In this document: positions 1 to 64,000 of the stretch, in pieces
How the letters are laid out: each line of letters opens with the position of its first letter
How positions within the stretch are numbered: position 1 is the stretch's first letter
From: Allorhodopirellula solitaria
Lineage (GTDB): Bacteria > Planctomycetota > Planctomycetia > Pirellulales > Pirellulaceae
DNA length: 64,000 bases
Direction: 5' to 3'
NCBI RefSeq assembly: GCF_007859855.1
Contig: NZ_SJPK01000001.1
Coordinates: forward strand, 738,091 to 802,090
The notes under the pieces: generated by a model
The model's database searches: none
Seen by the model: only the letters and a program-made list of their open reading frames with translations
What the model was told of the DNA's origin: nothing
Position numbers and translations under genes: made by a program

Positions 1-306
1 GTGGCTGCGATCGCCTATCAATACGATTTGCAACCGGGCGATCCCGCAAGCGAGCGTTTTCAGTTCGTCATGGTTGACGAAATGTTTTCGCGGAGCGATG
101 ACACGCGGGCCAAATACGCACTCGATCTGTTCGAACGATTCGGGTTACAACTGGCCATCGTCGCGCCGCTGGACGCGAAGGCTCGAATCACCGAAAGTTA
201 TGTGGGGACCTATGGGCATATCATCAAGGACCCCGACACCCACCAGAGCCAATTGATCAGTCTGACAACGGAGCAATACCTCGCCGCAGCGGACGAAGAA
301 GCATGA
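1..306 (+). CDS. jetC: JetC-like SMC ATPase of a Wadjet system, C-terminal end only
   Basis: This is the last 101 residues of a gene that starts to the left of the window. The segment FQFVMVDEMFSRSDD (about residues 20-34) looks like the Walker B/D-loop of an SMC or MukB-like ATPase: hydrophobic strand, then D-E, followed by S-R-S-D. The following LQLAIVAPLDAKARI fits the strand after Walker B. The stop codon overlaps the start of the next gene (ATGA at 303-306), which suggests translational coupling. The downstream gene is a clear JetD, so this is most likely JetC, the loop-extruding ATPase of the Wadjet anti-plasmid complex. JetA and JetB would lie upstream, outside the window. The first codon here is not a true start. 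Confidence 0.8.
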   Translation: MAAIAYQYDLQPGDPASERFQFVMVDEMFSRSDDTRAKYALDLFERFGLQLAIVAPLDAKARITESYVGTYGHIIKDPDTHQSQLISLTTEQYLAAADEEA

Positions 307-1457
307 TCAGTCCAGAAGGGGTTCGCGAGAAAGCCAAGCGTTTGTTTGCGAAGGCGATCAAAGCCTGGTTGGACAACGAGATGGATTCGTTTTTTCCCTA
401 CCGAATTCCGGCGAACCTGACACCGTCGAAGGATCAGGCGAAAGCGATCGCGGAAGTCGAAGCCCTCCGTGATCACAGCAAACAAGCAACGGGGGTTGGA
501 TATCGCCTTGCGTGGGAAAGCCGCCGCAGTCGGACACACGGGTTGAACGATTTCCCCCAAGCGATATTCGTCGATACCATGGATGACCTGGCTCAGATGA
601 GTGGCCGCGTCGGTGACTGGGAAACGCTTCAATCAGGAGTTCGGCTGTTGCAAACACGCCAGCCAGCGTTGGACAAATGGTTGGGCAAAGGAACGAACTG
701 GAAAACGCTGCTGGAGTTATCCGATGTGCTTCCCGACCTGCTCAGCGTCCTGGATTACTTGGTGGAACATCCGCGACCGGACTGTTTCGCTCGCGAAATT
801 CCAGTCGCCGTTTCAACGAAACTCATTGAACAGCACCATCGTCGACTTGCGAACTGGCTGGATCTTTTACTGCCGCCGCACGCGATTGATTTCCGTTTCG
901 GGTATGACCAGTTTGAGCCACGCTACGGACTTCGCTACGCCCGTCCTCACTATCTATTGCGGGTTCTCGACCACGATCTGCAACTCGAACTCGGACTTCC
1001 GTTTGACGAACTCTCCTTGCCTGCCGAATCGATCGACAAACTACCGGCCACAGAACAACGCGTGATCATTGTCGAGAACAAGGTCAGCCTACTTTCGCTA
1101 CCCTCGATGCCGCGGACACTCGCCTTGGGCGGCCTTGGAAATGGAGTGACTCAACTTTCTGGCATCTCATGGCTGATGACATGCCAGGTGATCTATTGGG
1201 GCGACCTCGATGCCGATGGCTTTCGGATCCTTGACCGGCTGCGCAGGGTTCTTCCCCATGTTGAAAGTCGTCTGATGGAGCAAGCCGTTGTCGATCAATT
1301 TCGCAATTTGGCGACAGAGGGCAACGGTAGTCAGCCGGTCGATGCTGAAAATCTTTCTGAAAGCGAATTGGAATGCTACCACTTCCTCTGCCATCAAAAC
1401 CTACGAATCGAGCAGGAGCACTTGCCGAATGAGTTGATCCAGATAGCTCTGTCTTGA
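303..1457 (+). CDS. jetD: JetD, Wadjet nuclease subunit (DUF3322/DUF2220)
   Basis: 384 residues, normal length for JetD. The N-terminal half (to about 190) fits DUF3322 and the C-terminal half fits the DUF2220 Toprim-like nuclease. Expected metal-binding landmarks are present: a glutamate in IIVENKVSLLSLP near residue 257, the acidic loop YWGDLDADGF near 300-307, and a C-terminal RIEQEHLP near 368. In characterised Wadjet systems JetD cleaves closed circular plasmid DNA after loop extrusion by JetABC. It overlaps the JetC stop codon by four bases. Catalytic acidic residues look intact, so the subunit may be active. Whether the whole system is intact cannot be judged from here. Confidence 0.92.
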   Translation: MISPEGVREKAKRLFAKAIKAWLDNEMDSFFPYRIPANLTPSKDQAKAIAEVEALRDHSKQATGVGYRLAWESRRSRTHGLNDFPQAIFVDTMDDLAQMSGRVGDWETLQSGVRLLQTRQPALDKWLGKGTNWKTLLELSDVLPDLLSVLDYLVEHPRPDCFAREIPVAVSTKLIEQHHRRLANWLDLLLPPHAIDFRFGYDQFEPRYGLRYARPHYLLRVLDHDLQLELGLPFDELSLPAESIDKLPATEQRVIIVENKVSLLSLPSMPRTLALGGLGNGVTQLSGISWLMTCQVIYWGDLDADGFRILDRLRRVLPHVESRLMEQAVVDQFRNLATEGNGSQPVDAENLSESELECYHFLCHQNLRIEQEHLPNELIQIALS

Positions 1458-1662
1458 CGAGGTTTTCTAGGCTACTCGTTCACGCTGCCGACCCGCTCCT
1501 GACGCCCCCAGACATCCATCCTTGCAATCAACAGCCGAACTACCATGCTCGAATCGAACGCTCGACGCTTACCGATCAAGAAAAACCAAGTAGCATGGGG
1601 CAAAAACCCGAGCAATGCACAAGTAAAACCTTGCAACCGGTCACCCAAATCGCCAAAATAAC

Positions 1663-1811
1663 GGCTCATCCGACGGAAGCGTGCGCTGGAGGTTTTCTAG
1701 GATCGCGGTAGGGACGGCTGTTTCCAGCCACCCCACACATAGATCCGTACGTGAGCCTTGACTCATATGGCTCCTCCGTTGGGTCAAACGATCGCGACAC
1801 ACCGTGTCGCT
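1663..1811. repeat. dispersed repeat A, copy 1 (149 bp)
   Basis: The segment is nearly identical to 52579-52726. Both copies share GGCTCATCCGACGGAAGCG at one end and a small hairpin GCGACAC..GTGTCGC at the other, with internal CCGACGGA/TCCGTYGG and GAGCC/GGCTC inverted pairs. No protein is convincingly encoded. It ends directly against the first 492-bp tandem unit. Its mobility is inferred only from having two copies 51 kb apart. The rest of 1458-1662 shows no recognisable gene. Confidence 0.8.
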
Positions 1812-2016
1812 AGACAGGAGGACTCGCAATAGTGAAGCGCCAGGTACCAACCCTGCGTTCTTCCTCTGCGACTCCCCGCCTCTCGCGACTCTGCGTCAAA
1901 TTCTCACCCGTTCAGCAGAGTGCCCTCACTGGTATCGAACGACGCCGAATTGAAACGACGAGGCGGGTGAGCTGGAAGTTGACGCAAAGACGGGGAGGCG
2001 CAGAGACGCAGAGGAA

Positions 2017-2283
2017 CTGGGACAGGTTGGCTTCCTGGTCAGGCGGCAACAGTCCGTTCCGGTCAGGTACAAAGGCAATGTGCTTTCGACTCCGCTCCGC
2101 CTTGATCTGGTAGTGAACGATTTGGTCGCCGTGGAGTGCAAAGCGACGTCGAGGTACAATGACATCTTCGCTGTTCAGTGCCTGACCTATCTACGACTGA
2201 TGAATTTGAAACTGGGGATTGTCGTCAACTTTGGCGAACGACTGGTAAAGGAGGGTTTTCATCGTGTCGTGAATGATTTGTAG
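2017..2283 (+). pseudogene. GxxExxY protein C-terminal remnant, copy 1
   Basis: The frame reads LGQVGFLVRRQQSVPVRYKG, then RLDLVVNDLVAVECKA and LTYLRLMNLKLGIVVNFGE. These match the C-terminal core of GxxExxY proteins, a PD-(D/E)XK-like family: D in RLDLVV, E-x-K in VECKA, and the LxTYLRL helix. The N-terminal part with the family's name motif is missing and is replaced by the hairpin arm. The only in-frame start is a GTG at 2080, in the middle of the domain. It is therefore called a remnant. If it is translated from 2080, the 67-residue product would keep the putative nuclease residues. Confidence 0.7.
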
Positions 2284-2508
2284 CACTTCGACAAGAACGA
2301 GTGAGACAGGAGGACTCGCAATCGTGACGTGCCAGGCTCCAACCCTGCGTTCTTCCTCTGCGGCTCCCCGCCTCTCGCGACTCTGCGTCAGATTCTCACC
2401 CGTTCAGCAGAGTGCCCTCACTGGTCTCGAACGATGCCGAATTGAAACGACGAGGCGGGTGAGCTGGAAGTTGATGCAAAGACGGGGAGGCGCAGAGACG
2501 CGGAGGAA

Positions 2509-2775
2509 CTGGGACAAGTTGGCTTCCTGGTCAGGCGGCAACAGTCCGTTCCGGTCAGGTACAAAGGCAATGTGCTTTCGACTCCGCTCCGCCTTGATCT
2601 GGTAGTGAACGATTTGGTCGCCGTGGAGTGCAAAGCGACGTCGAGGTACAATGACATCTTCGCTGTTCAGTGCCTGACCTATCTACGACTGATGAATTTG
2701 AAACTGGGGATTGTCGTCAACTTTGGCGAACGACTGGTGAAAGATGGTTTTCATCGTGTCGTGAATGATTTGTAG
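2509..2775 (+). pseudogene. GxxExxY protein C-terminal remnant, copy 2
   Basis: This is the second copy of the same remnant, 492 bp downstream, with one visible residue change near the end (KDGFHRV against KEGFHRV). It has the same missing N-terminus and the same internal GTG start, here at 2572. Conservation of the frame between copies could reflect only recent duplication. The third unit lacks this region. Confidence 0.7.
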
Positions 2776-3328
2776 CACTTCGACAAGAACGAGTGAGACA
2801 GGAGGACTCGCAATCGTGACGTGCCAGGTCCCAACCCTGCGTTCTTCCTCTGCGGCTCCCCGCCTCCCGCGACTCTGCGTCGAATTCTCACCCGTTCAGC
2901 AGAGTGCCCTCACTGGTCTCGAACGATGCCGAATTGAAACGACGAGGCGGGTGAGCTGGAAGTTGACGCAGAGACGGGGAGGCGCAGAGACGCAAGGGAG
3001 CTGGGACAGGTTGGTAGGGCAACAGTCTGTTCCGATCAGCATGAACAGCAGTGTCGAGGACTTGCGGAACTCCCTGCCCTCGACGCACCACAGTCGCTTT
3101 TACCGGCACCGACTGGATCGTGGGCAGGACAATCGGCAGCGTGTCACTACCTTCCATGAAGGACCACCTCGGTTGATTGAGCCTTCTCGGGCTGTCGTAG
3201 GCGATCGCGGTGTCGTGGTGTATTCTAGCGGCTCGAAGCTCCGTCCTCCGACGCCGCTCGGACCGTTGTCTTCCATGGGGATGGCGCCGAGTCGAACGCG
3301 CAATTCCACCCATTCAAACCATCCTGCC

Positions 3329-4510
3329 ATGACTGCCCAATCTCTTTCCTCGGTGGTGCTCGCGTTTGCAATTCCCTTGCTGGTTTTCGAAACCGGATGC
3401 AAATCCGAGACGCCTGGCGGGTCGGTTGCGAGCGGCGGAAAACAAGGACCTGCTCAGAAGGTGTTGTTCGTTCGCGCCAAAGAAGAGGAAATCGTCGACC
3501 GGATCGAAGTCATAGGCCGCACGTCCGCAAACGAACGCGTTGAAATTCAATCTCGCGTGTCAGGGTTCCTGCAAAAGATCCACTTCGTCGACGGGCAACT
3601 CGTCAAAGAAGGCGACGTATTGTTCACAATCGATCCCGAGGAATATGACGCGGTACTGCTCCAGAGCGAGGCGCAGATCGAGGTCGCACAATCGAAACTC
3701 AATGTCGCCGAGAAAACATTCGCTCGCTCGCAGAAGCTCATGCAGGAAAGCGCGATCTCCCGTGAAGATTTTGATCAGAGTCAAGCGGCAGTAGAGGAGG
3801 CACAAGCGCGGGTGATCGTGGAAAAGGCCAACGCGGCACGGGTGGAATTGGACGTCAAGTACACGGAGGTCACTTCACCGATCAGCGGCCGTGTGGACCG
3901 CGCCCTCTTGGATGAGGGCAACTACGTCATCGGCGGGACGAGCGGGGGTACGGTGTTGACCACCGTGGTCAATGACCAGCCCATCAAGGCGGTTGCCAAT
4001 GTCGATGAGAACGTTCGCCTCCGGTTCATGCGACAGTTGCATGAGGTATCTGGCCAGCCCTTTCAACGCGCCGATAAGTTGACGGAATTGGAGATTCCAT
4101 GCGAACTGCAACTCTCCGACGAATCAGGGTTCCCGCACAAGGGGATTCTTGAATATGGCGAGATCGTCGTGGACGAGGCCACGGGGACGTCGCGGGTCCG
4201 AGCGAGCTTCGACAACGATAACTACCTTCTGACGCCTGGGATGTTCGTTCGGCTGCGAATCCCCATTGCTCAACCGCACCGCGCCGTCGTGGTCCCCAAT
4301 ATTGCGATCGGAACGGATCAAGCTACTCAGTTCGTTTATGTGATCAATGACCAAGACGAGATCGAGCAACGCACCGTGTCGCTGGGCAAACGACAGGGCG
4401 AAAAGCGTGTGGTGCGATCAGGTGTCAGCGACAACGAGTCGGTCGTCGTCGGCGGTCTGCAATTCGTCCGGCCCGGGATGAAAGTGGATCCGGTACTGAA
4501 AACCGATTGA
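3329..4510 (+). CDS. RND efflux periplasmic adaptor (AcrA/MexA type)
   Basis: 393 residues from ATG 3329. The open frame runs back into the tandem repeats, but that part has no homology-like features. The chosen start gives a short hydrophobic N-terminus ending in ETGC, a possible though non-ideal lipoprotein site. Next come the barrel-sandwich half (VEIQSRVSGFLQKI, VKEGDVLFTID), an alpha-helical hairpin rich in Q, A and E (about residues 110-170), the second lipoyl half (VTSPISGRVDRALLDEG), and beta-barrel and membrane-proximal domains (LTPGMFVRLRIP, VVPNIAIGTDQ). The adaptor links the inner-membrane pump to an outer-membrane channel. The pump gene follows 143 bp downstream. No outer-membrane factor gene is adjacent, so the channel must be encoded elsewhere. 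The substrate is unknown. Confidence 0.92.
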   Translation: MTAQSLSSVVLAFAIPLLVFETGCKSETPGGSVASGGKQGPAQKVLFVRAKEEEIVDRIEVIGRTSANERVEIQSRVSGFLQKIHFVDGQLVKEGDVLFTIDPEEYDAVLLQSEAQIEVAQSKLNVAEKTFARSQKLMQESAISREDFDQSQAAVEEAQARVIVEKANAARVELDVKYTEVTSPISGRVDRALLDEGNYVIGGTSGGTVLTTVVNDQPIKAVANVDENVRLRFMRQLHEVSGQPFQRADKLTELEIPCELQLSDESGFPHKGILEYGEIVVDEATGTSRVRASFDNDNYLLTPGMFVRLRIPIAQPHRAVVVPNIAIGTDQATQFVYVINDQDEIEQRTVSLGKRQGEKRVVRSGVSDNESVVVGGLQFVRPGMKVDPVLKTD

Positions 4511-4653
4511 CCGTGTTGTGATTGGGCGACGCGTGTGATTGAGGCACCGCGTCGGCCGCAATTCGTTCGCCTCGACCCTTTCTGAACTGGCAGTCTCCGA
4601 AGCCGCTCATGCTTCGTCTGCCCGTATTCGAGATTCCATCAAGCTGTTTGCTC

Positions 4654-7600
4654 ATGTCTCAGTTCTTCATCAGCCGCCCGATCTTTGCGTGCGTCATTTC
4701 GGTTTTGGTCGTGATGGCGGGCGGTATCTTTGTGTGGTCGCTGCCGATTGCGCAGTACCCCGAGATCACGCCGCCGGCGGTACGGGTATCGGCCAAGTAT
4801 CAAGGTGCCAGCAGCGAGGTGGTAGCTGAAACAGTCGCGGCACCGATCGAACAGCAAATCACGGGTGTGGAGAACATGCTCTACATGTCCAGCCAGTCGA
4901 CCAACGACGGGACGTATGCCCTCACCGTCACGTTCGACGTGGGTACGGATCTGGACATGGCTCAGGTGCTCGTTCAAAACCGTGTGAACTTGGCGTTGCC
5001 GATTTTGCCCGCCGAGGTCAAGAACACGGGCGTATCGGTCGTCAAGAGTTCTCCGAGCGCATTGTTGGCCGTCAATTTTTTCTCACCCGATCAATCGCGA
5101 GACCAGCTCTACCTCAGCAATTTCGCAACGATTCGCGTCAAGGATGAGTTGGCCAAGATCAACGGTGTCGGTGACATTCGCATTATTGGCCAGCGTGATT
5201 ACGCGATGCGTGTTTGGTTGGATCCCGATCGCATGGCGTCTTTGCAGTTGACCGCGACTGACGTGATCAACGCGCTCCGGGAACAGAACATCCAAGTGGC
5301 GGCGGGTGCGTTGGGGCAACCGCCCGTACCGAGCGGTGAGGATTTTCAGTACACACTTAAAACGCTCGGACGGTTATCGACTCCGCAAGAGTTCGCCGAG
5401 GTCACGGTCAAGACGGGTGCCGACGGGCAAATCGTGCAACTTGGAGATATTGTCACCGAGCGGCGGATGTCGCCCGAAGGAATCGAGTTTGGCGGGATCG
5501 CTTTCGGCGCTGGATTCGAAGACACGCTGTGCCGGTTGGACGGAGTCGCCTCCGCAGGCCTGATGGTCTATCAGCTGCCGGGGTCCAATGCGTTGGCCAC
5601 TGCGGATGCGATTCGAGCCAAGGTGAAAGAGCTTCGCCCCAAATTCCCGCCCGGCGTGGAGTCCTCGATCAGCTATGACACGACGCCGTTTATCGGTGAG
5701 TCGATCCACGAGGTATTCAAGGCACTACGCGATGCGATCATTCTAGTCGCCATCGTCGTGCTCGTCTTCCTGCAATCCTGGCGGGCGGCCATCATTCCGC
5801 TGGTCGCCGTACCCGTGGCGATCATCGGCACCTTTTCGGTGATGGCGGCGATCGGGTTCAGTTTGAACAATCTGTCACTCTTCGGGCTGGTCTTGGCCAT
5901 CGGGATTGTCGTCGACGACGCCATCGTCGTCGTCGAAGCGATCGAGCACAAACTAGAACATGGGATGTCGCCGGTCGAAGCGTCGCGGCAAGCGATGCGA
6001 GAAGTCACCACGCCAATCATCGCTATCTCGCTGGTGTTGATGTGCGTGTTCATTCCCTGCCTGTTTATCTCTGGGATCACGGGCCAGTTCTTCAAGCAGT
6101 TTGCCGCGACGATCGCGGTTTCTACCTTCTTCAGCGCCGTCAATTCGCTGACACTCAGCCCCGCACTGAGCGCGTTGTTGTTGCGTCCCAAGTCCGAACA
6201 ACGCGATCCGTTGTCCCGATTGATTCAATTTTTCTTTGGCTGGTTCTTTCGCTTGTTCAACTCCTTCTTCCAATCCGCATCAAACCTCTATGCCAATTCC
6301 GCTCGCTGGCTAATGCGACTTTCTTTCCTCGTTCTCGTCGTCTACGTGGGGTTGTTGTGGGCGACCTATCGCGGCATGACAACGGTGCCGACGGGATTCG
6401 TGCCTGAGCAGGACAAAGGGTACTTGCTCGTCGATGTGCAGTTACCCGATTCGGCATCCTTGGAGCGGACCGAGCGAGTTGTCAAGCAATTGAGTGAGAT
6501 TTTGCTGGGCGAGCGCAGTGGCGACAGTCGAGCATTGGCTGCATCGATCGCGGCCGCATCGCCATCATCAGGTGGCGGGGACTCGGCGTCCCACGACAAC
6601 GACGCCAGCGCTGCGGGCGACTCGAAAGCAGGTGGACTTGCGGGCGTCGATCACACGCTGGAGATAGTCGGCCAGTCCTTTGTGCAGAATGCGGTTGCAT
6701 CGAATTTCGCGTCTCTGTTCGTTATCCTCGATTCCTTTCATGAGCGAGAAGATGCTTCCCTATACTCCGAGAATATCGCGATGCGACTTCGCAAGGCCGT
6801 CGCCAGCGGCGTTCTCGATGCTCGCGTGTCGGTCTTTGGCCCACCGCCGGTCGACGGGTTGGGCAGTGGTGGCGGGTTCAAAATCATGGTCCGCGATATC
6901 GACCAATTGGGGCTGACTCAGCTGGAAGAGACCACCACGAAACTGGCACAGGCCGGATCCGCTCAACCGGCCATTCTAGGAATGCAATCCGGATTCCGTG
7001 CCAACACACCGCAGATGTATCTCGATGTCGATCGCGAGAAGTGCAAGCAAATGAACGTGCCGCTCAACGAGGTCTTTGCCGCCCTGCAAACCTACTTGGG
7101 CGGTTACTATGTCAACGATCTCAACGCATTTGGCCGAACGTGGCAGGTCAAAGTGCAAGCCGATCCAAGGTTTCGCTTGGCCCCCGAACAGATCTCACAA
7201 TTCTATGTACGAGGCAATCTCGGACAAATGGTGCCGCTGGGCGCATTGCTGAGCGTTCGCGAGATCACGGGACCTGCCATGGTGACCCGCTACAACGGGT
7301 TCACCGCTGCGTCGATCAATGGGATGGCGATGCCAGGGGTCAGTTCTGGCGACATGATCGAGACTGTAGAGAAAGTCGTCGACGAGACGCTGCCGTTCGG
7401 TTTCGATACCCAGTGGACCGAGTTGACGTTCCTGCAAATCCGCGCCGGCGATACGGCGTTGATCGTGTTTGCCCTCGCCGTTGTTCTTGTCTACCTGGTT
7501 CTGGCGGCCCAGTACGAGAGTTTGAGACTGCCGCTGGCCGTGGTGCTTGTCGTGCCGATGTGCTTGCTGTGCGCGGTCATCGGTGTCGCCATGGCCGGGA

Positions 7601-7953
7601 TGGACATCAATATTTTCGTTCAAATCGGATTTGTCGTGCTGGTGGGCTTGGCCAGCAAGAATGCGATCTTGATCGTGGAGTTTGCCAAAGAGCAGCAGGC
7701 TGGGGGAGAAAGCAAACTGGAGGCTACGATCCAGGCATGCCGCTTGAGGCTGAGACCGATCATCATGACCTCACTCGCCTTCATTCTTGGTGTGGTGCCG
7801 TTGGTGTTGGCGACAGGAGCGGGGGCCGAGATGCGCACCACGTTGGGTGTGGCCGTGTTCGCAGGCATGCTCGGCGTGACCCTATTCGGCATCTTCCTGA
7901 CGCCAGTCTTCTATTACGTTTTAGCGCCGCCGACGGCGACGGAGGACAGCTGA
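4654..7953 (+). CDS. RND multidrug efflux permease, HAE1 family (AcrB/MexB type)
   Basis: 1099 residues from ATG 4654; the frame extends 45 bp upstream, but MSQFFISRPIF is the standard start of the family. TM1 is followed by LPIAQYPEITPPAV. TM4 holds the proton-relay aspartate pair in GIVVDDAIVVVEAIE (near residues 420-421). The GF-loop and second porter half follow, then the last TM bundle with NAILIVEFAKE. It should form the trimeric proton-driven inner-membrane pump with the adaptor just upstream. Unusual: about 45 residues rich in Ala, Ser, Gly and Asp (around residues 621-666) are inserted in the second periplasmic half. The substrate cannot be read from sequence. Confidence 0.95.
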   Translation: MSQFFISRPIFACVISVLVVMAGGIFVWSLPIAQYPEITPPAVRVSAKYQGASSEVVAETVAAPIEQQITGVENMLYMSSQSTNDGTYALTVTFDVGTDLDMAQVLVQNRVNLALPILPAEVKNTGVSVVKSSPSALLAVNFFSPDQSRDQLYLSNFATIRVKDELAKINGVGDIRIIGQRDYAMRVWLDPDRMASLQLTATDVINALREQNIQVAAGALGQPPVPSGEDFQYTLKTLGRLSTPQEFAEVTVKTGADGQIVQLGDIVTERRMSPEGIEFGGIAFGAGFEDTLCRLDGVASAGLMVYQLPGSNALATADAIRAKVKELRPKFPPGVESSISYDTTPFIGESIHEVFKALRDAIILVAIVVLVFLQSWRAAIIPLVAVPVAIIGTFSVMAAIGFSLNNLSLFGLVLAIGIVVDDAIVVVEAIEHKLEHGMSPVEASRQAMREVTTPIIAISLVLMCVFIPCLFISGITGQFFKQFAATIAVSTFFSAVNSLTLSPALSALLLRPKSEQRDPLSRLIQFFFGWFFRLFNSFFQSASNLYANSARWLMRLSFLVLVVYVGLLWATYRGMTTVPTGFVPEQDKGYLLVDVQLPDSASLERTERVVKQLSEILLGERSGDSRALAASIAAASPSSGGGDSASHDNDASAAGDSKAGGLAGVDHTLEIVGQSFVQNAVASNFASLFVILDSFHEREDASLYSENIAMRLRKAVASGVLDARVSVFGPPPVDGLGSGGGFKIMVRDIDQLGLTQLEETTTKLAQAGSAQPAILGMQSGFRANTPQMYLDVDREKCKQMNVPLNEVFAALQTYLGGYYVNDLNAFGRTWQVKVQADPRFRLAPEQISQFYVRGNLGQMVPLGALLSVREITGPAMVTRYNGFTAASINGMAMPGVSSGDMIETVEKVVDETLPFGFDTQWTELTFLQIRAGDTALIVFALAVVLVYLVLAAQYESLRLPLAVVLVVPMCLLCAVIGVAMAGMDINIFVQIGFVVLVGLASKNAILIVEFAKEQQAGGESKLEATIQACRLRLRPIIMTSLAFILGVVPLVLATGAGAEMRTTLGVAVFAGMLGVTLFGIFLTPVFYYVLAPPTATEDS

Positions 7954-8303
7954 ATACCAAGTCGTTCAGCCTCGTCCACTACGCAACTTATGTTTCCAAG
8001 GTCGCGGTAGCCTCAACGGGGGCGGCCCTTTTGGTACTGACAAAGATACGGGAACACATTTCCCAATCTGACGTACTGGAGGTGGCGAGATTCGTCAAAA
8101 CCTATCCTCAGCGTGCATTGCGTCTCGCGATTTCCAACGTACCCTTGAAATGAGGTACCCTGGAGGCGAAACATTGTCCCCTGATAAGATCGTGTCTCTG
8201 GGATGACATCTCACTCTGACGAGCTAGCCATGTTCGGAGGAGTCGATGCAGCCTGACGGCTCCCACCTCCCCCAAACATCCACTGACAACCGACCGATTT
8301 CAA
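7954..8303. other. intergenic region, no gene recognised
   Basis: About 350 bp between the RND pump and the next secreted protein. No tRNA, clear terminator hairpin or plausible coding frame was seen. A GGAGG at about 8237 precedes ATG 8246, but that frame is antisense-like and unsupported. Confidence 0.5.
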
Positions 8304-9503
8304 ATGCAATCGAAACGAACGAAGCCAACGCGTGCCTTCCATCCCTGGCTGTTCTCCCTCCTCACGCTGCCGGTTGTCGCGGTACTGCTCGGCCTGACCG
8401 GGTCTGGCATCGCGTTGGCCTGTCCTTTTTGCAGTGCCATCTCCCAGACCCTCAGGCAGGAGATGGAGATCATGGACGCCGTCGTGATCGCCTCGGCGAT
8501 GCAGAGTGATGCGACGCGAAATGCCGATACAGGCGAAGTCGAAATGAAGATTGAAACGGTGCTCAAGGGCTCCTCGCATGTCGAAGCAGGTCAAACGGTC
8601 ACCGCGGTGTACTTTGGCGACGTGGCCAAAGGCCGTCGTTTTCTCCTATCCGGCGCCGACCCCAACGACATGCAGTGGTCGTGCCTGCCGCTCACCCCCC
8701 GGGCGGAGCAGTACGTCATTCGCATCCCAGATATGGCCAAAAAAGAGGGTCCCGAACGGCTGCGTTTCTACATGCTGTATTTGCAGGACGACGATTCGAT
8801 GCTCGCACGCGACGCTTATGATGAGTTTGCCGTCTCCCCGTATGCGGATGTTCAAGCCATCCGCGAGGACATGGACCACGACCAATTGATCACCTGGATT
8901 CAAGACGAAAGTCTCTCGCCCGACCGCAAGCGTCTGTATTTGACGATGCTCGGTGTGTGCGGGACGACCGAAGATCTGCCCATGCTCGAAGAGATGCTCA
9001 AGAGCACTCAAAAGACCGCCCGCACGGGTATGGATGCCCTCATCGCCTGTTATCTCACGTTGGCTGGTGAATCAGGACTGGAACTGATCAACGAGCAATT
9101 TCTCTTGAACAAACAGGCTTCCTATGCAGACACCTACGCGGCGATCATGGCGATTCGTTTCCATGGAACCGAGGGTGGTGTCATCGCACGCAGTGCTCTC
9201 GTTGAGTCCTTGCACCACATTCTCGACCGCGATGACTTAGCGGACCTTGTCATTCCCGACCTCGCACGCTGGGAAGATTGGAGTCAAGTTGAGAAACTGA
9301 AAGATCTCTTTCTCAACGCAGACCCCGAGAACAACTGGGTACGAGTGCCCGTGGTCAATTACCTCCGCGCCTGCCCGAAACCGGAGGCAGCCGAGGCGCT
9401 TGAGGAGCTTGAGAAGGCGGACCCGGCGAGCGTTCGCCGCGCCAACACGTTCTTTGCAGTCCCTAAACCGGCTGCCGACACCGTCCAGCCTAGCAAGCAA
9501 TAG
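8304..9503 (+). CDS. secreted HEAT-repeat-like protein with N-terminal CPFC motif
   Basis: 399 residues. A basic N-terminus and a hydrophobic stretch (about residues 15-37) end in GIALA, a signal peptide whose predicted cleavage leaves CPFCSAIS at or near the mature N-terminus. Residues about 50-150 look like an all-beta domain. From about 190 on, alternating helices (for example LPMLEEMLKSTQKTARTGM) resemble HEAT-type repeats. I do not recognise a named family. The paired cysteines near the N-terminus could form a disulfide or bind a metal, but this is inference. It stands alone and no operon partner is apparent. Confidence 0.75.
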   Translation: MQSKRTKPTRAFHPWLFSLLTLPVVAVLLGLTGSGIALACPFCSAISQTLRQEMEIMDAVVIASAMQSDATRNADTGEVEMKIETVLKGSSHVEAGQTVTAVYFGDVAKGRRFLLSGADPNDMQWSCLPLTPRAEQYVIRIPDMAKKEGPERLRFYMLYLQDDDSMLARDAYDEFAVSPYADVQAIREDMDHDQLITWIQDESLSPDRKRLYLTMLGVCGTTEDLPMLEEMLKSTQKTARTGMDALIACYLTLAGESGLELINEQFLLNKQASYADTYAAIMAIRFHGTEGGVIARSALVESLHHILDRDDLADLVIPDLARWEDWSQVEKLKDLFLNADPENNWVRVPVVNYLRACPKPEAAEALEELEKADPASVRRANTFFAVPKPAADTVQPSKQ

Positions 9504-9564
9504 TTACCACGGTACCTCTGTGCCCGCCGCGAACCGATGGCGGCCTGCGCGCCGCTGCGATGAG

Positions 9565-10332
9565 CTACCAAATTTTCAGTTCGATCTCGCCGGCCGGTTC
9601 GGGGCGGTCTACCAGTGTTTGGCTGTATTCAGGCGGCCCGAGCGGGCTGCGTGCGGCATTGCTGAACCCGTAGGGCTCGGTGGGGATTCCCAAGACGTTG
9701 CGATCGAGTCCCCGGTTTTCATTGATATCTTGGAACACTGCGATCGAGAAAGACTCCGGCAGTCCCTCGAGCGGGACCTCGCACGTCGCATCGCCGTCGG
9801 GTTCGATGGCGAGAGAGTGTTTCCATTGGGCAAATTCCGGCTGATTGAAGTGCTCGCTTGTGCTGTAGATTGCGATTCGGATCAGCCCACCACCATCGGC
9901 CCCCTCCGCTTGGGAAACCCTGAGGATTTTTAATTGGAAAGTCGGCCCCTCGGTGGCGGTCTCGGTCGACCATTCGATGAGCTCGCCGGTGGCATCATCG
10001 CTCAAGTAAGCGGTCCCCGACGCGTCGGGCGAATTGGCGATCATTCGTGATGGCGGAAACGCAGGTTTCCGCACCCGACTCTGTTGAAACGCCAGGATGG
10101 CGGCGCCGATCAACACGATACCGGCTGCGAATCCCATCAACAGCGTACCGTGATTCTCATTCCACTGGTCCGTATACATTTTCCACGACGTATCACCGCG
10201 TTGACTGTGCGGTTTCTGGTTTTTCGCGGGATCGGTTGACGGAGGAACCGGTTGCGCTGGAGGGTCCACAGGAATATCACCAAATGAAGGAATCGAATCA
10301 CGTCTTTCCCGTTTTGTACCCGATCGGGGCAC
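9565..10332 (-). CDS. membrane-anchored DUF2141 protein
   Basis: 255 residues. A charged, proline-rich N-terminal segment is followed by one transmembrane helix (LLMGFAAGIVLIGAAILAF, about residues 63-82) and an outer domain. The C-terminal ~130 residues match the DUF2141 pattern: a calcium-loop-like FQDINENRGLDRN, then PTEPYGFSNAAR and GPPEYSQT. DUF2141 proteins are secreted beta-sandwich proteins of unknown role. A shorter start at MYTDQWNENHG is possible. It is convergent with the preceding gene and divergent from the SRP RNA/dnaX block. Confidence 0.8.
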   Translation of the reverse strand: MPRSGTKRERRDSIPSFGDIPVDPPAQPVPPSTDPAKNQKPHSQRGDTSWKMYTDQWNENHGTLLMGFAAGIVLIGAAILAFQQSRVRKPAFPPSRMIANSPDASGTAYLSDDATGELIEWSTETATEGPTFQLKILRVSQAEGADGGGLIRIAIYSTSEHFNQPEFAQWKHSLAIEPDGDATCEVPLEGLPESFSIAVFQDINENRGLDRNVLGIPTEPYGFSNAARSPLGPPEYSQTLVDRPEPAGEIELKIW

Positions 10333-10424
10333 AGCAAGGGAATTGAAAGTTAGTTGCCAGAAGCATCTTTCGCGAATGGCCTCGGTGTTCTAAACTGAGC
10401 ACCCGCCGTTGGGAAGAAGTCTTC

Positions 10425-10531
10425 CGCGTGATGGTGGCGACCCTTGCGACTGCAAGCTGTGAACCTGGTCAGGCCTTAACTGGAGCAGCCATAAGCAGTG
10501 CCGCTTTGTGTGAGGGTCGCCTCCACCGCGC
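10425..10531 (+). ncRNA. ffs: signal recognition particle RNA, small bacterial type
   Basis: The conserved SRP domain IV is visible: GGTCAGG (10468-10474) on the 5' side and AGCAGCC (10484-10490) on the 3' side. A long stem pairs GGTGGCGACCCT (10433-10444) with AGGGTCGCCTCC (10513-10524), with one U-U mismatch, and extends outward through CGCG/CGCG at 10425-10428 and 10527-10530. The apical loop is CC-UUAACU-GG rather than the usual GGAA tetraloop. Read as UAAC closed by a U-U mismatch, it fits the rarer URRC class. Position supports the call: the SRP RNA gene precedes dnaX-ybaB-recR in many bacteria. The RNA binds Ffh for co-translational targeting. Exact ends are estimated. Confidence 0.88.
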
Positions 10532-10598
10532 GATCGACTTCTGGTCCTGACATGACCCCTTTTCGGATAGATCCTCAGGCAAAGAACACACCGAAAAC

Positions 10599-12443
10599 AT
10601 GGGCAATTCTGCGAGCGAACAGGAATCCGGGGACGACTCCTATGTCGTCGTCGCCCGTCGCTACCGACCGCGGGATTTCGACCAGCTCGTCGGCCAGGAT
10701 CACGTAGCCAAGGCGCTCCAAGGTGCGATCGAGACCTCGCGGGTCGGCCATGCCTATCTGTTCACTGGGGCTCGCGGTGTAGGCAAAACCAGCACCGCCC
10801 GGATTTTTGCCAAAGCGCTCAATCATCCCGGCGGCCCCACCTCGCATCCCGATAGCGAGAGCGACGTTGCCCAGGCGATCGATTCGGGCGAGGACGTCGA
10901 TGTGATCGAGATTGACGGGGCGAGCAACCGTGGGATTGATGAGATCCGCTCGCTGCGGGCCAATGTCGGCGTGCGGCCAAGTCGATCACGCTACAAAATC
11001 TACATCATCGACGAAGTTCATATGTTGACCGGGGCGGCATTCAACGCCTTGCTCAAAACGCTCGAAGAGCCCCCCGAGCACGTGAAGTTTATTTTCTGCA
11101 CCACCGATCCAGAAAAAATTCCGATCACCGTGCTCAGCCGCTGCCAGCGGTTCGATTTCGCACCAGTGGAATCCAGCAAGATTGTCGGCCGCCTGCGTGA
11201 GATCGTGGAGGCTGAGAACAGCACCGCGGAGGACGAGGCCCTGGAACTGATCGCCCGCCGGGCGGCTGGCTCGATGCGGGACAGCCAATCGCTGCTCGAA
11301 CAGGTGCTGAGTTTCAGTGATGGGCATCTGACGGCCGATCAAGTGCACGCGATGTTGGGCACCGCCGATGACCAACGCTTGCACCGACTCGCCCAGTCGA
11401 TGCAAGCTCGCGACGCCGCTGCGGCGCTCGCACAAGTCGACGAAGCCATCGCGGCGGGAGTCGACGCGGGACGGTTAACCGAACAGATGCTCGGCTACTT
11501 TCGCGATCTGATGACCGCGAGTGTGGGCTGCGATGCCTCCATGATGCGATATGCAGCGGGATCGATGCACGATTCACTCGTCGAATTGGGCCAGCAGTGG
11601 GGGTTGCAAACTGTGCTCGCGATCGTCGGCCTCGTCGACGAAACGCTGGTTCGGATCCGTCACAGCGTGCATGCTCGCGTGCTGTTGGAGTCGACCCTGA
11701 TTCAGATCTGCCATCTGCCGGATCTGCAAGCGATCGTCGACTTGACCGCCGCAGCCCAAGGGCTGGCATCGGACCGAGGCGAAAAAAAAAACGCGGTAGT
11801 TAAAGCCCGTCCCCCAGCGACACGTCCCGCAGCGACAGCCGTCGAGCCGGCCACACCGACGGCAGCGCCGCCCACAGCTTCTGCGGCTCCAGCGACGCCG
11901 CCAACAACGACAGCGCCGCCAATAAGCGCGTCTGCGGAGTCGACTCAGGCGACAGCGACGGCAGTCTCACCCTCGACTGCTCCGCCTAGCTCGGCCCAGG
12001 CGACGGAGAGCCCATCGCCGGCAGCGAACGGCTCGGCAGCACCGATTTCCGAAGCAGACCTGCAATCGGCCTGGCAACAGATTCTCGACGAGATGGATCC
12101 GATGACCGCAACCCTGGTCAAAGCCACCGAGAAAGTTGCCGTTGCCCAAGAAGGAACCGTCGAGCTGACGTTTCCCGAAGCAGCCGGGCTGGCGATGAGC
12201 CGATGCGGCTCACCGCAAAATAGAGACGAGATTGTTCGTACGATCGCCCGCGTTACCGGCCGACAGATTAACCTGAACATCGCAACGGGCACCAAAGCAC
12301 CACCGATTCCCCAGGCGGTTGCAAAACCAAAAACGCAAAACCGAATGCAGCGAATGCGAGAAATCGAATCCAACCCGATGGTCCGCGCCTGTATCGATTT
12401 GCTCGGTGCCGAAATCGTTCGTATCGATACCCCACGATCTTAA
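10599..12443 (+). CDS. dnaX: DNA polymerase III subunit tau/gamma
   Basis: 614 residues. Walker A GARGVGKTS is at 57-65, Walker B IIDEVHML around 136-143, and an SRC-type arginine finger in VLSRCQRFDF. This is the clamp-loader ATPase. The four cysteines that bind zinc in typical DnaX between the first helix and DVIEID are absent (LNHPGGPTSHPDSESD). Domain III ends near residue 390. A run of ten A (11782-11791, codons 395-398) follows, and both shifted frames stop within a few codons. A Pro/Ala/Thr-rich linker covers about 400-490, then a tau C-terminal domain. Start ATG 10599 lies 68 bp after the SRP RNA. Confidence 0.97.
   Translation: MGNSASEQESGDDSYVVVARRYRPRDFDQLVGQDHVAKALQGAIETSRVGHAYLFTGARGVGKTSTARIFAKALNHPGGPTSHPDSESDVAQAIDSGEDVDVIEIDGASNRGIDEIRSLRANVGVRPSRSRYKIYIIDEVHMLTGAAFNALLKTLEEPPEHVKFIFCTTDPEKIPITVLSRCQRFDFAPVESSKIVGRLREIVEAENSTAEDEALELIARRAAGSMRDSQSLLEQVLSFSDGHLTADQVHAMLGTADDQRLHRLAQSMQARDAAAALAQVDEAIAAGVDAGRLTEQMLGYFRDLMTASVGCDASMMRYAAGSMHDSLVELGQQWGLQTVLAIVGLVDETLVRIRHSVHARVLLESTLIQICHLPDLQAIVDLTAAAQGLASDRGEKKNAVVKARPPATRPAATAVEPATPTAAPPTASAAPATPPTTTAPPISASAESTQATATAVSPSTAPPSSAQATESPSPAANGSAAPISEADLQSAWQQILDEMDPMTATLVKATEKVAVAQEGTVELTFPEAAGLAMSRCGSPQNRDEIVRTIARVTGRQINLNIATGTKAPPIPQAVAKPKTQNRMQRMREIESNPMVRACIDLLGAEIVRIDTPRS
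11782..11803 (+). promoter_or_regulatory. A10 slippage site in dnaX, probable gamma-product signal
   Basis: Ten consecutive A residues sit at 11782-11791. Loss of one A, or a +1 shift, brings TAG at 11797-11799 into frame. Gain of one A, or a -1 shift, brings TAA at 11801-11803 into frame. Both would end the protein at about 398-401 residues, just after domain III, as expected for a gamma subunit. Thermus dnaX uses transcriptional slippage on a run of A, and E. coli uses ribosomal -1 shifting. Here the long homopolymer favours polymerase slippage, which is inference. Confidence 0.7.
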
Positions 12444-12515
12444 ACGCCTACCCGAACAGGGCCCTGCTCCTGCTCAGGTAAGCCGTGCAAAACCATGTCA
12501 GTTAGTTCGCCTCCC

Positions 12516-12535
12516 AAAGGGGTCCAACCCCTTTT
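12516..12535 (+). terminator. weak hairpin with short T tract between dnaX and ybaB
   Basis: AAAGGGGT (12516-12523), a CCA loop and ACCCCTTT (12527-12534) form an 8-bp stem followed by only a short T run. It could act as a partial terminator or a processing site between dnaX and ybaB. Because the T tract is short, full termination is unlikely. Confidence 0.4.
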
Positions 12536-12575
12536 CGGACAGGCTCCAAACACCATTCCATAAAGGACGACGTTC

Positions 12576-12962
12576 ATGTTCAAAGGCCTCGGAAACCTCG
12601 GCAACATCGCCTCGATGATCGGCAAATTGCAAGACTTGCCCGATCACATGCGACAGCTCAATGAGCGCATGAAGTCCGAGCGGGTGACGGCAAGCTCGTC
12701 CTGTGGCCACGTGACGGTGACGATGAACGGAATCGGGGAAGTACAAGCCGTCGACGTCAGCCCCGAGGTCTTTGGCGAGGCCGCCAGCGATGCACTGCCA
12801 CCGGAAAGGCTCTGCCAAGCGATCCAGGAAGCCACCAATGCAGCGGGCGCCGATGCCAAACAGCTCTATGCGGACTCGGTCAGTCAACTCGCCAGCGACC
12901 TTGACGTGAACATCCCCGGAATGGATGGAATTCTCGCCAGCATCACAGGCGGCAATGGATGA
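12576..12962 (+). CDS. ybaB: YbaB/EbfC family nucleoid-associated protein
   Basis: 128 residues. It has the N-terminal helix with MFKGLGNLGNIASMIGKLQD, the central beta strands (SSCGHVTVTMNGIGEVQAVDVS) and the C-terminal helix of the YbaB/EbfC DNA-binding dimer family. AAGGA lies 8 bp before the ATG. It sits between dnaX and recR, the conserved order in many bacteria, and its stop overlaps the recR start (ATGA). The family binds DNA and is implicated in nucleoid organisation and recombination repair. Confidence 0.95.
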   Translation: MFKGLGNLGNIASMIGKLQDLPDHMRQLNERMKSERVTASSSCGHVTVTMNGIGEVQAVDVSPEVFGEAASDALPPERLCQAIQEATNAAGADAKQLYADSVSQLASDLDVNIPGMDGILASITGGNG

Positions 12963-13558
12963 GCAGTCATGCCGGGGCGGTCTCTCAGCTCGTCGATCGG
13001 CTCAGCCAGCTGCCTGGGATTGGCCGCAAGAGCGCTGAGAGATTGGCGTTTCATTTGCTGCGAGTCCGCGAAGACGAGGCGCTCGCGCTGTCCGACGCGA
13101 TCCGCCGTGTGCGGACGGATGTGCGGTACTGCGCCGCCTGCTTCAATTTGTCCGAAAAGGAATTGTGCCAGATCTGTGCGGATCCCAATCGGGATGCCGC
13201 GCGGCTGTGCGTGGTTGAACAGCCACGTGATCTACTCAGCCTCGAGGCGTCGGGCGCGTACAAGGGTTTGTACCACGTTCTGCTCGGCCGGATCGCGCCG
13301 CTCGATGGGGTGACCCCCGACCAATTGACGATTGATGCGCTGGTCGAGCGGGTCCGTACCGGAAAATTTTCTGAGATCATCATGGCTACCAATCCGACCG
13401 TTGAGGGCGATGGAACCTCCCTCTATTTGTCGAACCAATTGAGCGAATTCCCCGTAGAAATCACCCGTTTAGCCCGTGGAATTACGGCCGGTAGCGTGCT
13501 TGAGTACGCCAACCGAGAAATCATTGCCGACGCTCTCACCGGTCGCCAAAAACTCTAG
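12959..13558 (+). CDS. recR: recombination mediator RecR
   Basis: 199 residues, the usual length. The helix-hairpin-helix segment LPGIGRKSAERLAFHLL is near residues 18-34. A C4 zinc motif CAACFNLSEKELCQIC follows, then a Toprim domain beginning LCVVEQPRDLLSLEASG and a C-terminal segment LARGITAGSVLEYAN. RecR acts with RecO and RecF in loading RecA at single-stranded gaps. The start overlaps the ybaB stop by four bases, so the two are probably co-translated. Confidence 0.97.
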   Translation: MSSHAGAVSQLVDRLSQLPGIGRKSAERLAFHLLRVREDEALALSDAIRRVRTDVRYCAACFNLSEKELCQICADPNRDAARLCVVEQPRDLLSLEASGAYKGLYHVLLGRIAPLDGVTPDQLTIDALVERVRTGKFSEIIMATNPTVEGDGTSLYLSNQLSEFPVEITRLARGITAGSVLEYANREIIADALTGRQKL

Positions 13559-13687
13559 GCAGCACCTCGGCTAGCACTCGTCGGTATGAAAAAAAGAAAA
13601 TCGTTCTTTCATTTGGCACCGTATTCGCACTAGAATACGGGTTGGACCTGTTTTCAAGTAACACTTCTTAGAAAGAATGGATTTCCC

Positions 13688-15181
13688 ATGCGGATGTCAG
13701 TGGGGCTGCACGCCCGACAGAGCCAGGTGCAGAAGCTTGCGCCGCGGATGATCCAGTCGATGGAAATCCTACAAATGCCGACGCTCGCGTTGCAGGAGCG
13801 TATCGAGCAGGAGATGAACGAGAACCCGTTGCTCGAACAGGTCGCGGGCGATCCATTGTCGCCGGACGATGGGGACGACGAAGCGCCGAGCAAGGACACA
13901 CGGAGCGAAGACGAGAAAGAGTTGGTGGTCGACAACGATCACAACAACAAAGACGATTTCGAACGCCTGCTCAACATGGACGCCGACTCCTCGAGCAACT
14001 TTGACGACTCGTTCCGGCGCAGCGCCAATCGCATGTCGGAGGAAGCCGATCGCCGTCACGATATGATGGCCAACGCCCAATCTCGTCCAGAATCCCTCAA
14101 CGATTTCCTGTTGCACCAACTCGCCGAACTGGACATCGACGACGAAGTCGAGCAGATTGCCGAGCGGATCGTCAGCACGCTCAATGCGTCCGACGGCGGT
14201 TACCTGCGCACGCCGCTCGCCGACATGCTGCCGCCAGGCCATACCAAAGAGGATCTCGCCAAGGCGGAAGAAGCCCTCGCGGTCGTGCAGTCTCTCGAGC
14301 CGACCGGAATCGCCGCCCGAGATCTCGCCGAATGCTTGATCTTGCAGCTCGATCCGAAGAATCCGCACTTCGATGAACTGCAGAAACTGATTCGTCTACA
14401 CCTCAACGATTTGGCGGAGAATCGCCTGCCGCAGATTGCTAAGAAGACAGGCTTATCGATCGAAGACATTCAAGAACTGCGGATGGACCTGCACCTGCTC
14501 AATCCAAAACCAGGTGCCGCTTTCCTAGAGACCTACGTTCCCAACGTCACCCCAGACATTATTCTCGAGCAAGACGAATCGGGCGAGTACCGCGTTCGCC
14601 TCGATGACGACCGAGTGCCCAACCTGTTCATCAGCAAGTACTACCGGAAGCGATTGCAAGCATCAGACTGCACGACGGAAGAACGTGAGTTCATCAAACA
14701 GAAGATTAACGGTGCCCAGTGGCTGATCGACTCGATCGAACAGCGTCGCAGCACTCTGACCAAGGTCGCCGAAGCGATCGTGGAACACCAAAAGAGGTTC
14801 CTCGACGAGGGTCCCGAAGCGATTGAACCGCTGAAAATGCAACAGATCGCGGACAAGGTCGGTGTCCACGTGACCACCGTGAGCCGCGCCGTCGACGACA
14901 AGTGGATTCAAACGCCACGCGGCATTCTGCCCCTGCGACGATTCTTTGTCGGTGGCACCCAGACCGAAGACGGAGATGACGTCGCGTGGGATACGATCCG
15001 CTTGAAACTGCAAGAGCTAATCGACAAGGAAGACAAGAGCAAGCCGTTCAGCGACGAGGCCCTGGTCGAAGAACTGCAGCAGGCCGGCATGACCGTGGCC
15101 CGGCGGACAGTAACGAAGTATCGCAAAAAAATGGGGATCCCCAGCAGTCGGCAGCGTCGCGATTGGACGCTCAGCTCGTAG
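13688..15181 (+). CDS. rpoN: RNA polymerase sigma-54 factor
   Basis: 497 residues. Region I, rich in Q and L (QVQKLAPRMIQSMEILQMP), contacts enhancer-binding proteins. An acidic, low-complexity region II follows (about residues 55-125), then the core-binding domain, the HTH (IADKVGVHVTTVSRAVDDKW) and the RpoN box ARRTVTKYRKKMGIPSS near 471-487. It directs core polymerase to -24/-12 promoters. A second in-frame start (MSVGLH) lies two codons in. No modulation genes such as hpf or rapZ follow, unlike in proteobacteria. Confidence 0.97.
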   Translation: MRMSVGLHARQSQVQKLAPRMIQSMEILQMPTLALQERIEQEMNENPLLEQVAGDPLSPDDGDDEAPSKDTRSEDEKELVVDNDHNNKDDFERLLNMDADSSSNFDDSFRRSANRMSEEADRRHDMMANAQSRPESLNDFLLHQLAELDIDDEVEQIAERIVSTLNASDGGYLRTPLADMLPPGHTKEDLAKAEEALAVVQSLEPTGIAARDLAECLILQLDPKNPHFDELQKLIRLHLNDLAENRLPQIAKKTGLSIEDIQELRMDLHLLNPKPGAAFLETYVPNVTPDIILEQDESGEYRVRLDDDRVPNLFISKYYRKRLQASDCTTEEREFIKQKINGAQWLIDSIEQRRSTLTKVAEAIVEHQKRFLDEGPEAIEPLKMQQIADKVGVHVTTVSRAVDDKWIQTPRGILPLRRFFVGGTQTEDGDDVAWDTIRLKLQELIDKEDKSKPFSDEALVEELQQAGMTVARRTVTKYRKKMGIPSSRQRRDWTLSS

Positions 15182-15195
15182 CAGAATCATCCTAA

Positions 15196-15303
15196 GCAAC
15201 GCACGATCCATTTCTGTCGTAGTGGACGAGGCGACGAGTCCAAAGCCGCAGGACTCGTCGCCTCGTCCACTACTAAAACCGACACTTATTCATCGTGTGT
15301 TGC
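15196..15303. mobile_element. 108-bp palindromic MITE-like element, copy 1
   Basis: Termini are GCAACGCACGAT and ATCGTGTGTTGC (imperfect inverted repeats), flanked by TAA and TAG. The centre is a hairpin with 23-bp perfect arms (15219-15241 and 15251-15273) and a 9-base loop AAAGCCGCA. Two more copies are at 19390-19497 and 51132-51239. It encodes no protein of its own and lies in the gap after rpoN, where the hairpin could also influence transcript ends. Confidence 0.88.
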
Positions 15304-15402
15304 TAGGCTGCGTCGGGCTACGGCTATTTTCTAGAATCACTTTTGGAATACTTGCGGGCAACTGACAGACATTGCTCGATTGCCCGTGAATCATTACCAG
15401 CT

Positions 15403-16545
15403 TCAGGCTTGCTGAGCCGCCGTCTTCACGATCACCGCAGTCCTGTCGTCCTGCTGCTGCGTCGCGGTCCCCTCGAAACGTTCAGCGAGAGTGAAAAGCG
15501 AATCCAAGATCACCGGCGCCGCCAGTTCGCGGCCCCGCACTACCTCTTCGATCACCCGTTGGTCACCGAGAAAGTCTTGGTGATCACTCGTCGCTTCCGA
15601 AATTCCGTCGGTGAACAGGGCGAGTAGATCGCCGGGTTCATAGTCAGATACTGAAGCGGTCGGGAACGTCTCATTGGGAGTAATCCCTAACGGAGTATTA
15701 TCTGTCTGCAGCGTGATCACTCGACCGTCCGGTTTAACCAGGTACCCGGGGTGCCCAGCACTGCTGTAGCTGAGTTGATCGCCACTAGCGTCGAAACTAG
15801 CCACAAACAAGGTCACGAATAACTGTTGCTGCATATCGTCGGCGATCAACCGATTGACGTGCGTCACGATCTCACCGAGGTGCATCGTCGAAGTTGCCAA
15901 AGCGCGTAGAAAGGCACGCGTCTCGATCATCATCATGGCCGGGCCGATCCCGTGCCCACTGACGTCGCCAATCACGACTAAGAGCGACCCGTCGGGACGG
16001 GTGATGTAATCGTAGTAATCGCCGCAATTCTGAGTCGCCGATAAACACCGGCCCGCCAGACTCACATTGGGAAACCGCGATTCGCTGTGGGGATAGAGTC
16101 GCTGTTGGATCGTGTCGGCGATCTCGAGGTCCAATCGGGCGCTCGCCAACTCCTTCTGAAGCAGGTGTCTCGCATTCCGCTCGACCGCAAAGTGAACCGT
16201 GCGCGCCAAGACCTCAGCGGTGAATCCGGCTCCCTTCACGATGTAGTCTTGAGCACCTAGCCGAACGGCACTAACCGCAGTCCGCTCATCGGTGTCACCA
16301 CTGATAATCACGATCGCCGCCCCGCCACCGAGATGCGAAAGTCGGCGAAAGGTGTCCAAACCGTGACTGTCAGGAAGATTCAAATCCAACAGGACCAGGT
16401 CGACAGGCGTGGTCCGCAGAGTCTCGATCGCCGTCGCGAGATTCTCCGCCACCAGCAGCGAATAGTCCGCCTGCAACCCTTTTTTCAAGCACACTTGCAC
16501 GTGGAATCGAGCCGTCGGGCTGTCTTCAACCAGCAGGATGACCAT
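15403..16545 (-). CDS. response regulator with SpoIIE/RsbU-type PP2C phosphatase domain
   Basis: 380 residues from ATG 16545; the frame extends 18 codons upstream, but MVILLVEDSPTARF is the natural REC start. The receiver domain holds the acidic ED pair, the phospho-acceptor D in VDLVLLDLNLPDSHG, and the conserved K in QDYIVKGAG. A helical linker (about residues 125-160) follows, then the PP2C-like phosphatase with GDYYDYI, VVIGDVSGHGIGPA and DDRTAVIVK metal-binding motifs. Proteins of this layout often control anti-sigma-antagonist phosphorylation. The partner genes are not nearby, so the output pathway is unknown. Confidence 0.93.
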   Translation of the reverse strand: MVILLVEDSPTARFHVQVCLKKGLQADYSLLVAENLATAIETLRTTPVDLVLLDLNLPDSHGLDTFRRLSHLGGGAAIVIISGDTDERTAVSAVRLGAQDYIVKGAGFTAEVLARTVHFAVERNARHLLQKELASARLDLEIADTIQQRLYPHSESRFPNVSLAGRCLSATQNCGDYYDYITRPDGSLLVVIGDVSGHGIGPAMMMIETRAFLRALATSTMHLGEIVTHVNRLIADDMQQQLFVTLFVASFDASGDQLSYSSAGHPGYLVKPDGRVITLQTDNTPLGITPNETFPTASVSDYEPGDLLALFTDGISEATSDHQDFLGDQRVIEEVVRGRELAAPVILDSLFTLAERFEGTATQQQDDRTAVIVKTAAQQA

Positions 16546-16792
16546 GGGCGGGGAGTTGTTCAAAAGCCAGGCTCGGCGCAAGTTGATCGCGTCGATCAAA
16601 TCTCCCTATTTTGATCAAATGGACGAAGGCAGGGTGGGATGCTTGGAAGCACGCTAGACGTGCCGCAACCCAGATCCACTGAGCCCCCTATTTTAAGTCC
16701 GACCCTCTGACAGCACAAGGGTTCATATCTCGCAGGGTGACTGACAGTTTTTCGCGCAGGCCACTGGTCGCCAGTTCACCACTGACAAACCG

Positions 16793-19102
16793 CTAGCGTC
16801 GCTTCCTTTTCTTATTCCCACGCCGATCGGATTGACGTTTCGACTTATACTTTGATTTCGCCTTGCCGCCCCCTTTGGGCCCCGATCGTTCGCTGTCTTT
16901 CGCGGCGTGGTTCTTGACCACGGTCAGGTACAACTGGCGATCCTGCAGGTCGACCTTGTCGATCCGCACGGTCAAAAGATCCCCCAAGCGAAAACGGTTA
17001 CCACCTTTGAACCCGATCAGCATTTGCCCCCGTCGCTCAAATCGATATTGATCACTGGGGAGTGTCGTGACGGGGATGAACCCGTCGACAGGCAGTTTGA
17101 TGCAGCGGGCGTGCAGTCCATCGGCGAACACTCGGCTGACGACGGCCTCGAGCGTTTCACCAATCCGTTTCTTGAGAAAGTGCAACAGTTTGAGTTGGAT
17201 CAACTCTCGTTCTGCAGCAGCGGCGTTGCGTTCGGCGTCACTGCATTCATGGCCGAGCTTAACGAGTTCCGAGAAGGATTCATCCGGCGTCGACTTCTTC
17301 TCGAGCAGTTTCTGCACCAAGCGATGGACCGTCAGGTCAGGGTACCGCCGAATCGGACTGGTGAAGTGGCAATAGTGCTCCATGTCGAGTGCATAATGGC
17401 CTTCCCGATGCGGCCCATAGACGGCCTTGTTCATGCTCTTGAGCACGGCAAAGTTCACGGCGTTCTCCAACGGAGTGCCAACGACCTTGTCGAGTACCGA
17501 TTGAATCTCGAACCGGCTTTCCACGTGATCGATGCCCAGCCCAAGATCGCCAACGAATGCCGATAGACTGCGGAGCTTGCGTCGCTCGGGAGGCTCATGG
17601 ATTCGGTGCAGAAAATTCAGCTCGAGATCATCGAGCCAGGTGGCGACGGCTTGGTTACCGGCCAGCATGAACTCTTCGATGATTTGATGGCTCTCGGTAT
17701 TCTCGACCAAGAACGCTCCTTTGACTTTGCCACTGCGATCGAGATCGAGTTTGATGTCGGGCAGGTCCATGGACAGAGCACCCTCGCGAAATCGCTTTTT
17801 CCGCATCTTCATCGCGAGCGTATGCATTTCGTCGAGCAGGTCACAGATCTCGTCACCCCAGGGCTCGCGAAATTCGGCGGGCACGGCGAGGAACTGATCA
17901 ATTTGCTCGTAGTTAAAACGCTTGTCACTTCGGATGACGGCGTTGTGGACTTCGCTATGGGTGATCGTTAGGTCATCGAGAATCTCGATCTCGACGGTTT
18001 TGACGAGCCGATGCCTTTCGGGCTGCAGCGAGGCGAGATGGTTGCTGATGATCTCCGGGATCATGGGGATAACACGATCGGGCAAATAAACACTCGTCGC
18101 GCGGGCGCGCGCCTCCTCATCGATCGCGCCGCCGACGGGGACGAAGTGGCTGACGTCGGCGATATGCACCCACAATCGCCAACGGCCTTTCTCTCGTTGC
18201 AGTGAGATGGCATCGTCGAAGTCACGGGCGTCGAACGGATCGATCGTGATCGTCAACAAATGCGTGAGGTCGGTGCGATCTTCCGGCAGCGTTTCATCGT
18301 CAAACTCATCGGCTCGCTGGCGAGCTTCATCGAGCACACGCTGCGGAAATTCATCGGGCAAGGCGTACTGCCGCATCACAGTCAGCGTGTCGATAGCGGG
18401 ATTCTTATTGCTTCCCAGCCGCTCCAAAATAACAGCTTCCCCGCCACCACCATCATCGTCCGGGAAATCGACGATCTCCACAAACACCTTGTCATCGTCG
18501 ACGAGCGGCAGTCCGCGGACGTCTCCGACACTGACCGGGGCCGTGAAATGAACACCATCGAGATACACAACAGGCCCATCGATCTGATGAGCGTGAGGGC
18601 TCCGTTCATCCGGTTCGGGCGGCAACGCCTCGGTGCGAAACGTGCCTGTGAATTGCCGCCGCTCACGCTGGACGACTTCGATCACGACACCTTCGACACC
18701 ACCTCGGCGGCTCGGGCTGAGTTCGACTTCGACCAAGTCACCCTGCATCGCGCCACCGGTTGCGCCGGGGGGAACAAAGATGTCTTCGGGCAAATCGTCG
18801 TCGGCACCGCTGCCGCCACTGGAGGGCCGGACGAAACCGAACCCGCCTCCCATGGCGCGGCGGAACTTGCCACGGACGCTGTCGCTCGGCCCGCCCGCTG
18901 CTGCAGCAGCAACAACTAAATGATTCCCGCCATAGACCAATCGGCCTTCTTTGGCGAGCTGCTTGATAACCCGACGCAACTCACGATACTCGTCCCCGTC
19001 AAGTTTTAACTGGGTCGCGATCTGTTTCGGTTTGCTGGGGCGGTATTCCGCCGCGTGGACCAACCGCAGCAAGCGATCGGTCAAATGTTGAGATACTTCC
19101 AT
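16793..19102 (-). CDS. rnr: ribonuclease R
   Basis: 769 residues. An N-terminal winged-helix-like segment is followed by cold-shock domains, then the RNB catalytic domain with DPFDARDFDDAIS (about residues 287-299), whose aspartates bind magnesium. An S1 domain lies near the C-terminus (RLGDLLTVRIDKVDLQDRQL), followed by a strongly basic Lys/Arg tail (about the last 35 residues). It is a processive 3'-5' exoribonuclease that degrades structured RNA. A glycine- and alanine-rich insert near residues 65-100 is unusual. It appears to be transcribed alone. Confidence 0.95.
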   Translation of the reverse strand: MEVSQHLTDRLLRLVHAAEYRPSKPKQIATQLKLDGDEYRELRRVIKQLAKEGRLVYGGNHLVVAAAAAGGPSDSVRGKFRRAMGGGFGFVRPSSGGSGADDDLPEDIFVPPGATGGAMQGDLVEVELSPSRRGGVEGVVIEVVQRERRQFTGTFRTEALPPEPDERSPHAHQIDGPVVYLDGVHFTAPVSVGDVRGLPLVDDDKVFVEIVDFPDDDGGGGEAVILERLGSNKNPAIDTLTVMRQYALPDEFPQRVLDEARQRADEFDDETLPEDRTDLTHLLTITIDPFDARDFDDAISLQREKGRWRLWVHIADVSHFVPVGGAIDEEARARATSVYLPDRVIPMIPEIISNHLASLQPERHRLVKTVEIEILDDLTITHSEVHNAVIRSDKRFNYEQIDQFLAVPAEFREPWGDEICDLLDEMHTLAMKMRKKRFREGALSMDLPDIKLDLDRSGKVKGAFLVENTESHQIIEEFMLAGNQAVATWLDDLELNFLHRIHEPPERRKLRSLSAFVGDLGLGIDHVESRFEIQSVLDKVVGTPLENAVNFAVLKSMNKAVYGPHREGHYALDMEHYCHFTSPIRRYPDLTVHRLVQKLLEKKSTPDESFSELVKLGHECSDAERNAAAAERELIQLKLLHFLKKRIGETLEAVVSRVFADGLHARCIKLPVDGFIPVTTLPSDQYRFERRGQMLIGFKGGNRFRLGDLLTVRIDKVDLQDRQLYLTVVKNHAAKDSERSGPKGGGKAKSKYKSKRQSDRRGNKKRKRR

Positions 19103-19605
19103 AGCACCATTCTAGCTGCCTGGTGTTGTTCCCACAAACCGGCCACGTCCCGACGCGGCCCAAACCGCCTCCGTCGGTGTACCGAGAAAACCCAGGCGTT
19201 GCCTGGGGCTATCAAAGGACTGCTCCGTCGGGGCGTCGTCGAAACTTAGCGATACCCAGCGCGTCACGGCACTCGGCTCCCCATTGCCGCGACAACAAAG
19301 AATAATTTGAACGCCCGTGAAGCCGCCGGCAGTTCAGGCGCCGTGTAATCGGCCGGGATACCGGGCAATGTTCAGCGGACATAGATTAAGCAACGCACGA
19401 TCAATTTCTGTCGTAGTGGACGAGTCGACGAGTCCAAAGCCGCAGGACTCGTCGACTCGTCCACTACTAAAACCGACACTTACTCATCGTGTGTTGCTAA
19501 GCTGCACTGAGCCATTGGTCGCACATGAGAAGGATGGCGATCGCTGAGCGATTGTGATCTTGCTAAATAGCGAGCCACATAGTCGCTCGAGAACCGCCAC
19601 GACTT
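19103..19605. other. gene-free stretch containing one MITE-like element
   Basis: About 500 bp between RNase R and the P-loop protein. It contains MITE copy 2 (19390-19497), a short hairpin CCCAGGCGTTGCCTGGG (19190-19206) and no plausible coding frame. Confidence 0.6.
19390..19497. mobile_element. 108-bp palindromic MITE-like element, copy 2
   Basis: It has the same orientation as copy 1 and is flanked by perfect TAA direct repeats (19387-19389 and 19498-19500). Compared with copy 1 the hairpin stem has a paired change: GAGGCGACG becomes GAGTCGACG in the left arm, with the matching change in the right arm. Pairing is therefore preserved. It lies between genes. Confidence 0.88.
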
Positions 19606-20880
19606 TTAGCGACAAAAATTCTCGATCACGCCCACCCCGCGTACACCCTGATCGTGGAGGGCTTGGGTGAGCGCGGCGACTTCATCGGATCCCGAGGCGC
19701 GCTGGGTGTCGCGGACGATCAATGCCGTACCGCATAGTGCGCTTCGGCTGACCGCTGACGCCCCACAATCGACGACGATCATGTCGAAGGATTGGCGGAG
19801 CCGTAACAATGCCTTTTCGAGTTCAGCGTCTGCGAACCCTGTCTCGGCATCCCGATCAAGGAGTGGCAGCAGTGTCAATGAGTCGGCTTGTGAGGCGACG
19901 GCGACTTCCTCGATCGCGGTTTGTGAACGGATCGCTTCGGGCCAGCTATGATCGAGGTCGAGCTGCAGTTCCGATGCGATTTTGACCCCTGCGGGGTCGG
20001 CATCGACAAGTGCGACCCGAATCCCGGAGAAGGCGATACTGAGGGCCAAGCCCAGCGCGACCGTCGACCGGCCCTCGCGTTCTGTGGCACTGGTGATCGC
20101 GATCGTACGCAAGCCGTCAGTCCGGGCCTCGGCTAACTGCCGCGCCAGCTGTTCGGCGACCGAGTCGGTCAGGAAAAGTTTCTCAATCGTGCTGGGGACG
20201 ATGAATTCGTCGACCTGCCACGCAGCAGCGAATTCTCGCAGCGAGACGCCAGTCGGTGCTTGGGTGGCCGCGTTGGGCGGCACCGATGCCTTCATGTCCG
20301 GCGTGGGGTTCTCTTTCGTCTCGGCCTTTATCTCCACCGGGGGCTCGCCGACGGGCTCCGGTTGGTCCTGAATGAGCATCGGCTCCGGTTCGGGGACCGC
20401 ATTGGGTTCTGGTTTTCGATCGGAGGAGTCTGGAATCTTGGCGGTCGTCGACAGGATCATCACGTCGATCGGCTGTGCAAACATCGCTTCGATCGCATCG
20501 TCAGACATCTCACCACAGTGCGCTGCAGTAGCGGCTCGATCCGGCGTCTCTTCAGGCGGACGACGCGAAGCTTCCGGTTTCTCCGGTGCAGGCGTCTCGC
20601 ATGGCGTGTGACTCACCGGCTCGGGCATATGCGCCGCTGGCTCGGGCATTCGTGCCGCCGGCTCGGGCACACCTGCCGCTGGCTCGACGGGCGGCTGCGT
20701 CTTTCGCCGCGGCGCCCGGGCGCGCTCGAGTCGCTGCAGAGCTTCGTCCAATCGCCGAGACGCCAACACGCTGGACTGCGACACGTTCTCCTGTCCAATC
20801 CGTTCGCGAAGCGATTGAGCCGCCCTCTCAGCGGGAGTGCCTTGTTCCACTGTTTGCGGCGCGTTGTGGGAGGATGACAT
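19606..20880 (-). CDS. CpsD/BY-kinase-like P-loop protein with degenerate Walker A
   Basis: 424 residues from ATG 20880; an upstream start at 20949 is possible. The first ~200 residues are low-complexity, rich in Pro and Glu, with an alternating PEPAA-type segment. The C-terminal ~200 residues have the fold markers of bacterial tyrosine kinase/ParA ATPases: FLTDSVAEQLARQL, ITSATEREGRSTVALGLA in the Walker A position, VALVDADP as Walker A', and MIVVDCG as Walker B. The Walker A lysine is replaced (EGRST instead of GEGKST), so catalysis is doubtful. It ends without a tyrosine cluster. It lies downstream of the 21-kb membrane protein in the same direction and is probably co-transcribed. Confidence 0.78.
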   Translation of the reverse strand: MSSSHNAPQTVEQGTPAERAAQSLRERIGQENVSQSSVLASRRLDEALQRLERARAPRRKTQPPVEPAAGVPEPAARMPEPAAHMPEPVSHTPCETPAPEKPEASRRPPEETPDRAATAAHCGEMSDDAIEAMFAQPIDVMILSTTAKIPDSSDRKPEPNAVPEPEPMLIQDQPEPVGEPPVEIKAETKENPTPDMKASVPPNAATQAPTGVSLREFAAAWQVDEFIVPSTIEKLFLTDSVAEQLARQLAEARTDGLRTIAITSATEREGRSTVALGLALSIAFSGIRVALVDADPAGVKIASELQLDLDHSWPEAIRSQTAIEEVAVASQADSLTLLPLLDRDAETGFADAELEKALLRLRQSFDMIVVDCGASAVSRSALCGTALIVRDTQRASGSDEVAALTQALHDQGVRGVGVIENFCR

Positions 20881-21006
20881 GAGCGGTCTCGGTAGGTTAG
20901 CGTCGGATAGATTTTGAGAAAATGAAGGGCAAGTCATAACCCGACGCATCGGCGGGTATCCGAACGTTGCGTCTCGCTTCGCGTCGGGTTACTCAATCAA
21001 CAGTCT

Positions 21007-22320
21007 CTAGTGGATTCCCATCGATTCCTGAGCTGTCGCCTCGCCGGCGGGCATGGCCAGCCGGGTGTCCGCTGCCTGCAGCTGTTCGTCGCTGGGTAAG
21101 GCGAACCCGAAATCAGGAGCAACCGGCGATCCAGTTGTCATGACGGCGTCCGGTTCACTGGCGGTCGCAGCCGACGGAGTGTTCCCCGCGGCTGTTCCAT
21201 TGGCGGCCGCGAGGCTCTGTCCTCCCGGCTCGGCATCGACCGATGGCAGGTAGTCTGCCCAGTTGCGAATTGGATTGGGGGTGCGGCTTTCAACGAGGAC
21301 AGGGATGCTGTTCTCGGAGGATTCCGCGGCAGAACCTGGGGACACGGGCGTACCGTCGGCCTTCGCTGCAGTGTCCATGGCGGCAGTGTCCATGGCCGCG
21401 ACCGATGGCAGATCGGCGTAGGACGCGTCCATGCGGCGAATTTCATCGTTGGCAGCCGAGGCCAGCGGATCGAGCGGGTGATCGCTCGCTGCTTTCGGGT
21501 GGCTGACTGTCTTGTGGGAAACCGACTCAATGGACGTCTTCATCGAGGCCATCTCACCGCGAGCTTCCGGGACCTCTGCGGCAATGTTCTGGTCGCTCGG
21601 TTGGGCAATGGGAGTCCCGACGGTCGCGAGCTGTTCTGGCGGCTGCTGGTGCGAAGGTGCAGGCGGAGTGATGGATTCTTGCTTGTGACCATCGGAGATC
21701 GCGAAAGAGTCCAAGCTTCCGAGTGACTCGAGTTCGGCCAGCTCCGCGTCGAACTGCTCGTTTTTCGCACCACCCGGACGGGGCATCCAGATCGCAGCGG
21801 CTGCGACCAAGATGAGGGCGGCTGAGAGCGTTTTGCGGGTCGCGAATCGATCGACCAATGCCGAGGCTTGAACTCCCGACTTGCGTGCTAGCTCGACCAT
21901 GCTCTGGCGAGGCCCAGCTGATGACTCGGCAGATCGCTCGACTGTGGCTTGCTTGCCGCCTGTGGCTTGCTTGCCGCCTGTGGCTTGCTTGCCGATTGTG
22001 GCTTGGTTGCCGGGGCTGGCTTGCTTGTCCGCGGGGGTCGCCTCGCGGAGGTGGGGCCGGGCGGGTTTTGAATCGTGAGCAGCATGAATCCTCGTCGCCT
22101 GCGTCCCTGGTGGCTGCGCTTCTTGTGGGGACGCCTCTCGCCGAGAGGGCTCGACCGCAGACGGTTCGGACACCTTCGCTGGAGCCACCTCCGGATTCAG
22201 ATGGGGCAAACGCAGCAGCGTGGGCGGCGACAATTCGGGCCGAGAGTTTTTCTCTCGGTGTGAGGACGGTGCTCCGGAATTGTCGGGAGAAGTCTTTCTG
22301 GTATCAGACGCGAGCGTCAT
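21007..22320 (-). CDS. single-pass membrane protein, low complexity, function unknown
   Basis: 437 residues from ATG 22320; the frame extends 21 codons upstream. The cytoplasmic half is rich in Pro, Ser, Ala and Lys and holds a short tandem repeat (KQATGGKQATGGKQA). One transmembrane helix follows (LSAALILVAAAAIWM, about residues 173-187). The remaining ~250 residues are Ala/Ser/Pro/Glu-rich with a repeated MDTAAMDTAA. No domain is recognised. Its position 126 bp upstream of the CpsD-like gene suggests it may anchor or regulate that protein, by analogy with two-part polysaccharide co-polymerase systems. This is inference only. Confidence 0.65.
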   Translation of the reverse strand: MTLASDTRKTSPDNSGAPSSHREKNSRPELSPPTLLRLPHLNPEVAPAKVSEPSAVEPSRREASPQEAQPPGTQATRIHAAHDSKPARPHLREATPADKQASPGNQATIGKQATGGKQATGGKQATVERSAESSAGPRQSMVELARKSGVQASALVDRFATRKTLSAALILVAAAAIWMPRPGGAKNEQFDAELAELESLGSLDSFAISDGHKQESITPPAPSHQQPPEQLATVGTPIAQPSDQNIAAEVPEARGEMASMKTSIESVSHKTVSHPKAASDHPLDPLASAANDEIRRMDASYADLPSVAAMDTAAMDTAAKADGTPVSPGSAAESSENSIPVLVESRTPNPIRNWADYLPSVDAEPGGQSLAAANGTAAGNTPSAATASEPDAVMTTGSPVAPDFGFALPSDEQLQAADTRLAMPAGEATAQESMGIH

Positions 22321-22492
22321 CTTGGCATCCCTGCATGTTGAATCGGATCGAGTTGACGATCTCCTCCTTCGCAGCGCGGCCAACTTGATCGCTAGCGCGT
22401 GGAAGTCGAGGATTTTCCGGGATAGCCAATCCAGAGCACCCGCGACAAGATGAAACCGAGCAAAATTTCCAGTGCAGGGTGCAAACGAGAAC

Positions 22493-24553
22493 TCAACGCA
22501 TCAAGACGGCGCTGAGCTGTTTCTCGCACGCGGTAACGATATTCTCGACAATACCGTCGGCATCGGTGCCACTGAGCGTCCCGGTCAAGCTCTGCAGCTC
22601 CATCGAAAAGAGCACGCGTTTTCGCTCAGGACCGTCTTGCTTTTCATTGCGATAGGTTTCCTGATACGCCAGGTCGGTCAATCTCTCATCAGCAGCAGAC
22701 CGGATGACTCCCGCGAGTGCGTCCCAGCGAACCGCTTCAGGCAGGACCAAGTTCAAATCCCGCAGAACCGAAGGGAACGCGCTGACGGCTTGCTGCTGCG
22801 GGACGAGGTGCGACAGTTCTACCAAGCGATCTGCAGAGAGTTCCGCAGCCACGACGGTGCCAGGCAGCTTCCAAGACCGCACGAGCGACTCATCGAGGAT
22901 ACCAAGGTATCCGATCACCTCGTTGCTCTGGCCACCATCGAGCGTCATCGCAACGCAACCGCCCGCTGCGAATCCATCCCGCTCGACCGTCTCGACGCGG
23001 AGTTTCCCGCGGATGCCGAGGCGCCCGAGGACGGTTTCGATGGTCCCTTTGGCGGCAAAGAAATCCTCGCCCATGACCATGCCGACGTGATAATTTTCCG
23101 CGGGCAAGGCCTCGGCGTCGTCGCTGTTTTCTGGGGGCAAGTACACGTGGGCGATCTCGAACAGATCCGCATGCAGGGAAGCCGAGGCCCAGTTCGCGGC
23201 GCGGCTCTGCAGCAGGCTTGGGATCAACGATCGCCGCAGTCGCCGGGAGCCTTCAAGCATTGCCGTGCGCGTCTGCATCGCGGGTCGATCGGTCCACGGT
23301 GACAGCGAAACATCGAGCTTCTTGGTCACCACGCTCGGCGTCATCGCCTCGCTCAGCCCGGCCGAGGTCAGCACGCCGCGGAGTCGCGACATCGCCGCAT
23401 CGAAGGGACGCTTGCTGCTCGGTGCGACCGGGATCGGGGCATCCTCGGGGATCTGGTCGTAGCCATGGATCCGTGCGACTTCCTCGATCAGGTCCACTTC
23501 ACGAGTCAGGTCATGCCTCCACGTCGGCGGCACGCACTGCAGGCTGTTCGACTCCGCACCGCCGTCGCCGTGCGAGCCGTCCACTCGGCAGCCCAAACCT
23601 GAGAGGATTCGTTGAACCGTTTCTGATTCGATCTCAATCCCCAGCACCCGGGACAACTGCGAAAGCCGCAGGATGATCGGATCGCGATCGGCAATCCCCT
23701 CCGCTGTATCGATGACTCCGGAAGCGACCGATCCGCCGGCGATCTCAGTGATCAGTTGACAGACGCGGCGGCTCGCCCAATCGATCCCTCGCGGGTCGAC
23801 GCGTCGCTCGAAGCGGAACGACGAGGGGCTATGCAGTTTCAATCGGCGCGCCGTCCGCCGCACGGCCAACGGAGTGAAATCAGCGGCTTCAATGATCACA
23901 TCGCTGGTACGATCGGACACCTCGCTGCTCGCGCCGCCCATCACGCCGGCAACCGCCAGAGGCGCGTCGGCGTCGGCAATCACGCAGGTCTGTGGTGTCA
24001 ATTCATAGTCGCGGTGATCGATCGCCTGTAGCATTTCCTTTTGTCGACCGGGCCGCACCACGATCTTGTTCCCGCTGACGGCGGACGCATCGAAGGCGTG
24101 TAGCGGTTGGCCGCACTCGAGCATCACGTAGTTCGTCGCGTCGACGACATTGTTGACCACTCCGATGCCAACGGACCGCAGTGCCTGCTGCATCCATTCG
24201 GGGCTCTCACCTACTGTCACACCCTGAATCACACGGGCCGTGTAGCGAGTGCAGGCGGTAGGGAATTCATTGACGACCTCGAGCAGATCCTGCACCTTCA
24301 CGCTCGACTCGTCAAAGTGAACCTTGGGCAGCTTGAGCTTTTGCTCGGTCAGGACGGCGATCTCGCGAGCGACGCCGATGTGACCGAGGCAGTCACCGCG
24401 ATTGCTGGTCACTTCCAAGTCGATGACTGTTTCCCCATCAACCGTTTCGCTGCCTTCGTGGTTGAGTCCCGAGAGGCTCAATCGATCCACCAACTCATCG
24501 TGCGAGAGCGTGAGGTCAACGTACTGCGACAACCAAGATAGCGTGACGAGCAT
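22493..24553 (-). CDS. pheT: phenylalanine--tRNA ligase beta subunit, short form without the tRNA-binding B2 domain
   Basis: 686 residues against about 790-800 usually. The N-terminus MLVTLSWLSQYVDLTLS passes through LSGLNHEGSETVDGETVI straight into LEVTSNRGDCLGHIGVARE. The OB-fold tRNA-binding domain normally placed between these segments is missing. The B3/4 editing region, B5 domain (TWRHDLTREVDLIEEVARIHGYD) and C-terminal FDX-ACB anticodon domain (SAFPSVLRDLNLVLPE) are present. It pairs with PheS to charge tRNA-Phe. The gene follows pheS by 58 bp (24554-24611). Confidence 0.96.
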   Translation of the reverse strand: MLVTLSWLSQYVDLTLSHDELVDRLSLSGLNHEGSETVDGETVIDLEVTSNRGDCLGHIGVAREIAVLTEQKLKLPKVHFDESSVKVQDLLEVVNEFPTACTRYTARVIQGVTVGESPEWMQQALRSVGIGVVNNVVDATNYVMLECGQPLHAFDASAVSGNKIVVRPGRQKEMLQAIDHRDYELTPQTCVIADADAPLAVAGVMGGASSEVSDRTSDVIIEAADFTPLAVRRTARRLKLHSPSSFRFERRVDPRGIDWASRRVCQLITEIAGGSVASGVIDTAEGIADRDPIILRLSQLSRVLGIEIESETVQRILSGLGCRVDGSHGDGGAESNSLQCVPPTWRHDLTREVDLIEEVARIHGYDQIPEDAPIPVAPSSKRPFDAAMSRLRGVLTSAGLSEAMTPSVVTKKLDVSLSPWTDRPAMQTRTAMLEGSRRLRRSLIPSLLQSRAANWASASLHADLFEIAHVYLPPENSDDAEALPAENYHVGMVMGEDFFAAKGTIETVLGRLGIRGKLRVETVERDGFAAGGCVAMTLDGGQSNEVIGYLGILDESLVRSWKLPGTVVAAELSADRLVELSHLVPQQQAVSAFPSVLRDLNLVLPEAVRWDALAGVIRSAADERLTDLAYQETYRNEKQDGPERKRVLFSMELQSLTGTLSGTDADGIVENIVTACEKQLSAVLMR

Positions 24554-24611
24554 GGGGAGCGTGCTGGAGAGGAAAGGAAGAAAGAGAGTGGGAGTTCACC
24601 TGCCGCTCGCT

Positions 24612-25652
24612 TTAGAACTGCTGGAGGAACCGCAGGTCGCCGCTATAGAAATCCCGAATATCGGTAATGCCATGGCGTCTCATGCAGAGACGTTCGACTC
24701 CCAAACCGAAAGCAAAACCGCTGATTTTTTCCGGGTCATAGCCCACCGCTTTAAAAACGTTCGGGTCGACCATGCCAGCGCCCCCGAATTCGATCCAGGT
24801 ACCGTTCCACAAAAAGTCAACTTCAACGCTGGGTTCGGTGAACGGGAAGAACGAGGGGCGGAAGCGGATTTCGACGTCATCGCCGAGGTAGTTGTTGGCG
24901 AAGACGCGGAGCACAGTCTTTAGGTTTGCCATCGTGACGTTGCGATCGACCAGCAAACCTTCCATTTGATGGAACATCGGGAAGTGGGTCGCGTCGGGCG
25001 CATCGGGACGATAGACGCGGCCCAGCGAAATGATTCGAATCGGCGGTTCGTCCGATTTCATCACACGAATCTGCACCGTGCTCGTTTGGCTGCGGAGCAA
25101 CCGTTGACCTTCGCCGGTTTCGCTGGAACGATCGGAGTCATTGACGCTGGCCGTGGCCAAGTAAAAGTTATCCAGCGGATCGCGAGCGGGGTGGTCTTCG
25201 GGGATATTCAGTGAGACAAAATTATGCCACGGGTCCTCGACCTCCGGCCCTTCGGCGACTTCGAAGCCCATCCGTCCCATGATCTCGGTGAGATGGTCGA
25301 TCGTTTGGGTGATCGGATGGACGTGCCCGAGAGTGGGGCGTGTGCCTGGTAGGGAGGGGTCGAATGTCGCATCGATCTGAGCGTCGCCGCCACCACCGAC
25401 AGACCCTTGAGCTTGCTCAAAGGCCTTATTGATTGCATTCTTGACTTCATTGAGCCGCATGCCAGCGGCCCGCTTGTCGCTCGACTCAATGCCGCCGAGC
25501 ATTTTCTGCACGTCTTTGAACTGACCGTTCTTGGCACCCAAGAACGCGACGCGTGCCTGCTCGAGCGCATCGGAGTCCGATGCACCTGTGAATGCGGATT
25601 CAGCGTCGCTCTGGAGTTCATCCAAGCGACGGAGGAAATTCTGCAGCGACAT
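24612..25652 (-). CDS. pheS: phenylalanine--tRNA ligase alpha subunit
   Basis: 346 residues from ATG 25652. The frame continues 70 codons upstream into rplT, but MSLQNFLRRLDELQSDAES is the expected start of the N-terminal coiled coil. Class II motifs are present: HPITQTIDHLTEIMGRMGF (motif 1 region), LGRVYRPDAPDATHF (motif 2) and FAFGLGVERLCMRRHGI (motif 3). It starts 14 bp after the rplT stop, so it is read with the L20 gene. Confidence 0.97.
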   Translation of the reverse strand: MSLQNFLRRLDELQSDAESAFTGASDSDALEQARVAFLGAKNGQFKDVQKMLGGIESSDKRAAGMRLNEVKNAINKAFEQAQGSVGGGGDAQIDATFDPSLPGTRPTLGHVHPITQTIDHLTEIMGRMGFEVAEGPEVEDPWHNFVSLNIPEDHPARDPLDNFYLATASVNDSDRSSETGEGQRLLRSQTSTVQIRVMKSDEPPIRIISLGRVYRPDAPDATHFPMFHQMEGLLVDRNVTMANLKTVLRVFANNYLGDDVEIRFRPSFFPFTEPSVEVDFLWNGTWIEFGGAGMVDPNVFKAVGYDPEKISGFAFGLGVERLCMRRHGITDIRDFYSGDLRFLQQF

Positions 25653-25666
25653 GGCGAGAGCGGGCC

Positions 25667-26038
25667 TTACGCGGTTTGCGTTTCGGCAGCCAATGCGGAC
25701 TTCACCGCATCGCAGACATCCTTGAATCCAGCGGGATCGTGGATCGCCATTTCCGAGAGCGATTTCCGATCCAACCCGATATTGGCTTTCTTCAGGCCGA
25801 AGATGAACTCGCTGTATCGCAAGTCGTGCATCTTCACGGCGGCATTGATTCGGATAATCCACAATTTGCGGAATTCGCGTTTTCGCACCCGGCGATCGCG
25901 GAACGCATACGCTCCGCTGCGGAGCAGGGTCTCTTTGACCGATCGGGTCAGTGACCCACGACCGCCGACATAGCCTTTTGCACGTTTGAACAGACGTTTT
26001 TTAGCTTGTGTCCGGGCGGCACCTTTACGTGTACGCAT
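25667..26038 (-). CDS. rplT: large ribosomal subunit protein bL20
   Basis: 123 residues, very basic, with the standard N-terminus [38 protein letters not shown] and [20 protein letters not shown]. The protein is an early 23S rRNA-binding assembly factor. It follows rpmI by 140 bp and precedes pheS by 14 bp. In other bacteria L20 represses its own operon; no obvious operator structure could be assigned here. Confidence 0.98.
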
Positions 26039-26178
26039 CTTTCGAAATTCCTTGTGGAAGAGATTCAGTCATTGCCGAGTCTCGATTCAGGCCCCGGCAA
26101 GCAGATGCCGAAGTTTTGCCCAATCGAGTTGCCGGGCGATTTCCTAAGCGGGGGATGGTTTCAGTGAGTGACGAGTGT

Positions 26179-26385
26179 TTAGTTGCTGTAGCCGTTCAGG
26201 GCCGCATGAATGGTGGGTTCCATGCATGTGTCCAAGGACGTGGTGCCGCGCAGATTGCGGCGTCGTTTCTTGCTCAAGCCTTTGGCCAAGTGGCTCGTAC
26301 CACTTTGCCGGTGCATGGCTTTGCCGTTCGCACTGAGGCGAAATCGTTTTTTGGTGCCCTTGTGGGTCTTGACTTTGTTGCCCAT
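26179..26385 (-). CDS. rpmI: large ribosomal subunit protein bL35
   Basis: 68 residues with the typical MGNKVKTHKGTKKRFRLSA start and HLAKGLSKKRRRNLRG. It is the first gene of the minus-strand block. The infC gene that usually precedes rpmI is not present, because the upstream neighbour is the divergent moxR gene. Only 165 bp separate the two start codons, so the promoters of both lie there. Confidence 0.97.
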   Translation of the reverse strand: MGNKVKTHKGTKKRFRLSANGKAMHRQSGTSHLAKGLSKKRRRNLRGTTSLDTCMEPTIHAALNGYSN

Positions 26386-26550
26386 TTTAAATCCATCAAT
26401 GGTGGGGTGTGTTCAATTCGCAAAACGCGTGATTTCGGGCGGATGATAGCGAAGTCGGGCCGCATTCACCAGGGGGTTGTCGCAGTGTTGCAATGCAGCA
26501 GCGGGAACTGGGTTGAGTTATGATAGCACGGTCGGTTGCCAATCCCTCAT

Positions 26551-27570
26551 ATGGTGAGAGTGAACTCGTTGAACCCCTCGTCCCCCCCCGCCGCTCAGGC
26601 ATCGCCCCCGCCCGTGGAAGCCGACGTGGCTCAAGTCGCTGAGATCGCCAAACGGGTTATCGGCAATGTCGAGCACGCGATCGTGGGAAAACGCAAACAA
26701 TTGATCCTGTCCCTCGTCGCCTGGCTCAGCGGCGGACACATTTTGCTCGAAGATGTCCCCGGGGTCGCCAAGACGATGTTGGCCCGGGCTTTGGCAAAAA
26801 GTCTCGGCTGCCAATTCAAACGGGTGCAGTGCACCCCCGACCTCTTGCCTTCGGATGTCACCGGCACGTCGATCTTCAACCAGAAGACGTCTGAATTCGA
26901 ATTCCGTCCTGGCCCGGTCTTTACGCAGATCCTGCTTGCCGACGAGATCAACCGGGCGACACCACGAACCCAGGCGTCCCTGCTCGAAGCGATGGCCGAG
27001 GGCCGCGTGACGGTCGATGGAAAGACCTACACCTTGAAACCACCGTTCCTGGTCATCGCGACCCAGAACCCAGTGGATCACGAGGGCACGTTTCCACTGC
27101 CCGAGGCGCAGCTCGATCGTTTCTTGATGCGGTTCTCGCTCGGCTACCCCACGCTCGATGAAGAACTGCGGATGCTCTCGATGTTGCAGCGCAGCCACCC
27201 CGTCGATTCACTCGAAGCGGTGGCGACGGCGGAGCAATTGGTCGCCGCTCAAGCCGCCATCCGCGAGGTCCATGTCGATCCACGCGTGCAGCAGTATTTG
27301 CTGCAGGTCGTCCACCAAACTCGCGACAACGAGCATCTCGCCCTCGGCGGCAGCCCGCGTGCGACGATTGCCCTGTTTCGCTGTTCGCAGGCGATGGCGG
27401 CTATCCGCGGGCGAAACTTCGTGCTGCCCGATGATGTCAAAAAGATTCTCGCCCCGGTCATGAACCACCGGCTGATCCTGCGACCCGAAAGCAGGCTGCG
27501 AAAGCTGACAACGGAGAAGGTGCTCGAGCAGGTGCTCGGCGACATCGCCGTGCCGACGATCCAGGCGTGA
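26551..27570 (+). CDS. MoxR family AAA+ ATPase
   Basis: 339 residues from ATG 26551 (an upstream TTG start adds five residues). Walker A is degenerate in spacing but present as LEDVPGVAKTMLARALAK. Walker B is ILLADEINRATPRTQASLLEAM, followed by sensor 1 VIATQNPVDHEGTFPLPEAQLDRF. The alternative VAKT in Walker A, instead of GKT, is common in MoxR proteins. It is paired with the DUF58 gene 10 bp downstream, the usual arrangement. MoxR-DUF58 pairs are thought to act as chaperone-like assembly or maturation factors. Confidence 0.95.
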   Translation: MVRVNSLNPSSPPAAQASPPPVEADVAQVAEIAKRVIGNVEHAIVGKRKQLILSLVAWLSGGHILLEDVPGVAKTMLARALAKSLGCQFKRVQCTPDLLPSDVTGTSIFNQKTSEFEFRPGPVFTQILLADEINRATPRTQASLLEAMAEGRVTVDGKTYTLKPPFLVIATQNPVDHEGTFPLPEAQLDRFLMRFSLGYPTLDEELRMLSMLQRSHPVDSLEAVATAEQLVAAQAAIREVHVDPRVQQYLLQVVHQTRDNEHLALGGSPRATIALFRCSQAMAAIRGRNFVLPDDVKKILAPVMNHRLILRPESRLRKLTTEKVLEQVLGDIAVPTIQA

Positions 27571-27580
27571 TATTGTCCCC

Positions 27581-29011
27581 GTGAACGCTCCCCCTCGCTC
27601 AGCCGCGGCCAGCCCCCCACCGCAAGGTTCGCCTTGGTTCACCGCCATCGCTTGTGCTGCCGTGCTACTGGTGCTCGGCATGATCGCGGGTGCTGGGTTG
27701 TGGATGATTGCAGCGATGGCGGTCGCGATGGTCGTTGCCTTGGGGGCGTACGTTTCCTCGCAGTGGTCGCTCACCGTGACTGCTCACCGCGAGGAGCTTC
27801 CCGAGAGCGGCCGTGACATTGAGGTACTAGTCGGCTCGCGCGTGCCGATTTGTGTCGCGGTGACCAACACCGGGCGATTGCCTGTCGCATGGGTGCTCGC
27901 CGAAGATCTGTTGCCGCGTGCCGCTACCGTGGAAGTCAAGGAGCACGAAGACTTGGTATCGCGAACCCGCGTGATGCCGCTAACCGTCGAGGGGCCGCGA
28001 TTGGCAGTACTGGCGCTGCTGCCGGGGCAGACGAAACACCTTCGCTACAGCGTCCATTGTCGTCGCCGAGGCTACTATCAAATCGGCCCTACCGTGCTCG
28101 AGACCGGTGATCCAGCAGGCATGTTTCGCCGCTACCGGTTGGGGACACCTCCCCTGTTCATCACGGTGTTACCGCGTATCGAGCTGATATCCAATTACGA
28201 CATTGGATCACGCCGTCCGATGGGAGAGATACGCATCCGCGCCAATGTCATGCCTGACCCAACCCGCATTCGGGGCATCCGCCAGTGGCAGATCGGCGAC
28301 CCGATGCGAAGCGTCCACTGGGCCGCCACCGCGCGAACGGGCACCCTGCACACCAAGATCTACGAGCCGTCGTCCGTCATCGGTGCCACCATCGTGATCG
28401 ACCTGCACGTTGCGACCAACCCGGACCGCCACGAGCCCCTACGTACCGACCTGAGCGTGACTGCGGCGGTGTCGATTGCTGCAGCCCTCCTCGAAGCTGG
28501 CGAACCGTTTGGCCTGGCGACCAACGGCCGCGACGCGGCCGACCGCGTGCGCAGCGAAGGGTTTCGCGGAGACCATCGCATCGGTGACTTTTTCCCCATG
28601 CGAAATTCCGTGGGCAGCGCTACGGCGATGCGGCGCAAAAGCGATCGGCTGCGGCCGGTGCTGATCGACGTCGACCGCGGCCCACAGCACCTCAAGGAGA
28701 TCACCCGCACGTTGGCGAGGATCGAGCGAACCGATGGGCTGACGCTATCGGAGTTCCTGATCGATACCGAACCGAGGCTCTCCAGCGAAACGACCTTGCT
28801 AGTGATCATGCAAGAGGCGCCGCCCGAGACCGTCGCCTCGCTGGTGGGCTTGTCCCGTCGCGGGTGGGCCGTTGCCGTCGTGCTCAACGCCGACAGCATC
28901 GATGAGTACACCCGCCTGGCCGCGCCGCTCTTGGCGGAAAAAATTCACGTATCCCACCTGCTCGATCGAGACAGCGTCCGAGATGTCTGTCGTGAACAGG
29001 TGGTGCGCTAG
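27581..29011 (+). CDS. DUF58 domain protein, MoxR partner
   Basis: 476 residues, GTG start. Two adjacent hydrophobic helices (about residues 20-65) anchor the protein. The middle has a beta-rich region, and DUF58 follows with MGEIRIRANVMPDPTRIRGI and RQWQIGDPMRSVHWAATAR (about residues 210-250), then a VWA-like segment with VIDLHV. It starts 10 bp after moxR and is almost certainly co-transcribed. No transglutaminase or VWA-protein genes follow, unlike in longer MoxR clusters. Confidence 0.94.
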   Translation: MNAPPRSAAASPPPQGSPWFTAIACAAVLLVLGMIAGAGLWMIAAMAVAMVVALGAYVSSQWSLTVTAHREELPESGRDIEVLVGSRVPICVAVTNTGRLPVAWVLAEDLLPRAATVEVKEHEDLVSRTRVMPLTVEGPRLAVLALLPGQTKHLRYSVHCRRRGYYQIGPTVLETGDPAGMFRRYRLGTPPLFITVLPRIELISNYDIGSRRPMGEIRIRANVMPDPTRIRGIRQWQIGDPMRSVHWAATARTGTLHTKIYEPSSVIGATIVIDLHVATNPDRHEPLRTDLSVTAAVSIAAALLEAGEPFGLATNGRDAADRVRSEGFRGDHRIGDFFPMRNSVGSATAMRRKSDRLRPVLIDVDRGPQHLKEITRTLARIERTDGLTLSEFLIDTEPRLSSETTLLVIMQEAPPETVASLVGLSRRGWAVAVVLNADSIDEYTRLAAPLLAEKIHVSHLLDRDSVRDVCREQVVR

Positions 29012-29164
29012 CGAGCCTTTGGCAACGGAATGCCGTAATCGATCCGCAGCGAATCCCGTTCATGCTCGGCGCAGCTCCCCAAACTTCGTTTGAGGAGGGT
29101 GATGGCATTGCAAACGCTGGCAAAAACGCAACTTAAAACGCGGCCCGATCTCCTCGGCTACCAA

Positions 29165-30352
29165 TCAGCGGCTCATGGCGCCGTACAGGCTTCGCTTGCT
29201 GGCCTTGGGAACCGCAATGGGCAACGGCTCGACGTCGAAGGGGAACTTCTCCGCGACACACTTCACGGGGATGCCCTGCGTCGTCTGGTGTTTGACATGA
29301 TCAGCAAGGCTGGGGTCGATATTGAAAGCGCGGTACTCATTCATCACACGCTGAATCTCGGGTGCATACTCGAATCCACCTCCGGGCAGTTCACGTCCAA
29401 GTGAATCGAAGCTGCCGATGGTGACGAGAGATTGTGCTCGATCGTGGAACTCATAGGCCTCGACGCCCTCAGCTCGCAGGAGAGCGACCATCTTGTGAGC
29501 GTCGACACCGCACTGGAGCATCCGTTTCCCGCTGGGTTGAAACCCCTTCTCCTTCTTGCCATCGACAATCGTATTGAATCCGGTGAAGGTACGGACCACG
29601 ACTGTGTACTTGCCTTCGCAGTTAAGCAGGCTATTGGGTTTATCGTCGTTGAGACTGCGTACGAAAGAGTCGACCTCAGGCGATTGAAAGAAGTCCTCGG
29701 GCAGCATCGGGTTGCGGGTCAAGAACGCGTTGCCCATAGGGCCACGTTCCTTGTCGGCAAACTTCTCGGCCAAGCGATGGTGGAGCGCTTTAACAGCGGT
29801 AACGGGGTTGCGGAAATCGGTTTCAGCAGCCATCTCCTTCTTGTCTTGAAAGACCGCACAGGAGGCGGTTTTGACCCGCTCGAGGTCGGAATCGATGCGT
29901 GGGTGCTCGGAGCTGTCGTATTCACCCACTAAAACAGCGTGGGCCTTGTACCGGATCTGGTTTTGATAACGCATTCGGCGACTATTGCGAGCCCCTCCTG
30001 CACGCTGGACCGCCGAGCCTGGATTGACCTCGCCCGAAAAATCGAAGTCCTCTTCAAACACGAATGCCGGCAGGTTCAATTCACGGCGGATCTCGAGTGC
30101 CAGCCGCTCGGCACGTTCGCCCGATCCTGCTCCCACGAACGTATGAGCCAAAATCATCCACGGGCCATCTTCGGTCGTAAGCTGATAGGATTTTGATCCA
30201 TCGGCCTCCACGGTATGGTTGCCCCGCTGGAACATTCGCAACAGCGACGGTCCATCACCCCGCGCCGCGGGCATCACGCTCGTCGTAGCGAGCAGAGCAA
30301 GCAATGCGATCGATCGGTTAAAAAGCATTCGGCACATTGGCGTCTTGATCAT
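29165..30352 (-). CDS. secreted protein with SPOR-like segments, function unknown
   Basis: 395 residues from ATG 30352; the longer frame starts at 30424. A signal peptide is predicted (SIALLALLATTSVMPAARG). Two segments, WMILAHTFVGAGSGERAERL and the one starting YTVVVRTFTGF, each follow a pattern of aromatic strand, then helix, then VxAYxF, reminiscent of SPOR domains. Assignment to SPOR is tentative. The middle contains YKAHAVLVGEYDSSEHPRID. It stands alone on the minus strand, convergent with the DUF58 gene. Confidence 0.72.
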   Translation of the reverse strand: MIKTPMCRMLFNRSIALLALLATTSVMPAARGDGPSLLRMFQRGNHTVEADGSKSYQLTTEDGPWMILAHTFVGAGSGERAERLALEIRRELNLPAFVFEEDFDFSGEVNPGSAVQRAGGARNSRRMRYQNQIRYKAHAVLVGEYDSSEHPRIDSDLERVKTASCAVFQDKKEMAAETDFRNPVTAVKALHHRLAEKFADKERGPMGNAFLTRNPMLPEDFFQSPEVDSFVRSLNDDKPNSLLNCEGKYTVVVRTFTGFNTIVDGKKEKGFQPSGKRMLQCGVDAHKMVALLRAEGVEAYEFHDRAQSLVTIGSFDSLGRELPGGGFEYAPEIQRVMNEYRAFNIDPSLADHVKHQTTQGIPVKCVAEKFPFDVEPLPIAVPKASKRSLYGAMSR

Positions 30353-30424
30353 GGAAACGGCTTTCCTGCGGTCGGTTGTCACGGCCCCAGGAGAACCCGA
30401 GACGGTGCAGAGAGATTCGGACAT

Positions 30425-30762
30425 CTAGTCGTGAGCTACCAAAATCAGAGCGGCCGAATCAAGTGCAGCCGAAGACCGAGTTTTGGCCGCCGTCCGAACG
30501 GCGCGGCGGCGTCAACTGCGGACCGATTGGTTACTCGTGCGGGTGGGACCGCGTCGCTCGAGGAATGGCGAAAGGGCTTGGCGAGAGCCACAGCATCACC
30601 TGACTTTCGCTCTAAAAATCAGGTATACTCGAGCATATGTTTCGAAGTACTTGTCGGTAGGTTTTGATTTTTTCGGCACCCGTGGCACTCTTGCCCAAAC
30701 GGCTGATTCTGTCATAGAAAAGGGCTGGCAAGTTCTTACTTCATCCAAGGCAGGAAAATTCG
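30425..30762 (+). other. intergenic region with a likely promoter for the hemerythrin gene
   Basis: 338 bp between two divergent genes. A plausible sigma-70 type promoter is CTGACT (30600-30605), an 18-bp spacer and TATACT (30624-30629). AGGAAAATTCG precedes the ATG at 30763. Nothing else is recognised. Confidence 0.5.
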
Positions 30763-31272
30763 ATGTCTCGCTCCGCTGATCCCTCTCGTCGTTTAACGGT
30801 CAATGCCGCTTTTCTGAAAGACATCAAGGACGACAATCGTGATTTGAAGATATTGATCGATCGCGTACGGGTGATCACGCAACCCCGCGAGGCAGCCGCC
30901 AATCATTGGTCCGAATTGCTAACCTTGCTGGCCGACCTGCGTGACCAGCTGGCCCTTCACTTCGGGCTGGAGGAAGCCTACGGGTACTTCGACGAAGCTC
31001 TCGGCACCGAGGCCGAATTGTCGCTCACGGCGGATCGGTTGCGGTCTCAACACCCGGTCCTGTTCGAGGAAGCTCGGCACCTGGCCGAGGCGGCAGCCGA
31101 CGCCCACACCGGCGACGCCCCGATCGAGGGCACGACGCCGGAAGTCACCACGGCACAGGAGAAAATCCTGAATCGACTCGAAACGTTTCTCGTGCAGTTT
31201 CACGAGCATGAGGAAGCAGAGTTAAAATTGATCCTCGATGCGCTCGAAGAGGACATCGGGGTCGGCGACTGA
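30763..31272 (+). CDS. hemerythrin-like HHE-domain protein
   Basis: 169 residues, four-helix pattern. Putative di-iron ligands are H and E in LALHFGLEEAYGY, H in LRSQHPVLFEEA, and H/E in FLVQFHEHEEAEL. The first expected histidine (near DNRDLKIL) is not evident, so the metal site may be incomplete or variant. Possible roles in the family include oxygen or NO sensing and metal storage. It precedes the LptF/LptG gene by 159 bp. Confidence 0.75.
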   Translation: MSRSADPSRRLTVNAAFLKDIKDDNRDLKILIDRVRVITQPREAAANHWSELLTLLADLRDQLALHFGLEEAYGYFDEALGTEAELSLTADRLRSQHPVLFEEARHLAEAAADAHTGDAPIEGTTPEVTTAQEKILNRLETFLVQFHEHEEAELKLILDALEEDIGVGD

Positions 31273-31431
31273 GCGCCGTCTTTGGCATCAGCGGACGAGT
31301 AAAAGCACGCAAGTCGACTTGCGGTGGACAGGCTCGGCGGGCTACGAAGGGTTGCCGATGCGCCGCGTGAGCCAACGCGCCGCCTGAGCCGACACGCCCC
31401 CTGCGACTCCACGCTTTCGAGCTTTCACGCT

Positions 31432-32586
31432 GTGACGAAGATCGACCGCTATATCCTGATTCTGTTCCTTCGCACGGTGCTGGTGTGCTTTCTCTCTCTT
31501 GCTGGGATCTTTATTGTCTTTCACGCGTTCACCGCGATCGATGATCTGGTGGCGCTGACGGACACCGGCGAGAGCCTGCCCTCGGTGCTGGTGCGGTTCT
31601 ACGGGCCCTATCTGATTCTGCTGTTCGATATGACCGGCACAATTATCACGCTCATGTCGTTCCTGTTCACCGTGGGCTGGCTGCGACGGACAGGTGAACT
31701 CACCGCTACACTTTCGGCTGGCATCTCTCACGGGCGCATTTTTCGACCGATGATCGTCGCGTCGCTGGTGATCATTTCGGCACAATTGGCCTGCCGCGAA
31801 TGTGTGATCCCCCAATTTCGCAGCTCACTGACGATGGAAGCGGAAGACCTCAATGGCGAGATTGAGCAAGCCGTCCGCCCGACATTCGATCGATTCGCTG
31901 GCATCCTGATCGAAGGAGCTCAACTGGAAACGAAGGCTCGCATCATCGAAAAACCCAACTTTCGAATCGACAGCGAATACGCGGGGTTTGGCGACATCCT
32001 AATCGCCCGAGAAGCGGTATGGATGGACGCCAGCGAAGACGCTGCCGCGGCGCCACCGGTGTCCGGATATTTACTGCGAGAAGTGAAACGCCCCGAGTCG
32101 ATCGGTACGATCGCGTCGGCACGCCGAGGTGATCAACCGGTATTGCTGACGTCGGCCGACCAGGACTGGCTGAACGCGGACGAATGCTTTGTCGCGACGA
32201 CGGTTCACCCCAATATGCTTCAAACCCAGGACACCGCAACGCGCCTCGCCTCGGTGTGGGAACTCAGCGGACGAGTCCGCAACTCAGCGGTCCACAGCAG
32301 CTTGACGCTGCAGACCCAGGTTCACGAGCGGATCGTGCGCGCTCCTCTCGATTTTGCTCTCGTGATGTTGGTTTTACCGCTGGTCGTTAACGCCCGTGGT
32401 CGCAAGATTTTTGTATTGATCGGATCCGCCGTGGGCATGGTCCTGGCGTTCTTCGCTTTGAAAACGTTGGCCGGGGCTCTCGGCGGCAGCGGCACGCTAT
32501 TCACACCCGGCATCGCCGCCTGGGTTCCGCTGCTGGTGGTCGCACCACTGGCCTACGTGCGGTTCCGAGCCGTCCAGCGGGTTTAG
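31432..32586 (+). CDS. LptF/LptG family permease
   Basis: 384 residues from a GTG at 31432. The first helix KIDRYILILFLRTVLVCFL starts exactly as in LptF/LptG. Three N-terminal TM helices are followed by a periplasmic beta-jellyroll region (about residues 130-285) and three C-terminal helices. LptF and LptG form the inner-membrane part of the LPS exporter. Only one such gene is present here, and its partner and LptB would be elsewhere. The frame continues 36 codons upstream, but that part is arginine-rich and unlike a signal. Confidence 0.9.
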   Translation: MTKIDRYILILFLRTVLVCFLSLAGIFIVFHAFTAIDDLVALTDTGESLPSVLVRFYGPYLILLFDMTGTIITLMSFLFTVGWLRRTGELTATLSAGISHGRIFRPMIVASLVIISAQLACRECVIPQFRSSLTMEAEDLNGEIEQAVRPTFDRFAGILIEGAQLETKARIIEKPNFRIDSEYAGFGDILIAREAVWMDASEDAAAAPPVSGYLLREVKRPESIGTIASARRGDQPVLLTSADQDWLNADECFVATTVHPNMLQTQDTATRLASVWELSGRVRNSAVHSSLTLQTQVHERIVRAPLDFALVMLVLPLVVNARGRKIFVLIGSAVGMVLAFFALKTLAGALGGSGTLFTPGIAAWVPLLVVAPLAYVRFRAVQRV

Positions 32587-32831
32587 CGGGTGGCGGATGA
32601 TTGCTCTCATGGGGGCAGGGTGAACGCTCCTGTTTTCTAATCTCAAAACCGGGATTCCTGTCAGACAAGCTGACAGGGGATCTGGTCTTTGCGGGTGATC
32701 AACCGAGCGGCTCGGCTCGCCAGCACCCGATCCGCTGTCACCACCAGTCTCAAATACCGTGAATCCCTCCGCAATGTAGCCAGACGGCTCCGCCCGTCTG
32801 AGCTAAGGATCATGGGAGCCCCAACCGAACC

Positions 32832-33911
32832 TTACTCCACCAGAGCCACAGTCTTGCCTTCGTTCGCACTGAGTACTGCGGAGTCGACGATCTGTTGGCC
32901 GATGCGACTGATCTCTACCGACAGAGGACCTTCGATCGGCTCATCGTTGCAGATCGCGTGCACCATGTACTGCACCGGATTTTGGTAGGGAGGCGCCAGC
33001 GTATCGGTGTCTTCCCATTCGCCAGCGGGACACCATTCATTCTGCCAGTGAATGCGGGTGCTATAATCGCGACTGGCGATCGTGCCGCGGGTACCAACGA
33101 GAACGAATCCGGTTTTGGGGTGCGGCTGGTGGGTCCAAGGATCGGTATACAACCCCCAGCGAGTTTCGAATTTTGACAACCCACTGGCGTACTTGGCAAT
33201 CGTAATGCTGTGTTCGTCCACCTCGAGCCCCACGGAGGCATCGACCATGGTCGTAACCTCAAGCGGACGCCGTCCGTTCATGAACCAGGTGCCCAGGGTC
33301 GTCCCGTAGCCCAGGTAGTCCAATAGCGAACCTCCACCTTGGCTCTTTTTGTAGAACCAGCTCTCGGATTTCTCTTGAGCAATCTCCTCTGGCGTGCGCT
33401 CCACCTTATCCGCCCCGTGGAACAAAGGACCGCGGTTGCCGCCGTGGTAGTGGACCTCGAGAAGATCCCCAATATGCCCTTCATCAACGTATCGCTTCGC
33501 GGTCCGATGACAGGGCATCCAGGCCAATGGCCAGTTAATCGCTAGCCGGCTGCCCGACGCCTCGCAGGCAGCGATCATTCGATCCGCTTCGGCGAGGGAG
33601 GCCGCGAACGGTTTTTCGACAAGGATGTGACAACCATAGGGCGCCACGCGCTCGACCCACTCACCATGCGTCGAGGCCGCCGGGCAAAGGATCACCAAAT
33701 CGGGCTGGGCAGTTTCAAGCAACTGCGCGTGATCGGTGAAGACATTCTCCTCAGGAATCTCGAATGCCTGACGGGCCTCCCGCATGCGCCCAGGGTCCTC
33801 ATCACAAATTCCCACCAGGTCCACATCGCGGTGCTCAAAAGCCATCCGCAGTAGATCGCCCATATGGAAATGATCGAAATTGATGCCCGCGACTTTCAAT
33901 CGCTCGTTCAT
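32832..33911 (-). CDS. Gfo/Idh/MocA family oxidoreductase
   Basis: 359 residues from ATG 33911. A Rossmann N-terminal domain is followed by the EKP motif in ILVEKPFAASLAEADRMIAA. The C-terminal domain has YHGGNRGPLFHG and LLDYLGYGTTLGTWFMNG. The glycine motif at the N-terminus is atypical (VAGINFDHFHMGDLLR), which occurs in planctomycete members. These NAD(P)-dependent enzymes act on sugars or inositols; the substrate is unknown. It stands alone. Confidence 0.9.
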   Translation of the reverse strand: MNERLKVAGINFDHFHMGDLLRMAFEHRDVDLVGICDEDPGRMREARQAFEIPEENVFTDHAQLLETAQPDLVILCPAASTHGEWVERVAPYGCHILVEKPFAASLAEADRMIAACEASGSRLAINWPLAWMPCHRTAKRYVDEGHIGDLLEVHYHGGNRGPLFHGADKVERTPEEIAQEKSESWFYKKSQGGGSLLDYLGYGTTLGTWFMNGRRPLEVTTMVDASVGLEVDEHSITIAKYASGLSKFETRWGLYTDPWTHQPHPKTGFVLVGTRGTIASRDYSTRIHWQNEWCPAGEWEDTDTLAPPYQNPVQYMVHAICNDEPIEGPLSVEISRIGQQIVDSAVLSANEGKTVALVE

Positions 33912-34041
33912 GATAGTTCCCGGCAATGCGCCGCTCCTGATCGTGTCCATGGTCGGTGATGGAGAGTATCACGAATCAGTTTACCACACCCGTCGGCGAG
34001 CGGCAGGGATTTTGCAGTTCGGCGGCGCACCCTGCCGGGGT

Positions 34042-34239
34042 TCAGCGCTTGCTCAGTTCCGTGCCCAAGGCGATGCGAGCTTCCGCCATGATACGAAGGT
34101 CCTCCTCACTCGAATCGATCCCGCGGACCATCTGCGAACTGGTTTCGATCGAGTTCTGCGGCCTCGCTTCGGCGGTGTCGTAGATACTGCCCGAGAGCAA
34201 CGCGGTGATCAGCGAGAGCGTTTGAGTTATCCGTGTCAT
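34042..34239 (-). CDS. small secreted protein, unknown
   Basis: 65 residues from ATG 34239. A predicted signal peptide (TQTLSLITALLSGSIYDTAEA) is followed by a short polar tail with SSQMVRGIDSSEEDLRIMAEA. The frame extends further upstream without a better start. No family is recognised, and it may not be a real gene. The gap 34240-34475 shows nothing else. Confidence 0.4.
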   Translation of the reverse strand: MTRITQTLSLITALLSGSIYDTAEARPQNSIETSSQMVRGIDSSEEDLRIMAEARIALGTELSKR

Positions 34240-34475
34240 GGTCGTTATCCTCATCGAGTGAAATGGGTGGCGAGGGACACCATCCCTGATGCCCTGACGG
34301 CGATGATGAGAATGCACGCGGTGTGCCAGTTTGTCGCAGGCCACTCGCCATTGTCCGGAAGCCATGACACGGCAAGCGTTTACGCCGCGACCTCCCCATT
34401 TGGGGTCCATGCAATGCTCAGCAGATTGCATGCACGAGACTGCAGCTGCCCCCCAGGAAGATCGCGCAGGTTTCG

Positions 34476-35141
34476 CTAGCCGTCAGGCTGGGTCACGCGT
34501 CCGAAGATATCCTTCAGGATGGCTTGCTCGAGCGAGGTGTCGCGTCCCAGGGGGATCCAGCCGAGCGTTTGGGGGCTTTCGCCGAACGTATCAGCGCGAC
34601 TGATTCGCGTTCCATCGTGGCGTGTGCCGATGATCGATTCCGTCGCATTCTGCGTGCGGTCGGTGTCCTCGAGATCCTTCTGCACGATCACTTCAACGCT
34701 GTAGCCAGCGGCGTCGGGGCGGACGGTGACGATCGCCCGGCGGCGGATCGTCTGCAGGGTGCTTTGCAGCCGTTCGAATCCGGTCGTGTTGTCCTTCTGC
34801 CACGGCTGGAAGATCGAGCCAGCGACTTTGTAACTCGTTTCGATTTTTCCTTCGAGCACGATCCCTTGGCTGTTGACGACCGGTTGCTGCCGCGCGATTC
34901 GAAAGTAGTCATCGAGAGTGTCGACAACTTGCAGCCACAGAAAATCGTCGGCGACCGCGGGCAGTTCAAGCGGGTTGGGAACGTATTGCTGCGGCACGTC
35001 GCTGGTCAAACGATAGGCCAGCGTCCCACATCCCGCGGGCAGCAGGATCGCTACGAGTGCGAGCAGCAGCGTGGTGCCGTGGAGGCCCCCAAGAGGCAGC
35101 CTGGAAGCCTCGCGGTCGCGCATCGAGGAAAGCAATTTCAT
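34476..35141 (-). CDS. lipoprotein, function unknown
   Basis: 221 residues from ATG 35141. The hydrophobic signal ends in the lipobox LLPAGC. The mature part holds DDFLWLQVVDTLDDYFRIARQ, then a beta-rich segment with AIVTVRPDAAGYSVEVIVQK. No named family is recognised. The start overlaps the last four bases of the isomerase gene, so both are translated from one message. That pairing suggests a role in outer-membrane or envelope assembly, but this is inference. Confidence 0.8.
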   Translation of the reverse strand: MKLLSSMRDREASRLPLGGLHGTTLLLALVAILLPAGCGTLAYRLTSDVPQQYVPNPLELPAVADDFLWLQVVDTLDDYFRIARQQPVVNSQGIVLEGKIETSYKVAGSIFQPWQKDNTTGFERLQSTLQTIRRRAIVTVRPDAAGYSVEVIVQKDLEDTDRTQNATESIIGTRHDGTRISRADTFGESPQTLGWIPLGRDTSLEQAILKDIFGRVTQPDG

Positions 35142-36295
35142 CGGCGTTGGGTTGGTCGGGCGGCGATTTGTGGCAGCGGCCTGGCGCCGGGAATGTCTTC
35201 GGGAAAGAGCGACCAAACCGGCACGCGGCGGCGGACCTCATCCATCGCTTCGACCTGAGACTTGGCGATCTTCTCCTTCTGCAGAATTTTACGGATATCC
35301 TCCTGGACTTTTGCCAGCGGCGTGACGCCCGCAGGCTCTCGGTCGATCACCCGGATAATGTGGTAAGCATCCACGTCTTCGATGATCTGACTCATTTCAC
35401 CGGTCGGGATGGAGAATATCTGTTCGTCAAGTACTCGCGAGGCCAGCGCGCCTTGGTTGGTCCAGTCGTGGAGTCCTCCATCGCTAGCGAAGGGCTCCTG
35501 ACTCTTTTCGCGGGCGATCGCTTGCAGGTTGCCACCAAAGAACGCTTCCCGGCCCATCCCCCAAATCGCATCGTAAGCGGCTTTTTGATTTTCAAAATTT
35601 GCGAACTTGACAGTAATCTGTTCCCATTTCGCCCGCGACTCGTTGTAAAAGTCATCCTGGTGGGTGACGTAGTATTCGTGGATTTCCGACAGCGCGATGG
35701 GGGGATCGCGATTGACTTTTCCCTGGAGGTAGACGTGCCCGAGCATGGCGTCGATGAACTCCCGCTCGCGGGCAGCCAACGACGTCGCTTCGGCATGGAG
35801 CTTCTCGTCGAGATCGGCGAGTGAGTCCGCTTGATACTCTTCACGCAGATCCGGGACTTCGGATTCGAAGAACATTTGCCGAGCCTGAGCCTGCATTTTC
35901 TTGTCGGCTTCACGGCGTTTCTCCGCCGTCTGGGTTGCGACTTGGTCGAGCAGGAAAGATTCGCGCATCATCCGGCTCTGGATCGTTTGAGCGAGGAGCC
36001 CGCGGAGCATGCGGACACGGGCGAACTGAATCTGCTCTTCGGGGATCTCTTGACCGGCTTTGGAAACGACCTCCTGGATCCTCGCTTCGATGCGGGGGTT
36101 GATTTCGCCAAGCAAAATGGAACTTTGCCCAACGATCGCCACGACCGCGGACGGATCCGTCGGCAGGCTGGCGTGCATCGCCTCGTCTATCTGAGCCTGA
36201 GTGAGTGCTTGGCCGGATACTGGGGGCGCAGCAACCATCACGACGATCACAGCAACCATCAGGCGTGCAAGCGGCAATTGGAGTGGCAGGGGCAT
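35138..36295 (-). CDS. SurA/parvulin-type peptidyl-prolyl isomerase
   Basis: 385 residues from ATG 36295. A signal peptide (LMVAVIVVMVAAPPVSG) is followed by an N-terminal SurA-like helical region (VAIVGQSSILLGEINPRIEA) and a C-terminal rotamase domain (about 225-350) with DGGLHDWTNQGALASRV and GEMSQIIEDVDAYHIIRV. Such periplasmic chaperones assist folding of outer-membrane proteins. It overlaps the downstream lipoprotein gene by four bases. Confidence 0.88.
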   Translation of the reverse strand: MPLPLQLPLARLMVAVIVVMVAAPPVSGQALTQAQIDEAMHASLPTDPSAVVAIVGQSSILLGEINPRIEARIQEVVSKAGQEIPEEQIQFARVRMLRGLLAQTIQSRMMRESFLLDQVATQTAEKRREADKKMQAQARQMFFESEVPDLREEYQADSLADLDEKLHAEATSLAAREREFIDAMLGHVYLQGKVNRDPPIALSEIHEYYVTHQDDFYNESRAKWEQITVKFANFENQKAAYDAIWGMGREAFFGGNLQAIAREKSQEPFASDGGLHDWTNQGALASRVLDEQIFSIPTGEMSQIIEDVDAYHIIRVIDREPAGVTPLAKVQEDIRKILQKEKIAKSQVEAMDEVRRRVPVWSLFPEDIPGARPLPQIAARPTQRR

Positions 36296-36577
36296 GGCGG
36301 GCCCAATGGCAGGGAAGGAGGCGAATAATAGCGAATCGTCAATCGCTTGTAGAGGAATCAATCACAGAATTGCAACAGAGAATCGCGGGCATCCAGGTTG
36401 CCCAGATTGACGCCCGCGCAGAAACGGAAAAACCGGTACGAACCGAACAAATTCTCATTCGTTCGATATTTGCCCTCGCAATGGACGACATTCCTAGTGT
36501 GACCCTCCCTCATTGCTCCGGCAGCGTCTCCCCTGCCCGCCCGAGCACCTCCTAATTGATCGATCGGACCGTACGAG

Positions 36578-37483
36578 ATGAGCTATACAGAGCAGCTGGA
36601 GCAAGGCGAAGTCGCCTTGTTGAAATCACGAAGTCGAAAGCCCAGAGTGGACCATGGCCAGGCGGCTCAGTCACCGCTGGAGATCTACCTTCGCGAGATC
36701 AACGAGACCCCCCTCCTGTCGGCTCTGGAAGAAACCGAGCTGGCGACACGGATTGCCGGCGGTGACGTGATGGCTCGCGACCAAATGGTGCGGGCCAATC
36801 TGCGGCTCGTCGTCAACATCTCACGCGGCTACACCGGCAAAGGATTAGGGCTGCAGGATCTGATCGAAGAGGGCAACCTCGGCTTGTTACGTGCTGTCGA
36901 GGGCTTCGACCCCGTCCACGGGACGAGGTTCAGTACCTACGCCAGCTACTGGATCAAACAGGCGATCAAACGGGCGTTGATCAACAGCGCCAAAACGATT
37001 CGCATCCCCGCCTACATGGTCGAACTGCTCAGCAAGTGGCGACGTGCGACAACTCGTTTGGACGAAGAACTTCGTCGCACACCGACGAATGAGGAAGTCG
37101 CCCGGATGCTCGGCCTGCCCAAGAAAAAGCTGCCGATCATCCGCAAGGCCATCAAGATCAACAACGCCACCCCGCAAAGCGATCAAACGGATTCGGGATG
37201 GTCGCTCGGCGATATGGTGATGGATGAGCGATTGAAGGCGCCCGATGAGGAGATGCTCGATCACGACATTCTCAAGCATGCGATGAGCCTACTCGATGGC
37301 CTGGACGAGCGAGACGCGACTGTGCTCAAACTTCGCTTCGGGCTGGGTGGTGCCGATCCCATGACACTCAAGGAAATTGGTGCCGAACTCGGTTTGACAC
37401 GCGAACGGGTGCGACAGATTGAAACCGAGGCGCTGCGGCGGCTCGCGGACGGATTGACCGACCCCCGCGACTTGGGCTTCTGA
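36578..37483 (+). CDS. RpoD/SigA-like sigma-70 family factor
   Basis: 301 residues. Region 1.2 (SPLEIYLREINETPLLSALE), region 2 with core-binding RANLRLVVNISRGYTGKG and -10-recognition RFSTYASYWIKQAIKRA, region 3, and region 4.2 HTH TLKEIGAELGLTRERVRQIE are all present. The large 1.1 region of principal sigma factors is absent, so this is more likely a group 2 (alternative, RpoS-like) factor than the housekeeping one. No anti-sigma gene is adjacent. Confidence 0.93.
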   Translation: MSYTEQLEQGEVALLKSRSRKPRVDHGQAAQSPLEIYLREINETPLLSALEETELATRIAGGDVMARDQMVRANLRLVVNISRGYTGKGLGLQDLIEEGNLGLLRAVEGFDPVHGTRFSTYASYWIKQAIKRALINSAKTIRIPAYMVELLSKWRRATTRLDEELRRTPTNEEVARMLGLPKKKLPIIRKAIKINNATPQSDQTDSGWSLGDMVMDERLKAPDEEMLDHDILKHAMSLLDGLDERDATVLKLRFGLGGADPMTLKEIGAELGLTRERVRQIETEALRRLADGLTDPRDLGF

Positions 37484-37635
37484 GAAAGGAGCGGCCGAAT
37501 CTCATCGAAGCTTTCGGCTCGAAGGAAGGCGAGAACAATGGGTGACGCATTCGTTCACCCTTCCTCAGGGAGGCTGATGTTCTCCATACCAACCTGCGAA
37601 CGGACTGTCGTTTTATTCGATGATGACTCCGCAAT

Positions 37636-37869
37636 AATGAGCCGAGAGCCGTAAGGCCAATGCCATCTATTTTGCCCCCATTCGGGGCCTCATCACGATG
37701 GTAATCCGACGCGTCAGCGAGGAAGATGCAGTGTTTTGCGTGGCGAACAAGTGATCCTCGCTGACGCGTCGGATTACCAAGACCGCTTCGCGGTCGAAAG
37801 TAGATGGCATTGGCCGTAAGGCCCCGGGTGACGCCGCCCACCCAGCCGCTTACGCGTCTCGGCTCATTC
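37636..37869. repeat. nested inverted-repeat element B, copy 1
   Basis: Three nested pairs of arms are seen: AATGAGCCGAGAGCCGTAAG (37636-37655) with its near-complement at 37849-37869; CCAATGCCATCTA (37657-37669) with TAGATGGCATTGG (37801-37813); and a near-perfect inner pair around 37700-37724 and 37755-37778 containing TCCGACGCGTCAGCGAGGA. The innermost loop is about 30 bases. A related copy lies at 43785-43975 in the opposite orientation. No protein is encoded. Confidence 0.82.
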
Positions 37870-37896
37870 AATCGAAAGCCCGCTAAGCAGCTAGCA

Positions 37897-38673
37897 TCAT
37901 CCCGGCCCGGTATTGCCCCGGGGCTCGCCGCGGACCAGCGGAGCTAAGTGGGCGTATTCGATGAGGCTCTCGGCGATTCCAGCGATGGCCGAGTCGATTT
38001 GCCATCCAGCGTGATTTCGATCACCCGCTTCGTTCGAAATGCCACGCACGATCGAGACCGGCACGCCAGCGATCTGGCACGCCAGCGCCACCGCGAATCC
38101 CTCCATATCCTCCGCCGCATAGCTGAAGGCGGCCACCGGGTCCGTGCCCCCGGATGCGTGCGTGGGTGTCACGCGGCGGCGAACCGTCATGGCCGCAGGT
38201 CGATTTGCTGAGGCGGCACACCGCGAAACCAAGCCCAGCTCCGCTCGCCCAGCGCGGGCGTGGACCGGACGGGCGCGGACCGGGAGAACGAGGTCCAGAC
38301 GATCGGCGATCGGCGCGCCGCATGTCCCGCCGTCGAGCTGGTTCCAACCCAGTGTCGCGGCAGATTGAAATGAGTCTGCTTCGCCGACACCGATCCCGTC
38401 GCAAACAACGCTGCCAAACCAGTAGGCCGAGCCCACCTTGCATTCAGGGCCGAGTGAGCCAGCGATGCCTGCCAGAACGACGCGCGAAGGGCGGTGCAGA
38501 CTGAGATGCCGCATCGTCATCGCGGCAGCCGCCACCAATCCAAAGCCGCACGTTTCGACCTGAAACCGATCCCATACAGACAATCCGCGAGCCTTCTGCT
38601 GCCGCAGCGCCGCATGCAATTGTTCGCGTTCCATGGCGGTAGGGATCAGCAGCAGAGGTCGAGACCCTGTCAT
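37897..38673 (-). CDS. mqnB: futalosine hydrolase (menaquinone biosynthesis)
   Basis: 258 residues of the nucleoside phosphorylase/MTA-SAH nucleosidase fold. Near the C-terminus, AEDMEGFAVALACQIAGVP supplies the catalytic glutamate region and IVRGISNEAGDRNHAGWQID gives the aspartate motif typical of futalosine hydrolase. The N-terminus has LLIPTAMEREQL and VLAGIAGSLG. It converts futalosine to dehypoxanthinyl futalosine. It lies 5 bp after the kinase-like gene on the same strand. Other mqn genes are not in the window, and a general nucleosidase role remains possible. Confidence 0.8.
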   Translation of the reverse strand: MTGSRPLLLIPTAMEREQLHAALRQQKARGLSVWDRFQVETCGFGLVAAAAMTMRHLSLHRPSRVVLAGIAGSLGPECKVGSAYWFGSVVCDGIGVGEADSFQSAATLGWNQLDGGTCGAPIADRLDLVLPVRARPVHARAGRAELGLVSRCAASANRPAAMTVRRRVTPTHASGGTDPVAAFSYAAEDMEGFAVALACQIAGVPVSIVRGISNEAGDRNHAGWQIDSAIAGIAESLIEYAHLAPLVRGEPRGNTGPG

Positions 38674-38678
38674 CGCCG

Positions 38679-40046
38679 CTACCGACCACCACGGCGGATC
38701 TCACTGCCTTCAAAGCGAACTTGAAAACGAAAGATCTTCTTGGTCCGACAGGTGATCTTGCCGGTTTTCAAATCAAAGTGATCAGGGGTTTCCGCAAAAT
38801 TGATGTTTGCCACTCCCCGAAATCCGCGTTCGGCGAACACATCGATGACCATCGCGAGGGTCAAGGGATCTTCGAAGATCGTGTCCTCACTATTGATCAC
38901 CGCTAAACCCGCGATCGCGTGACGTTGGATGATCGGCATGAACCGTTCTTCAATAATGTCGATGACCGCGTGGAAAAGTTCTCCGTGTTCGAGTTGATAG
39001 CTATCCAAACGACGAACGAGTTCTTGCCGGGCATGCACTCCCAGCTCCGTTGCCAGCGGCAAACCGCGGACGGCATCATAGGTTTCTGGATCGAGTTCGA
39101 GCGACGATTGATAATCCAACTCCACGCGGATCTTCTGCTCGACTTCCTCGATCGAGCCGTCCGCGTCAATGAAGTGGTAGTGGTAGATCTGTTTGAGCGA
39201 CTGCAGCGCATCCCACGTTTTCTCTTTGAAAACACGATACCGGCGTTTGGCGGCGATCGGATCCAAGTCCGTAGGGCGAAGTTCAATTTCTTGCCCGGCC
39301 CCCTCGAGAACGACACGTTCATTGTGGGCGGCGATCTTGCGTCCACGCAGCAACTGCCTCTCGATGCTCGTCCTTTCATCAATAAACAAGACGACCGCGT
39401 GCACGGTCGGTTTGCGGAAATTGATCGCCAGCGGTGTGGTGTGGTACTCGCGATAGAGCTGGTTCATCTTCTGAATGAGCAAGTGCAAACACTCGACCTG
39501 GACCCGCGTCCGTGGGAAGCCGTCGAGGATGCATCCATCGCGATAGGCCGGCTGCAATAATTTGCGAAACAGGATACCTACCACCTCCGTGTCGCCCACC
39601 ATCCCACCGGCCTCTTTGATCCGTTGGGCTTCAGGAGTATTCAGCAAATCGCTGACGATGATCGGGGGGCAGGTCAGTCCACGCACCTTGGAGATGAACT
39701 CGCTGTTGGTTCCTTTCCCACTGCCGGGAGCACCTCCCAAGAGGATCAGCTCTTTGGAAAACCGCAAGTTCTCGTGCCCGATCTCGTTTTCGAGATCTTC
39801 CCAGACGGTGTTGAAAATAATCTGCGCGTCTTTGACTTCCAAATCTTCGACGGCATTCTCACTCGCTGCGGCCACAGCCTGATCGGTGACAACTTGAGAT
39901 GCCTGCAACTCGAAAGAAAAGGGATCACTCATCGCACCACCATTTTCGACTGTCGAGAGAGAGGTCTCCGCGTCCGATGCAGGGGGCTCGCCCGAGTCGG
40001 TCGCGGGAGTCGGCAGTTCAGAATTCGGATCGAGATCGGATGACAT
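38679..40046 (-). CDS. adenylate-kinase-like P-loop protein with long C-terminal extension
   Basis: 455 residues. The first ~95 are acidic and low-complexity. Walker A GGAPGSGKGT is at 104-113, followed by an NMP-kinase signature CILDGFPRTRVQVE. FIDERTSIERQLLRGRKI resembles the LID-entry region. The last ~180 residues are unlike adenylate kinase and end in a beta-rich, basic segment (NFAETPDHFDLKTGKITC). The length is about twice that of Adk, and a housekeeping role cannot be assumed. It is immediately followed by mqnB with a 5-bp gap. A shared pathway is possible but not shown. Confidence 0.82.
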   Translation of the reverse strand: MSSDLDPNSELPTPATDSGEPPASDAETSLSTVENGGAMSDPFSFELQASQVVTDQAVAAASENAVEDLEVKDAQIIFNTVWEDLENEIGHENLRFSKELILLGGAPGSGKGTNSEFISKVRGLTCPPIIVSDLLNTPEAQRIKEAGGMVGDTEVVGILFRKLLQPAYRDGCILDGFPRTRVQVECLHLLIQKMNQLYREYHTTPLAINFRKPTVHAVVLFIDERTSIERQLLRGRKIAAHNERVVLEGAGQEIELRPTDLDPIAAKRRYRVFKEKTWDALQSLKQIYHYHFIDADGSIEEVEQKIRVELDYQSSLELDPETYDAVRGLPLATELGVHARQELVRRLDSYQLEHGELFHAVIDIIEERFMPIIQRHAIAGLAVINSEDTIFEDPLTLAMVIDVFAERGFRGVANINFAETPDHFDLKTGKITCRTKKIFRFQVRFEGSEIRRGGR

Positions 40047-40308
40047 TAGCGGACGACCATGATTCGGGATTGGCGAGCGGAAAGGAGCATCCTAACCACT
40101 GGCGTGGAAACTGACAAAGGTGACGTCGCCGGCAAGTGCGTTTGCCCGTAAAACCTTCCCCACGGTAGGGGATACTGTCCAAAGCAACGCCGCCTCACGG
40201 TGAGAGGCTGGCGATGCCTCTGCTCAGTACGCGACAGACATTCCTACGCCACAGGCATTCTAGAAACTAGCCAGCGGTTTGAGGGCCGCGAACACCACCC
40301 GAAACGCC

Positions 40309-42135
40309 TTATTGCTCCCCCGCCCCGGAGGATTCGGATGAATCAGGGAGATTGAGCGGGTTAATCCGAACCTGAGGACGTGAATCTTCGAGCCGCCGAA
40401 TCCCTGCGTCGCTGATCTGGGTGCGCTGCACGTCGAGGATTTTCAGATTCGGCAACGCTGCGAGTGTCTCGAGCGCTTCATCTGAGATCGGAGTGCCCGT
40501 CAACCAGACCGTTTCCAACCGGGGGCAGTGCTGCAGCGATGCCACTACCGAATCATCAATCGCGGTCCAGCTCAGGTCCAACTCGCGGAGCTCCGTCGCC
40601 CCCGCGATCAGGCTGCCGATGGCTGGCGTGATCTGCGTCGCCTCCAAGCTCAATTGATCCAGCTGGGCGGCGTCGCTGATCAATCGTTCTACCGACGGTC
40701 CGGCAATCTTCGTCCGCGACGCGTCGAACCACCGCACCTGCGGCAGCGGTGGCAATGCATCCCACCCGCGCTCGGTGATCTCACACGCCGCCAAACAGAT
40801 CGCCGTTGCGCTGCCGGTGATCGGGGCGGCGACCAGATCATCGTCTCGGACCAATAGAAACCGATCAACACGATCGTCTTTCTCGGAGTGCGGATGATTG
40901 AGACTGGCGAAGTCGGCGACGTCGACTCCGTAAATCTCGGCGAGCTGATCGATGATCATCGCTCGCTGAGCCGATCCGGGATCGCTGTCGAGCGCATAAT
41001 GTGTTCGCAGGATCGCCTGCGAGTACCAGAGCGACAAATCGGCGCGTTGTTGGATCTCAGTGCGATCTCCTTGCAGCTCGGCGATTGGCGCAGTCGGTTG
41101 GCGGGCGATCAAAGATTGATAGCGAGCGTACTGCAACCGCTTGCTATCCCAGCCCCCGATGCTCGCCAGGTGTTGGCCGTACCGCAGCGATTCAAAATGC
41201 CCAGCGATCCCTTCGACTAACCAAAACGCGTCCGTGGTCGCTGTCGTCGCGCCCGCACGCGTCCGATCAGTGGCCTCTTCGAACAGTTGATGGCAGACCT
41301 CATGGGCGATCGATGACTGATCGGCTTGCGGATAGAAAAAGGAAGTGGCTAACGAGTCGCTGTAGAATCCGGTCGAGGCCGCGATCGTGGAAGAACTCGC
41401 TGCTGAAATTTGCCGCTGCGAAACAGTCTGCTGGTAGGCGCGTTCATCGGGGAGCAGGACGACCCGGTGTCGCTGGCGGAGGGACAATCTCGACCGGGCC
41501 CGTTGAGAGAGGAACTCATCGGCAGTGGTAGCCTCCGGGCTCCAATCCGACAAGCTAACTGCGGCCGCGTCACGGCCGACCCAGAGCGGGAAGTAGAGCT
41601 GGGTCCAGACCCAATAAATCCGCTCGAGATCGCGGGCGATCTGTCTTGAGTCCACTTCGCTGGCGCGGGTGAGAATCTCGAAGTGAGGTGTCTGCACCAC
41701 CGCGAAACTTGCGGCCCTCCACCGCAAAAAGCGAGGTGACGTGCGACCTTTCCTCGCACTCACCTGGACCTCTTCCTCGAGCGGCAGCCCGAGCCAGCGG
41801 CGGACGGCAACCGATCCGGGCTCGCTGGAATGGGCCTTCCATAGAGCCATGTAACGCGCCCAATCGGCGTCGCCACCCATCGAGGATGCGTCGATGCCAA
41901 GCGATTCGGTCGGCAGCGCGCCCGCCTGACGAATCGCCGCGTCGGCGAATGTATCCCTGTCGGTATCAGCCGCCCCAGTTGGAGCGGGCAGGTAACATCG
42001 AGTCCGGTCCGCTGCCGATCCCGCGGCCATCCAGAACAGAACGAGACCACATGCCATCGCACAGGCTCGATGGGTTAAGATAGTCAGCTTCGTTCGTCGA
42101 TTCACTTTACGTTGGCTTAAGTAACCGAAATTCAT
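40309..42135 (-). CDS. DUF1570 metallopeptidase-like protein with C-terminal leucine-rich repeats
   Basis: About 608 residues from ATG 42135; alternatives are 42141 and an internal Met before the hydrophobic stretch (ACGLVLFWMAAGSAA). A signal segment is followed by DUF1570 with the zinc-type motif AHEVCHQLFEE near residue 275. The C-terminal ~130 residues contain leucine-rich repeats of the PQVRWFDASRTKI and TELRELDLSWTAIDD type. It is probably an exported peptidase-like protein common in planctomycetes. Its start codon overlaps that of the divergent sulfatase gene. Confidence 0.85.
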   Translation of the reverse strand: MNFGYLSQRKVNRRTKLTILTHRACAMACGLVLFWMAAGSAADRTRCYLPAPTGAADTDRDTFADAAIRQAGALPTESLGIDASSMGGDADWARYMALWKAHSSEPGSVAVRRWLGLPLEEEVQVSARKGRTSPRFLRWRAASFAVVQTPHFEILTRASEVDSRQIARDLERIYWVWTQLYFPLWVGRDAAAVSLSDWSPEATTADEFLSQRARSRLSLRQRHRVVLLPDERAYQQTVSQRQISAASSSTIAASTGFYSDSLATSFFYPQADQSSIAHEVCHQLFEEATDRTRAGATTATTDAFWLVEGIAGHFESLRYGQHLASIGGWDSKRLQYARYQSLIARQPTAPIAELQGDRTEIQQRADLSLWYSQAILRTHYALDSDPGSAQRAMIIDQLAEIYGVDVADFASLNHPHSEKDDRVDRFLLVRDDDLVAAPITGSATAICLAACEITERGWDALPPLPQVRWFDASRTKIAGPSVERLISDAAQLDQLSLEATQITPAIGSLIAGATELRELDLSWTAIDDSVVASLQHCPRLETVWLTGTPISDEALETLAALPNLKILDVQRTQISDAGIRRLEDSRPQVRINPLNLPDSSESSGAGEQ

Positions 42136-43717
42136 GATCATCTCAAAAACTGCGTATCTGCATCTCCTCCGCGCTGGGCAAACTTGCCTAGCAACCCTGA
42201 CCGTGGCGGTGTTCGCTTGCCTTGCATCCACCCTCTCATGGCCAAGCTCGGTGGAAGCCGCCGAACGAAATGTGCTGTTCATCATTACCGATGATGAGAG
42301 TCCAACGCTTGGTTGCTACGGCGACCCATGTGCCGTCACTCCCGCAATCGATGCCGTCGCGGCCGATGGCATGCTATTTCGCAATGCCTATGCCACCACC
42401 GCTTCGTGCAGCGCCAGTCGCAGTGTCATCATGAGTGGATTGCACAACCATCGCAATGGACAATTTGGCCATCAACACCATTATCATAAGTTCTCATCGT
42501 TTGAAGATGTGATTGGACTGGCATTGCCGCGCGTCATGCAGCGAGCAGGGTACCGCACCGGCCAGATCGGAAAATATCACGTGGCTCCCGAAGAGGTCTA
42601 CCATTACGAAACCTATCTCAAGGGAAACAGTCGCAATGCAGTCGCCATGGCTGACGCATCGAAAGAGTTTCTCACCGACACAGACGACGATCGACCGTTC
42701 TTTCTCTACTTCGCAACCTCGGACCCGCACCGGGGCGGCGGTGTCGACCAATCATCCTCGCTGGACCTCAAACCCAACCTATTCGGCAATCGTCGCGACC
42801 ACGGATCCTACCCCGGAGTGGAGGAAGTCTTCTTTGATCCCGAAGATGTCGTCGTGCCCGCATTTCTTCCCGATACACCCGAAACACGCAGCGAACTGGC
42901 CCAGTACTACCAATCCTGCAGCCGGATCGACCAGGGCGTTGCACGATTGGTGAAGATCCTCAAAGACGCCGACCTGTACGACAAAACCCTCATCGTCTTC
43001 ACGGCTGATCACGGCATGGCGTTCGCCGGAGGCAAGACGACCGTCTACGAAGGTGGCCTGCGAGTCCCCATGGTCGTGCGCGATCCCTATCAAGAACCAC
43101 GGGGAGTGGAAAGCGACGCCCTGATCAGCCACATCGATATCACGCCGACTCTCTTGGATTTCGCCGGCGGCCTCGATACAGAGAAAAACGCGCCGAAAAA
43201 TCTGCTCAATGCTCGCCAGTACTGGAAACAACAAGGGAAATCTACCATCGATAATCGCGATGGTGGAAAACCGTTCGACCACTACCACGGCAAATCTTGG
43301 CTCGATGTCTTGGCCCACCCCGAAAAAACACACCACGAAGAAATCTTCGCTTCGCATACGTTCCATGAAATCCAGATGTACTACCCCATGCGCGTACTTC
43401 GCGACGGCAAGTACAAATTGATCTGGAACATCGCCCACCCGCTGCCCTATCCATTCGCCAGCGACCTGTGGGCGGCCAGTAGCTGGCAAGCCCAACTCGC
43501 CAAGGGGCTCGATGCTCCCTACGGAAACATGACAGTCGGTCGCTATGTCCAGCGTCCCGAGTTCGAACTGTTTGACATCGTTGCCGACCCCCACGAGACG
43601 AACAACCTCGCCGAGAGTTCCGGACACCAGGAACTGCTCAAAGACTACCAAGCCAAACTCAAAGCGGCGCAAAAGAAATTTGATGATCCCTGGGTGATGA
43701 AATGGGATTATGAGTAA
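42134..43717 (+). CDS. sulfatase, sulfamidase (SGSH)-like
   Basis: 527 residues. A signal peptide is followed by NVLFIITDDESPTLGCYGD (metal-binding aspartates). The formylglycine site is in TTASCSASRSVIMSGL (Cys, then SASR in place of the usual PSR). The downstream NHRNGQFGHQHHYHKFSSF resembles heparan N-sulfatases. Later landmarks include VFTADHGMAFAGGKTTVYEGG. It should hydrolyse sulfate from sulfated polysaccharides in the periplasm or outside, once matured by a formylglycine-generating enzyme not seen here. Divergent from the DUF1570 gene. Confidence 0.93.
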   Translation: MIISKTAYLHLLRAGQTCLATLTVAVFACLASTLSWPSSVEAAERNVLFIITDDESPTLGCYGDPCAVTPAIDAVAADGMLFRNAYATTASCSASRSVIMSGLHNHRNGQFGHQHHYHKFSSFEDVIGLALPRVMQRAGYRTGQIGKYHVAPEEVYHYETYLKGNSRNAVAMADASKEFLTDTDDDRPFFLYFATSDPHRGGGVDQSSSLDLKPNLFGNRRDHGSYPGVEEVFFDPEDVVVPAFLPDTPETRSELAQYYQSCSRIDQGVARLVKILKDADLYDKTLIVFTADHGMAFAGGKTTVYEGGLRVPMVVRDPYQEPRGVESDALISHIDITPTLLDFAGGLDTEKNAPKNLLNARQYWKQQGKSTIDNRDGGKPFDHYHGKSWLDVLAHPEKTHHEEIFASHTFHEIQMYYPMRVLRDGKYKLIWNIAHPLPYPFASDLWAASSWQAQLAKGLDAPYGNMTVGRYVQRPEFELFDIVADPHETNNLAESSGHQELLKDYQAKLKAAQKKFDDPWVMKWDYE

Positions 43718-44154
43718 GCCGCCAACACGCACCGCTAGCCCGGGCTGCTAAGCACAGCGGAAGAAATGATTCCGCACAACTTCTGTGAGCCGACGGCGCT
43801 AGCCGAATACCGCTTACTTTAGTTTGCGAAGCGGTCTTGGTAACCCGACGCGTGAGCGAGGATGATCTACTGACCACGCAAAGAACGGCATTTTCCTCGC
43901 TAACGCATCGGGTTACCTACCTCGTTATGTCCTCTCCAGGGGCCAAAGTAAGTGCCATTCGGCGCTAGCCGCGGGTAACAGCGGGAACCCGCGGCTAGCG
44001 CCCAGTTGCACTTACTTTGTACCCGCTCGCCAACGCAGTGAAGCATTTCTGCTAGGCGTCCCGTCGTGTCGCGTGATCCATGAGCGGCGAATTGGTAGTG
44101 GAGAGGCGACGAGTCCTTGGGACGCAGGGCTCGTTGAAATATCGGCTGCCCAAC
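43718..44154. other. 437-bp gene-free stretch with inverted repeats
   Basis: Mostly occupied by element B copy 2 (43785-43975) and a further partial repeat (43991-44020) with GCGGCTAGCG and GCACTTACTTTGT. No coding frame is supported. Confidence 0.6.
43785..43975. repeat. nested inverted-repeat element B, copy 2
   Basis: The outer arms are GGCGCTAGCCGAATACCGCT (43795-43814) and a near-complement at 43943-43970. The inner arms contain GGTAACCCGACGCGTGAGCG (43839-43858) and CGCTAACGCATCGGGTTACC. The segment GCGAAGCGGTCTTGGTAA is shared with the copy at 37.7 kb, inverted. The outer arms differ from those of copy 1, so the two belong to one inner family in different contexts. Confidence 0.75.
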
Positions 44155-44640
44155 TTATCGATTTTGGTCGATGAGGGCGCGAAGAGAGGGAGAAATACCA
44201 GCGACACCCCCTCCGCCAATTCGGTTCGATTCATAGACATCCTTTACTTTTTCATGTCGCACCAACTTCTGAGCGATGTCCAAGAAGGTGGCTTTGGCGA
44301 TTGGTTTGAAAACCACCGTCGCCGCCGCGAAGTCACGCGCGATGCTGCTCATTTTCTGGTCGGATAGGCTCGTGATAATCATGACAGGCAGCTGCCGCTG
44401 TCCCGCGTCGCCCTCACGGCGCAGCCGACGGATTAACTCCAATCCGCTCATATCAGGCATCTCCAAATCCGTGATCAGCAGGTCACTCGTCGTTCGCTGG
44501 AGGTGCTCCCAGGCTTCGCCTCCATCCGCCCCGGTGAGCACCTCAAAGCCAATTTCCTTCATCCATCGGCTGAGCATCTCACGCGAGCTGCGGATATCAT
44601 CGGCGATGACACATCGCCGTGCGGCTGTCTTCTTTTCCAT
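44155..44640 (-). CDS. single-domain response regulator
   Basis: 161 residues from ATG 44640, chosen because GGGAGG lies 7-8 bp upstream. The REC fold has the ADD acidic pair, phospho-acceptor D in SDLLITDLEMPDMSG, and the conserved Lys in VVFKPIAKATF. After about residue 125 there is only a short polar tail and no output domain. It is probably CheY-like. A histidine kinase is not adjacent. Confidence 0.88.
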   Translation of the reverse strand: MEKKTAARRCVIADDIRSSREMLSRWMKEIGFEVLTGADGGEAWEHLQRTTSDLLITDLEMPDMSGLELIRRLRREGDAGQRQLPVMIITSLSDQKMSSIARDFAAATVVFKPIAKATFLDIAQKLVRHEKVKDVYESNRIGGGGVAGISPSLRALIDQNR

Positions 44641-45022
44641 CTTTCCTCCCTCAAGGGGGGCGAGCAAGCGGCATAGAGTGAACTTCAACTCGAAAAGGCC
44701 ACGCAACTTGCGTGCCAGTCGCTGGACACCTCGAGGGCCGCTTCATCTGAAACATCCCGGCCGAGATCGCCTCGATTCTATTTCCGCTCGCTGCCGTCCC
44801 CCCACCGGCGACGCGGCCGGAATGCCGTGGCATCGACCAAATGATCAAGTTCTCCCGCACCTCGCGCCTCGCGTCAGCGATGAGCGGCTGCCGGCGCAGA
44901 TCAGACGCAGCGGCAATCAACGGCACACGTTATGCTACTACGTCTATGGCCCCGCAGGAGTGCAATAGGTTGGGTGCGCTAATGCGTGACGGCAATGTTT
45001 ACACCAAAGAGATGATTGTTCG
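44641..45022. other. intergenic region, no gene recognised
   Basis: 382 bp between the divergent response regulator and EcsC genes. GC-rich with no tRNA, element or supported frame. A TATGCT-like hexamer at 44932-44937 could be part of the ecsC promoter. Confidence 0.4.
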
Positions 45023-45838
45023 ATGACAGACCAGTGGATTCAGGGTGAGTTGACCGAAGACGTCCTCGTCGAACTGCAGGAGGCAAAGGAAACGCTCGAG
45101 TATCACGGCTTGGCCGAGCGTTTGACCGAGCTGATGGGAGCCCCAATCACGGCCTCGATCAAGCTGTTGCCATCGATCGCTGAGGACGCGCTGCATACGG
45201 CGGTCGATAAGTCGCTCCAAGCTGCCCTGCGAGTGGCCCTGAGCACACTCGGGGAGGAGACCTCCAGCGGCAAGCCGAAACTGCTCAGTCATAAATGGTT
45301 GGCAGGAATGTCGGGGGCCGCCGGTGGAGCCTTCGGGCTCTCGACGGTTGCCCTCGAACTGCCCGTATCAACGGTGCTGATTCTTCGCAGCGTAGCCGAC
45401 ATCGCCCGTTCACAAGGCGAAGACTTGACCGATGTGAAAACCCAACTCGCCTGCTTAGAGGTGTTCGCGATCGACGGAGGCAACCCCGGCGACGGCGATG
45501 AGAATAGTGAAATCGGCTACTTCGCCGTCCGCGCTGCGATGAGTAAACAAGTCGCCGATGCATCCAAATATGTTCTCAAGCATGGTATCGGTGAGACAGC
45601 CGCTCCGCCGCTGGTGAAACTCCTCCAAATGATCAGCCAGCGATTTGGCGTCGTGGTCAGTGAGAAGTTGGCTGCCCAAGCGATCCCGGTGATCGGGGCA
45701 GTGGGCGGTGCGTTGATCAACAGCTATTTCATCGACCACTACCAAGATCTGGCCCGCGCCCACTTCACCATCCGCCGGTTGGAGCGTGAATACGGCAAAA
45801 GTCTGGTCGAGGAAGCCTATAACGGGATCGAGATTTAG
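45023..45838 (+). CDS. EcsC family protein
   Basis: 271 residues. The pattern matches EcsC: an amphipathic start, then a glycine-rich hydrophobic core WLAGMSGAAGGAFGLSTVAL, ELPVSTVLILRSVADIARSQ, and a C-terminal AIPVIGAVGGALINSYFIDH. EcsC proteins are named after the Bacillus ecs operon, and their molecular function is not established. The flanking genes give no functional hint. Confidence 0.9.
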   Translation: MTDQWIQGELTEDVLVELQEAKETLEYHGLAERLTELMGAPITASIKLLPSIAEDALHTAVDKSLQAALRVALSTLGEETSSGKPKLLSHKWLAGMSGAAGGAFGLSTVALELPVSTVLILRSVADIARSQGEDLTDVKTQLACLEVFAIDGGNPGDGDENSEIGYFAVRAAMSKQVADASKYVLKHGIGETAAPPLVKLLQMISQRFGVVVSEKLAAQAIPVIGAVGGALINSYFIDHYQDLARAHFTIRRLEREYGKSLVEEAYNGIEI

Positions 45839-45981
45839 AGCTTCTCAAAAGGAGGGGCTGCTCAAGTATCGGTGTCGACTCCAATTTAGTGGCCGTCGGT
45901 ACTGTTCCGCGTCATCAGACCGGAGACCCACACACGCACCTGCCCTTGGCGTCAGCCAACGTCGAGCCCGCACCCAGCCGA

Positions 45982-46593
45982 TCATGGCCGCACGAAGTTT
46001 TCACGTAACTGTTCGACACGGCCGTGGTCATCACACCCGGTCAAATGATCGTTGACGATCCCGATCGACTGCATGAAGGCGTAACACGTCGTCGGCCCGA
46101 CAAACTTCCAGCCACGGCGTTTGAGTTCCCCGCTCATTGCCTGCGATTGATCCGTGATCGCAGGAACGTCGGCGTGTGAGTGTATCGGTTGACTACCTGC
46201 GGGTTCATAGCTCCAAAAAAATGCAGCCAGCGAACCCTCGCTTTGCCGCATCTCGGCCGCCCGACCAGCGTTGTGGATAGTCGCTTCAATTTTGCCGCGG
46301 TGCCGGATGATGCTTTTGTCGAGCACTAATCGCTTCACATCGTCGGCCGTCATCGCAGCGACGGCGTCGATGTCGAAGTCATGAAAGGCTTTTCGAAATC
46401 CTTCCCGGCGACGCAGGATGGTGAGCCAAGAGAGACCACACTGGAATCCTTCCAAGCAAACCTTTTCGAAAAGACGCTGATCGTCGGCCGTAGGCCGCCC
46501 CCACTCCTCGTCATGATAGTCCCGATAGCTCGCATCGGTTCCGCACCATCCGCAGCGACTGCGGCCGTTGTCGTCGGTTTGAATATCCATCAC
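45982..46593 (-). CDS. tag: DNA-3-methyladenine glycosylase I
   Basis: 203 residues. The N-terminal RCGWCGTDASYRDYHDEEWG carries the first zinc cysteines, then the helix-hairpin-helix region with LCEGF-like LEGFQCGLSWLTILRRREGF. The catalytic region is in FWSYEP and the C-terminal KFVGPTTCYAFMQSIGIVND. It removes 3-methyladenine from alkylated DNA. The last few residues extend past the usual C-terminus. Transcribed alone. Confidence 0.95.
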   Translation of the reverse strand: MMDIQTDDNGRSRCGWCGTDASYRDYHDEEWGRPTADDQRLFEKVCLEGFQCGLSWLTILRRREGFRKAFHDFDIDAVAAMTADDVKRLVLDKSIIRHRGKIEATIHNAGRAAEMRQSEGSLAAFFWSYEPAGSQPIHSHADVPAITDQSQAMSGELKRRGWKFVGPTTCYAFMQSIGIVNDHLTGCDDHGRVEQLRENFVRP

Positions 46594-46631
46594 GCCTCAT
46601 CTCGGAAGTTGCCTCTGCTCGAAACGACGCA

Positions 46632-48266
46632 CTAGGAAGGCTTCGAGTGCACGTCCGGGCTACTGGGAGACTTTGGCACACTCAGCGAGACGAGGCAACC
46701 GACGGCAATCATCACGATCGGCCCAAAGACAATCGCCAGCAACGGTTCAAAGGGGCTGGCCCATTCCGAGAGTGAGTCTGGCCAATAGGTTGTGCGGGAC
46801 GCCGCCATCCAGGCGACCAAGATCATGCCGACAGCCGATGCCGTGATCGCTCCAGGACTGCGGATCGCAGGCACGACGAGCCCGAGCAAAAACAGTCCGA
46901 CAATCGCCGCCCCCAACACTCCCGAGAGCAACCACCAAATGTCCAATGCGCTTTCGGTCAATCGGATCAGCGCTAACGCCATCAGCGTGCCCATCAACCC
47001 CCACGCGATTGTGGACAAGCGCAACACGCCGACGTTCTCCGCATCGCTCGAAGTGGGCCGGATCAAACGCTGATAGAAATCACTCATGACGAGCGTCGCC
47101 GATGAATTCAGTGACGTCGAAACGGTACTCATCGCTGCGGCAAAAATCGCGGCAATCAAGAGCCCTCGAATTCCTTGCGGAAGGTGAGCAGCGATAAAGT
47201 GAGGGAACACGCGATCGCCCAGATCTTTGGGCGTCAGGGCCGCCGCGGTACTGGCGAGCTGCGAATCGTACTCCGGTGCATCCTCGGCGACTCCAGCCTG
47301 CATGAGTTTTTGCTCGGCCACAATCACTCGCACTTCTTGCAAGTCAGCCGGATGGCTCTCGTAGAAGGCGTACAGGGCGGATCCGATGAAGAAAAACAGG
47401 GCGCTGACGGGCACGTAGAGCATGGCGCCGAACCACACGCTCTTGGCCGCCTCTCGGTCGCTTCGCGACGCGATGTAACGCTGGATGTAGCTTTGATCGA
47501 TGCCAAAGTTGCGGAGGTTGTCGAAGATGCCATAGGCGAAGACGACCCAAATCGTTTTCTCCGAGATATCCCAAAACGAGGCATCCTCCGGCGTCAGGGA
47601 AAACTTGCTGGCCGCACCGGCGACCTCGATCACTTCAGAAGGTCCACCGGGCATGTTCCACAAGAGGATCCCCAGAGCCACCAGAGCACCGGCCATCAAC
47701 ACGACCGCTTGGATCGCATCGGCCCAGATCACTGCGACCAAGCCTCCAACAAAGGCGTACAGCGTGACCGCGACGCCCGTGCATAGAATCACCGTACGAA
47801 TGTCCCAACCGAACAACACCGCCATCGGCAGCGCCATCAAATACATGACGACACCGATCCGCGCAATCTGGAAAAGCAGATAAAAGCAACTCGCATAGAT
47901 TCGCGCCCACAATCCGAAACGACGCTCCAGCAGCGAGTAGGCAGAGACCTCTCCGGAATGGCGATACAACGGCACGAAAAAACGAACCGCGATCGCAGCC
48001 GCGAAGGGCAACGCCAAGGAGTACACGAATGCGTTCCAATTATCGACGAACGCTTTGCCCGGCAACGCTAAGTAACTGATACTACTGAGATAGGTGGCGA
48101 AAATGGAGAGACCGCACAGCCACCCCGAGAGCGTCCGGCCCCCTGCGGTGAACTGGTCCGCTGAGTGATTGCGTCTCCAAAAATACAGCCCCAATGACAT
48201 GATGCCAATGAAGTAGCCGACCAGAACGGCCCAGTCGATAGTGGTGAAGAAGGTCGCGCCGATCAT
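46632..48266 (-). CDS. sodium:solute symporter (SSS/SLC5 family)
   Basis: 544 residues, about 13 TM helices. Recognisable are [54 protein letters not shown], and the later [19 protein letters not shown] that follows the sodium site. The last four codons overlap the upstream aldolase gene in reverse order of translation (48263-48266), so the two are coupled. With the DapA/NanA-type enzyme, uptake of a sialic acid or a related keto-sugar acid is plausible but not proven. Confidence 0.93.
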
Positions 48267-49186
48267 AGGATATCGATGCTGCGAAGGATCTCGGCGACAC
48301 GCTCTCGCTCGGGTTGAGCAAAGGCATGAAACGGATCGGCCGGCAGGTCATTGCAGATCCCGATCAGCGATGCGGCCGCCTTGGTCGCTTTGATGTGCCG
48401 CGAAGCGTATTTGCCGATATCGTAGATGTCTTGAAAACGATCAATCTTCTGCTGGATGGAATCCACCGCAGACGCGTCACGCTCCTGCAATGACTCGAAA
48501 CAACTCGTGAACAACCGCGGGGCGACATTGGCGCCACCGCAAACCCCACCATCACCACCGAGAGCATGGGCTTCGGCCAGCTTCGCTTCCGGGCCGAGAA
48601 GGATCGACCAATCGGGACGGTCCTGCTTGAGCTGACAGAGCTGAGCGAAATAGTCCATATCGCCGCTGCTGTCTTTGACGCCCACGATCCCATCGATCGC
48701 CGAGAGCCGACGCAGGGTGTCGATCTCAAACCACACCTTGGTGAGTTGGGGCATGTTGTAGAGCATCAACGGTAGCGGGATCAGCGGCTGGATCGCCTCG
48801 ACGTAAGACGTTAGCTCGGTTTGCCCTGCGGGAAAGTAGTACGGCGTCGTCAACACCGCCGCGTCGGCACCACAATCGGCAGCATATTGAGCCAAATTTA
48901 CCGTCTCGACGAAGGCCGTATCGGTCACCCCCACCAACACGCGAACCCGGCCGTCGACGAGCTGCATGGTCTCGGCAATCAACTCGCGCCGTAACCGATA
49001 ACTGAGACTGGGGGCTTCGCCGGTCGTGCCAAGAATAAACACCCCCGTCACCCCGCCATCGATCACATGGTCGAGCAGCCGCGCCAGCCCCTCGCGGTCG
49101 AGGACGTCGCGAGCACTCAGCGGAGTGATCAACGGCGGCACAATCCCGCCGAGCGAGAACGCAGTAGAAGTCGAGGGGTCGGACAT
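48263..49186 (-). CDS. dihydrodipicolinate synthase/N-acetylneuraminate lyase family aldolase
   Basis: 307 residues. It has [20 protein letters not shown] (substrate-binding GTTGE), the tyrosine in [11 protein letters not shown] and the Schiff-base lysine in [14 protein letters not shown]. This TIM-barrel family includes DapA, NanA and keto-acid aldolases, and specificity cannot be set from sequence here. It lies first in a two-gene unit with the symporter, which fits a catabolic rather than lysine-biosynthetic role. Confidence 0.92.
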
Positions 49187-49282
49187 AGCAGCTTTTCACG
49201 AAAAATTCGACGGGAACAACAGTCTATAGACCATAGCGGATGGGGATGCGAGTGAAAAGTAGACTGGCGATCTGGATCGCGT

Positions 49283-51361
49283 CTATTCACCCCGCGTGCG
49301 AAACCGCCACCAGTAGGCACCGTCGTTGAGCGGGCCGCTCGGCGTACCGTCAATACGCACCCAGCCGCGGTCGCAGGTGAGGAAGTACGCGGTGTCGCCC
49401 TGCAGCTGCGGGAGTTCGTCAAAGACGAGCCGCCGTTTGCCCTGCCAACGCGAGTTCTCGTCCGGGTCGGATTGCCACACCGGGCTGGTCGGATCAGAGA
49501 CGCGGTAGAGCGATAAATGTTTCTGCGGCGTGTCGGCGAAATCGGCGACGCCCGCGAAATCCAGTACCAGATTCGTGTTCGGATCCACCGTGGTGGCAGC
49601 GTTGGCGGGTAACGTCGATCGCAGTCTGGGAAACACCATCCGGCAGCGATGCAGTCCCCAGCCTTGATGCTGCGTCGAAACAGGTTCGCGTGCGCCGGGC
49701 GGAGCAACGATTTCATTTCGGGCAAAATCATGCCAGTGATCGACCAGCTCCGCCAATCGACCGGGCTGCTCCGCGGCGAGGCCGACCGCTTCGGCGGGAT
49801 CCTTTTTAACGTCATAGAGCAGCCAGGGGCTATCGTTGACGCTGATAACTTTCCACTGGCCCCGGAGCAACCCGCGCTGATTGGTCAGCGTATCGAAAAA
49901 CCAAAAGATTTCATCATGGATGGCGGTTTCGGGCAGCGTGGCGTCGCGGAACAGCCTGCTCATCGAGTGACCGTAGAGCGGCTTGATCGGGCGTCCCTCA
50001 TCGTCATTGGGATAGGCCACCCCAGCGAGTTCCAAGAACGTCGGATACAGATCCGTGGCGTGCAGTCGTTGTTTCAAAATCGTGCCGCCCGGGTGCGTCA
50101 CTCCAACTGGATAATGCACGATCATCGGCACCCGAACACCACCAGCCATCGAATGTTTGTACCAATTCCACGGTGTGTTTTTGAGCATGCCCCAACCGTT
50201 ACTGACCATGGGATGCGACCCTGGTTTCCAGGCCAGTTCGCTCGCGTAGGTCGCTGGCGCACCGTTGCCGTAATCGCCCCCGTTATCGGACAGGAACACG
50301 ACAAGCGTGTTCTCGAGAGCAGTCTTTTGACGCAAGTGTGCGATCAACCGCCCGATGTTCTGATCGAGTCGGTCGACCATCCCCGCATACGCCGCCATCC
50401 GATTGGCTTCGATCTGCCGATCCTCGTCGCGAATCTCGTCCCATCGCCGCACCTCGGCATGCGGTTCGCTCAAACGATACCGTTGATCGATCAGCCCCAT
50501 CTCCTGCATCCGCTGGAAACGCTGTTGGCGAAGTTTGCTCCAGCCATCGCGATATCGCGGCGGATATTTTTCGACATTCTCACGTGGCGCGTGCAGGGGT
50601 GTGTGCGGTGCGTTGTAGGCGAGGTAGCTGAAAAATGGCTCGCCCGCCTCGAGTGCACCATCGATCTGGGCCATCGCGGTGTCGGTGAAAGCATCGGTGC
50701 TGTACCACCCATCGGGAACGGGCTTGGCATCGCCGCGACCGCTTCGGATACACACGTGGCCGTAGCCAATGCCGGTCCATGAATCAATTTGGCCTTCGAG
50801 GAAACCATAAAATTCCTCAAAGCCCGCGTCCATCGGATGACGGGGCTGATGCCATTTCCCCGACATCAGAGTTCGGTATCCTGCGTCCGCCATGATCTTG
50901 GCAATTGGCAGCGAGCGGAGATAGTTATCGGACTCGTAGTGCGTGTGCCCCGTCATCAGGCTGGTTCGTGTGAACGCGCACATGGGATTGACGTGAAAAT
51001 TCGTAAAACGAATGCCATCGGCAGCCAGAGCATCGAGCCGCGGAGTATCGATCTCGCCGCCGTAGCAACCCAAATCCGAATAGCCGAGGTCGTCGGCGAC
51101 AATCAGCAGGATATTCGGTCGCCCATCCTTAGCAGCACACGATGAACAAGTGTCGGTTTTAGTAGTGGACGAGGCGACGAGTCCTGCGGCTTTGGACTCG
51201 TCGCCTCGGCCACTACGACAGAAATTGATCGTGCGTTGCTTAGCCGGGTCCACCACTGCCTCTTTCTCGGCGGCCTGACTCGCGACCTGATTCACCGCCA
51301 GTGAGAGAGCCGCTGGCAGAAACGCCAGCGTGAGCAGAAAAACGGCCGAGTGGTGGAACAT
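49283..51361 (-). CDS. sulfatase with an in-frame palindromic element inserted after the signal region
   Basis: 692 residues. Signal peptide LTLAFLPAALSLAVNQVASQ. Then comes about 37 residues derived from the 108-bp element plus its 3-bp duplication, and the sulfatase domain starting NILLIVADDLGYSDLGCYGG. The formylglycine site is NPMCAFTRTSLMTGH (CAFTR variant). Later motifs are FLSDNGGDYGNG and VPMIVHYPVG. An extra C-terminal beta domain (about residues 560-692) follows. The insertion falls in the linker before the fold and leaves the reading frame open, so activity may survive. Confidence 0.92.
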   Translation of the reverse strand: MFHHSAVFLLTLAFLPAALSLAVNQVASQAAEKEAVVDPAKQRTINFCRSGRGDESKAAGLVASSTTKTDTCSSCAAKDGRPNILLIVADDLGYSDLGCYGGEIDTPRLDALAADGIRFTNFHVNPMCAFTRTSLMTGHTHYESDNYLRSLPIAKIMADAGYRTLMSGKWHQPRHPMDAGFEEFYGFLEGQIDSWTGIGYGHVCIRSGRGDAKPVPDGWYSTDAFTDTAMAQIDGALEAGEPFFSYLAYNAPHTPLHAPRENVEKYPPRYRDGWSKLRQQRFQRMQEMGLIDQRYRLSEPHAEVRRWDEIRDEDRQIEANRMAAYAGMVDRLDQNIGRLIAHLRQKTALENTLVVFLSDNGGDYGNGAPATYASELAWKPGSHPMVSNGWGMLKNTPWNWYKHSMAGGVRVPMIVHYPVGVTHPGGTILKQRLHATDLYPTFLELAGVAYPNDDEGRPIKPLYGHSMSRLFRDATLPETAIHDEIFWFFDTLTNQRGLLRGQWKVISVNDSPWLLYDVKKDPAEAVGLAAEQPGRLAELVDHWHDFARNEIVAPPGAREPVSTQHQGWGLHRCRMVFPRLRSTLPANAATTVDPNTNLVLDFAGVADFADTPQKHLSLYRVSDPTSPVWQSDPDENSRWQGKRRLVFDELPQLQGDTAYFLTCDRGWVRIDGTPSGPLNDGAYWWRFRTRGE
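51132..51239. mobile_element. 108-bp palindromic MITE-like element, copy 3, inside sulfatase gene
   Basis: The sequence is inverted relative to copies 1 and 2 and is flanked by TTA on both sides (51129-51131 and 51240-51242), a 3-bp target duplication. The 108 bp plus 3 bp equal 37 codons and contain no stop in the sulfatase frame. Removing them restores the codons for VVDPAKDGRPN. One mismatch (CGGCC for CGTCC) is in the hairpin. Confidence 0.9.
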
Positions 51362-51396
51362 GCTGGACTCTTCGCTTGAGTATGGGCAGGGTCGGT

Positions 51397-52014
51397 CTAT
51401 TTCCCCGATTCGCGGGCGGCGAATTGAGCACGATACCGCGCCGCCAATCGCACATAGTGCTGAGTGTTCTCACGGCAACGGGTGGCGAGCGATTCGCCAA
51501 CAGGCTTGATCACCTTGGCCGGACTGCCCATCGCGAGCATCCCCGCCGGGATCTCGGTGCCTTCGGTGACCAAGGCACCTGCGGCCACGATCGCCCCTTT
51601 GCCCACGCGGGCCCCATTGAGCACGATCGCGCCGATCCCAATCAGAGCCTCGTCCTCCACCGTTGCTCCATGCACCACCGCCGAGTGCCCGACGGTCACA
51701 TCGGCGCCAAGCAGACAGGGGACGCCCGGGTCGCCATGCAACACGCATTGATCCTGGACGTTCGTGCGGGGTCCGATCTCAATCCGCTCGGCATCGCCAC
51801 GCATCACCGCTCCAAACCATACGCTCGCTTCGGCGCCGATATGGACCTCGCCGAGCACAACGGCGCCAGGCGCGAGGAAGGCGGACGGATCGATCAAACG
51901 ACGATCGGGCTCGGTCCCGACGACGAGCTCACGATTCGCGTCGGTTGGCCGGTCGCCGTTGATCTCGACTTTACTGGCTTCGACTTCACTGGCTTCACTT
52001 GGGGTCGGTTTCAT
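51397..52014 (-). CDS. gamma carbonic anhydrase family protein
   Basis: 205 residues with a left-handed beta-helix of hexapeptide repeats: [60 protein letters not shown]. Metal-binding His residues are seen in LHGD and VGHSAVVHG. The N-terminal ~30 residues are extra. Many family members lack carbonic anhydrase activity, so this is a fold-level call. It diverges from yidD, whose start is 15 bp away. Confidence 0.9.
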
Positions 52015-52028
52015 GGGAGGCTATGAGG

Positions 52029-52319
52029 ATGGATGGTGATGAAAACCAAGAGCATAGCAAACCGACGCGATCGTGGCTGCCGAGGTGGCTGCGTCGGGGC
52101 CTTCGCCGCGTCTTGGCACAATGTCTGATTCTGATGATCCGAGTCTACCAAACCTGCATCAGCCCGCTGCTGGGGCCGAGTTGTCGGTTCACGCCGACGT
52201 GCAGCTCCTACGCGATCGGAGCGATTCGCAAACACGGTCCCATTCGAGGCAGCTGGGCAGCCGTCAAACGAATCTGCCGCTGCCACCCCTGGAACCCCGG
52301 CGGCTACGATCCGCCCTAA
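52029..52319 (+). CDS. yidD: membrane protein insertion efficiency factor YidD
   Basis: 96 residues from ATG 52029, preceded by GGGAGG at 8 bp. The diagnostic block is [20 protein letters not shown] followed by [18 protein letters not shown] and [14 protein letters not shown]. It is a small membrane-associated protein next to the YidC pathway. The N-terminus is longer and more basic than usual. The yidC and rnpA genes are not nearby. Confidence 0.94.
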
Positions 52320-52355
52320 ACCCACATCTCGGTACACCTGTGCGAATCCGGTAGC

Positions 52356-52715
52356 TCAGCGAGAAATCGACTTCGCAATAATTACCAAAACGGGTAGAAG
52401 AAACCAGAAAAACGGTACCCCGCCGACATCGATACGCGCCCCAACCGGTCTGGCGCGGCGCGGAGGAAGTCTTCGCGTCAGGGCGACAAACAACGAAATC
52501 AATGTTGTCACGACTGCAAAAACAAACAGAATCGCCGCTACACCAATCACCAGCGGCAGCGCCAGATACAGAAAAAAAGGCTCATCCGACGGAAGCGTGC
52601 GCTGGAGGTTTTGGAGATCGCGGTAGGGACGGCTGTTGCCAGCCGCCCCCCGCACAGATCCGTACGTGAGCCTTGACTCATACGGCTCCTCCGTCGGGTC
52701 AAACGATCGCGACAC
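52356..52715 (-). pseudogene. chimeric small membrane ORF, N-terminus from dispersed repeat A
   Basis: 119 residues if read from 52715. Residues about 1-46 come entirely from repeat A (52579-52726). The rest has two TM segments (PLVIGVAAILFVFAVVTTLI and VPFFWFLLPVLVIIA) and looks like a genuine small membrane protein whose original start was displaced by insertion. Whether it is expressed is unknown. Confidence 0.5.
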
Positions 52716-52726
52716 ATCGTGTCGCT
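52579..52726. repeat. dispersed repeat A, copy 2 (148 bp)
   Basis: About 90% identical by eye to 1663-1811, in the same orientation. It ends with the GCGACACATCGTGTCGC hairpin. It supplies the first codons of the 52356-52715 frame. Confidence 0.8.
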
Positions 52727-52817
52727 ACCTGTCGTGATTTCCCGTGACGCTCTAATTGATACTTGATCCGGCACAGAGTCCGGAGCATCGACGCCAATTC
52801 GGCAATACTTCCCTTCA

Positions 52818-53153
52818 GTGAGGTCCCTTTCCTCGACGGACTCCGCCGACGAGATCAAAATGACAAGATTGTGGATCCGCCTTTGCGCTGCGATCTTGCA
52901 GCATTGGTTGATCGTTATCATCGGATGGACTGAAGCGACAGCGATTAGTTTCGCCAAGCTGGCATCACTGATTACGAAGATGGCGGCGGAAATCGCCAGT
53001 CACCTCAACACATCGAGTGCTCAACTGGTGGATTTTTTCAATCGGCTCATCTCCCGCGTCCGACGTCGTTGCCAAAGAACCAAACGCAAGGCAAAACCAG
53101 GAACAATTGAGTTGCTCGCCAACCCAGACCTCCTCGAGTACTGCTTAACTTGA
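52818..53153 (+). CDS. small membrane protein, unknown
   Basis: 111 residues; a start at MTRLWIRLC (52860) is equally likely. One hydrophobic segment (LCAAILQHWLIVIIGW) is followed by an amphipathic helix and a very basic segment (RVRRRCQRTKRKAKPG). No family is recognised. The composition is plausible but support is weak. Confidence 0.4.
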   Translation: MRSLSSTDSADEIKMTRLWIRLCAAILQHWLIVIIGWTEATAISFAKLASLITKMAAEIASHLNTSSAQLVDFFNRLISRVRRRCQRTKRKAKPGTIELLANPDLLEYCLT

Positions 53154-53618
53154 TGCCTATGAGGTCAGCGCAGCGCCACCTACGGTGTCTCGTTGGTCGT
53201 GGAACGTCGACCCCGAAGTGGGTCGCAGATCCCGGCATGAATGATCTTCAACCCGATTCGGGGTTGGCCTGTGATGCTCGCGTCTTATCCGGTGGTGTTC
53301 GCTTACGCTCAATCCACCGGCTATTTTCCGTCATCCCTGACGGGATACTTCTAGATATTGAGCAGGTCGTTGGTTCGTCCAACACGACACTTATTCCTCC
53401 CCCGTTGCTTGTTCGGTGGAGTTTGCCGAGGGCCTTCCTCCTGTTGACTTGCCACAAGTATCCCGCAAGGGATGATCGAGGACGATACCGCGAGTTGGGG
53501 TGTCGCCGGTGGGAACCAGCCCCACGTGATAGGATGATGGGTTCGCTAAGGTAGCTGGGGGTCGGCCGTCGATCGCTCGGCACTCCACGCCCCGTATCCC
53601 TCACTTCTAGAAAGTCTC
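53154..53618. other. gene-free stretch with inverted repeat
   Basis: Contains GTCATCCCTGACGGGATAC (53331-53349) and its near-complement GTATCCCGCAAGGGATGATC (53458-53477), separated by about 110 bp. This looks like a decayed palindromic element. No protein or RNA gene is recognised. Confidence 0.5.
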
Positions 53619-55139
53619 ATGAACGCATCGGTTTCCATTCCGTTTCGCCTCCTGATCGCAGGCTTTGCAGCGGGATTGCTGACGCACCCGGCTGCCAACG
53701 TTGCTGCCGAAGAGATGTCCCGTCCCAACGTCCTGATTCTTTACGCGGATGATCTTGGCTTCGGAGATCTCTCGATCCAGAACCCTGATTCGAAGATTCC
53801 GACCCCGAATCTCGATCGTTTGGCTCGCTCGGCGATGCGGTTCACCAACGGTCATTCCTCATCGGGAATTTGCACACCGAGTCGATACGCCATGTTGTCC
53901 GGCCGATATCACTGGCGAGACTTTCACGGCATCGTAGGTCCGATGGGCGGTTCTGTCTTCCAGGCTGAACGGTTGACGATGCCCGAGATGTTTCAAGAGC
54001 ACGGTTATCGCACGGCCTGCATCGGTAAGTGGCATTTAGGATGGAACTGGGAAGCGATTCGCAAGCCCGATGCTAAGAAACGAGCGACGGGCAGAAGGCG
54101 GTTCTACGGACCGGAAGCCTACCAATGGGAAAAGTCGATTCCCGACGGCCCGTTGGCGCATGGATTTGATTACTACTTCGGTGACACCGTCATCAATTTT
54201 CCTCCCTACGCTTGGATTGAAAATGACAAAGTCGTCAAAGCCCCAGATACCGTTCTGGACACCAGCAAATGGAAGCCCATTAAAGAAGGGAATTGGGAGT
54301 GCCGCCCGGGACCGATGTGCTCGGACTGGGATCCGTACGAAGTGATCCCGACGCTCACCCGCAAAGGCGTGGAGTACATCCGTTCGAGATCTGGCGAAAA
54401 TGCACCGTTCTTTCTCTACTTTGCGTTTCCCTCGCCGCACGCCCCCATTATTCCCAACGACCGATTCGATGGTAAATCGGAGGCTGGACCGTACGGCGAT
54501 TTTGTCTACGAAACCGACGACGCTGTGGGGCAGTTGCTGCAGGCGGTACACGACGCGGGTCTCGATGAAAACACAATTGTTGTCTTTTCAGCAGACAACG
54601 GGCCCGAGAAGTATGCGTACGCTCGCGATGAGAAGTTTGAGCATTGGTCATCTCGCCCTTTTCGTGGGCTCAAACGTGATATTTATGAAGGTGGCCACCA
54701 CGTCCCCTTTCTCTTGCGGTGGCCCAGCACTACCCAGCCTGGAACCTCTTCCGATGCCCTGGTATCGCAGATCGACCTGCTAGCGACCTTTGCCGAATTG
54801 CTTGAAACGGAGGTCCCCGAGGGAGCGGAGGACTCACACAGCATGCTGCCCTTGCTGCGAGGTGAGTCCGATCGGGTGCGTGACGCTCATGTGCACAACA
54901 CAAAGGTCGGCCAGTACGCGGTACGACAAGGCGACTGGGTTTTGATCGATGCGGAGAACGGGTACGTCAGTGGTCGCTCGCGTCCGTGGGAAGAAAAACA
55001 TGGCTATTCAGCCGACAACGATTCTCCGGCAGAACTCTACAACCTCCGTCAGGACATCGGCCAGAGAAAGAATGTTGCTTCGAAGCATCCCGATCGAGTG
55101 GAATCCATGCGATCATTGCTCGAGGACATACGCCGGTAA
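53619..55139 (+). CDS. arylsulfatase-type sulfatase
   Basis: 506 residues. A signal peptide ([20 protein letters not shown]) precedes [20 protein letters not shown]. The formylglycine motif is [20 protein letters not shown]. The second metal site is in [16 protein letters not shown], and [17 protein letters not shown] is near the C-terminus. It is an exported sulfatase of the S1 family that may act on sulfated algal polysaccharide. Convergent with the next sulfatase. Confidence 0.94.
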
Positions 55140-55212
55140 GCAGTTTCATCTCATGCGTAAACGTTCAAGAATCGAGATCAATCTGCAGAAGAATTCGATC
55201 TCGAGACGCGGC

Positions 55213-55243
55213 AATGCCACCAAACTTCCCCGGTGGCATTTTC
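55213..55243 (+). terminator. possible terminator after sulfatase
   Basis: AATGCCACC (55213-55221) pairs with GGTGGCATT (55232-55240), with a 10-base loop and a short T tract. It lies 74 bp after the stop of the plus-strand sulfatase. The T run is short, so strength is uncertain. Confidence 0.45.
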
Positions 55244-55306
55244 ACGACTTGCCGCCGCTAACCCATGCGGCCCGTCGATCCGGTGGACGGTCCTGATACG
55301 AGCAAA

Positions 55307-56707
55307 CTAATCGGTTACGCGTGGGGCGTTCAGCCAATCATTGAGTTCCAAGGCCAATGAAGCAACTCGATCCGGGTGATCCTCGATCACATTGTGTCGT
55401 TCGTTAGGGTCAGCTTGGAGATCGAACAGCTCAACTGGGGTCCCCTTAAGAGCGAGCATTTTCCATTTGCCTCGCATTGCGACCTCGGTTGCATAGGGTT
55501 TGGGTTTGGGATAATGACGCTGGATACTCTTGTAAAGATTCAATTGCCAAAACACGGTTCCTCGTTCGTCAACGCTCGGCGACTGGCCGCCCTTCAGATG
55601 AGACAGGATGCTTTTCCCATCAACGGGTAGGTCCGTCGGCAACTCAACTTGCGCCGCTTCACAGAACGTCGGCAGCAGATCATTGGTATGACCAAACGCG
55701 TCTGATGTTCGGCCTGCTGGAATCGCATCAGGCCAGCGAACGATCATGGGGACACGGAGCCCTCCATCGTGCAAGTCTGTCTTGTCCCCTTTGAGATCGC
55801 CGATGAAGCCTTCGAAAGCTGCTCCGTTGTCGCTCGTGAATAGAACAAGAGTGTTCTCAGCGATCCCAAGCTCATCGAGTCGATCGAGGATTCCTCCGAC
55901 CTTGGCATCCATATGCTGCACCATAGACCGGAATCGATGCTGATCCTCGGAAATGCCTTCTGCTGCGGTGTTCGACCAATGTGGTTCGGGGGCGGGTTCA
56001 TAGGGTTTATGGGGAACGAGCCACCAAAGATTGAGAAAGAAAGGCGTTGACTGGCCAGACATTTTCTCGATCAACTCGATCGCATAGTCACCGTTAGCAT
56101 CGGTAAAGTGCTTGGGGTAATACAAATCATCGTTTTCAATACGCTGGTCATTGCGGAGCAGCACGGTTCCGCCGCGACGAAAAAGCGTTTGCTCTCGCCC
56201 CATCCGACCGCGAAGAGGCTGCTGTTCGATCTGAGTTTGATAGAAGTCAAACCCGTGTTGACGCGGTCCCGGTTGATTGTCCAGTCGCTCGCCCTGAGCG
56301 TTGACATGCAGTCCGCCGAGGTGCCACTTACCCACATGTGCGGTGCTGTAGCCAGCCCCCTTGAGCAGTTCGGCGATGGTCGTTGCCGATTCCGGGAGCC
56401 ATCGATTGACGTCGTTAAAATGCCGCGTGATACCAAATCGCAAGGGATATCGACCGGTCAGTACGGAAGCCCGGGTGGGGGAACAGACAGCCGAACCGGC
56501 GTAAAAGCGGGTAAACTTCGTGCCCTCAGTGGCGAGGCGATCGAGGTTCGGCGTCGCGACCGCGGGACTTCCAAAACAAGAAAGGTCTCTGTATCCCAAG
56601 TCATCTGCCAGCAGCAGGATGATGTTGGGCTTTTCAGCGGCACGGGCAAGTCCTGTGATGCCGTTGAGCACCAATAGCATGACGAGAAGCTTCACTGCAT
56701 TGCCCAT
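55307..56707 (-). CDS. sulfatase (S1 family)
   Basis: 466 residues from ATG 56707, preceded by AAAGG at 8 bp. A signal peptide (VMLLVLNGITGLARA) is followed by NIILLLADDLGYRDLSCFGS. The canonical formylglycine motif is AGSAVCSPTRASVLTGRYP. LFTSDNGAAFEGF and VPMIVRWPDA follow. The gene ends with the HNVIEDHPDRV segment common to the family. Transcribed toward the plus-strand sulfatase; the PSCyt gene lies upstream on the same strand. Confidence 0.95.
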   Translation of the reverse strand: MGNAVKLLVMLLVLNGITGLARAAEKPNIILLLADDLGYRDLSCFGSPAVATPNLDRLATEGTKFTRFYAGSAVCSPTRASVLTGRYPLRFGITRHFNDVNRWLPESATTIAELLKGAGYSTAHVGKWHLGGLHVNAQGERLDNQPGPRQHGFDFYQTQIEQQPLRGRMGREQTLFRRGGTVLLRNDQRIENDDLYYPKHFTDANGDYAIELIEKMSGQSTPFFLNLWWLVPHKPYEPAPEPHWSNTAAEGISEDQHRFRSMVQHMDAKVGGILDRLDELGIAENTLVLFTSDNGAAFEGFIGDLKGDKTDLHDGGLRVPMIVRWPDAIPAGRTSDAFGHTNDLLPTFCEAAQVELPTDLPVDGKSILSHLKGGQSPSVDERGTVFWQLNLYKSIQRHYPKPKPYATEVAMRGKWKMLALKGTPVELFDLQADPNERHNVIEDHPDRVASLALELNDWLNAPRVTD

Positions 56708-56836
56708 TCTGTTAACCTTTTCGTGATACATGCTTGTAATCATCGTCGCAGCACACCCCGTGGAGCTGGCCGGTTGTCGACCAGCATTTCTGTTCACGAA
56801 TCGATCCGAAAACCCAGCGGAGTGCGCCGATAGGTT

Positions 56837-59341
56837 CTAGAAGACGAAGACGAACTCGTTCCAGTTCAGGACGCTGAGGGCGTAGAGCGCTTCGGCTCGC
56901 TCGGGAGGAAGATTACTGTCGTTGATGAACGAATTCATCAGCTGCTTGCCTTCGGCGATTTCTTGGTCGGTGGCGTCGCGACCGAGGACACGTTGGATGA
57001 TAGCGCGGACGAGATTACCGCGATCGTCGGCGATGGCTTCGTCAGTTACGCCACTTTCATGAAGTTCCTCTCGCACCGACGCGAGCAACTGATGAGCTTT
57101 CTCGTGAATGAAATCACTGTTGAGCAGTGACATCGCTTGCCCCGGTTGCAAGGTGACAAAGCGGGCTTCGCAGGTGGTATCGGGTTCGGGGAAATCAAAC
57201 GCGGCGAGCAATGGGGTTAGCAGCGAACGTTTGACGTGAATGTATACGCTGCGGCGGTTCCGTTCCGACTGATCGGAATCTCCCCAGCCTTTTCCGGGCA
57301 CCGATTGGCCAGCGAGGACCTCGGGCGAGAGTTCCTCGTAGAAGCTAGGTCCGTAGCTTTCGAGGTTGATCGTTCCGGCGACGGTAAGGATGGTGTCACG
57401 GACTTCTTCGGCCGTCAAACGCCGGGGGTCAAACCGCCAGAACAAATCATTATTCGGGTCGATGACCGACGTATTGCCGACCGCTTCGGCTTGCTCCGGT
57501 GTCAGCGTGGCGGCCGCCTGGTAGGTTTGGCTGGTCATCATGAACCGATGCATGTCTTTGAACTTCCAACCCTGGTCCATGAACACGTGGGCGAGATAGT
57601 CCAAGAGTTCTGGGTGAGTGGGCGGTGTGCCAAGCTGGCCAAAATTATTCGTCGATCGTACGATCCCGCGACCGAAATGGTGCTGCCAGATCCGGTTGGC
57701 AACGACGCGCGTGGTCAGGCGATTGTCTGGTGTCGTAACCCAATTGGCAAATTCGAGACGGCGGTTGGCCGCTTCCGCTGCAGATTCAGAGTCTTCAAAA
57801 ACTTGATTTTCAAAAATTTCCGGCACACGTGGGGTGACTGCGTCAGTCGGTGAGTGCGGATTGCCGCGGAACATGACAAACGTTTCGGCCAATTCTTGTT
57901 TTCGAGCTAGGCCGAGGACCTGTTCGCGAGGCGGCAGCTGGCGTCGGCGTTTTTTGACCTGGGCGAGTTCTTTGCCCAGTTTCGCGTAGCGGCGGCGTTG
58001 CTTCGCAGTGAGGTGTTGGTCGAGCTTCTCACGTAGGACCGCGTTACGTGCCTTGCGGTCCCCCTCGGTGGCACGCTGGTCGGGGGCCGACATCTTCACA
58101 ATACCGGCTTGTTCGATTTCAGTGCGTTCCTTTTGAATCCTCGCAAAATCCTCGTCGCATTGCTCGTATTGGACGAGAAGCTCCGGCGATGTGATGTCAA
58201 TCTGGTTGTTGGTGACGTGATCGGCGCGCGAGGCGTAAGGGGCAACGTCAGCAAAAATTGCCAACATGCCGTAGTAGTCCGTCGTGGGGATCGGGTCAAT
58301 CTTGTGGTCGTGACAGCGGGCGCAGTTAATCGTCAGCCCCAAGAAAGCTTGCCCGGTCGTGGTGACGAGATCATCGAGTTCGTCGTAGCGAGCCTGCAGC
58401 GGATCGGCTGGCTCATCGTCCCAAATCCCCAGCCGGTAGTAGCCGGTCGCGGTGAGAGATTCGGTGGTGGGGTTTTCGAAAAGATCGCCCGCGAGTTGCT
58501 CCTGGACAAATTGGTCGTAAGGTTTGTCCTCATTGAATGAGCGGATCACGTAGTCGCGATACTTCCAGACATTAGGTTTTGCAGCGTCCCGTTCGAAGGA
58601 ATTCGTCTCGGCATAACGGACGAGGTCGAGCCAGTGCCGGCCCCATTTTTCACCGTACTGTTTTGATGCGAGCAACCGATCGATCAGCTTCTCGTAGGCT
58701 TGCGGATCGTTATCGCTCGCAAACGCTTCGACTTCATCGGGAGTCGGTGGCAGACCGGTCAAGTCGTAGGTAGCGCGGCGAATCAGCGTGCGTTTATCCG
58801 CAGGCGGGGCTTGCTGCAGCCCGGCGTCTGCGAGCCGCCGCAAGACGAAGGCGTCGATCGGGTGGACTTCATCGTCATCGGCCCCTGCATCGCCTTCGGC
58901 CACAAGGCTAGGAACAGCGGGATCGGAGAGCGGCTCGAATGCCCAGTGCTTGGTGAACGTAGCCCCCTCCTCAATCCACTGCCGCAACAGGGCGATTTCG
59001 CTCTGCGTCAGCGGGTCGCCTTCGGGTGGCATCCGCTCGTATTCGTCATCGCTCGAGACGCGAGTCAACATCGCACTGAATTCGGGATCACCGGGCACGA
59101 TCGCGTACTCACCCGACTCGGACTCAACGAGCGCCAACTCCGCCGAGTGAAAGGCCAAACCGCCCTCGGCTTGATCGGGACCGTGACAGGAAAAACAGCG
59201 GCGGGCGAGCAGCGGCTGGACGTCCTGGGCATAGTCCAGTTCGGGCCTCGATTGATCAGCGGATGCGGGTGTCATCACGCTGGCGGTGATCAGTTGGATC
59301 GCGGCGCAAGCGAGAACGGCTCGAAGTAAATAAGCTGGCAT
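56837..59341 (-). CDS. planctomycete cytochrome C/DUF1549/DUF1553 (PSCyt1-PSCyt2-PSD1) protein
   Basis: 834 residues. A signal peptide is followed by a heme-type CFSCHGPDQAEGGLAF (CxxCH; PSCyt1), then PSCyt2/DUF1549 with IDAFVLRRLADAG and AETNSFERDAAKPNVWKYRD, and PSD1/DUF1553 with NRIWQHHFGRGIVRSTNNFG at the C-terminal half. A second CxxCH-like TINCARCHDHKIDPIPTTDY is present. The function is unknown, though these proteins cluster with sulfatases and DUF1501 genes. No DUF1501 gene is adjacent here. Confidence 0.93.
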   Translation of the reverse strand: MPAYLLRAVLACAAIQLITASVMTPASADQSRPELDYAQDVQPLLARRCFSCHGPDQAEGGLAFHSAELALVESESGEYAIVPGDPEFSAMLTRVSSDDEYERMPPEGDPLTQSEIALLRQWIEEGATFTKHWAFEPLSDPAVPSLVAEGDAGADDDEVHPIDAFVLRRLADAGLQQAPPADKRTLIRRATYDLTGLPPTPDEVEAFASDNDPQAYEKLIDRLLASKQYGEKWGRHWLDLVRYAETNSFERDAAKPNVWKYRDYVIRSFNEDKPYDQFVQEQLAGDLFENPTTESLTATGYYRLGIWDDEPADPLQARYDELDDLVTTTGQAFLGLTINCARCHDHKIDPIPTTDYYGMLAIFADVAPYASRADHVTNNQIDITSPELLVQYEQCDEDFARIQKERTEIEQAGIVKMSAPDQRATEGDRKARNAVLREKLDQHLTAKQRRRYAKLGKELAQVKKRRRQLPPREQVLGLARKQELAETFVMFRGNPHSPTDAVTPRVPEIFENQVFEDSESAAEAANRRLEFANWVTTPDNRLTTRVVANRIWQHHFGRGIVRSTNNFGQLGTPPTHPELLDYLAHVFMDQGWKFKDMHRFMMTSQTYQAAATLTPEQAEAVGNTSVIDPNNDLFWRFDPRRLTAEEVRDTILTVAGTINLESYGPSFYEELSPEVLAGQSVPGKGWGDSDQSERNRRSVYIHVKRSLLTPLLAAFDFPEPDTTCEARFVTLQPGQAMSLLNSDFIHEKAHQLLASVREELHESGVTDEAIADDRGNLVRAIIQRVLGRDATDQEIAEGKQLMNSFINDSNLPPERAEALYALSVLNWNEFVFVF

Positions 59342-59703
59342 CGCACAGATTGTGGGGAGGGAGGAAGGGAGCGCGCAATCGCGGACTCAGGAAGGACTGG
59401 CCAGTTTGATCGATAGCTGACGATTTGTTAACCAGTGAAATTTGAAATATCGGCCTGGGTGCTCGCGGCGAGCCAGGTTCCAAAATGGCGGAAGGTTGCG
59501 TGATTCGCAGGCGCACGAAGAAAGCGCAAGTAGGCTCATTTGGGGCTGGTATTTTTTCTGTTTTCGCTACAATGCTCGGCTTGTCAATCGGGCCAGCGGG
59601 AGTCCCTGTGATCGGTCTGGCGAGCGTTTCGCATGCCCGCTCGGGTTTTGCGAACCGGTCGCGTTTCCTTTTTTTCGAGACCCTGAAACGAGAGAAGAAC
59701 AGA

Positions 59704-61044
59704 ATGTCGCAAGTCGCTACGGATCGACTGCCCTACAAGGTTCGAGACATTTCGCTGGCCGATTACGGTCGCAAAGAAATCGAGCTGGCCCAGAACGAAA
59801 TGCCTGGCCTGATGGCCCTTCGTGAGAAGTACGGTGCCTCCAAACCGCTCGCGGGAGCCCGCATTGCCGGTTGCCTGCACATGACGATCCAGACCGCAGT
59901 TCTGATCGAGACCCTGATCGAGCTCGGCGCGGAAGTCACCTGGAGTAGCTGCAATATTTTCAGCACGCAAGACCATGCTGCTGCGGCGATCGCCAAAGCC
60001 GGTATCCCAGTCTACGCCTGGAAAGGCATGAGCGACGCTGAGTTTGATTGGTGCATCGAACAAACCCTGCAATTCCCCTCGGGCGAACCGCTCAACATGA
60101 TCCTCGATGATGGCGGCGATTTGACTGCCATGGTCCACGACAAATTCCCTGAACTGCTCGGTGACGTCCGCGGTATCAGCGAAGAAACCACCGCAGGAAT
60201 TCACCGCCTCGAGGTACTCAATCGCAGCGGAAAACTTCGCGTCCCCGCCATCAATGTCAACGATTCGGCAACCAAGAGCAAGTTTGATAACCTGTATGGG
60301 TGCCGCGAATCGCTCGCCGATGGTGTCAAACGTGCCACCGACGTCATGCTCGCAGGTAAGGTTGCTGTCGTCTGTGGCTACGGCGATGTGGGCAAGGGGT
60401 GTGCCCAGAGCCTGCAGCGTTACGGTTGCCGCGTCCTCGTGACTGAAATCGACCCCATCAACGCTCTGCAAGCCGCGATGGAAGGTTTCGAAGTCACCAC
60501 GATGGAAGAAGCCTGCAAAGAAGGCCGACTGTTCGTCACCACAACCGGCAACAAGGACATCATCTTAGGCCAACACATGTCCGAGATGGCCGACGACGCG
60601 ATCCTCTGTAACATCGGTCACTTCGATACCGAGATCGACATCGCTTGGCTGGAAGGGCAAGTCGCGGAGGGCAAAGCCACGAAGAGCGAGATCAAACCAT
60701 CGGAAATCGGTGCCGTCGACCGCTACACATTCAACGATAGCGGGCGCAGCATCATCGTGCTGGCGAAGGGACGCTTGGTGAATCTGGGCTGTGCAACGGG
60801 CCACCCAAGTTTCGTGATGAGCACCTCGTTCACCAACCAAGTCCTCGCTCAGCTCGAACTTTGGAAACAAGAAGAAAAGTATGAGAACAAGGTCTACATG
60901 CTGCCCAAGCGACTCGATGAAGAGGTTGCCCGTCTGCACCTCGGAAAACTCAATGTCAAGCTAACGACCCTCACCCAAGACCAAGCGGACTATATCGGCG
61001 TGCCCGTCGAAGGCCCTTACAAACCAGAGCATTACCGCTACTAG
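59704..61044 (+). CDS. ahcY: adenosylhomocysteinase
   Basis: 446 residues from ATG 59704. The upstream frame (from 59485) is unsupported. Motifs are [34 protein letters not shown], the NAD site [20 protein letters not shown] and a C-terminal PEHYRY. It cleaves S-adenosylhomocysteine to adenosine and homocysteine. No SAH riboswitch could be recognised upstream. A strong terminator follows. Confidence 0.97.
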
Positions 61045-61487
61045 GTCTTGCCAGCGATCTCAGTCCATCGTGTAAACCGGAGTCAATTGACTCCGGTTTT
61101 TTCATGCCTTCTCCGAGCAGCGGAATGACAGCGTCCAATGGCAGACTATATTATGCTGGACGAGTGTTGACGCCGCGTCCCCCTGTTGTCCTGTCTCGCA
61201 AACCAGTTCTTCATAACGAGTGAAAGCAATGTACCGGCCGCTAAAAACATGGACAGCGCCGTGAAATTGCCATTGTCTGTGAACGTTGTCAGCCATGGAT
61301 TCGAGGCGGTGTCCCTCGCCGAAGCAACGTGGTCAAAGCTCAATTGGATTGCTTGGTGCACCGCGGGGCAGCGATGTCTGGAGCCAGCCGCGATCAGGCT
61401 ATACTCGCTCGCGGTAGATTCCGGCTATCAGGGCGTCGGTGCTATCAATCACCGAACTCGAGTCGCCAACGAAACCACAGTCGAGCC
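61045..61487. other. intergenic region, terminator then no clear gene
   Basis: 443 bp. Apart from the terminator at 61074-61102, a minus-strand frame (61146-61361, 71 residues, one hydrophobic segment) is open, but I cannot support it as a gene. Confidence 0.4.
61074..61102 (+). terminator. intrinsic terminator after ahcY
   Basis: AAACCGGAGTCA and its perfect complement TGACTCCGGTTT form a 12-bp stem around ATT-centred pairing, followed by a run of T. It lies 30 bp after the ahcY stop. Confidence 0.85.
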
Positions 61488-62495
61488 ATGATCCGACGCT
61501 GGGTTCTGGGATCGATTTCAGGAACGTTGATCGTCTGGTTGACGTCACCATTGTTTGTACGCAGCTATCACTCGAGAGTTGTCGACCCAGCCACCCGTCA
61601 ATGGGTTTACCCGGCCGGGACGGAGTACCGATGGCGGAGCGAAGGCTACGCGACGACAGTGTTTGGGCAGCATGGCATGCCGGGGCGACAAACATTGCCC
61701 ACTACGAAGGCCTCGCGTGTGATCGCATTATGGGGCGATTCGCAGGCCGAAGGTGTCTGCGTCGCCGATGAAGACAAGTTGTGGCGCGTGCTACAAGAAC
61801 AACTCTCAACCGATCGAGAACCCGTTGACGTGCTGCCACTCGCCCGCAGTGGTGCCGACGCGGCTGATTGGATGCGGAGTTTCGAGGCAGCAGAGACGCA
61901 GATGGGTGTCACCGAACATTTTTTGCTGCTGTGCGAGCTCGAAGACCTCCTATCGATTACAGGCCCCATCCTCGATTCGATGCCGGCAACGCAAACGGCG
62001 AGAGGTGACAAAATGCTCGATATGGTCCCCGATTTCGTTCTCGACGCGGCACGTGGTTTATTGTTTGCTGGAGAATCGACCGAGCTGAGGCAACTGCGGT
62101 TCGGAATTGGGCCGGCACCCTCTCACGACAAATCGCCAGCGGGCAGTCCTCCGCAACCAGCCACTTTTTCTGCAGCCGACATCGCCACCACTCTAGCGCA
62201 ATCGACGTCCAAACCGGTGACGGTTGTCTACGCCCCCCGAGTGCCGGCCATCATGGGCGGTCAAGTTCGATGGGAGGACCCGCAGGACAGCGACTTTCGC
62301 TCGCTCGCGAGCGAGCTGCGTCGAAATGGAGTACGCGTGATCAATTGCCGGGGGGCGTTGCGAATCTCCGCTGAAAGCGGTGATTTCCCCCACGGGTTTC
62401 AAAACGGCTTGCTCGGAAACGGACACCTCAACCCGATCGGTTACCAAGCAATCGCTGAGACAGCAGCGTCGGAGACACCACGCAAAGTCGACTGA
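61488..62495 (+). CDS. SGNH/GDSL-like hydrolase-fold protein
   Basis: 335 residues from ATG 61488. One N-terminal hydrophobic segment (VLGSISGTLIVWLTSPLFV) anchors or exports it. The GDS block is VIALWGDSQAEGVCV near residue 85, the third block is probably LARSGADAADW, and the C-terminal GNGHLNPIGYQAIAE supplies the catalytic-type His. This resembles the AlgX/AlgJ-like SGNH proteins involved in polysaccharide O-acetylation or deacetylation. The exact activity is unknown. Confidence 0.75.
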   Translation: MIRRWVLGSISGTLIVWLTSPLFVRSYHSRVVDPATRQWVYPAGTEYRWRSEGYATTVFGQHGMPGRQTLPTTKASRVIALWGDSQAEGVCVADEDKLWRVLQEQLSTDREPVDVLPLARSGADAADWMRSFEAAETQMGVTEHFLLLCELEDLLSITGPILDSMPATQTARGDKMLDMVPDFVLDAARGLLFAGESTELRQLRFGIGPAPSHDKSPAGSPPQPATFSAADIATTLAQSTSKPVTVVYAPRVPAIMGGQVRWEDPQDSDFRSLASELRRNGVRVINCRGALRISAESGDFPHGFQNGLLGNGHLNPIGYQAIAETAASETPRKVD

Positions 62496-62522
62496 GATTC
62501 TCAAAACAGTACCGAAGCTAGC

Positions 62523-62630
62523 CGAAGACAGGGCCACCCGAAGACAGGGCCACCCACTCTTTTCCCCCCGAGAATAGGGCCACCCACTTTGTCAGGAGAT
62601 GGGGCCACCCACTTTCGCTAGGGCGTTTGA
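62523..62630. repeat. clustered GGGCCACCC repeats, possible IS end
   Basis: Four copies of GGGCCACCC lie at 62531, 62547, 62577 and 62602, the last two in the longer form GGGCCACCCACTTT. Multiple short terminal repeats of this kind are typical of IS21-family ends, but no istA/istB genes follow. The assignment as an IS remnant is tentative. Confidence 0.5.
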
Positions 62631-62784
62631 TCGCCGTCGGGGTGCCTTCTTTTCACGCTAACCCGCCCGACTCAACCGTCTTCGGTATGAAGCCACTGGC
62701 AACTGAACTTTTTCCAGGCGATTGCGTGGCGACCGCGCAGCAGCGATCTCGGAGGCATCGAAATTGGACGAGCTGATGGCTCGG

Positions 62785-63045
62785 TTAGACCGCCGACAAG
62801 CCCAGTGGGTTACCGGGAGCGCATAGCCAGTTCTGGCCGCGCCGGGACGCCTCCTCCGCCAGATGTTCTGGGCTGCCAGCGGCGCGGCGGAACACACGTC
62901 CGAACTTAAGCACAATATCGCACCAACCATGGGTGTCCAAACCGATTCGAGTTAGGATCGGCCGCAGATGCTCGGGGATCGCCCCAACCTTGTCACTGCG
63001 AATTTGACGCCCCGTCCATTCAAGCAGTTCCAGATACTGAGCCTG
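62785..63045 (-). pseudogene. C-terminal fragment of a planctomycete REP-associated-transposase-like protein
   Basis: The frame reads YLELLEWTGRQIRSDKVGAI, then PILTRIGLDTHGWCDIVLKFG, VFRRAAGSPEHLAEEASRRG. From memory this resembles the C-terminal region of planctomycete transposase-like proteins of the IS200/REP-associated group. The N-terminal catalytic part is missing, so it is a fragment. A 14-bp tandem duplication (CCCTCTTTGCTGGT, 63047-63074) lies at its broken end. The rest of 62640-63240 has no supported gene. Confidence 0.55.
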
Positions 63046-63240
63046 TCCCTCTTTGCTGGTCCCTCTTTGCTGGTCAATTGGATGATGTGCCCTGATATGA
63101 TGGCTTGTTCGTAGCTGGCGCCGGGAAGATCTCAAGAAAATTCCGATTGGCGTCCAATGCCGCGCTGCGTTCGCTTCGCCCCGGGCTCTGGGTGGAGGTA
63201 GACTGACCGTTTTTCAAATTCGACCACCACTACTTCAATC

Positions 63241-64000
63241 ATGCTACGAACCATTTCCCGTCCCTTCCTGAAATCGAGCCTGATCGCGATGGCCATGGCA
63301 TGCTGTGTCTTTGCGTCGTGTTATGCGGTCGGGCACACAGAGAGTGAAACAGTGGCGAAAAATTTCAATGTTGCTCTACCGACTGCCGGTGGCGCTCAGT
63401 TTTGGACAGATCTCGAGGCTCGCGGTGGATATCGCGTGCAACGCAACGCGTTGACTGGGCATTGTCGCATTCTCGATTCCCAAAACATCCGCAGGGGTTG
63501 GGGCAGTGAAGAGGATGCGTGCGAGTTGCTCGACGAGCTCTGCCCGAACAAAACTGCGCCGGCCAGCAAACCGGTCGTGGTGTTGCTGCATGGGCTAATG
63601 CGCACCGACGGTTCGATGAAGTCGATGGAGTCGGCGTTGCGGGCGGACGGGTACGACCAAATCATTCGGTTTGGTTACGCCAGCACTCGGTCGAGTTTGG
63701 GCGAGTCCTCAAAGGCGCTGCACCGGGTGCTCGCGGGCCAGCACCCGGACGCGGAGTTCTGTTTTGTTGGTCATAGCATGGGGAACATTGTCACACGTCA
63801 CTTGATCGGCGATCTCCAGCGGAATGGTGATCCCGAACGGATTGTCTCGCGTTGCCGTTCGATGGTGATGCTCGGGCCGCCCAACCAGGGCGCCGCCATC
63901 GCTCGCCGCTTGGGGGCAACGGGCGTCTTTGAATGGGTCGCTGGGCCTGGGGCCATGGAGCTGGGAACGAATTGGACTGAGGTGGAAGCGAATCTGGCCA
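63241..64000 (+). CDS. alpha/beta hydrolase, lipase-like, cut by window end
   Basis: The first 253 residues are visible; the frame runs off at 64000. A signal peptide with cysteines (LIAMAMACCVFASCYAVG) is followed by VVVLLHGLMRTDGSM (oxyanion-hole HG), the nucleophile elbow FVGHSMGNIVTRHLIG, and MLGPPNQGAAIARRL, typical of secreted lipase/esterase-like alpha/beta hydrolases. The catalytic Asp and His may lie beyond the window. The substrate is unknown. Confidence 0.88.
   Translation, partial: MLRTISRPFLKSSLIAMAMACCVFASCYAVGHTESETVAKNFNVALPTAGGAQFWTDLEARGGYRVQRNALTGHCRILDSQNIRRGWGSEEDACELLDELCPNKTAPASKPVVVLLHGLMRTDGSMKSMESALRADGYDQIIRFGYASTRSSLGESSKALHRVLAGQHPDAEFCFVGHSMGNIVTRHLIGDLQRNGDPERIVSRCRSMVMLGPPNQGAAIARRLGATGVFEWVAGPGAMELGTNWTEVEANLA

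Follow-up and report, generated by a model that had tools for sequence, protein, structure and literature searches.

Does a run of ten adenines inside an open coding frame act as a decoding signal, or is it there for some other reason? The dnaX gene of Allorhodopirellula solitaria raises this question within the window analysed here, meaning the whole stretch of 64,000 nucleotides. With a probability of about 0.74, we interpret the run as a programmed slippage site of the transcriptional type found in Thermus, which would provide the gamma protein beside tau from a single gene.

The protein encoded by the gene matches the Pfam families DNA_pol3_delta2, DNAX_ATPase_lid and DNA_pol3_gamma3, with the domain III match stopping at residue 376, and NCBIfam agrees with Pfam on dnaX through a match to dnaX_nterm. 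Residues 14-305 can be aligned to chains labelled as gamma or tau of DNA polymerase III, among them 1jr3, which we take to be the E. coli chain. The gene order is SRP RNA, dnaX, ybaB and recR, and a search of Rfam around dnaX returned nothing apart from the SRP RNA.

Table 1. Features of the dnaX locus, and the two further A10 runs of the same genome
Feature	Position	Strand	Source
dnaX, tau reading frame, 614 aa (domains I-III, Pro/Ala/Thr linker, C-terminal tau part)	10599..12443	+	
SRP RNA gene (RF00169), directly 5' of dnaX	10433-10527	+	Rfam
A10 run, putative slippage site, codons 395-398 (GAA AAA AAA AAC)	11782..11791	+	sequence
TAG, +1 frame; would terminate products of A9 (399 aa) and A12 (400 aa) transcripts	11797..11799	+	
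TAA, -1 frame; would terminate A11 (401 aa) / A8 (400 aa) products or those of a -1 ribosomal shift	11801..11803	+	
Predicted gamma-coding region (399-401 aa)	10599..11803	+	computed
A10 in frame, PfaA-like synthase (open frame of 3248 codons; L247, L308)	G000:C10:65396-65405	-	
A10 at the junction of ThuA ORF and NPCBM-DUF7133 ORF (L248)	G000:C15:14328-14337	-	

Read from the ATG at 10599, the zero frame is GAA AAA AAA AAC GCG across the run, which puts the TAG in the +1 frame and the TAA in the -1 frame. The ten A residues and both stops lie exactly where an earlier note on this DNA had placed them. When the run length is varied by computation, the products have 400 (A8), 399 (A9), 614 (A10), 401 (A11), 400 (A12) and 615 (A13) residues; the range of 398-401 residues that had been estimated for gamma therefore holds as 399-401, and its lowest value falls away. 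In the mechanism that we propose, RNA polymerase would slip on the A10 run, so that messages with 10 A (or 13) would be translated into full-length tau, and those with other numbers of A would meet a stop a few codons on in the resulting frame. The truncated gamma of 399-401 residues would end about 20 residues beyond domain III, keeping the clamp-loader domains and leaving out the C-terminal part that is specific to tau. We infer the production of gamma, its origin in slippage by RNA polymerase rather than by the ribosome, and a slippage ratio; the role of gamma is presumed by analogy with Thermus.

Long A runs are rare in the genome from which the window comes (6,796,955 bases in 62 contigs). 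On both strands together there are 93 overlapping matches to eight A or T, representing 80 runs of at least eight, and 13 matches to A9, representing ten separate runs of at least nine, of which three have ten. The dnaX gene is thus the site of one of only three A10 runs in 6.8 Mb, the others being in a PfaA-like synthase and at a ThuA junction, and none of the seven A9 runs lies in sense orientation in any ORF of 200 codons. A10 is matched 35 times in total across the 13 genus genomes, and 11 of these matches are in dnaX. Selection against A runs is evident from a length of nine upward in a large share of bacterial genomes (PMC1088944, PMC5009743).

The earlier note had suggested aligning dnaX from other Pirellulaceae in search of a conserved A run with nearby stops, and this comparison bore out both. 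All 13 genomes of the genus have the run at the same place, as A10 in 11 and A9 in two. In the family, a run of A9-A11 is found in 95 of the 104 genomes with a readable site and in 56 of 61 genera. The search covered 149 genomes, 138 of which had dnaX at the cut-off used; together with seven more of the genus this gives 145 family genomes with a dnaX match, of which 108 were read and 104 have the site inside a contig, the excluded four (G139, G060, G151, G070) having a contig end that cuts the locus before the site. The run has been retained while the surrounding linker turned over. In one relative, G038 (L105), the dnaX gene contains two A9 runs with a single base between them.

Nine Pirellulaceae genomes in five genera lack the run (g19, three of three read; g34 and g23, two of two each; g21 and g60, one of one each; loci L081-L085, L335, L336, L338 and L339). 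No A run of at least seven was found in the linkers of these nine genomes, and no lysine tract was present at the site in the five genera, for each of which one genome was inspected. Since five genera do without it, the slippage device appears to be dispensable, and the need for gamma can therefore be studied by comparing relatives.

The single genome read from a sister family in the order (G268) has no run. Family f3 of the class has A9 or A10 in all 11 genomes read of 12 found, and among other families of the phylum, taken as one genome each, a run of at least nine occurs in eight of the 48 read (of 52). In a tree of 153 DnaX N-terminal regions, the run is present in 99 of the 105 rows of a well-supported clade corresponding to the class. 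This pattern fits a single gain in the class clade followed by several losses, in a tree that was built by a quick method, has many open forks and needs 12 changes overall, with separate occurrences elsewhere. Among the best 80 of 593 candidate loci in named genomes, which include some genomes already counted, the dnaX linker of 17 has A9 or A10. These 17 carriers include Aporhodopirellula aestuarii, Gemmata sp. IIL30 and a Schlesneria MAG. Another five of the 17 belong, according to their record titles, outside Planctomycetota (one Ignavibacteria, two Bacteroidetes, one Verrucomicrobia and one Opitutaceae).

That the stops near the run look selected, as had been suggested, now has statistical support, with stops of both shifted frames strongly over-represented close by. 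In the 95 genes that have both the run and an in-frame tau, the first stop of the +1 frame and that of the -1 frame each begin a median of 9 nt past the run, and both fall within 30 nt of it in 81 (85%). The corresponding null values are 8.5% when the distances are measured from other points farther along each linker and 9.2% when the downstream codons are shuffled. Four genes with tau out of frame were set aside before these statistics, and 11 genomes that count towards the presence of the run stay outside them. With one genome per genus and class genomes counted singly (n = 65), a stop within 30 nt is found in the +1 frame in 55, in the -1 frame in 63 and in both in 53. Rank tests gave p = 3.8e-8 (+1), 4.7e-12 (-1) and 5.9e-12 (both) for 64 of these genes; one gene had too few null positions, so that 94 of 95 were ranked in the full set. 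Relatedness inflates such p-values, and more weight belongs to the figures with one genome per genus. Stops are enriched in each frame taken by itself, the -1 stop more strongly than the +1 stop. By eye, the arrangement TAR-N-TAR, two stops four bases apart in two frames, was counted in 10 of the 13 genus genomes. Control A runs in sense orientation had both stops within 30 nt in none of six A8 cases and one of eight A6-7 cases, which argues, within small control sets (that for A8 covering 30 of the 93 matches, which make 27 runs), that dual stops do not generally accompany A runs. A chance origin of the dnaX A10 was considered and rejected, given the rarity of such runs in the genome and the enrichment of stops near this one.

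A different explanation is that the protein requires a lysine tract, for instance as a charged patch in the linker, and that the stops are incidental. The run does always encode two to three whole lysine codons, with no AAG breaking the tract. However, AAA makes up 918 of the 1856 lysine codons elsewhere in these genes (49%), and their mean third-position GC is 0.63, so a lysine tract conserved for its own sake should often contain AAG; at such usage one would not expect 95 of 104 genomes to keep the tract unbroken. The codon-use argument is an indirect one: possession of a run was what selected the genes, and any whole codon within an A run must be AAA. The associated log10 P of -70 assumes independent genes in that run-selected sample and is not a real probability. 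Other properties point to the nucleotide rather than the amino acid sequence. The starting phase of the run is 1 in 73 of the 95 genes, 2 in 15 and 0 in seven, the base after it is C, G or T, and its neighbours and its place within the linker vary between relatives. Together with the enrichment of stops in both frames and the lack of a lysine tract in the five run-less genera inspected, codon use and phase make the protein-level explanation scarcely credible.

The same stops could also produce gamma from faithful transcripts if ribosomes shifted to the -1 frame or slid along the A run. We consider this the less likely mechanism, yet a serious rival, and there are precedents for it. E. coli dnaX uses A_AAA_AAG (PMC5009743), and E. 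coli ribosomes slide on A runs in a cell-free system, where truncated product appears from three consecutive AAA lysines on and robustly at A11, and the sliding is perhaps bidirectional (PMC4363877). Sliding of this kind would also select for both stops. Even Thermus dnaX is said to bear a translational frameshift signature too (PMC4320859). Within our data, the stronger enrichment of the -1 stop is in keeping with -1 shifting, which could also reach the frame needed by seven of eight genes that have tau out of frame (all but G058). The sequence 3' of the run folds slightly more strongly than a control stretch does, with a mean z of -0.52 (p = 0.0017; 9 of 64 below -2) against -0.27 (p = 0.046; 2 of 65 below -2), so that a stem-loop may exist in some of the genes.

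Other elements expected of ribosomal shifting are sparse. A Shine-Dalgarno-like motif lies upstream in four of the 65 one-per-genus picks, compared with 12% of controls, and the window has GAGG immediately before the run. This GAGG is closer to the run than the usual Shine-Dalgarno spacing. The 3' side of the run in the window folds no better than shuffled sequences (z +0.49). In E. coli, where dnaX yields gamma from the tau gene through -1 programmed ribosomal frameshifting, the A-rich shift site lies, like the run here, in the linker after domain III. An in-frame A_AAA_AAG is found in six or eight of the 65 one-per-genus picks, depending on which of two draws of genomes is used, and is absent from the site in the window, whose heptamer is A_AAA_AAC. 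In E. coli that heptamer causes far less shifting (PMC5009743). The site in the window differs from E. coli dnaX in its heptamer, in having no detected Shine-Dalgarno-like stimulator or stem-loop, and in keeping a stop in the +1 frame as well. This last feature argues against classical -1 frameshifting, since a process confined to the -1 frame needs one stop only, yet the +1 stop is enriched too. Few stimulators together with a stop for which -1 frameshifting has no need favour slippage by RNA polymerase.

In a minority of genes the relationship between the frames is reversed. In G011, G004 and G112 (A9) and in G058 (A11), all Pirellulaceae, a stop closes the zero frame at once, and the long ORF lies in a different frame. 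This two-ORF layout may reflect assembly errors, as each of the four assemblies consists of several contigs and the respective genera have other members with tau in frame. Outside the class, A10 with tau out of frame is present in each of the four genomes found of family f47 (L320, L321, L322, L148), and there tau would require a change of frame, as in the two-ORF type of Antonov et al. 2013 (PMC3711429). Seven of these eight genes need the -1 frame, equivalent to one added A. G158 of family f6 combines A10 with an early zero-frame stop, and no other frame clearly holds tau. The two-ORF dnaX genes predicted by GeneTack to slip, in Chlorobi and others, have poly-A of 7-10 and reach tau through the frame change (PMC3711429); in the dnaX gene of the window, in contrast, the 614-aa ORF continues uninterrupted across the run, tau comes from the zero frame and it is gamma that would need slippage.

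Such cases bear on whether the run might be a mutable contingency tract, switching dnaX by phase variation of the DNA, or simply noise of assembly. Run length does vary among species, and all four out-of-frame Pirellulaceae genes come from multi-contig assemblies of genera that have in-frame members. Against noise, A10 is also present in single-contig genomes (G003, G012). As for contingency, dnaX is expected to be essential; an off state would then be lethal unless slippage restored tau, and phase variation does not require stops in both frames. Contingency or noise is accordingly a very improbable source of the run.

The closest parallel to the slippage site that we propose is found in Thermus thermophilus. 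There, as here, dnaX has one tau ORF with an A run of at least nine and stops nearby in both other frames, and the truncation yields gamma, the outcome that we predict for the planctomycete (PMC1088944, PMC5009743, PMC4320859). Slippage of the Thermus type also entails mRNAs that differ in their number of A and two DnaX proteins at about 1:1. In the dnaX gene of the window the run of at least nine is on the coding strand, with tau in the zero frame and stops close by in the two others. The two systems differ in that the Thermus run is A9 and the one here A10. The Thermus stops lie two and sixteen codons downstream (PMC4320859) and those here two and three codons past the run. Slippage was shown by experiment in Thermus, whereas here it is predicted from sequence.

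Slippage is an established mechanism for dnaX, shown in Thermus and predicted elsewhere by genome surveys, and the present work adds a probable clade-wide case with statistical support. Such use across a clade of planctomycetes was not found in the literature searched. A search of titles and the beginnings of abstracts, with most subscription journals outside its coverage, gave no report of slippage in planctomycete dnaX or in synthases of the kind described below. In the available portions of PMC3711429, PMC5009743 and PMC1088944, planctomycete terms occur only in the first, in a genome table.

If the same signature were active in other genes, planctomycetes would be a natural system for programmed transcriptional slippage, and we tentatively suggest that A10 could be a general decoding signal in these organisms, beyond dnaX. 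Were this true, RNA polymerase slippage would govern the balance between short and long forms of multidomain proteins in several pathways within a single organism. Apart from those in dnaX, the genus has 24 A10 runs: 19 are in sense orientation within open stretches of 200 codons or more, two are antisense and three lie in no such stretch. Both other-frame stops lie within 30 nt in 14 of the 19, compared with none of the six A8 and one of the eight A6-7 control runs, a count whose cases are not independent, as four at junctions were scored from the downstream frame and nine in synthases are relatives. With the 11 in dnaX, 25 of the 35 A10 runs are thus in long ORFs with stops placed for slippage.

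The nine synthase runs lie in proteins with carrier-domain repeats of a PfaA-like polyketide synthase, a name that rests on NCBIfam matches of L308 and L309 well below the model cut-off. Pfam identifies carrier domains in L247, L250, L254, L259 and L306, and L251, L255, L262 and L266 were assigned to the synthase by the sequence beside the run. The A10 is located between the carrier domains and the ketoreductase (KR), and all nine cases in the genus have stops in both other frames no more than 30 nt away. For any one of these sites the pair of stops is only mildly unusual, being matched by 4-15% of other positions in the same locus. The run is also A10 in the synthase of genus g12 (G023, G086; L310, L311), and the long open frames of the stretches read from six more distant homologues contain no A run of at least seven.

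Other proteins carry A10 in smaller numbers. An aminotransferase-condensation (NRPS) protein has it in two species (L304, L305), in a different phase within a gap-free alignment at 77% identity. At the ThuA and NPCBM-DUF7133 junction, found in three cases (L248, L257, L261), one inserted A would fuse the ORFs, which could also be two separate genes. Two further runs are single cases: the A10 of a SASA-domain protein, with both other-frame stops within 16 nt (L263), and one at the junction of a rhamnosidase ORF and a sulfatase ORF (L264).
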